Source: Fidelibacterota bacterium (lineage in GTDB: Bacteria > Fidelibacterota > UBA8477). Taken from it: a stretch of 25,626 nucleotides of DNA. The notes beneath the pieces are model-generated. The model worked only from the letters and a program-made list of their open reading frames with translations, had not been told where the DNA came from and searched no databases. A program made the translations under genes and the position numbers. The first letter of the stretch is position 1, and each line of letters opens with the position of its first letter. This document shows positions 1 to 25,626 of the stretch, piece after piece. Location: positions 1 to 25,626 of the forward strand of contig JAIPJR010000042.1 of the NCBI GenBank assembly GCA_021734045.1, given 5' to 3'.

Positions 1-72
1 TGTCAATGGCGCCAGGCTGTCAAAGATCTGCTTGGACTTACCTTGTGGCAGATTGTGTAGTAATACCTTCAT
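1..72 (-). CDS. Possible 5' end of an unidentified minus-strand gene (partial)
   Basis: Read on the minus strand, an ATG at 72 opens a frame that stays open to the window edge (24 codons, beginning MKVLLHNLPQGKSKQIFD). The peptide has natural-looking composition, but it is too short to assign to a family. I see no strong Shine-Dalgarno upstream, only an AT-rich stretch. It would be transcribed divergently from the beta-barrel gene at 383. It could equally be a chance open frame; the plus-strand frame over the same bases stops at 60. Confidence 0.25.
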   Translation of the reverse strand, partial: MKVLLHNLPQGKSKQIFDSLAPLT

Positions 73-382
73 GTCAAAGCGCGCCAATATAGACGGAAGG
101 GTTTCCCTTGTCAAATTCTATTTGGGACAGGGATTTGGGTGGAATTTTGCCGATAGAATTCAATGCCCCATCCACTGACAGGCATGGCTTTTCCGGGGTT
201 GTTTACAAACGTGCCCAATCGCTGTATTTTCCAAATTCACACTGGGCTTCACCGGCACTGAGTATTAATTTGCCGCTGTCCAATATTGTTCAGCCAGAAA
301 AAGAGAATGTCTCGCATTGGAGACCAACATCTTACAAGAGCGTTGTTCCCACGATATTCTCACGCAAACCCGGAGGAGAACC
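73..382. other. Non-coding stretch between divergent genes
   Basis: These 310 bases hold no convincing gene. An open frame at 108-410 exists, but it has no Shine-Dalgarno, no family resemblance, and runs into the well-supported start at 383. I see no clear sigma70 promoter, strong hairpin or RNA gene. The promoters of the two divergent genes presumably lie here. Confidence 0.4.
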
Positions 383-1063
383 ATGTTACGACCTATCTTT
401 TCATTTTTAATGCTCGGTTCACTACTCATGGCCGCTGATGAGCCGGATTACAAATCCCAAGTTAATGTGAATTTAGGAACCTGGGACCTGGGATATAACC
501 GCTATATCACCGACCGCTTTTCCCTGCGTATAAAAGCCGGCTGGCAAGATGACAGGACGACAGGGGAGCTCACCAGTGATCAGTGGAATAATCCGGACAG
601 TCTCAATCCGATCACAAGATCAGAAGAGACCCGCGCTGTGAACGAGCAGCACCTGAATCTGGAGTTGACCGGGCTGGTGCGCCTTCTTGAGACCAACAAT
701 GTTGACCTGGTTGCAGGTGCCGGTTACCGGATTGGACGTGGTCATTCCACCTCCAAGGTTCATAGGGATTTTACCAGTCCCTTTTTTGACAATGCCATTA
801 TTACAAGTACCCAGGATTACAATCGCGAGATGCAAACCACATATCATGGACCAGTCGGGGTAATACAGCTCAGGCATCAATTTAGCTCCCGGCTGGAATT
901 TTTCGCTGAGCTAAACTATCGTCTGGAGTGGCATCGCGAACAGTACGAATCACTCCAGGACGAGGAATCTGATTATCCCTATTATCACCGTACGGAGTGG
1001 GATGAAACGGATACGGTGGCGGGCTTTGAAAAGCTGAAAGTAGGGCTTTCGTTCCAATTTTAA
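383..1063 (+). CDS. Small outer-membrane beta-barrel protein, function unknown
   Basis: This encodes 226 residues. I chose ATG 383 because GGAGGAG lies at 372-378 and because the protein then begins with a clean Sec signal peptide (MLRPIFSFLMLGSLLMA, then ADEPDYKS). An upstream in-frame ATG at 317 would put 22 charged residues before the signal. The mature part alternates hydrophobic and polar residues in short strands (for example around NLGTWDLGYNRYITDRFSLRI) and ends in KVGLSFQF. That terminal Phe is typical of the C-terminal strand of outer-membrane barrels. I recognise no specific porin or OmpA family member, and the neighbours do not suggest a substrate. Confidence 0.7.
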   Translation: MLRPIFSFLMLGSLLMAADEPDYKSQVNVNLGTWDLGYNRYITDRFSLRIKAGWQDDRTTGELTSDQWNNPDSLNPITRSEETRAVNEQHLNLELTGLVRLLETNNVDLVAGAGYRIGRGHSTSKVHRDFTSPFFDNAIITSTQDYNREMQTTYHGPVGVIQLRHQFSSRLEFFAELNYRLEWHREQYESLQDEESDYPYYHRTEWDETDTVAGFEKLKVGLSFQF

Positions 1064-1072
1064 CCGGTTAAA

Positions 1073-1122
1073 GCTTCAGAAATTGGCTAACATATCCTCA
1101 AACCTGAAGCGCTCATTTTTTC
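1073..1122 (+). terminator. Possible intrinsic terminator after the beta-barrel gene
   Basis: GCTTCAG (1073-1079) and CTGAAGC (1104-1110) form a perfect 7-bp stem with a 24-nt loop, followed shortly by a T-rich run ending near 1121. The loop is long for an intrinsic terminator. It fits the gap before the independently initiated gene at 1135. Confidence 0.35.
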
Positions 1123-1134
1123 CCGGAGGCTGTG

Positions 1135-1830
1135 ATGGTTAACAATCCTCTCTCTACCCCAAAAGTCTTGGTGCAGTTGGTGGTGGTCATCATTCTCATT
1201 CCATTTTCACCATTACTGATTTCCTTCGATTGGGATTGGTTGGAGGCGTGGGTGTACGCCATTGTGGCTGTGCTGGGATTTTTTATAAGCCACTGGCTGG
1301 TGTGGCGACGATCGCCTGATTTGCTGAGCGAGCGAGCGCAAATGCTAAATCATCCCGATGCCAAGTCCTGGGACCGAATTCTGGCACCGGCTTTGGCACT
1401 GGGCGGTGGGTTGATTCCCATTGCGGCGGGGTTTGAGCGGGTGTTTGGTGAGGTACAGGAATTCAGTCTGCCTGTAAAATCACTGGCGTTGGCGGGGATC
1501 ATCCTTGGATATGTATTAGGAACCTGGGCATTGGTGACGAACCGCTATTTTTCCGGGATGGTTCGCATCCAGACGGATCGGGGACACGCGGTGGTTTCCA
1601 GTGGACCGTATCGGTGGGTGCGTCACCCGGGCTATACCGGCGCATTCATCACCTATGTGGGCATGTCATTCTGGCTGGATTCCACCTGGTCCATCCTGCC
1701 CATGCTGCTGGTAAATCTGGTGGTGATTATCCGGACAAAACTGGAAGATGAGACGCTGCAGGCAGAGTTGGCGGGTTATCCGGAATATGCAGAAAAACCC
1801 CGCTACCGCTTGGTGCCGGGGGTGTGGTGA
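1135..1830 (+). CDS. Isoprenylcysteine carboxyl methyltransferase (ICMT)/PEMT-like membrane methyltransferase
   Basis: This is a 231-residue integral membrane protein with about five hydrophobic segments (roughly 10-30, 38-56, 83-100, 116-134 and 171-200). The diagnostic region is C-terminal: GPYRWVRHPGYTG at residues 157-169, then a basic/acidic R-T-K-L-E-D-E stretch (200-206) and GYPEY...RYRLVPGVW at the end. This is the layout of the ICMT/phospholipid methyltransferase superfamily, where the RHPxY region and the downstream Glu bind S-adenosylmethionine at the membrane. ATG 1135 is preferred over the adjacent GTG 1132 because GGAGG at 1125-1129 is spaced correctly only for the ATG. The bacterial substrate cannot be read from sequence; isoprenoid, phospholipid or small thiol methylation are all possible. 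It converges with the mazF gene, 25 bp away. Confidence 0.75.
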   Translation: MVNNPLSTPKVLVQLVVVIILIPFSPLLISFDWDWLEAWVYAIVAVLGFFISHWLVWRRSPDLLSERAQMLNHPDAKSWDRILAPALALGGGLIPIAAGFERVFGEVQEFSLPVKSLALAGIILGYVLGTWALVTNRYFSGMVRIQTDRGHAVVSSGPYRWVRHPGYTGAFITYVGMSFWLDSTWSILPMLLVNLVVIIRTKLEDETLQAELAGYPEYAEKPRYRLVPGVW

Positions 1831-1855
1831 TTTCAAGACTTCTCTGAAAAATATG

Positions 1856-2203
1856 CTACGGAAGATCAATCAGCGCCTGGATTTTGACCAGGGTTGAGAC
1901 CAATACCGGTTCGGGACTTTTTTGGATAAACCTGACATCCCGGTCGTGCCAATCAAAGCTTTTAACCTGATCGGCCAAGACAACCCCCTGAATGGAGGTG
2001 TTATTGGGGAGTAAAACCTCGAAGGGGTATCCCTTGACCTGGCTTGTGATGGGACAACAGAGCAGTAGATGGCTAGATCTATTGTAAGACTTGGGGGATA
2101 AAACCAGTGCGGGGCGGTGCCCGGCTTGTTCGTGCCCACTCTGGGGTGAAAAATTTAACCAGACCAGATCGCCCTGATCCGGGACATAGGCATCAGCTAC
2201 CAC
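1856..2203 (-). CDS. mazF: MazF/PemK-type mRNA interferase toxin
   Basis: This is a 115-residue protein. Near the N-terminus it has GDLVWLNFSPQSGHEQAGHR followed by PALVLSP, the conserved opening of MazF/PemK endoribonucleases. Later come CCPITSQVKGYPFEV and VVLADQVKSFDW, matching the S/T-x-V-K-G-Y-P and D-Q-V-K-S segments of the family. MazF toxins cut mRNA at short single-stranded motifs. The start is GTG 2203, overlapping the end of mazE by 7 bp. GGGAGG sits almost directly against this GTG, so translation is probably coupled to mazE. Length and motifs are complete, so it looks intact. Confidence 0.88.
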   Translation of the reverse strand: MVADAYVPDQGDLVWLNFSPQSGHEQAGHRPALVLSPKSYNRSSHLLLCCPITSQVKGYPFEVLLPNNTSIQGVVLADQVKSFDWHDRDVRFIQKSPEPVLVSTLVKIQALIDLP

Positions 2204-2445
2204 ACCTCCCGACCTACCGGCGGACCAAAATCAATTTCTTCGTGGACATTGTCTTCGGTGATACCCGCCACCAATTCCGCCAGCGTGTACTTCGGTCGAT
2301 GACTTTTGAGCTTGACACGCAGGTCTCCATCTTCCACCTCCAGCTCCACTTCGGTGTCAGGTGTAAAATTTAATTCATTCGCCACCACTTGTGGAATTCT
2401 CACCGCCAAACTGTTCCCCCATTTTTTAATATTTGTTGTATACAT
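2197..2445 (-). CDS. mazE: MazE-type AbrB-fold antitoxin
   Basis: This is an 82-residue protein. The N-terminal half (IKKWGNSLAVRIPQVVANEL, then NFTPDTEVELEVEDGDLRVK) is the swapped-hairpin AbrB/MazE DNA-binding fold. The acidic C-terminal tail (DNVHEEIDFGPPVGREVW) is the expected toxin-wrapping segment. ATG 2445 has AAAGGAG just upstream. It lies immediately before mazF with a 7-bp overlap, the usual antitoxin-first order. The start codon is embedded in a perfect palindrome and preceded by phased repeats, which suggests autoregulation (see the regulatory feature). Confidence 0.88.
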   Translation of the reverse strand: MYTTNIKKWGNSLAVRIPQVVANELNFTPDTEVELEVEDGDLRVKLKSHRPKYTLAELVAGITEDNVHEEIDFGPPVGREVW

Positions 2446-2494
2446 TAATGTATCTCCTTTTCCTGAATTCGGTCCGAATGTATCATTATGTATC
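2440..2494 (-). promoter_or_regulatory. Putative mazEF operator: palindrome plus phased ATGTATC repeats
   Basis: ATACATTAATGTAT (2440-2453) is a perfect 14-bp palindrome covering the mazE start codon. The heptamer ATGTATC occurs three times on the plus strand, at 2448, 2478 and 2488. The spacings are 30 and 10 bp, whole multiples of about one helical turn, so all copies face the same side of the DNA. MazE/MazF complexes typically repress their own promoter through such repeats. Assignment to MazE here is inference. Confidence 0.55.
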
Positions 2495-2508
2495 TACGAA
2501 TGCAACTT

Positions 2509-3888
2509 TTACCGCATCACCTGCTCAATTGCCTTCACCGTCTTGGGAATATCGCCGGACAATACCTGATGCCCCGATTTTGTCACCAGTACATCATCCT
2601 CAATCCGCACGCCGATGTTGTACCATTTGGGATCCACGCCCTCCAGGCTGTCACGGATATAAATTCCCGGCTCGATGGTGAGTACCATTCCCGGCTGTAA
2701 TTCCCAGGGTGAGCCGTCGGCCTGATGGTGACCGCCCACATCGTGCACATCCAGCCCCAGCCAGTGACTGGTGCCGTGCATGAAAAATTTGCGATACTTG
2801 TTCTGTGCAATCAGTGTGTCCACCTCGCCTTCCAGCAGACCCAATTCAACCAACCCTTCCGTAATCACCCGCACAGCGGTGTTGTGGGGCTCCCGCCAGT
2901 TTACACCCGGCTGTACGGCATCAATGGCTGCCCGGTTCGCTTTCAACACCAGTTCATAAATGGTCCTCTGCTCCGGCGAGAACGTCCCGTCCACCGGTAC
3001 GGTACGGGTTACATCGGCAGTATAATAATGATATTCAGCACCCACATCCATGACCACCAAACCGGATTTATCCAACGGATCACGGTTGGTTTCGTAGTGC
3101 AGGATCGTGGAATTTTTCCCTGAACCCACGATGGAAGGAAAGCCCAGCCGCTGAGCGCCCCGCTTTTTAAAACCATATTCCACCTCTGCTGCCAACTGCC
3201 ATTCATAATCCAGATTCTTCAATTTGCCCCACGCATCCACCAGGGAGGCGCCGGTGATGTCAATCGCCTCCTGCAGCAGAGCGATTTCAGAGTCGGATTT
3301 AATGAGTCGCATGGGCGCGGTAATGGCGCTGGCCCGTTGAATGAGTGCCGGGGCGTAATGTCCGGCATTGGCCAGCCATTCATCCAAATCAGTCCGAAAT
3401 GCTTTATCACCACCATCGGAGAGAATCAATTTGGACGCACTGTAGAGGAATGTCCCCCGCATGTCATGGAAGTCGCCAATGGCATAAGCTGTATCTATTC
3501 CGTCCAGGGACATAGCACCTTCGGGTCCCTGGCGGAAACCGGTCCAGATTTCCATGTGGGGATTGCGAGGTCTGACGAACAAAACGGTGTTCGTTTTTCC
3601 GGATTTCATTTTTTGAAGCACTAGAATAGCTTCCGGCTCTTCCCAGCCGGTGAGATAGTAAAAATCCGAGTCTTGGCGGTAGGGATAATCCACATCATCG
3701 TTGCGGTTAACCGTAGGGGCGCTATGAAAAATCGCCACTTCGCCGGGTTGCATCTGTTCCAGCAAATGGGATCGCCGGAGGGCGAATTCATCGGATGGGG
3801 TGGCAGGGGTGGATTCCAGATTGAACCGGCCGTAGCTACAGGCAGCCAGCACCATGACCAATGGCAGGCGAACGAATAAGGCGCGCAT
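2509..3888 (-). CDS. pepP: Xaa-Pro aminopeptidase (M24B family), predicted lipoprotein
   Basis: This is a 459-residue metallopeptidase that removes N-terminal residues before proline. An aminopeptidase-P N-terminal domain (about 30-165, including FHSAPTVNRNDDVDYPYRQ) is followed by the pita-bread catalytic domain. All five metal ligands are visible: D281, D292, H375, E406 and E430. Their spacing nearly matches E. coli PepP. I start at ATG 3888 because GGAG lies 6-7 nt upstream and it opens a lipoprotein signal (MRALFVRLPLVMVLAACSYG, lipid Cys at residue 17). The longer open frame to 4029 runs through a palindromic repeat and is unlikely to be coding. An exported, membrane-anchored aminopeptidase P is less usual than the cytosolic form. 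It lies upstream of mazEF on the same strand, 63 bp away. Confidence 0.88.
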   Translation of the reverse strand: MRALFVRLPLVMVLAACSYGRFNLESTPATPSDEFALRRSHLLEQMQPGEVAIFHSAPTVNRNDDVDYPYRQDSDFYYLTGWEEPEAILVLQKMKSGKTNTVLFVRPRNPHMEIWTGFRQGPEGAMSLDGIDTAYAIGDFHDMRGTFLYSASKLILSDGGDKAFRTDLDEWLANAGHYAPALIQRASAITAPMRLIKSDSEIALLQEAIDITGASLVDAWGKLKNLDYEWQLAAEVEYGFKKRGAQRLGFPSIVGSGKNSTILHYETNRDPLDKSGLVVMDVGAEYHYYTADVTRTVPVDGTFSPEQRTIYELVLKANRAAIDAVQPGVNWREPHNTAVRVITEGLVELGLLEGEVDTLIAQNKYRKFFMHGTSHWLGLDVHDVGGHHQADGSPWELQPGMVLTIEPGIYIRDSLEGVDPKWYNIGVRIEDDVLVTKSGHQVLSGDIPKTVKAIEQVMR

Positions 3889-3915
3889 AATGATTCTCCA
3901 ATTTCGATGCATCGT

Positions 3916-3960
3916 GTAGGGAAAATATAAACCCGACTGGGAAATGAGGTAGGGAAAATA
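3916..3960. repeat. 12-bp direct repeat GTAGGGAAAATA, two copies 33 bp apart
   Basis: GTAGGGAAAATA occurs identically at 3916-3927 and 3949-3960, a 33-bp period close to three helical turns. It lies 28-72 bp upstream of the aminopeptidase start, where a regulator or promoter element of that gene could sit. Confidence 0.55.
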
Positions 3961-3969
3961 CCGGTAGTC

Positions 3970-4014
3970 ACGGATGAAACGAGGTTTCTGCGTAGCCAAC
4001 CTGGTTTCATCCGT
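3970..4014. repeat. 45-bp near-perfect palindrome (17-bp arms, one mismatch)
   Basis: ACGGATGAAAC (3970-3980) pairs with GTTTCATCCGT (4004-4014). After one G-G mismatch, AGGTT (3982-3986) pairs with AACCT (3998-4002), leaving an 11-nt loop. There is no T-run, so it is not a typical terminator. It looks like a dispersed palindromic (REP or MITE-like) unit. Confidence 0.7.
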
Positions 4015-4060
4015 ACATTTGTAAACCAACTTACCTCTCTGAAGCTTGAATTGAAGTATA

Positions 4061-4104
4061 CTGTCACCCTGAGGCCGAACACAGTGATGGATCGAAGGGG
4101 ACAG
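4061..4104. repeat. Degenerate inverted repeat (CTGTCACCCT ... AGGGGACAG)
   Basis: CTGTCACCCT at 4061-4070 and AGGGGACAG at 4096-4104 are reverse complements apart from a single-base deletion. The unit, with CCCTGAGG and a GATCGAAGGGG element inside, resembles the CCCTGA..CGAAGGG-type intergenic repeats found in many bacterial genomes. This is resemblance only. Confidence 0.45.
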
Positions 4105-4179
4105 ATCAAGTGGGCTTCTATCACCGCCAGCGCGGTGCCTCAGCCAGACAAGAATATTTCCATTCCGTGTTTTTTAAAA

Positions 4180-4206
4180 TCTGTGCTTTCTGTGTAATCT
4201 GTGGTT
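4180..4206 (+). repeat. 9-nt tandem repeat, three copies of TCTGTG core
   Basis: TCTGTG recurs at 4180, 4189 and 4198, exactly 9 nt apart. It resembles non-coding tandem repeats seen upstream of genes in several bacterial lineages. Because it runs into the GTG at 4201, it argues against using that GTG as the start of the downstream gene. Confidence 0.5.
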
Positions 4207-4227
4207 TCAAAATTCTATATTAACCCC

Positions 4228-5109
4228 GTGAAATTCCTCATCGCAGTTAGCAGCGAACAATTTTCCCAGCCCACGCTGACCATTGGGATGGAACTGGCCA
4301 ATGCTTTTCAGGCGCAGGCCACGATTGCCTATGTGGAGCCGCCGGTGGCGTCACTCTATGCCGATGGCATGAACATGACCCGGGAGACGATGGAAAAATG
4401 GGGCATTCCCCAGCCCGGTGTGGAGGTATTGGAATGGGCGTACCGGTTCATCGGAGAGGCTGGATATATTGAAAATTATGATTCCGAAATACCGTTTCAG
4501 CAGAGCAAGCTGGTAACCAAAGCCCAACACCGGGAGTTGGTGCTGCCCTCCACATTCAGTGACAAACTCAGATTGATTATGAGACAGGGCGATATCATTC
4601 GTGAGTTGCGCCACGCAGTTGAGGAAGATGCTTATGATGTGACCATTATCGGTGCCAGCGCACAACGGAAAATGGCACATGACCTGATTGAATACATCGA
4701 TTCTTCCATTTTCGTGGTAAATAATTTCAACGCGGAGCTGGATTATAATTTATTGGTTTGTGTGGATGACTCAGAGCGGACCCGTCAGGCGATTCGTACG
4801 GCGGCTGTGGTAGCAGAAGCACTTAAAATGAAGGTGGAAGTTCTCACGGTTTCCAAAACAACACGCTTTGGAACCGGGTACAGTAATGCCCATCAGTGGG
4901 CGTTGGATTATCTGGACCATAAGGGTCTTCCACACCGGGGAATCAAGCGCACCGGTGATCCGGTGGAGACTTTTATTAATGAACAGGGGACGGACAAAAT
5001 TCTGGTGATGGGCTCTTCCTCCGGGTCAGCGCTGAAAAAGTTTTTCAGGGGCAGTAAACCCCAGCAAACCCTGGAGGCCAGTAAAGGTCCCATTTTGATT
5101 GTCAAGTGA
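4228..5109 (+). CDS. Tandem universal stress protein (two UspA domains)
   Basis: This is a 293-residue protein with two Usp-type Rossmann-like domains. The first begins KFLIAVSSEQFSQPTLTIGM and ends near IIGASAQRKMAHDL...SIFVVNN. The second begins NLLVCVDDSERTRQAIRTAA and ends GSSSGSALKKFFRGSKPQQT then GPILIVK. The second domain keeps a glycine/serine pattern close to the G-2X-G-9X-G-S ATP-binding signature; the first is degenerate. Domain 1 is enlarged by a long insert (residues about 40-110). The start is uncertain: GTG 4228 places beta-strand 1 at the N-terminus, while GTG 4201 lies in a tandem repeat, and neither has a good ribosome site. The gene sits 14 bp upstream of a transporter gene and is probably cotranscribed with it. 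Confidence 0.8.
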   Translation: MKFLIAVSSEQFSQPTLTIGMELANAFQAQATIAYVEPPVASLYADGMNMTRETMEKWGIPQPGVEVLEWAYRFIGEAGYIENYDSEIPFQQSKLVTKAQHRELVLPSTFSDKLRLIMRQGDIIRELRHAVEEDAYDVTIIGASAQRKMAHDLIEYIDSSIFVVNNFNAELDYNLLVCVDDSERTRQAIRTAAVVAEALKMKVEVLTVSKTTRFGTGYSNAHQWALDYLDHKGLPHRGIKRTGDPVETFINEQGTDKILVMGSSSGSALKKFFRGSKPQQTLEASKGPILIVK

Positions 5110-5123
5110 ATGGGTGACCACCT

Positions 5124-6551
5124 TTGGTAACATTTAAAACCCGTACACATTCCCGGTTACTCAGTAACATCCTCTATTGGATTGATAAAAATCGCTGGCT
5201 GCTCATTGCGCTGCTGGCGGGACTTGTCCTCAATCTGATTCCCACACCGGGTGACATTTCAGAACCCGGCTGGCGGACGCTCTCCATCGCGGTGATGGTG
5301 TTGATTTTGATTGTTTCGGAAGCATTGCCGCTGGCGGGTGTGGCGCTGTTCATTGCGGTTGCCCAGGTAGTCATGGGAATCGCCGATTCCGCAATGGTGG
5401 CCAGCACCTTCATGAGTGACGCGGTCTTCTTCATTATGGGATCGCTCATGCTGGCAGCGGCGATTATTCATCAGGGACTGGATGCCCGGCTTGCGTTGGG
5501 GATTATCCGCATCACCGGGAATAAAACATCGCGAATCATGATTGGTCTGCTGGTGATTTCGGCGATTTTGTCGTCTTTCATTGGCAGCCATACCGTGGTG
5601 GCAATGTTGTTACCGGTGGGAATGACGCTGGTGCGCTACACCGCTACGGATAAAAAGCAGACGGTGAATCTCTCCGCCTTATTGCTATTCTCCATCGCTT
5701 ATGGTGCTACCATTGGCTCGGTTGGAACCCCCTCTGGTGGTGCCCGGAATGCCATCATCCTGGGCTATTGGCAGGACTTGAATATCACTGAAATTGATTA
5801 CCTGGCCTGGATGAAGTATGTCTATCCCCTGTTGATTTTAGAGCTGCCCTTTGCCGTGCTGGTGTTGCGGTGGGTATTTAAGCCCGAATACAATAATCTT
5901 GATTCGGCGGTGCGAAAATTGAAGGTCAAGGTAGCCCACAGCGGTATTATGACCGGCCAGCAGAAGCTGTCGGTTTTTTTCTTCCTGCTCACCTTTCTGG
6001 GCTGGATTACTCTGAGTCAGCGTTTAGGATTGGGTATCATTGCCATTGCAGGTGTATTGCTCTATCTGGCATTTGGCCTGGTGAGTTGGGACGATATAAA
6101 TCGCAATACCAACTGGGGGGTGGTGTTGTTGTTTGCTGCGGCTATTTCGCTGGGCGTGCAGATGCGGCGCACGGGGACGGCACTTTGGGTGGCAGATAAT
6201 TTGATTGGGCTTACCGGCGATATGATGGCAGCGTCAATGCCGCTGCGGGATGCCTTTATCATGATAATTACCACAACCATGGCCAATACACTGAGTGCGG
6301 CCGCCACGGTAGCAATCTTAGGTCCTATCAATATCAACCTGGGTGGCGATCCGGTGACCGCGGGATTTATCACGGCCATTTCTTCCGCGTTTGGTTATTT
6401 CACTGCCACGGCGGCACCGGCCACCATGATCATTTATTCCAGCGGGATGGTGCGGTCGAAACAATTCCTGCGGGCCGGCTGGCGCATGGGCTTGGTCTCC
6501 ATGGCTCTGCTCATGCTGGTGACCATGCTCTACTGGCCGATGATTCGATAG
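5124..6551 (+). CDS. SLC13/DASS-family anion (dicarboxylate or sulfate) transporter
   Basis: This is a 475-residue polytopic membrane protein with about 11-12 hydrophobic segments and the two-fold repeat of the divalent anion:sodium symporter family. The first SNT-like motif reads SHT at residues 155-157 (IGSHTVVAMLLPVG), and the second reads ANT at 387-389 (MANTLSAAATVAI). TIGSVGTPSGGARNAI (about 196-211) is the accompanying glycine-rich loop. The family moves sulfate, succinate, citrate or similar anions with sodium; the substrate cannot be read here. The only usable start in frame appears to be TTG 5124, with a poor ribosome site, so translation may rely on coupling to the stress-protein gene 14 bp upstream. 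Confidence 0.8.
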   Translation: MVTFKTRTHSRLLSNILYWIDKNRWLLIALLAGLVLNLIPTPGDISEPGWRTLSIAVMVLILIVSEALPLAGVALFIAVAQVVMGIADSAMVASTFMSDAVFFIMGSLMLAAAIIHQGLDARLALGIIRITGNKTSRIMIGLLVISAILSSFIGSHTVVAMLLPVGMTLVRYTATDKKQTVNLSALLLFSIAYGATIGSVGTPSGGARNAIILGYWQDLNITEIDYLAWMKYVYPLLILELPFAVLVLRWVFKPEYNNLDSAVRKLKVKVAHSGIMTGQQKLSVFFFLLTFLGWITLSQRLGLGIIAIAGVLLYLAFGLVSWDDINRNTNWGVVLLFAAAISLGVQMRRTGTALWVADNLIGLTGDMMAASMPLRDAFIMIITTTMANTLSAAATVAILGPININLGGDPVTAGFITAISSAFGYFTATAAPATMIIYSSGMVRSKQFLRAGWRMGLVSMALLMLVTMLYWPMIR

Positions 6552-6567
6552 CTTTTTCCTTGCGATC

Positions 6568-6593
6568 GGCGTGGTATTGAAAAACCCCACGCC
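6568..6593 (+). terminator. Hairpin after the transporter gene (possible terminator without T-run)
   Basis: GGCGTGG (6568-6574) and CCACGCC (6587-6593) form a perfect 7-bp GC-rich stem with a 12-nt loop, 16 bp past the stop codon. There is no T-tract behind it, so termination may be weak or factor-assisted. Confidence 0.4.
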
Positions 6594-6687
6594 ACCAGTA
6601 CAATGTGCGGGATTCTCTTTCTCCTCCGTCTTCTTTTAAATCTATATAAAGCAATTATAAACATTTATTTGTGAGGCTGTTGTCTCC

Positions 6688-6704
6688 CCTGTAATTAAAA
6701 CAGG
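6688..6704. promoter_or_regulatory. 17-bp dyad upstream of the Rrf2 promoter
   Basis: CCTGT (6688-6692) and ACAGG (6700-6704) are perfect inverted half-sites around AATTAAA. The centre lies about 64 bp before the predicted transcription start, an upstream-activator position. It does not match the FNR (TTGAT-N4-ATCAA) or CRP consensus. A short T-run follows (6707-6712), so a weak terminator for the transporter gene is an alternative. Confidence 0.35.
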
Positions 6705-6724
6705 ACTTTTTTATCCGAAATTAC

Positions 6725-6753
6725 TTGACAGGTTGCAAATGTTTCACTATTCT
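6725..6753 (+). promoter_or_regulatory. Sigma70-type promoter of the Rrf2/nos region
   Basis: A perfect -35 TTGACA (6725-6730), a 17-bp spacer and TATTCT (6748-6753) give a near-consensus promoter about 25 bp before the Rrf2 start codon, with a predicted transcription start near 6760. The -10/-35 region would be the natural site for autoregulation by the Rrf2 protein. Confidence 0.65.
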
Positions 6754-6778
6754 TAATCCAGACAAAGGAGTCCGATTT

Positions 6779-7222
6779 ATGACCGTGTTGTTTTCAAAAA
6801 AGTGTGAATATGCTCTCCAGGCGCTCCTTTTCATGGCTGAATATCGTCACGAGGGACCCTTGTCAGCCGAGCGTATTGCCACCCATTTGGACATTCCCAA
6901 GGAGTTTATTTCCAAAATTCTCCAAAGTCTTACCAAGAGTAATATTGTCATTTCTCAGCGTGGGAAAGCGGGGGGATTTCGGCTGGCACGTTTGCCGGAA
7001 AAAATCAGTCTGATGGATGTGGTGGAAAATATTGATGGACTGGGTGTATTTAACGATTGCCTGATTGGTCATCCCAGCTGCAACCCGCAAGTACCCTGTC
7101 CGCTGCATCATAGCTGGGCGCCTTTGCGTACTCAGCTAAAACATCTGATGGAGAAGACCCATTTGGGGAATTTCATCCCGGGTCAGACATTGAATGAACT
7201 CCCCGGCGAAACCACCCTGTGA
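6779..7222 (+). CDS. Rrf2-family transcriptional regulator with Fe-S cysteine triad (NsrR/IscR-like)
   Basis: This is a 147-residue winged-helix regulator. The N-terminus (VLFSKKCEYALQALLFMAEY) and HLDIPKEFISKILQSLTKSN are typical Rrf2, as is the wing QRGKAGGFRLAR at residues 60-71. Three cysteines, C94, C101 and C107, sit in FNDCLIGHPSCNPQVPCPLH. This is the place where NsrR and IscR bind a [2Fe-2S] or [4Fe-4S] cluster, with CX6CX5C spacing here. ATG 6779 has AAAGGAG upstream at 6764-6770. It lies 58 bp before the cytochrome-nosZ genes on the same strand. NO or Fe-S/redox control of the nos cluster is a reasonable inference. The spacing differs by one or two residues from E. coli NsrR and IscR, so the exact signal is open. 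Confidence 0.85.
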   Translation: MTVLFSKKCEYALQALLFMAEYRHEGPLSAERIATHLDIPKEFISKILQSLTKSNIVISQRGKAGGFRLARLPEKISLMDVVENIDGLGVFNDCLIGHPSCNPQVPCPLHHSWAPLRTQLKHLMEKTHLGNFIPGQTLNELPGETTL

Positions 7223-7280
7223 GGGGGGAGCAAACCCGTATGGATCGAACAATCCAAATCTGTAATACAATGGAGATTCT

Positions 7281-7757
7281 ATGAATAAACCGACATTCCT
7301 GAAAGCCACCGTAAGTACGGTGGCGCTTGCTTTACTGATTAGCTGTGGTGGATCGGAAGAAAAACCAGCTGCAGCTGCAAAATCTGCCAATCCCGGCGGC
7401 CTCACCGACTGGCAAATGACCAACGGTGTGGGTCCCCTGACCAGTGATGTTCAGGTAGGGCCGGGCGTGGATGAAGCACTGGCAACAACGGGCAGTGAAT
7501 TATTCGAAACCAAATGCTCGGCCTGCCACAAGCTGGATGAGCGCTATGTGGGTCCGCCGCTACGTATGGTCACCGAAAAGCGCACACCTACCTACATCAT
7601 GAATATGATTTTAGATCCGGAAGGGATGGTTAAAAAGCACCCGGAAGCACGCAAAATGCTGGCCCAATACATGACGCCCATGACCAATCAAAATGTCTCG
7701 GAAGAGCAGGCGCGGGCGTTATTGGAATATCTGCGTCAGGTGGATGCAGAGAAATAA
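7281..7757 (+). CDS. Monoheme c-type cytochrome lipoprotein, likely electron donor to NosZ
   Basis: This encodes 158 residues. The signal ends in a lipobox (ALLISC, Cys 22), followed by a flexible Ala/Pro-rich tether. One heme site, CSACH at residues 79-83, is followed by VGPPLRMV. Met 131 or Met 134 in QYMTPM is the likely distal ligand, and YLR closes the class I cytochrome c fold (EEQARALLEYLRQ). It is 66 bp upstream of nosZ and has GGAG before ATG 7281. Clade II nos clusters often carry small cytochromes c (NosC types) that pass electrons to the CuA site of NosZ. That role is inferred from position. Confidence 0.85.
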   Translation: MNKPTFLKATVSTVALALLISCGGSEEKPAAAAKSANPGGLTDWQMTNGVGPLTSDVQVGPGVDEALATTGSELFETKCSACHKLDERYVGPPLRMVTEKRTPTYIMNMILDPEGMVKKHPEARKMLAQYMTPMTNQNVSEEQARALLEYLRQVDAEK

Positions 7758-7823
7758 CCACGCAGATGTATCAGGCGGTGCGGGGGAACGCATGAGAACT
7801 GCTGAATCGAGGAGGGAGTTGAC

Positions 7824-9782
7824 ATGAAGTTCCTGAAAAACCAAAAGGTGTTGCTGAGCATCGTGATTTTCATTGGATTAAGCATCCTCATGGTTGCCTG
7901 CCCAGCTACGAAAGAGGGCATCGGGACCGATGATGCTGCGGTGAAGACATATGTCCCACCGGGTGAACATGATGAATTTTACGCCTTCATGTCCGGTGGC
8001 TTCAGTGGACAGTTAACCGTTTACGGACTGCCGTCGGGACGTAAGTTTCGTACGGTTCCGGTGTTTTCCGTCCATCCTGAAAATGGTTGGGGATTCTCCG
8101 AGGAAACCAAGGCGATGTTCAATACCAGCTATGGTTTCGTACCCTGGGATGATGCCCACCACCCGGAGCTGTCCATGACGGAAGGCGTTCCCGATGGCCG
8201 GTACATTTTTATTAATGCCAATAATACACCGCGGGTAGCACGCATTGACCTGAGTCAGTTTGAAACGGTGGAAATTCTCGAAATTCCCAATTCTGCCGGG
8301 AATCACGGATCACCATTCGTCACCGAGAACACGGAATACATCATTGCCTCTACCCGTTTCAGTGTACCGATTCCGGAAGCCGATGTGCCCATTTCATCCT
8401 ACAAGGAAAATTTCAAGGGTACGCTGAGTTTCATCAAACTGGATGCCGAGGCGGAGGAAATGTCGCTGGATTTCCAGATCCTGGTGCCGGGCTATAATTA
8501 CGACCTGGCTCACGCCGGCAAGGGGCCGTCACGGGATTGGGCGTTTTTTACCACCTACAACACTGAAGAAGCAACGACCCTGTTGGAAGTGAATGCGTCC
8601 CGTAATGACAAGGATTTCGTCGCCGCGGTGAACTGGGCCAAAGCGGCGGAAGCTGTACGCGCCGGGAAGGCGAAGGAGATGCCGGCCAAATATTTCCGGA
8701 ATTACATGGATCACGATACACGGATCGCACACTCGGAGGAAAAAAAGACTGTCCGGGTCTTGAATCCGGCCGATGTCCCGGGCATGATTTACTTTCTGCC
8801 CACACCTAAATCGCCTCATGGTGTGGATGTGGATCCCACCGGAGAGTACATCGTCGGTAATGGTAAACTGGCCACGGTCCTGCCGGTACACAGTTTCAGT
8901 AAAATGCTGAAAGCGATTGAAAATGAAGCCTTTGAGACGGTCATCAATGGCATCCCGGTCCTGAAATATGACGAGGTTCTGGCGGGCGAAGTGCAGGACC
9001 CGGGTTTGGGACCCTTGCACACGGAGTTTGATAACAAGGGATTCGCTTACACCTCGGCTTTCATTACTTCTGAAATCGTGAAGTGGAATGTGGCCACGCG
9101 GGAAGTTGTGGATCGGATTCCCACCTACTATTCCATCGGACACCTGATGATTCCTGGTGGCGACAGTAAACAGCCCTGGGGTAAATATGTGGTGGCTCTG
9201 AACAAAATCACCAAAGATCGCTACCTGCCTACAGGACCTGAGTTGTGCCAGGCCGGGCAGCTCATTGATATCAGCGGTGATAAAATGAAGTTATTGCTGG
9301 ATTTTCCGCTGGATGGCGAACCCCATTATGCGCAAGGCATCCCGGCCAGTCTCATCAAAGACAAGTCGGTGCGCATATTTGAGTTGGAGAAGAACAATCA
9401 TCCCCACGCGATTAAGTCTGAAAAGCAGGCGCGTGTAGAGCGCGATGGTAATGATGTACACATCTATTTGTCCTCCATCCGGAGTCATTTCACACCGGAT
9501 AACATTGAGGGCATTAAAGTGGGTGACACGGTGTACTGGCATCTGACCAATCTGGAGCAGGATTGGGATGTACCGCATGGATTTGCGGTGAAGGGCGCCA
9601 ATAATGCCGAGCTGTTGGTGATGCCGGGCGAGACCCGGACCCTGAAATGGCAGCCGCAACGCCCGGATGTGTATCCCTTCTACTGTACGGATTTTTGTTC
9701 CGCGCTGCATCAGGAGATGCAGGGTTATGTTCGCGTCTCACCGGCGGGATCGGATGTGCCCATCACATTTAACGGACGTTAA
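7824..9782 (+). CDS. nosZ: Nitrous oxide reductase, clade II (Sec-exported)
   Basis: This is a 652-residue periplasmic enzyme reducing N2O to N2. The N-terminus is a plain Sec-like signal (no twin arginine) ending near MVAC, Cys 26, so it may be a lipoprotein; this marks the clade II form. The beta-propeller carries all seven CuZ histidines: H112 and H113 (DAHHPE), H161 (GNHGSP), H332 (SPHGVD), H399 (PLHTEF), H440 (SIGHLM) and H501 (EPHYAQ). The C-terminal cupredoxin domain carries CuA: H585 (VPHGFAV), C621, C625, H629 and M632 in CTDFCSALHQEM. The Trp of the classical CSWFC motif is replaced by Asp 623, as is common in clade II. GGAGGGAG at 7811-7818 precedes ATG 7824. All catalytic residues are present and the length is normal, so it should be functional. 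Confidence 0.98.
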   Translation: MKFLKNQKVLLSIVIFIGLSILMVACPATKEGIGTDDAAVKTYVPPGEHDEFYAFMSGGFSGQLTVYGLPSGRKFRTVPVFSVHPENGWGFSEETKAMFNTSYGFVPWDDAHHPELSMTEGVPDGRYIFINANNTPRVARIDLSQFETVEILEIPNSAGNHGSPFVTENTEYIIASTRFSVPIPEADVPISSYKENFKGTLSFIKLDAEAEEMSLDFQILVPGYNYDLAHAGKGPSRDWAFFTTYNTEEATTLLEVNASRNDKDFVAAVNWAKAAEAVRAGKAKEMPAKYFRNYMDHDTRIAHSEEKKTVRVLNPADVPGMIYFLPTPKSPHGVDVDPTGEYIVGNGKLATVLPVHSFSKMLKAIENEAFETVINGIPVLKYDEVLAGEVQDPGLGPLHTEFDNKGFAYTSAFITSEIVKWNVATREVVDRIPTYYSIGHLMIPGGDSKQPWGKYVVALNKITKDRYLPTGPELCQAGQLIDISGDKMKLLLDFPLDGEPHYAQGIPASLIKDKSVRIFELEKNNHPHAIKSEKQARVERDGNDVHIYLSSIRSHFTPDNIEGIKVGDTVYWHLTNLEQDWDVPHGFAVKGANNAELLVMPGETRTLKWQPQRPDVYPFYCTDFCSALHQEMQGYVRVSPAGSDVPITFNGR

Positions 9783-9800
9783 ATCGTTGAAAGAAAAATG

Positions 9801-9827
9801 GGAGGGGCGGAAAAGCCCCTCCTTTTT
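9801..9827 (+). terminator. Intrinsic terminator between nosZ and nosB-like
   Basis: GGAGGGGC (9801-9808), loop GGAAAA, GCCCCTCC (9815-9822), then TTTTT (9823-9827). It is a perfect 8-bp GC-rich stem with a T-run, 19 nt after the nosZ stop and 24 nt before the next gene. It should end or attenuate nosZ transcripts. Confidence 0.85.
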
Positions 9828-9850
9828 CAGCGGACTGCGAGAAACCTGAT

Positions 9851-10480
9851 ATGACGACTTCCAAGAAATCCACCACCGGAAAGACAAGCCGCTGGATAAT
9901 GCTGGCTGGCGTGCTACTGATGGGGTTGGTGTATGTGTTACCACTCTGGAAAATCACGCTGGAAGCACCTCAGTATCCGGAAGGTTTGGGCATGTACATC
10001 CGCATCAATACGGTTGAAGGTGTGGAAGCCAACAATCTGAATCAAATCAACAACCTGAATCACTATATCGGGATGAAGCCCATTCATCCGGACACTATTC
10101 CTGAGCTGAGAATCATGCCCTGGGTGGTGTTGGGCTTAATCATTTTGGGTCTTCTGGTGGTGTGGCGCTGGAAACGATCCCTTTTGACTGCATGGTTGTC
10201 CCTATTCACCTTGGTGGCAATTGTGGGATTGGTGGATTTCTATAAATGGGAATATGATTACGGACATAATCTGGATATGGAGAATGCCATTATCAAAGTT
10301 CCCGATATGAATTATCAACCGCCTTTGCTGGGATCAAGACAGTTGCTCAATTTCAAAGCCCACTCCTATCCCGCTGCAGGGGGATGGGTCATTTTCTTCA
10401 GCTTTGGATTGGCTGTCGCGGCTTTGGTAATGGAGATGAAACACGAAAAATCAGAGCCCGGGTCAGGGAAGGACGAATGA
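9851..10480 (+). CDS. nosB: NosB-like polytopic membrane protein of clade II nos clusters
   Basis: This is a 209-residue membrane protein with four predicted helices (about 15-33, 90-106, 112-130 and 174-194) and a periplasmic loop between the first two. The loop contains YPEGLGMYI and the conserved-looking NLNHYIGMKPI (residues 68-78). A second soluble segment (130-170) has KWEYDYGHNLD and a His/Met-containing stretch. Clade II nos clusters such as that of Wolinella place a polytopic protein, NosB, directly downstream of nosZ; its role in N2O respiration is not well defined. I assign NosB from position, topology and these motifs. His, Met and Tyr-rich loops would be compatible with copper or heme handling, but this is speculative. 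Its stop overlaps the nosL start by ATGA. Confidence 0.7.
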   Translation: MTTSKKSTTGKTSRWIMLAGVLLMGLVYVLPLWKITLEAPQYPEGLGMYIRINTVEGVEANNLNQINNLNHYIGMKPIHPDTIPELRIMPWVVLGLIILGLLVVWRWKRSLLTAWLSLFTLVAIVGLVDFYKWEYDYGHNLDMENAIIKVPDMNYQPPLLGSRQLLNFKAHSYPAAGGWVIFFSFGLAVAALVMEMKHEKSEPGSGKDE

Positions 10481-10944
10481 AGCGTCTTAATGTTCTAATA
10501 GCAGGTTTTTTCATCGTGGCGGTTCTTGCGGCTTGTACGACAGGACCCAGGGAAATTCAATACGGTTCTGACAGTTGTGCCCATTGTCTCATGACCATTA
10601 CCGACCCTAGATTTGCCACGCAACTGGTAACGGAAAAAGGGAAAGTCCACCTGTTTGATTCGGTGGAATGCCTGGCAGCCTTTGAGGAAAATGACGTATC
10701 CCCGAAGGTCCAACGATTTGTCAGTGATTTTGAGCGTCCGGGAGAGTTTCTGCTTCTAAATCAGGCCTACCTTCTGCGGGGGGAAAAATTACGCAGTCCC
10801 ATGGGCTTGAATCTGGCTGCATTCTCCACCACCAAAAATCCTGAGGAGTTGGCTGTTCATTATGGCGGTGAAATCCTGACGTGGAAAAAGGTGACAAAAA
10901 TTGTAGTGAATGCCTGGCAGCAGGGGCAACATCATTCCCCATGA
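10477..10944 (+). CDS. nosL: NosL copper chaperone lipoprotein
   Basis: This is a 155-residue lipoprotein (signal MKRLNVLIAGFFIVAVLAAC, lipid Cys 20) that supplies Cu(I) for NosZ maturation. The copper-binding region SCAHCLMTI (Cys 34, Cys 37, Met 39) is clear. The following DPRFATQLVTEKGKVHLFDS and VECLAAF segments are characteristic of NosL. ATG 10477 overlaps the NosB stop (ATGA), and an upstream in-frame start at 10384 is rejected because it would precede the signal peptide. The C-terminus overlaps the nosD start by ATGA. It is probably translated as part of one coupled operon with nosBDFY. Confidence 0.93.
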   Translation: MKRLNVLIAGFFIVAVLAACTTGPREIQYGSDSCAHCLMTITDPRFATQLVTEKGKVHLFDSVECLAAFEENDVSPKVQRFVSDFERPGEFLLLNQAYLLRGEKLRSPMGLNLAAFSTTKNPEELAVHYGGEILTWKKVTKIVVNAWQQGQHHSP

Positions 10945-12170
10945 GGCACCGGCATTTTTTCTTCCTGTTTATCTTTGTCAGCGCTGTGTTTTTGCACGGG
11001 AAAACGTGGGTGGTGAAAACACCCACGCTGGCGCAGATCATCACCGCGGCAGAGCCTTTCGACACCATTATTGTGGATGGTGGTATTCACCGGAACACGC
11101 CCTACGAGATCCGGAAACCATTGGTATTAATAGGGGAGAATGGCCCTGTGCTGGACGGTGGCGGCAAGACTGAAATTCTCATCGTCCATCATGATTCGGT
11201 GGTGATACGCGATCTGACATTCCAAAACGCTGGGATTAGCTTTGTGGATGACAATGCGGCATTACGCATTGAAAAAGCAAGCCACATCCGAGTGGAAAAT
11301 AACCGGTTTAAGGACAATTTTTTCGCAGTCTATCTGGCTCAGGCTGCTCAGTGTACCATTCGCAACAACCATATCACGGCCAGTAATATTCGCGAGACCA
11401 ACTCCGGGAATGGCATTCACCTGTGGTATTGTGAGGATATTCTCATTGAAGGAAATCAGGTGAGTGGTCAACGGGACGGGATTTATTTCGAATTTGTCAT
11501 GAATGGGCGGATTCGGAACAATCTGAGTGAAAATAATCTGCGGTACGGACTCCATTTCATGTTCAGCGATACGTGTGAGTACACGGAAAACACCTTCCGA
11601 AATAATGGCGCTGGTGTAGCGGTGATGTACACCGAAGCGGTGAAAATGCACCGGAATCTTTTCGTTGATAATTGGGGAAGTGCATCCTACGGGCTGCTAT
11701 TGAAGGAAATCCGGGATAGTGAAATCACCCACAATATTTTCCGTGGGAATTCGGTGGGAATTTACACCGAATCATCCAACCGGGTGATGGTAAGTCAAAA
11801 TGATTTTCTGGAGAATGGTTGGGGGGTAAAAATCCAATCCAGTTCGCTGGAAAACGTGTTTACAGCCAACAATTTTATCGGGAATTCCTTTGATATTGCC
11901 ACAGCCGGTCGTCAAAACCACAGCCGGTTTGACGGGAATTATTGGGACAAATACACGGGCTATGATTTGGATCGGGATGGTGTGGGGGATGTGGCGTTTC
12001 GTCCGGTACGGCTTTTCGCATACATCGTGCAACAGAATCCACCGGCACTCATTCTGATGCGGAGTTTGTTCGTTGACCTGCTGGACCGGGCCGAACGCCT
12101 GTTACCTGTCATCACGCCGCCCACACTGCAGGATAATCGACCGCTCATGGAGAGGGTTAACCCTCTATGA
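10941..12170 (+). CDS. nosD: NosD, periplasmic right-handed beta-helix CuZ assembly protein
   Basis: This is a 409-residue protein with a Sec signal (MRHRHFFFLFIFVSAVFLHG). Many imperfect CASH/parallel beta-helix repeats follow (I-x-x-N-x-h patterns such as IRVENNRFKDNFFAVYL, CTIRNNHI, ILIEGNQVSGQRDGIYFEF). The GIHLWYC and GLHFMFSDTCEYTENTF stretches and the end of the helix (FDGNYWDKYTGYDLDRDGVG) are typical NosD. NosD works with the NosFY transporter to build the CuZ cluster of NosZ; recent work shows it interacts with NosL for copper handover. ATG 10941 overlaps nosL, and its stop overlaps nosF, both ATGA. The last codons lie in a 16-bp palindrome at the nosF ribosome site. Confidence 0.95.
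   Translation: MRHRHFFFLFIFVSAVFLHGKTWVVKTPTLAQIITAAEPFDTIIVDGGIHRNTPYEIRKPLVLIGENGPVLDGGGKTEILIVHHDSVVIRDLTFQNAGISFVDDNAALRIEKASHIRVENNRFKDNFFAVYLAQAAQCTIRNNHITASNIRETNSGNGIHLWYCEDILIEGNQVSGQRDGIYFEFVMNGRIRNNLSENNLRYGLHFMFSDTCEYTENTFRNNGAGVAVMYTEAVKMHRNLFVDNWGSASYGLLLKEIRDSEITHNIFRGNSVGIYTESSNRVMVSQNDFLENGWGVKIQSSSLENVFTANNFIGNSFDIATAGRQNHSRFDGNYWDKYTGYDLDRDGVGDVAFRPVRLFAYIVQQNPPALILMRSLFVDLLDRAERLLPVITPPTLQDNRPLMERVNPL
12151..12166 (+). promoter_or_regulatory. 16-bp palindrome/hairpin over the nosF ribosome site
   Basis: AGAGGGTTAACCCTCT is a perfect palindrome ending directly before the nosF ATG. In RNA it can fold as a 6-bp stem with a TTAA tetraloop, hiding the GAGGG Shine-Dalgarno. Ribosomes finishing nosD would open it, so it could couple nosF to nosD translation. 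Confidence 0.4.
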
Positions 12171-12880
12171 TCAAAATCTGTGAGCTATACAAATCGTTTG
12201 GAGCGCTGCAGGTACTCACCGGAGTGAACCTTTCCATCGAAGCCGGGAAAATCACGGCAATTCTTGGACCCAATGGCTCGGGAAAGACGACCCTCATTAA
12301 ATCCATCCTGGGATTGGTAAAACCGGACCGGGGTGAGATTCAGGTGGGCGGGGAGGTTTTGAACGGGGATTGTCGGTATCGGAATGCTATCGGGTACATG
12401 CCCCAGATCGGTCGTTTTCCGGAAAATCTGAGTATGCAGGATTTAATGAAAATGCTCACGGATTTGCGGGGTGGTGTGCACCGCGATGAGAACGACCGGC
12501 TGGCGCAATTTAGCCTGCATCAGGAAATGGACAAACCGCTGGGAACGCTGTCCGGTGGGACCCGTCAAAAAGTGAGTGCGATACTGGCCATGTTATTCAA
12601 TCCTAAAATCCTGATTTTGGATGAGCCCACGTCCGGCCTGGATCCGGTCGCCTCCAGCGTACTTAAGGATACGCTGGTAACGGAACGGGACACGGGTAAG
12701 ACCGTGATTTTTACATCACACATCATGAGTGAGGTAGAAGAATTGGCGGATGTGGTAGTCTTTTTACTGGATGGCAAAATCCAGTTCCACGGACCACCGG
12801 ATGAAATTCTGCGGGATACCGGTGAAGCCAATCTAGAGCGGGGCATCGCGCGGATTATGCAGGATCGGGCGACTGCATGA
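12167..12880 (+). CDS. nosF: NosF, ABC transporter ATPase
   Basis: This is a 237-residue cytoplasmic ATPase. Walker A is GPNGSGKT (34-41), the Q-loop Gln is at about 80 (YMPQ), the signature is LSGGT (128-132), Walker B is ILILDEP (148-154), the D-loop is SGLDP and the H-loop His is 185 (TSHIMSE). It pairs with the NosY permease and NosD to energise CuZ maturation of NosZ. Spacing to nosD is an ATGA overlap, and the stop likewise overlaps nosY. Confidence 0.95.
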   Translation: MIKICELYKSFGALQVLTGVNLSIEAGKITAILGPNGSGKTTLIKSILGLVKPDRGEIQVGGEVLNGDCRYRNAIGYMPQIGRFPENLSMQDLMKMLTDLRGGVHRDENDRLAQFSLHQEMDKPLGTLSGGTRQKVSAILAMLFNPKILILDEPTSGLDPVASSVLKDTLVTERDTGKTVIFTSHIMSEVEELADVVVFLLDGKIQFHGPPDEILRDTGEANLERGIARIMQDRATA

Positions 12881-13668
12881 GAACGATTGGAAAAATCATC
12901 AAGTACGAAGTGCGTGATATCCTGCGGAGTAAATTTGTGCTCTTCTACTTCATTTTTTTTCTACTCCTCACCGAAGGGTTGCTCCGCTTTGGCGGCGGCA
13001 GTACGAAAACGCTGGCAAGTCTTAGTAATGTGGTTCTCCTGGTGATTCCCTTAATGGCGATCATTTTTGGTGCTATGTATCTGTACCATTCACGGGAATT
13101 CACTGAACTACTGCTTACCCAACCGGTAAACCGGCACCAGCTTTTTACCGGTCTGTATTTGGGGCTGGCGGTGCCGTTGGGGTTGAGTTTTGGCGCAGGG
13201 TTGGGGCTGCCCTTTCTTTTTCACGGTTTTGACGATGCAGGTGATGTCATGCTGCTCCTGGTGATGATTGGCAGTGGTGTATTTCTGACCTTCATTTTTA
13301 CTGCTCTTGCCTTCTGGATTTCCGTAGCCTATAACGAACGGGTGAAGGGTCTGGGTATATCTATCGTGCTGTGGCTCTTTTTTGCTGTGATTTATGACGG
13401 ACTGGTATTGCTGGTGGTGGCCTGGTTTGCCGATTATCCGCTTGAGAAAGCGGTCATTACCTTCACCCTTTTCAATCCACTGGATTTAGCGCGTATTCTG
13501 CTGCTCCTGCAGATGGATGCCTCGGCACTCATGGGCTATACCGGGGCGGTTTTTCAACGCTTTTTCGGCAGTTTCTGGGGGATCAGTACGGCAGCCACAG
13601 CATTAATGGTGTGGACCGTGATGCCCTTCTGGATGGGGATGCGGAAATTCACGCAGAAAGATTTTTAA
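12877..13668 (+). CDS. nosY: NosY, ABC transporter permease
   Basis: This is a 263-residue integral membrane protein with six predicted helices, an amphipathic start (TIGKIIKYEVRDILRSKFVL) and a short central loop (REFTELLLTQPVNRHQLFTG), which is the coupling region typical of ABC-2 type permeases of the NosY kind. Helices are rich in Leu/Val/Phe, and the C-terminal ends in KFTQKDF. It is coupled to nosF by ATGA overlap. It is the last gene of the tightly coupled nosB-L-D-F-Y block, followed by a 100-bp gap. Confidence 0.92.
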   Translation: MRTIGKIIKYEVRDILRSKFVLFYFIFFLLLTEGLLRFGGGSTKTLASLSNVVLLVIPLMAIIFGAMYLYHSREFTELLLTQPVNRHQLFTGLYLGLAVPLGLSFGAGLGLPFLFHGFDDAGDVMLLLVMIGSGVFLTFIFTALAFWISVAYNERVKGLGISIVLWLFFAVIYDGLVLLVVAWFADYPLEKAVITFTLFNPLDLARILLLLQMDASALMGYTGAVFQRFFGSFWGISTAATALMVWTVMPFWMGMRKFTQKDF

Positions 13669-13768
13669 TGCCTATTAATGTGGCGGTAGTTTTCTACATA
13701 GAGATATCGGTGACACCGTACAATCAGCAATCCACAACCAAACGATAAAAGAAAAGGTGTTCTATCTT

Positions 13769-14722
13769 ATGGAATCCATTCAATCAATAGATGCACGGCA
13801 AATTGCACCCCGGGAAAAACACCCCACCATCTTTCAGATGTTTGATAATCTGGCGGCAGGTGAGCATTTCATCCTGGTGAATGACCATGAACCCCGACCC
13901 TTGTATCATCAGTTTAAAAATGAGCATCCGGGACAATTCACCTGGGAATACCTGGAACAGGGTCCGGAAATCTGGCGGGTGGCCATCGGTAAGCCTGAGA
14001 GCGTCGTTGATCCAACAGTAGGTGAAATCATCGCGGCGGATTTCCGTAAGGCGGCGGTTTTCAAGCGACACGGCATTGATTTTTGCTGTGGCGGGAATAA
14101 ATCACTTTCTCAGGCTGGCAAAGAGGCGGGAATTGATCCGGAGGTACTAAGGTCAGAATTGAATTCAGCCCAATGGGAACCGGGCGGTGGAACATTAGAC
14201 CGGTTTCAGACGTGGTCCATTTCGCTTCTGATTCATTACATCATTGAAAATCACCATAACTGGCTCAAAACCAAGCTGCCGGAGATGACGCCGTTGGTTC
14301 AAAAAATATCCAAAGTCCACGGCGCGAATCATCCGGAGACAGTGAAAATTGCGGCTATTTTCCAAAGTGTGGTGGATGATTTAGTACCCCATCTGCAAAA
14401 AGAGGAGATAGTCCTGTTTCCCTACATCGAAAAGATGGTGGCGGCGGAAAAGTCGGGTGAGGAACCACCCCGACCTGTGTTTGGCTCGGTAGAAAATCCG
14501 ATACGCGGCATGGAGGCGGATCACCAAGTGGTGGGCGAACTCATGGATTCCATTCGGGAATTGAGCGGGAACTATACTGTACCGGAGGATGCCTGCGCCA
14601 GTTACCGGATGGTGTATGGATTCTTATCTGAACTGGCGGATGATCTGCATCAGCACATCCATCTGGAGAATAACATTCTACATCCCAAGGTGCGGGCTTT
14701 GGCGCAGAAACTGGGCGTATAA
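13769..14722 (+). CDS. ric: RIC-type di-iron Fe-S cluster repair protein with N-terminal DUF2249 domain
   Basis: This is a 317-residue cytoplasmic protein. The N-terminal part (about 8-75, DARQIAPREKHPTIFQMFDN ... WEYLEQGPEIWRVAIGK) is a DUF2249/TusA-like module. The middle (80-130) is the ScdA-N segment with DFCCGGN at 104-110. The C-terminal hemerythrin-like domain (145-315) carries ligand candidates H156, H208, E212, H252, H295 and E300. RIC (YtfE, ScdA) proteins repair or protect Fe-S clusters after nitric oxide or oxidative stress. Placement inside the nos cluster suggests protection during respiration of nitrogen oxides. I choose ATG 13769 over GTG 13757 because AAAAGG lies 11 nt before it. 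The DUF2249 fusion is found in other anaerobes. Confidence 0.88.
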   Translation: MESIQSIDARQIAPREKHPTIFQMFDNLAAGEHFILVNDHEPRPLYHQFKNEHPGQFTWEYLEQGPEIWRVAIGKPESVVDPTVGEIIAADFRKAAVFKRHGIDFCCGGNKSLSQAGKEAGIDPEVLRSELNSAQWEPGGGTLDRFQTWSISLLIHYIIENHHNWLKTKLPEMTPLVQKISKVHGANHPETVKIAAIFQSVVDDLVPHLQKEEIVLFPYIEKMVAAEKSGEEPPRPVFGSVENPIRGMEADHQVVGELMDSIRELSGNYTVPEDACASYRMVYGFLSELADDLHQHIHLENNILHPKVRALAQKLGV

Positions 14723-14813
14723 AGGTAACCCTCCTTGGGTGAAGCATTGGGTGATGGCTGAGACATGACGGAAATGGTTATCATTGGCCTGGAGTTTGTA
14801 AACAGAAGTCGGC

Positions 14814-15875
14814 ATGGAGACGGCAGAAATACCGCGGATTAAACCACAACGATTTAAACCCAAAATCGCGCGTAACCAGCGAAAGGGTGTTCAAACCTGG
14901 CGGTTCTGGATTCAGACCGGCTTCGCGGCGCTGTGTATCTGGATTGGTGTGGAATTTTATCTGTTTCTGCAGTACCTGGATAGCGGTGGTGCGACGGCGC
15001 TGGTGAACCGGCCACCGGGTGTGGAGGGTTTTCTGCCCATCAGTTCACTTATGAGTTGGTTTTACTTCGCACTCACCGGGACGATTCACGGTGCTCATCC
15101 GGCCGGGTTTTTCATCTTTCTGGCCATTGTGGTGATTTCCTTCCTCTTCGGGAAAGCCTTCTGCAGCTGGCTCTGTCCCATCGGGTTTTTGTCTGAAATG
15201 ATTGCCGAGGTGGGTGAGAAGGTCCTGGGTCGGCGTTTGAAGATGCCCCGCTGGCTGGATTATCCATTACGCAGTTTGAAATACCTGCTGTTGGCATTTT
15301 TCACCGTGAGTATTTTCACCATGTCACTTGTAGCGTTGAAGGCATTTCTGGACTCACCGTACAATATCGTGGCGGATATCAAGATGTATCACTGGTTCGC
15401 CAATCTCTCCGGTGTGGGATTGGGCGTGATTGCGTTTTTACTTGTGGCGTCCTTTTTCTACCGTGGATTCTGGTGTCGCTATCTCTGTCCTTACGGGGCG
15501 CTACTGGGCGTGATAACATTACTCAGTCCCAATAAAATTAAGCGCAATCAGGTAAGTTGTATTGACTGCGGCTTATGCACCAAAGCCTGCCCATCGAATA
15601 TCAAAGTGGATAAGGTGGAAACGGTATGGTCGGACGAGTGTCACACCTGCATGAGTTGCGTGGATGCCTGTCCGGTAGCTGACACGCTTGATCTGACGCT
15701 GGTGGGGACCAAAAAGCGCTGGCAACCCCGGTGGGTGGCTGCGGGAATTGTGGTGCTGTTCATCGCAGTCACCGGTGCAGCAATGGTGACGGGCTCCTGG
15801 CAGAATCAGGTGACCATGAAGCAGTACCAGCAGCTGAATAAAAATCTGGAGCGTTTTGGTCATCCCGGGATGTAA
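14814..15875 (+). CDS. NapH/NosH/NosR-like membrane polyferredoxin
   Basis: This is a 353-residue membrane protein with about five helices. Two C-x3-C-P motifs at helix ends (CSWLCP at 117-122, CRYLCP at 221-226) are characteristic of the NapH/NosR/CcoG family. Two [4Fe-4S] sites follow: C249, C252, C255 and C259 (CIDCGLCTKACP), then C276, C279, C282 and C286 (CHTCMSCVDACP). One helix lies near the C-terminus. In clade II N2O reducers the NosG/NosH pair takes electrons from menaquinol and passes them to cytochromes c and NosZ; this protein would be the NosH-like membrane part. No NosG/NapG partner is found in the window, so it may work alone or with a partner elsewhere. The start has no strong ribosome site. 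It follows ric by 91 bp. Confidence 0.85.
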   Translation: METAEIPRIKPQRFKPKIARNQRKGVQTWRFWIQTGFAALCIWIGVEFYLFLQYLDSGGATALVNRPPGVEGFLPISSLMSWFYFALTGTIHGAHPAGFFIFLAIVVISFLFGKAFCSWLCPIGFLSEMIAEVGEKVLGRRLKMPRWLDYPLRSLKYLLLAFFTVSIFTMSLVALKAFLDSPYNIVADIKMYHWFANLSGVGLGVIAFLLVASFFYRGFWCRYLCPYGALLGVITLLSPNKIKRNQVSCIDCGLCTKACPSNIKVDKVETVWSDECHTCMSCVDACPVADTLDLTLVGTKKRWQPRWVAAGIVVLFIAVTGAAMVTGSWQNQVTMKQYQQLNKNLERFGHPGM

Positions 15876-15923
15876 ATCGCTGTGACCAAATTCTGCTCAT
15901 GAATTCAAGGAGTTAATCAACAC

Positions 15924-16265
15924 ATGTCAGATAAAAACAATAACAGTAATCTCGCGCCGGCAACTGCATATTCCCTTGCCAAACTGGTGGAATACGCACC
16001 GGGTTCGGTAGTGAGTCGCACGATACACAAAAGTAAAGCCGGCACTATCACGCTCTTTGCCTTTGCGGCAGGGCAGGAATTGAGTGAACACTCGGCGCCA
16101 TATGACGCATGGCTGCAGGTTCTGGATGGTGCGGTGAAAGTTATCATCGGTGGTGAGCCCGTGCAGGCTAAAGATGGTGAAATTGTGTTACTCCCCGCCA
16201 ATGTGCCTCACGCGGTGGTTGCAGAGACCGACTTTAAAATGGCGCTCACCATGATCCGTGGCTAA
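15924..16265 (+). CDS. Small single-domain cupin protein
   Basis: This is a 113-residue cytoplasmic cupin. Cupin motif 1 is partial: GQELSEHSAPYDAWLQVLDG keeps His 56 but lacks the second His and the Glu of the usual metal site. Motif 2 has GEIVLLPANVPHAV with His 96. The metal site is therefore reduced, and the protein may be a sensor, a small-ligand binder or an enzyme with atypical metal coordination. AAGGAG at 15907-15912 precedes ATG 15924. It lies between the polyferredoxin and the MerR gene, and its role there is unknown. Confidence 0.75.
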   Translation: MSDKNNNSNLAPATAYSLAKLVEYAPGSVVSRTIHKSKAGTITLFAFAAGQELSEHSAPYDAWLQVLDGAVKVIIGGEPVQAKDGEIVLLPANVPHAVVAETDFKMALTMIRG

Positions 16266-16538
16266 GAAGCCTGTTCCATTCCCACAAATAATAATAGTTA
16301 ATCCCATCCGGACATGGATACATGCCCGGGTGACGTAATGTCTTCCGTCGGGCGCAGTCTGGAGCGGAAGATTTCCCGGCAGCAAATTTTGCAAGGATGT
16401 AATATTTACAATGTGTTACAATCCGAGGTAATTGCCAGGCGCAATATTTTCTACTAACCACTTATTTTTATTAATACTTAATATTTCATAATTGGCATAT
16501 AGTTTGAATATCTGTATTGGAGAATACAGGAATGATTA
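16266..16538. other. Structured non-coding stretch upstream of merR-like gene
   Basis: These 273 bases have no gene. The left part is rich in inverted repeats: TCTTCCG (16341-16347) pairs with CGGAAGA (16365-16371), and GCCCG/GACG near 16323 can pair with CGTCGGGC. The right part is very AT-rich (16440-16500), as expected for a promoter, with TGGCATATAG as a possible extended -10 element. It ends in an 18-bp dyad, listed separately. Confidence 0.4.
16512..16529. promoter_or_regulatory. 18-bp dyad at the merR-like gene start (likely autoregulatory operator)
   Basis: CTGTATT (16512-16518), GGAG, AATACAG (16523-16529) are perfect 7-bp inverted half-sites. The dyad ends 9 bp before ATG 16539, and its right edge overlaps the AGGA Shine-Dalgarno. 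MerR-family regulators commonly bind dyads of this size near their own gene. A translational hairpin is the alternative. Confidence 0.55.
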
Positions 16539-16997
16539 ATGCCGAATTCAGTTGACAAACAGATTCAATCCACAGGGGAGACATGGTACACCCCCGGGCA
16601 GATTGCCAGGGAGTTGAACATCTCTGTGGAGACACTGCGGCTGTATGAGCGGGAAGGATTGGTCATTCCCGAGAAGGCAGCTTCCGGACATCGGCGGTAC
16701 AATGATCAGGATTTAGCATGGATTGCAGCCATTCGTAAGCAGATTCATGATCATAAATTGAATTTTGCCGGAATCCGTTACCTGCTGTCCATGCTGCCCT
16801 GCTGGGAGATTAAGAATTGCTGTTTGGGTGCGAATTATATGGATTGCCCTGCCAAGCAGGTCAATGACAAGCCGTGCTGGTCAATGCCTGACACACCGTG
16901 CAAAACAAGTGGTGAAAGCTGTCGCGACTGTCCCATCTATGCGATGGCTGCTGATATAGATACTTTCAAACAAAAACTGGCGGTAAAGTTACGATGA
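16539..16997 (+). CDS. MerR-family regulator fused to a cysteine-rich two-CW-like domain
   Basis: This is a 152-residue protein. Residues 16-82 form a MerR helix-turn-helix (YTPGQIARELNISVETLRLY, then GHRRYNDQDLAWI and LNFAGIRYLL). Instead of a dimerisation helix plus short metal loop, the C-terminal part has eight cysteines: C88, C94, C95, C103, C113, C121, C128 and C131. They sit in PCWEIKNCC, DCPA, KPCWSMPDTPC and SCRDCPIY. This order (CWExKxC ... CPA ... CW ... C ... C-x2-C-P-x-Y) resembles the two-CW domain of unknown function, so a redox, metal or Fe-S sensor is likely. AGGA at 16528-16531 serves ATG 16539. Its stop overlaps the multiheme cytochrome start (ATGA), so it probably controls that cytochrome. 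Confidence 0.85.
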   Translation: MPNSVDKQIQSTGETWYTPGQIARELNISVETLRLYEREGLVIPEKAASGHRRYNDQDLAWIAAIRKQIHDHKLNFAGIRYLLSMLPCWEIKNCCLGANYMDCPAKQVNDKPCWSMPDTPCKTSGESCRDCPIYAMAADIDTFKQKLAVKLR

Positions 16998-18505
16998 AGA
17001 GCAAACTGTGGATTTCCCTGCCGATTCTGGCATTCGCACTTCTGTTCTGGCAGTGTGAAAAAATCTCATCCAACACGGATGTATCTGATACGGCTCAGAC
17101 GTGTGAAGGCTGTCATACCGATTTGGCAGCATTGAACGCACTGGCGCAGGTGCCGGTGGATGATGGTCACGGTGAGGTGCCTGGGTGAGGTGGCGGATTG
17201 GAGCCGTTGGCTCCCAAGTATCGTGTCTATATCCGCCTGATGGGAAACCAGGAAAGTTTTGCGGATGTTGATTCAATCCATGGGAAGATTGGCTGTACCG
17301 GGTGTCATGGCGGTATTTCACCGGTGGATGAAGGTTCGGACGCCGCTGCAATGAATGCTGCGCATCAGGGTATGGTACGAGATCCTTCGGAAGATGCCGA
17401 AACCAGTTGTGGTGGCGGATTGTGCCACGGTGATATCGCCCGCCGGAATGCCACCAGTATCCACACCAATCTGTGGGGTGAGAAAGCCCATGTGGCTCAG
17501 CGTTATGGAGGGGAAGGCTTCACTTTTGACCAATGTCCGGAGAGCACCAAATCAGGTTATCAAGCGAATTGTTATGGGTGTCATACCTCTTGCGGGCAGT
17601 GTCATATCAGTCGTCCCACAACGGCTGGAGGTGGTTTTGCCGGAAGTACATTGGGTGGGAATCACAAGTTTATCCGCGAACCCAGTGAGACGTACAATTG
17701 CACCGCCTGCCATGGTGGCCGGATAGGTATGGACTGGGCAGGCACGATTGAAGGCAATCAGCCCGATGTGCATAAGATTTTTGGCATGACCTGTACCGAT
17801 TGTCACACGGAAGATTTTCACGGGGACGGTCCCGGTGATGCCCAATATACCTCGCGGTACGAGGTTGATGGTCTGCCTGACTGTTATACCTCCTGCCACG
17901 GCGCTGATTCGGATGATAATCTGTATCATCAAGCCCATTGGGCCGGTCAGGGGACCAGTGGCGACATCACCTGCTACGCTTGTCATTCACAGCAGTATGA
18001 CAACTGCAATACCTGTCATGCAGGGAGTTATACCGAGGAATACAACCAACCGGGTGGCTATAAAGTATATCAGGATTTCAAAATCGGATTAAATCCCAAT
18101 TACGGTATCTCCGGGAAAACGCACAACCATGAAAAATGGATTGTGGTCCGGCATATTCCTGTCTCCCGTGATGCGTATAAAAATTGGGGTCTTGAAACGC
18201 TGGCGTACTACGAGTCGATTCCCACATATAAATACACCAGCCCGCACAATATTCAGCGCTGGACCAGCAGAACACTGGCTGACAGCACCTGGTTATTACC
18301 TGACAGTACATCTTACACTGCCCAGACCTGCGCGGACAACTGTCACTATCACCGGGTGAATGTCCCGGGGAATCCCCAGGCGACATTCTACCTGTTGAGT
18401 GCACAAATGGATAATCTTGAACAGAGCGATGAGAAGGGCGCAAACGCCAATGTCACCCTGGATGACAATGGTTCTGTGCAATGCGCTCATTGCCATAATC
18501 ATTAA
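16994..18505 (+). CDS. Multiheme cytochrome c (up to 12 hemes) with one in-frame TGA; possible selenoprotein
   Basis: The frame runs from ATG 16994 (overlapping the MerR stop) to 18505 with a single in-frame TGA at codon 65 (17186-17188). Before it are a lipoprotein-like signal (MKSKLWISLPILAFALLFWQ, then Cys 21) and the first heme site CEGCH (37-41). After it come about 438 uninterrupted codons holding eleven more heme sites: CTGCH, CGGGLCH (CX4CH), CYGCH, CGQCH, CTACH, CTDCH, CYTSCH (CX3CH), CYACH, CNTCH, CADNCH (CX3CH) and CAHCH. The paralogue at 19973 aligns across the TGA, so both parts belong to one protein. The TGA is flanked by Gly (VPG-TGA-GGG) and followed by a SECIS-like hairpin. 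Options are selenocysteine, a recent nonsense mutation or a sequencing error. Restart at TTG 17198 would give a product without a signal peptide. Confidence 0.7.
17186..17216 (+). promoter_or_regulatory. In-frame TGA with bacterial SECIS-like hairpin
   Basis: After the TGA (17186-17188), 17 nt lead to the apical loop GTT (17206-17208), closed by a perfect 6-bp stem GGAGCC/GGCTCC (17200-17205, 17209-17214). TT/AA pairs at 17198-17199 and 17216-17217 extend it around a bulged C. The distance to the loop and a G at the first loop position fit the general bacterial SECIS geometry (about 16-37 nt, G in the first two loop bases). The call is from geometry only. Confidence 0.45.
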
Positions 18506-18542
18506 TTGAAACCTTAACGAAACCTGAATGGGGGAGACAACC

Positions 18543-19520
18543 ATGAAACGCTACTTGACACTTCTGTTATCCGTCGTGGTCATGCTGGGACTCATGTCTG
18601 GCTGTACCAAAGATGATGACGATGATAACGGGACAGGAACGGAGCTGACTTCGTTCGAAAAACTCACAACCTATATGTCTGAGCAGAGCCTGGATCTGCC
18701 GGATGTTTTGACCGGATGGCTTATTGGTGCATCAACACTGGTAGGAAATGAAGATGATTATTTCATCGTAGATATTCGGTCGGAAGCACTCTATGATGCC
18801 GGTCATATACCGGGGGCACATAATGCCACATTAGCTGATGTGGTGGATTATGTCGATGTCCACAATACGGACATGAAGCCCGTTGTCATCGCCTGCTACA
18901 CCGGCCAATCAGCCTGTCGCGCCGTGGTGGCGTTGCGAATGAGCGGATATAGTGATGCCGCCAGCCTGGGCTTTGGTATGAGTTCGTGGCATTCAACGCT
19001 GGACAACTGGTCCGGAAACACGGCCTCCACTGGCGTGGGGCATTCCAATTGGTCCACCGATGCGGCGCCGGCATTACCAACCTTTACCGATGAGCCTACC
19101 ATTACCACGACAGCCACTGAAGGTGCGGACATTCTGGCTGCACAGGTTGAGTATATGCTGGCCAAATCCGGTTGGGGTATCAATGCCAGTGATGTATTGG
19201 ATGCACCGTCCAGCTTCACCATTTTCAATTACTGGGGTGCAAGCGATTATGATACATACGGTCATATCGCGGGTGCTTATCAGCTAACACCCGGTTCCCT
19301 CACCATCGCCGCCGATGGCTTGCAGGTTCTCGATCCCGTGGGCACCAATGTGATTTATTGCTGGACGGGTCAAACCTCTTCCATGGTTACTGCCTGGTTG
19401 GATCTGTTGGGCTATGATGCGAAAAGCCTGCGTTTTGGTGCCAACAGCATGATCTACTCGGAGCTTGCAGGGCACAAGTGGACAGGTTCCGCAGACTATA
19501 CACTGGTTCCCAGTGAATAA
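18543..19520 (+). CDS. Double-rhodanese lipoprotein
   Basis: This is a 325-residue exported protein with lipobox LMSGC (Cys 21) and an acidic linker (DDDDD). The first rhodanese domain (about 60-155) has YFIVDIRSEALYDAGHIPGA and active-site Cys 118 in the loop CYTGQSACR. The second (about 195-315) has the degenerate YGHIAGAYQLTPG and Cys 273 in the loop CWTGQTSSM. Rhodaneses move sulfane sulfur or bind sulfide, so this one may handle periplasmic sulfur species. GGGGGAG at 18530-18536 serves ATG 18543. It sits between two paralogous multiheme cytochromes and is followed by a strong terminator, so it probably ends the merR-cytochrome operon. A link to sulfur respiration is inference. Confidence 0.87.
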   Translation: MKRYLTLLLSVVVMLGLMSGCTKDDDDDNGTGTELTSFEKLTTYMSEQSLDLPDVLTGWLIGASTLVGNEDDYFIVDIRSEALYDAGHIPGAHNATLADVVDYVDVHNTDMKPVVIACYTGQSACRAVVALRMSGYSDAASLGFGMSSWHSTLDNWSGNTASTGVGHSNWSTDAAPALPTFTDEPTITTTATEGADILAAQVEYMLAKSGWGINASDVLDAPSSFTIFNYWGASDYDTYGHIAGAYQLTPGSLTIAADGLQVLDPVGTNVIYCWTGQTSSMVTAWLDLLGYDAKSLRFGANSMIYSELAGHKWTGSADYTLVPSE

Positions 19521-19570
19521 CGATAACAGCACATCAATACTGGCTTTTTAAACCAGATATTGTCCCGAAA

Positions 19571-19597
19571 GGAGCCGGGTAAAACCGGCTCCTTTTT
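19571..19597 (+). terminator. Intrinsic terminator after the rhodanese gene
   Basis: GGAGCCGG (19571-19578), loop GTAAAA, CCGGCTCC (19585-19592), then TTTTT (19593-19597). It is a perfect 8-bp GC-rich stem with a T-run, 50 nt past the stop codon. Confidence 0.9.
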
Positions 19598-19972
19598 ATA
19601 ACAGACGCCTGTTGAGAAAAACAAACGGGTTCCCTGCAGAAAAGATGAGCGTTTTTTGAAATATTTCCGGTTTTAGATGCAAGGTTAAGGCGACAACTAC
19701 GGGGGTTTTGGAATAGTTGTCATTTATTAAATTTTGTTATCTATCCGGCAAATAGTTATGTTTGTCAACGATGAAGGTTGGCATACGCTTTGTTGAACTG
19801 TATTCGAAAAAATGCAGCCTCGACAGGAGCGAAAGAGTCGGCCAAATCCAAATGACAACAACACATGAACTGAATAGTAGCCCATGACACTTCCCGGAAC
19901 GACACATCTCGCCCACACGCGCTCTTTTCCACGGAAAAATGAATCACCAAAGATCTTGTGGGTATGATGTTC
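19598..19972. other. Non-coding stretch before the second multiheme cytochrome
   Basis: These 375 bases contain no convincing gene; short open frames on the minus strand have no ribosome site or family resemblance. The stretch is AT-rich in its centre and holds an 8-bp inverted repeat (19692-19721). A promoter and operator for the downstream cytochrome operon presumably lie here, but I see no consensus -35/-10 pair. Confidence 0.45.
19692..19721. promoter_or_regulatory. 8-bp inverted repeat, possible operator
   Basis: GACAACTA (19692-19699) and TAGTTGTC (19714-19721) are perfect reverse complements with a 14-bp G/T-rich spacer, giving a 30-bp dyad. It lies in the AT-rich upstream region of the second multiheme operon. 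No T-run follows, so termination is unlikely. Confidence 0.4.
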
Positions 19973-21448
19973 ATGAGGTTGCGCAACGTCTTACCACTTC
20001 TGCTTCTGAGCTTGCTATTCTGGCAATGTGACCGCATCGACCAGACCACCGGTGTTTCCGAAGGTGAGGAAACTTGCGAAAGCTGTCACACCAATCAGCT
20101 CCTGCTAACCAGTCTGGCGACTACAGCGGGTAACAGTGACGCCGCCGGTCATCTTGCGCCACTCTCGGCAGTTCAGCGAGTACACATTCGTCTGGACGCC
20201 GGAGAAGAAAGCTTTGCGGATGTCGACAGTATCCACGCGCGGGTGACCTGCTCGGGCTGCCACCGTGGTGTGAATCCGGTTTCAGAGGAGAATGAACAGA
20301 AGGCTCTGGCCGCTGCCCATAAGGGGCTGGTGTCCGACCCCTCCCGGGATTCTGATATCGGCTGCGGGGGAGCGCTTTGCCACAGTGATATTGTGCGGAA
20401 ACATGCCACCTCCATCCATCGTCAATCCTGGGGAGCAAAATGGGATCTGGCGATTCGATTTGGTGGCCCGGGCTCAACAGTTGCCGACCTGCCGCCGGGC
20501 GTTGCGGAAAATTTTGAAAGTGTGCAATTATTGGAAATTGCCACGTGTGGTGAATGCCATGTGAGCCGGCCGGATCGGCTGAAGGGTGGCTTCGCGGGGA
20601 ATGCAACTGGTGGCAACCACAAATTTATCCGGCATCCGGATGTGGAAAACACATGTACGGCCTGTCACAGCAATACAATTGGTGCAGAATGGCGTGGCGA
20701 GGTGACTGGAACGAATCCCGATGTGCATGCCAATTTTGGGTTCACCTGCACCACTTGTCACACGGAAGATTTACACGGGAATGGCGAGATAGACCGGGAG
20801 ATTACATCGGTTTATGATGTGGTGGGAATAGCCAGTTGCTATTCGCCCTGTCACAGCAATGATGCTGATGATAACCTGTTTCACCAGGTGCATTGGGCTG
20901 AGTCAGACAATTCTATGAAATCAGTGAGCTGTTTCGTCTGCCACAGCCAGAATCTCAACCATTTTGAAGGGGGATATCCGGAAAATACAGACTTGGTTTA
21001 TGCAGATTTTAAAGTGGGTTTGAATCCCGGGTATCAAAATGGCGGGACACCCCACGAGAATGAAAAATGGCAGGTTGTGCGGCATACGCCTGTTCCCCGG
21101 ACGATTACCCGGGATGACTGGGGGGTTGCGCTGGAATATTTTGATGAACTGCCCACCTATAAACGCGCCAGTCCCCACAATATTCAGCGCTGGACTATCC
21201 GGACGCTTGTGGACAGCACATGGCTGGCCGGAGGTAACTATGACGCCGAACAGTGCTATGAAAATTGCCACCTCCACGGTGTATCGGAGGATGGAACAAT
21301 AGCCGGTCCGCTACAGACATTTTACCTGATGAGTGACTATCTGGAGGAGCGGGGGCAGTCGGATGAAATTCTTGCTAATGAGCGTGTCACAGTTGATGAA
21401 AACGGTCAATTATTCCCTGGTGGGTGCGACACTTGTCATGGTGGATGA
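19973..21448 (+). CDS. Decaheme-type multiheme cytochrome c, paralogue of the one at 16994
   Basis: This is a 491-residue exported cytochrome. The signal (MRLRNVLPLLLLSLLFWQC) ends in the same FWQC as the paralogue, so both may be lipoproteins with an unusual -1 Gln. Ten heme sites are visible: CESCH, CSGCH, CGGALCH (CX4CH), CGECH, CTACH, CTTCH, CYSPCH (CX3CH), CFVCH, CYENCH (CX3CH) and CDTCH. Shared blocks with the paralogue include ESFADVDSIH, CHTEDxHG and the stretch SPHNIQRWT...RTL...DSTWL. It lacks the glycine-rich segment that carries the TGA in the paralogue, and it has two fewer heme sites. ATG 19973 is chosen by alignment; ATG 19967 or 19964 are possible, as no ribosome site decides. 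It likely carries electrons in the periplasm or at the outer membrane. Confidence 0.85.
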   Translation: MRLRNVLPLLLLSLLFWQCDRIDQTTGVSEGEETCESCHTNQLLLTSLATTAGNSDAAGHLAPLSAVQRVHIRLDAGEESFADVDSIHARVTCSGCHRGVNPVSEENEQKALAAAHKGLVSDPSRDSDIGCGGALCHSDIVRKHATSIHRQSWGAKWDLAIRFGGPGSTVADLPPGVAENFESVQLLEIATCGECHVSRPDRLKGGFAGNATGGNHKFIRHPDVENTCTACHSNTIGAEWRGEVTGTNPDVHANFGFTCTTCHTEDLHGNGEIDREITSVYDVVGIASCYSPCHSNDADDNLFHQVHWAESDNSMKSVSCFVCHSQNLNHFEGGYPENTDLVYADFKVGLNPGYQNGGTPHENEKWQVVRHTPVPRTITRDDWGVALEYFDELPTYKRASPHNIQRWTIRTLVDSTWLAGGNYDAEQCYENCHLHGVSEDGTIAGPLQTFYLMSDYLEERGQSDEILANERVTVDENGQLFPGGCDTCHGG

Positions 21449-21496
21449 GTCCGCGTTATCAATTATCAGCATGAAGATGCGGTGAGAGGATTACGA

Positions 21497-22366
21497 TTGA
21501 ATCGGATAATGGTGGTTAAGCGCAGATTTTTCCTCTTGCTGGTGACCCTTAGCCTGCTATTCACCCAGGCTGTCATGGCGCAAGAGGCGCCACTCACCTT
21601 CCCGGGAAAGACGAATCCTCATAACGGTGATGATTGTTTAGTGTGCCATACGCGTGATGGGGAGCCGGGTAAATCCAATTTTATCAAAAATGTGTGTGTT
21701 ACCTGCCACTCAGCTGCTGCGGTGGATAAGCAAATTCATCTTTTACAGGGTGCCAATCCCGCATCTGAGAATATTGCTGTTCCGGAAGATTTTCCTCTAA
21801 CCAATGAAACACTGGATTGTCTTACCTGCCACGCGGTAGCCTGTAAACCTGATCGCTCCAATAAAAACTTTTTACGGGGCGGACCCTATAAGACCGAGCT
21901 GGATTTTTGCTATCAATGCCATCAGAGTCAGGGTTACCAGCCGGTAAATCCTCACGACCAACTGCGTGTCGATGGTTCACAGGACAACGCCACCTGTTTG
22001 CATTGCCATATTAAAATTCCCACTGCTGAGGATCATCCCACCATCTCCAACGCCATGCATCTTGACATGACGGCCACCTGCAACAAATGCCATGCTCTGC
22101 ATCAACATGAGTCCAATCATCAGGGGCGCGATCTCTTCCATTCAAAAAAAGCTGTGGCAGCCAGATTTCAGGAGACACAGACGCGTTATCAGATCAAGAT
22201 GCCCCTGTCTGAAGACCGGAAAATCCAGTGTAATACATGCCACAATCCTCATGAGCGTGGGTTGTTATCAACTGAAAATGTGGTGTATGAAAAATCCTCC
22301 GAGTCGAATGCTCATTATCTCAGACTGTCAAAAGAAAAATTGTGTTATGGATGCCATGACTTGTAA
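21497..22366 (+). CDS. Periplasmic octaheme cytochrome c
   Basis: This is a secreted cytochrome of about 289 residues, with a signal peptide (RRFFLLLVTLSLLFTQAVMA, then QEAPL). It has eight CXXCH sites: CLVCH, CVTCH, CLTCH, CYQCH, CLHCH, CNKCH, CNTCH and CYGCH. Sites are spaced and paired like the doubled-CXXCH family of MtrA/DmsE-type and related proteins, with extra His residues for bis-His ligation. TTG 21497 is favoured because GAGAGGA lies 6 nt before it; ATG 21509 is the alternative, 12 bp later. It follows the decaheme gene by 48 bp and precedes the cytochrome b fusion by 38 bp, so it is a probable soluble carrier between that inner-membrane complex and other cytochromes. Confidence 0.85.
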   Translation: MNRIMVVKRRFFLLLVTLSLLFTQAVMAQEAPLTFPGKTNPHNGDDCLVCHTRDGEPGKSNFIKNVCVTCHSAAAVDKQIHLLQGANPASENIAVPEDFPLTNETLDCLTCHAVACKPDRSNKNFLRGGPYKTELDFCYQCHQSQGYQPVNPHDQLRVDGSQDNATCLHCHIKIPTAEDHPTISNAMHLDMTATCNKCHALHQHESNHQGRDLFHSKKAVAARFQETQTRYQIKMPLSEDRKIQCNTCHNPHERGLLSTENVVYEKSSESNAHYLRLSKEKLCYGCHDL

Positions 22367-22404
22367 GCCTTTTAATCCCGGAAACAAAAGAGCGAGTTAA
22401 CAGC

Positions 22405-24105
22405 GTGAAGAGCCCCCTTTTAAGAACATTCGGAAAATTCCTCATCCTGACTGTGGTACTGTTAGGCAATGCGTGGGTTAATCCCGCATTCGCTCAGGAT
22501 AATCAGAATTGTCTCAACTGCCATCAATACCCTCTATTTGCCCGGATCTCGGAGGAGGATGGGAAACTCCACAATTTCTATGTGGATGCTGAGATGTATG
22601 CCAATTCGGTTCACAGCGGCCTGGCCTGTACCGATTGTCACTCAGATGTTGAAAAAATTCCCCATGATCCGATTCCCAAACCGGTGAACTGCAATCAGGC
22701 CTGCCACACACTGGATCCTTTCACACAGCGACCCTTCAGTCATAGCGGTGTATTTGAGGATTGGGAAGTGTCGGTTCACGGCCCCAAAAATGACGGCAAA
22801 GACCATCTGCGACCCGAGTGTAAAGATTGTCATGTGAATCCACTACAGCTCCATCCCGTGAGCGCGGAATTCCAGAAGCTTTCGGAAAATTGCATTAAAT
22901 GTCATGAAGAGGAAAATATCACCACCGCAGTGAAACATGTGGACTTCCACTCCAATCCGGAACGCTATTGGACCCAGCAGCGGCGCCTGGAGGTGTGTGC
23001 CGCCTGTCATACGGATGCCAGCATTTTAGGCGAGCAAACCGATATTCTCCATGATGATGTGGTTTCCAGCTTCCTGAAATCTTTCCATGGTGTGGGATTC
23101 GCATTTGGTGACAAGAAAACGCCGGTTTGTAATGATTGTCATGATTACCACGGGGTTTTCCCTCAGAATGATGTACGCTCTACCATTAATGAAGCCAATC
23201 TACGGGAAACCTGTTCCGGCACCGGCTGTCATGCCAATGTCTCTCGGGATTTTATCCAGGGCTCCATGCACTTCCGCTACGAAGGTTGGCAAGCGGATGT
23301 TTTGAAATGGGTCCGCTGGATTTGGACCACGCTGATAATTGGTGTGATTGGATTTATGCTCATCCATAACACCATGGATTTTATCCGCACCCGGATTATT
23401 CTGAAAAAACATGGCTATCCGCCTCCCACGCGGCTGCAAAAACGGTACGCCCGCATGAACAAAACCGACCGGGTCAGTCATATCATCATGTTTAGTTCCT
23501 TCACCGGGCTCGCTCTTACCGGTGCATTGCTTTGGGTCCCGGCAGAACAGCTGAACTGGTTACCGGATTGGCTGTATCTGGTGGAGGTTCGCTTCTGGGG
23601 TCACCGCTTTTTCGCGCTGATTCTAACGCTGATAAGCCTGTTTCATATTGGCTATGCGATTTTCACCAAGCGCGGTCGTGGACTATTGGCGGAAATGTTT
23701 CCCAAACCATCCGATGCGTTGCACATTTTTCAAAATATCGCGTTCATGCTGGGTATGCGAAAAGAGCCTCCCCAAATGCCCTGGTTTAACTATGCCGAGA
23801 AAATGGAATACTGGGCTTTTGCCTGGGGTAGTTTTGTCATGACCTTCACCGGTGTGGTCATGATGCTGGAGCAACTGGGCCCCAAATTTTGGGTCGACGT
23901 GGCACGCATTATCCACTCACTTGAAGCGATCCTGGCAGTATTGGCCATTGTGGTGTGGCATTTTTATCTGGTGCATTGGAAGCCAGGGAAATGGCCCATG
24001 AGCAACGTGTGGATTACCGGTGAAATCTCCGAGTGGGATATGAAAGAGGAGCATGCCGGTGCACTGGAACAGCTAAGTAAGTCGAGCGAGGCGAATGATG
24101 CGTAG
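22405..24105 (+). CDS. Multiheme cytochrome c / cytochrome b fusion (CbcL-like quinone oxidoreductase)
   Basis: This is a 566-residue protein. The signal peptide ends in PAFA (27-30). A periplasmic domain carries eight c-heme sites at about residues 36, 75, 96 (CNQACH, CX3CH), 139, 163, 198, 242 and 270 (CSGTGCH, CX4CH). From 303 onward a membrane domain has about five helices with His ligands typical of FdnI/HydC-type diheme cytochromes b: HNTMDF (321), SHIIMF (359), GHRFF (400), SLFHIGY (414), IIHSLEA (504) and WHFYLVHW (519-524). This arrangement is that of CbcL from Geobacter, an inner-membrane menaquinol oxidase for extracellular electron transfer. GTG 22405 is the likely start. It overlaps the next gene by 11 bp, so the two are translationally coupled. 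Whether it feeds the multiheme proteins outward or also NosZ cannot be told. Confidence 0.85.
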   Translation: MKSPLLRTFGKFLILTVVLLGNAWVNPAFAQDNQNCLNCHQYPLFARISEEDGKLHNFYVDAEMYANSVHSGLACTDCHSDVEKIPHDPIPKPVNCNQACHTLDPFTQRPFSHSGVFEDWEVSVHGPKNDGKDHLRPECKDCHVNPLQLHPVSAEFQKLSENCIKCHEEENITTAVKHVDFHSNPERYWTQQRRLEVCAACHTDASILGEQTDILHDDVVSSFLKSFHGVGFAFGDKKTPVCNDCHDYHGVFPQNDVRSTINEANLRETCSGTGCHANVSRDFIQGSMHFRYEGWQADVLKWVRWIWTTLIIGVIGFMLIHNTMDFIRTRIILKKHGYPPPTRLQKRYARMNKTDRVSHIIMFSSFTGLALTGALLWVPAEQLNWLPDWLYLVEVRFWGHRFFALILTLISLFHIGYAIFTKRGRGLLAEMFPKPSDALHIFQNIAFMLGMRKEPPQMPWFNYAEKMEYWAFAWGSFVMTFTGVVMMLEQLGPKFWVDVARIIHSLEAILAVLAIVVWHFYLVHWKPGKWPMSNVWITGEISEWDMKEEHAGALEQLSKSSEANDA

Positions 24106-24874
24106 AAGATACCGCGGTCTGGGATATTTGTTCTTCCTGTTAATTGTCATCACCGCCACCATCATGGCTGTGAGTTTCTACCAACGTCTGACGAATCCGG
24201 ACACCAAGCCGGCTGAAATCCTTGTTCCCCGCGCCATGGAGGATACGGTGCGCATGAAGGCCGATCATGCCTACATTCTGGAAGCGCTTCCCAATGACTA
24301 CAATGCCAGCCATGAGAATTTCCACTACTATCCCGGCATTAAAATGGTGGCGCAGGAGAAACGGTCGGCCTGTCTGCTCTGCCACACGATTCTACCGCAC
24401 AATAAGAATATTCGTAACCGGGCTTTCCTGAACTTGCATTCCGGTTATGTGGCTTGCACCACCTGTCACCTGGCGGATTCAACGAATGTGAGTTTCACCT
24501 GGCTGGATACCGAAACTGGCAAGCTGGTGGTGGGGGTCGAACGACCGGAAACCCGTTGGAAAGATGTGGGGAAATACCAATTGGTTCCGGTTCGGGATAG
24601 TACGGTGCTCTATACCCCGCAGGATTCTCCGCATCTCGCCGCTCGTCTGGCTCAAAATGCGCTGGAAGATTCGGCCATGGCTGCCGATTTGCGAGAAGAG
24701 CTGGAAGCGGGAATTATGATGACCGGCCGAGCCTGCAAACGGTGTCATACCCAGGATGGGTTTATTGATTTCCGGGCGGCGGGCTATCCGGAAGAACGGG
24801 CGTCTGAACTGGAATCACTAAGTACGCCATCGGTTTTCGAGAGTTATGAAAATTTCTACATGCCGACCAAATAA
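24095..24874 (+). CDS. Membrane-anchored triheme cytochrome c
   Basis: This is a 259-residue protein with one N-terminal helix (YLFFLLIVITATIMAVSFYQ, 11-30) that anchors it to the inner membrane, facing the periplasm. Three heme sites are CLLCH (93-97), CTTCH (121-125) and CKRCH (214-218), with His-rich segments before the first (ASHENFHYYPG). I do not recognise it as NapC/NirT, which have four hemes in a shorter protein. It overlaps the preceding cytochrome b fusion gene by 11 bp and is followed after 1 bp by the NHL-repeat gene, so it is probably a subunit or partner of the same complex. Confidence 0.8.
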   Translation: MMRRRYRGLGYLFFLLIVITATIMAVSFYQRLTNPDTKPAEILVPRAMEDTVRMKADHAYILEALPNDYNASHENFHYYPGIKMVAQEKRSACLLCHTILPHNKNIRNRAFLNLHSGYVACTTCHLADSTNVSFTWLDTETGKLVVGVERPETRWKDVGKYQLVPVRDSTVLYTPQDSPHLAARLAQNALEDSAMAADLREELEAGIMMTGRACKRCHTQDGFIDFRAAGYPEERASELESLSTPSVFESYENFYMPTK

Positions 24875-24875
24875 C

Positions 24876-25626
24876 ATGATATTGCTGCGAACCTTCATAT
24901 TTATCGCCTTGTTCGGCTCTCAGATTCTGGCAGCACTGCCACAAGCCACGGTTGTGCGCACCCTGAAGGCCAATATGTCCTTTCCCACCGACGTGGCGGT
25001 ATTATCCGACGGTCGTGTGCTGGTGGTGGATGGCGTGAACAGTGATGTGATGATTTTCCGGCAGAATGGAACGGTACAGCCCTTCACCAGTCGCGAGTTC
25101 CAGCGTCCCCTGGGGATTTTCGTGGATGATCAGGATCGCATTTACATCACGGATACCAAAGCCGGTTTGCTGCTCATTTTCGATAAAAAGTTGAGTTTGC
25201 AGTCACGCATTTCCCTGGCTGCTGACATTGATCCCACAGATGTGGTGGCGGTGGGAGATTATCTGTATGTGGTGAACAATGACGGCCACCAATTGGTGAA
25301 GCTGGATCGCCAGGGGCGGGAAATTTTGCGGCTGGGCAATGAGGGTCGTAATCGCGGACAATTCAAATATCCGGCTACTGTGGCGGTGGATGTTGCGAAG
25401 AATATGTACGTGGTGGATGTTTTTAACGGCCGGGTCCAGATGGTGAGCAATACCGACCGGTTTTTGGGTCAATACGGAGAATGGGGCGTGACCACCGGTC
25501 AACTGTTCCGACCCAAGGGTGTGACCATTGGTGCTGAGGGACAGGTTTATGTCACCGACAGTCTGCTGGGGGTCATCCAGATTTTTTACCCGGGCCGACG
25601 CTCGCCGGAAGTTTTACTGGACACTG
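24876..25626 (+). CDS. NHL-repeat (beta-propeller) protein, truncated by window end
   Basis: The frame opens at ATG 24876, one base after the previous stop codon, and is still open at the window edge (250 codons). The start is a Sec signal (MILLRTFIFIALFGSQILAA). Repeats follow of the kind FPTDVAVLSDGRVLVVDGVN, RPLGIFVDDQDRIYITDTKA, YPATVAVDVAKNMYVVDVFN and RPKGVTIGAEGQVYVTDSLL: NHL repeats forming a beta-propeller. No catalytic residues are evident. NHL proteins are often found next to multiheme cytochrome complexes of electron-transfer operons and may serve as scaffolds. The rest of the gene lies beyond the window. Confidence 0.85.
   Translation, partial: MILLRTFIFIALFGSQILAALPQATVVRTLKANMSFPTDVAVLSDGRVLVVDGVNSDVMIFRQNGTVQPFTSREFQRPLGIFVDDQDRIYITDTKAGLLLIFDKKLSLQSRISLAADIDPTDVVAVGDYLYVVNNDGHQLVKLDRQGREILRLGNEGRNRGQFKYPATVAVDVAKNMYVVDVFNGRVQMVSNTDRFLGQYGEWGVTTGQLFRPKGVTIGAEGQVYVTDSLLGVIQIFYPGRRSPEVLLDT

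Follow-up and report, generated by a model that had tools for sequence, protein, structure and literature searches.

The in-frame TGA codon at positions 17186-17188 of the analysed DNA (25,626 nucleotides, the whole of which is called the window here) is very probably a true selenocysteine (Sec) codon, in a gene predicted to encode a 12-heme cytochrome c lipoprotein; from the comparative sequence evidence we put the probability of this reading at about 0.96. Translation of the frame 16994-18505 with TGA read as Sec (U) yields 503 residues; the only U is at codon 65, in the context VPG-U-GGG. Of the twelve heme motifs, nine are CXXCH, two CX3CH and one CX4CH; one lies before the TGA and eleven lie after it. 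These results bear out the sequence-only reading, which had described a 503-codon frame interrupted solely by the TGA at 17186, with this codon in a Gly-rich segment (VPG-TGA-GGG) behind the first heme and eleven heme motifs intact past it. The start of the gene overlaps the stop codon of the merR gene (ATGA), and the copy in a sister genome is 91-92% identical. The gene and its elements are as follows:

16994-18505, plus strand: gene of the predicted Sec-containing 12-heme cytochrome c lipoprotein; 503 amino acids with TGA as Sec, TAA stop codon, full-length homologues
16994-17056, plus strand: predicted signal peptide with a lipobox-like end (LLFWQC, Cys21), from the sequence; Cys21 at least 90% conserved in the family
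17102-17116, plus strand: heme motif 1 (CEGCH), before the TGA; invariant in the family
17186-17188, plus strand: in-frame TGA, predicted Sec codon 65, motif PG-U-GGG; Sec in 45 and Cys in 26 homologues
17200-17214, plus strand: SECIS-like hairpin GGAGCC-GUU-GGCUCC; covariation in five of six pairs, absent from Cys homologues
17294-18496, plus strand: heme motifs 2-12, ten of the eleven kept family-wide; motifs 2-6 start at 17294, 17408 (CX4CH), 17570, 17591 and 17699, and motifs 7-12 at 17792, 17882 (CX3CH), 17972, 18005, 18329 (CX3CH) and 18482

The first homologue search covered 60 related genomes and found homologues in 24, most of which have exactly one in-frame TGA. Alignment of the TGA-bearing relatives at the codon-65 region placed the TGA at the identical column, and since this holds for most homologues from other species, the codon is not there by chance. 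A wider scan of 388 relatives gave 79 loci. Among the sampled sequences the column, which the sequence-only reading had proposed to inspect for Cys or further TGA codons, is occupied by TGA in 45, by TGC or TGT in 26 and by something else in nine, the last group including the sister genome's copy of a paralogue of the cytochrome. The motif can be written G-[U/C]-G-G, with the flanking G conserved. An in-frame UGA in a conserved frame and Cys homologues at the Sec position, two of the criteria for bacterial selenoproteins, are thus both found. Sec forms occur in Neomarinimicrobiota, Calditrichota, Krumholzibacteriota and Eisenbacteria; the nearest named genome to the window's assembly is a Candidatus Neomarinimicrobiota MAG (L049). 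Cys forms come mostly from Ignavibacteria and relatives, and were found in Ignavibacteria, Kapabacteria, Bacteroidota-labelled bins, Desulfobacteraceae and a Planctomycetota bin. A tree built with the column left out requires at least two exchanges between Sec and Cys, one of them recent, as the Cys-bearing L063 is nested in a Sec clade. Seven loci (L058, L061, L080, L083, L095, L096 and L103) have D, H, Y, G, S, W or R at the column with their hemes intact. Because such homologues, and the window's own paralogue, are without Sec or Cys, the residue is not needed in every member and is sometimes dispensable.

A single in-frame stop in a single gene could also be a recent nonsense mutation, or a miscalled TGG or TGC, in a pseudogene or a faulty assembly, and the 435-residue frame after the TGA could indeed start at TTG 17198. 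Independent MAGs from four or more phyla, however, share the TGA at this column, so it is not a read error; in addition, the heme motifs are all kept, the sister copy is 91-92% identical and a covarying hairpin follows the codon. This explanation was rejected on the conserved column and is very improbable; the sequence-only reading had already argued against an old pseudogene from the intact hemes. Genome-wide recoding of TGA to Trp or Gly, to which the Gly-rich surroundings of the codon might point, is more improbable still. TGA serves as the normal stop codon of nine of the 23 window genes, among them the 1132 gene, nosB, nosL, nosD and nosF, and no other of the 23 genes examined contains an in-frame TGA; moreover, the usual alternative at the column is Cys, not Gly or Trp, and the genome has the full Sec machinery. 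The normal TGA stops led us to reject a recoded genome, in agreement with the sequence-only reading, which had considered it unlikely on the same grounds.

The machinery was sought in the window's assembly (2.54 Mb in 119 contigs), and all four genes for which a search had been proposed, selA, selB, selC and selD, were found there; their joint presence in the genome is a further criterion for bacterial selenoproteins. None of the outcomes that the sequence-only reading had named as refuting came up, and no result of the analysis spoke against Sec. selA (E=1e-129) adjoins selB on contig C31, and the SelB match (E=3e-108) is over the cut-off and includes the C-terminal winged-helix domain. A tRNA-SeC was called by ARAGORN with a tca anticodon (UCA in RNA) and scores above the Rfam gathering score. 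The frame of selD is itself broken by one TGA, in AAG-U-AGK, which indicates that SelD has Sec as well. Among the relatives, SelB over the cut-off was found in 13 of the 18 Sec-form genomes versus four of the 23 Cys-form genomes (p=0.001, for related genomes that are not independent); the four Cys-form genomes with SelB are three Desulfobacteraceae and L063. SelB is also present in six of the seven genomes with a residue other than Sec or Cys at the column. A full selB was not seen in five of the 18 TGA-bearing MAGs, and selA was not seen in G012, probably due to incompleteness of these assemblies.

Bacterial SECIS elements are hairpins directly 3' of the UGA, with the loop 16-37 nt away from it and a G at the loop start. 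The hairpin at 17200-17214 has these properties: its apical loop, GUU, begins 17 nt after the UGA, and its stem covaries. At this distance GUU is found in 39 of the 45 Sec forms and GCU in the others. The covariation test was carried out on 34 distinct Sec sequences, with near-duplicates and the Krumholzibacteriota-type forms, whose stem is paired differently, left out. In this set 93% of the stem cells are paired and compensatory changes on both sides occur in five of the six stem pairs. The covariation score was 0.517 versus 0.166 for shuffled alignments, none of 500 shuffles scored as high, and sliding the partner gave 0.18 or less; as the sequences are related, the shuffle counts are not to be taken as probabilities, and the slid controls and the Cys control are concordant with them. 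Across the whole set, each stem position is paired in 34 to 40 of the 45 Sec sequences versus 2 to 21 of the 26 Cys sequences, and the mean best hairpin has an energy of -7.5 kcal/mol in Sec forms versus -1.6 in Cys forms (p=6e-10). The encoded amino acids change along with the stem (for example EPLA, VPLA, VPLV, VPLE and APLE), so the conservation of the hairpin is not merely a consequence of protein conservation. A hairpin with a G in its loop at SECIS distance had been noticed in the window sequence before, and the comparison supports it as a feature of the Sec forms that is missing in the Cys forms. The published loop criteria and the covarying stem agree with a SECIS element; an Rfam search of the hairpin region returned no SECIS match, and its single hit, to a vertebrate lncRNA family, is put down to chance.

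We also compared the neighbourhood of the cytochrome gene between loci. The genes around it in the window are the following:

16539-16997, plus strand: MerR-family regulator with a Cys-rich C terminus (PF13411); upstream of the cytochrome in 29 of the 79 loci
18528-19520, plus strand: tandem-rhodanese lipoprotein with two active-site loops, CYTGQS and CWTGQT (PF00581, E=4.7e-18)
19958-21448, plus strand: cytochrome paralogue, about 50% identical, with no Sec or Cys at the column in the alignment with homologues
21482-22366, plus strand: multiheme cytochrome (PF09699, PF14537); a neighbour in 16 loci
22405-24105, plus strand: multiheme domain fused to a b561-type membrane cytochrome (PF01292, E=3e-11); in 33 of the 79 loci
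24095-24874, plus strand: small multiheme cytochrome in the same cluster, from profile matches and the neighbourhood scan

The tandem-rhodanese gene lies directly 3' of the cytochrome gene in 65 of the 79 loci, in several phyla and in Sec and Cys forms alike, and in a complete Kapabacteria genome the two form a bare two-gene unit. Because the rhodanese alone stays beside the cytochrome across phyla, these two genes make up the conserved unit, a pairing that, like the Sec coding, the Sec/Cys exchange and the hairpin, is apparent from the sequences themselves. Most loci have two rhodanese active-site loops of the form C-x-[TS]-G-Q-[ST], and none of the loci examined has Sec at these loops. L064, L066, L078 and L089 have the partner rhodanese as two tandem copies, adjacent or fused, which bear three to four active-site loops. 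It is chiefly in Neomarinimicrobiota that merR (29 loci), the further cytochromes and the b561-multiheme fusion (16-33 loci for these) accompany the pair. The C terminus of the MerR-type regulator, PCWEIKNCCLGANYMDCPA...PCW...C...C..CP, is reminiscent of a chemoreceptor/sensor kinase motif; the protein, given its place upstream of the cytochrome in 29 loci, may be a metal or redox sensor that controls the cytochrome-rhodanese pair. The cytochrome at 21482-22366 is a probable electron-transfer partner in Neomarinimicrobiota, and the b561-multiheme fusion is a candidate for the quinol-side entry or exit of electrons. The paralogue at 19958-21448 has lost the Sec/Cys segment; past its stop codon, a TGA, the reading frame runs on uninterrupted for 305 codons, reaching into the following cytochrome gene. 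The cytochrome cluster ends with a frame at 24876-25626 that leaves the window and by eye resembles a beta-propeller (NHL-repeat-like) protein. Elsewhere in the window, 7824-13668 holds a nitrous oxide reductase operon whose NosZ is of the Sec-exported, secretion-pathway type (TIGR04246, 946 bits); of the 79 loci, only L049 and L082 were seen to have this operon next to the Sec cytochrome cluster. A small gene pair on the minus strand at 1856-2445 resembles by eye a MazE/MazF-type toxin-antitoxin system.

We infer the export of the cytochrome, its redox role, the direction of electron flow and its substrate, the last two and the partnership with the rhodanese from the gene neighbourhood and the general chemistry of Sec, Cys and rhodaneses. 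In the proposed mechanism, SelB and tRNA-Sec (made by SelA and SelD) would read the UGA at the hairpin just 3' of it. The product would be exported as a cytochrome c lipoprotein carrying 12 hemes, its single Sec lying between hemes 1 and 2 in a flexible loop rich in Gly, and would work with the tandem-rhodanese lipoprotein encoded directly downstream. Exchange of Sec and Cys at one residue is a mark of a redox-active selenol, and the reactive group would most likely be the selenolate, or the thiolate in Cys homologues. Electrons would travel through the hemes between this group and the respiratory chain, perhaps by way of the b561-multiheme protein at 22405-24105 in this genus, and the rhodanese would be a donor or acceptor of sulfane sulfur (persulfide, polysulfide or thiosulfate) or a selenium analogue. 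The constancy of the rhodanese partner points to such compounds, and the likeliest function appears to be redox conversion of sulfane-sulfur or selenium compounds outside the inner membrane; that redox chemistry of sulfur or selenium is the main role we give approximately even odds.

The protein may instead serve mainly to conduct electrons, in extracellular electron transfer or in metal reduction; in that case Sec would tune or protect a heme or anchor a partner, and the rhodanese would be an accessory, as in the ext cluster of Geobacter, which likewise pairs a rhodanese with a Sec cytochrome. A lipoprotein with about 12 hemes in 500 residues, neighbouring multiheme cytochromes and a b561-multiheme fusion, and weak matches to the ExtM cytochrome model in 27 of 76 family members, well under the cut-off, would suit this role. 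However, the rhodanese is the only partner kept across phyla, the scan with the window proteins as probes revealed no porin-like gene among the conserved neighbours, and the exchange of Sec and Cys at a single position suggests that chemistry takes place there; a conduit is possible, with odds clearly short of even. In TsdA-type enzymes a cysteine ligates a heme, and residue 65, which sits between hemes 1 and 2, could similarly be an axial ligand of a selenolate-ligated heme c (thiolate-ligated in Cys forms). Eleven heme motifs are conserved throughout the family versus nine outside His residues that are at least 90% conserved, and some heme may therefore be without a His ligand. The loop is modelled with low confidence (pLDDT about 60), however, and homologues have D, H, Y or G at the column; we consider ligation unlikely. 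The fullest version of the sulfur or selenium reading would be a new multi-phylum enzyme family in which Sec is the catalytic centre, possibly as a heme ligand, of an 11-12-heme respiratory cytochrome that, together with the tandem rhodanese, respires or oxidises sulfane-sulfur or selenium compounds outside the inner membrane, with Cys in the Ignavibacteria-type clade; this combination we propose only tentatively.

The family appears to be undescribed. Pfam, NCBIfam and PDB contain no entry for it beyond generic heme-motif models, a PDB sequence search found nothing, a 2026 inventory that covers 119 families does not list it (PMC13188914), and no paper describing it in Neomarinimicrobiota, Calditrichota or Krumholzibacteriota was found in the open-licence literature. 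Automatic annotation would be expected to cut the Sec forms short at the TGA or to divide them there, and the family would thereby stay hidden in databases. The claim of the sequence-only reading that a Sec-containing multiheme cytochrome is undescribed was too wide in general, since ExtKL and octaheme Sec forms have been predicted, and appears to hold for this family, which fits neither profile. The octaheme tetrathionate reductase family (TIGR04315), which has GenBank-annotated Sec forms according to a 2026 review (PMC13188914), is likewise multiheme, and one of its structures, 1sp3, is the best structural match of our model; it has eight hemes, whereas the window protein has 12 motifs. The AlphaFold model (pLDDT 79, pTM 0.77, Sec loop about 60) aligned with 1sp3 in VIA-align with a Z score of 7.6, at the chance-match level of the tool, and an rmsd of 4.5 over 273 residues, the aligned range beginning at residue 92, past Sec; Foldseek gave no significant fold match (1sp3, E=0.086). 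TIGR04315 matches one of the 76 members, weakly, and not the window protein; the sole match in the window's genome is the 24095 gene (22.8 of 375 bits). ExtM (NF040943), of the selenite/tellurite reduction operon, is also a 12-heme cytochrome. The window protein is unmatched by its model, and the two member matches examined reach 23.5 and 33.4 bits versus a cut-off of 800, over about 55 of 599 positions; these two reflect heme-motif similarity only. The CXXCH-containing GSU2204 family, also listed in the 2026 inventory (PMC13188914), is not among the families matched by the 76 members (NF041027).

Another close parallel is ExtKL of Geobacter sulfurreducens (GSU2937-2936, NF040886), a multiheme cytochrome with TGA-encoded Sec and a rhodanese-family lipoprotein, ExtH, in its cluster, which was first predicted in 2007, has a proposed role in selenite reduction and was reported without non-Sec homologues (PMC1914089, PMC5877670, PMC6148476). 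NF040886 matches none of the 76 members (E<=1e-3), and elsewhere in the window's own genome it matches only partially and weakly (30.8 of 250 bits). The window rhodanese, which is unmatched by any ExtH model in NCBIfam, resembles ExtH-type proteins in being a rhodanese-family lipoprotein, predicted to be exported and encoded beside a multiheme cytochrome; it differs in having two active-site-loop domains in most loci and in pairing with an 11-12-heme cytochrome. The two Sec cytochromes share the TGA-encoded Sec in a c-type multiheme protein and the rhodanese lipoprotein in the cluster, but ExtKL has five hemes, all N-terminal to Sec, followed by a heme-free C-terminal part (PMC1914089, PMC5877670, PMC6148476), whereas 11 of the 12 motifs of the window protein lie past Sec. 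Sec in multiheme cytochromes is barely explored, ExtKL being one predicted family that was studied indirectly; a broad family with natural Sec and Cys forms and one constant partner gene would make the role of Sec testable in cultured Cys-form relatives.
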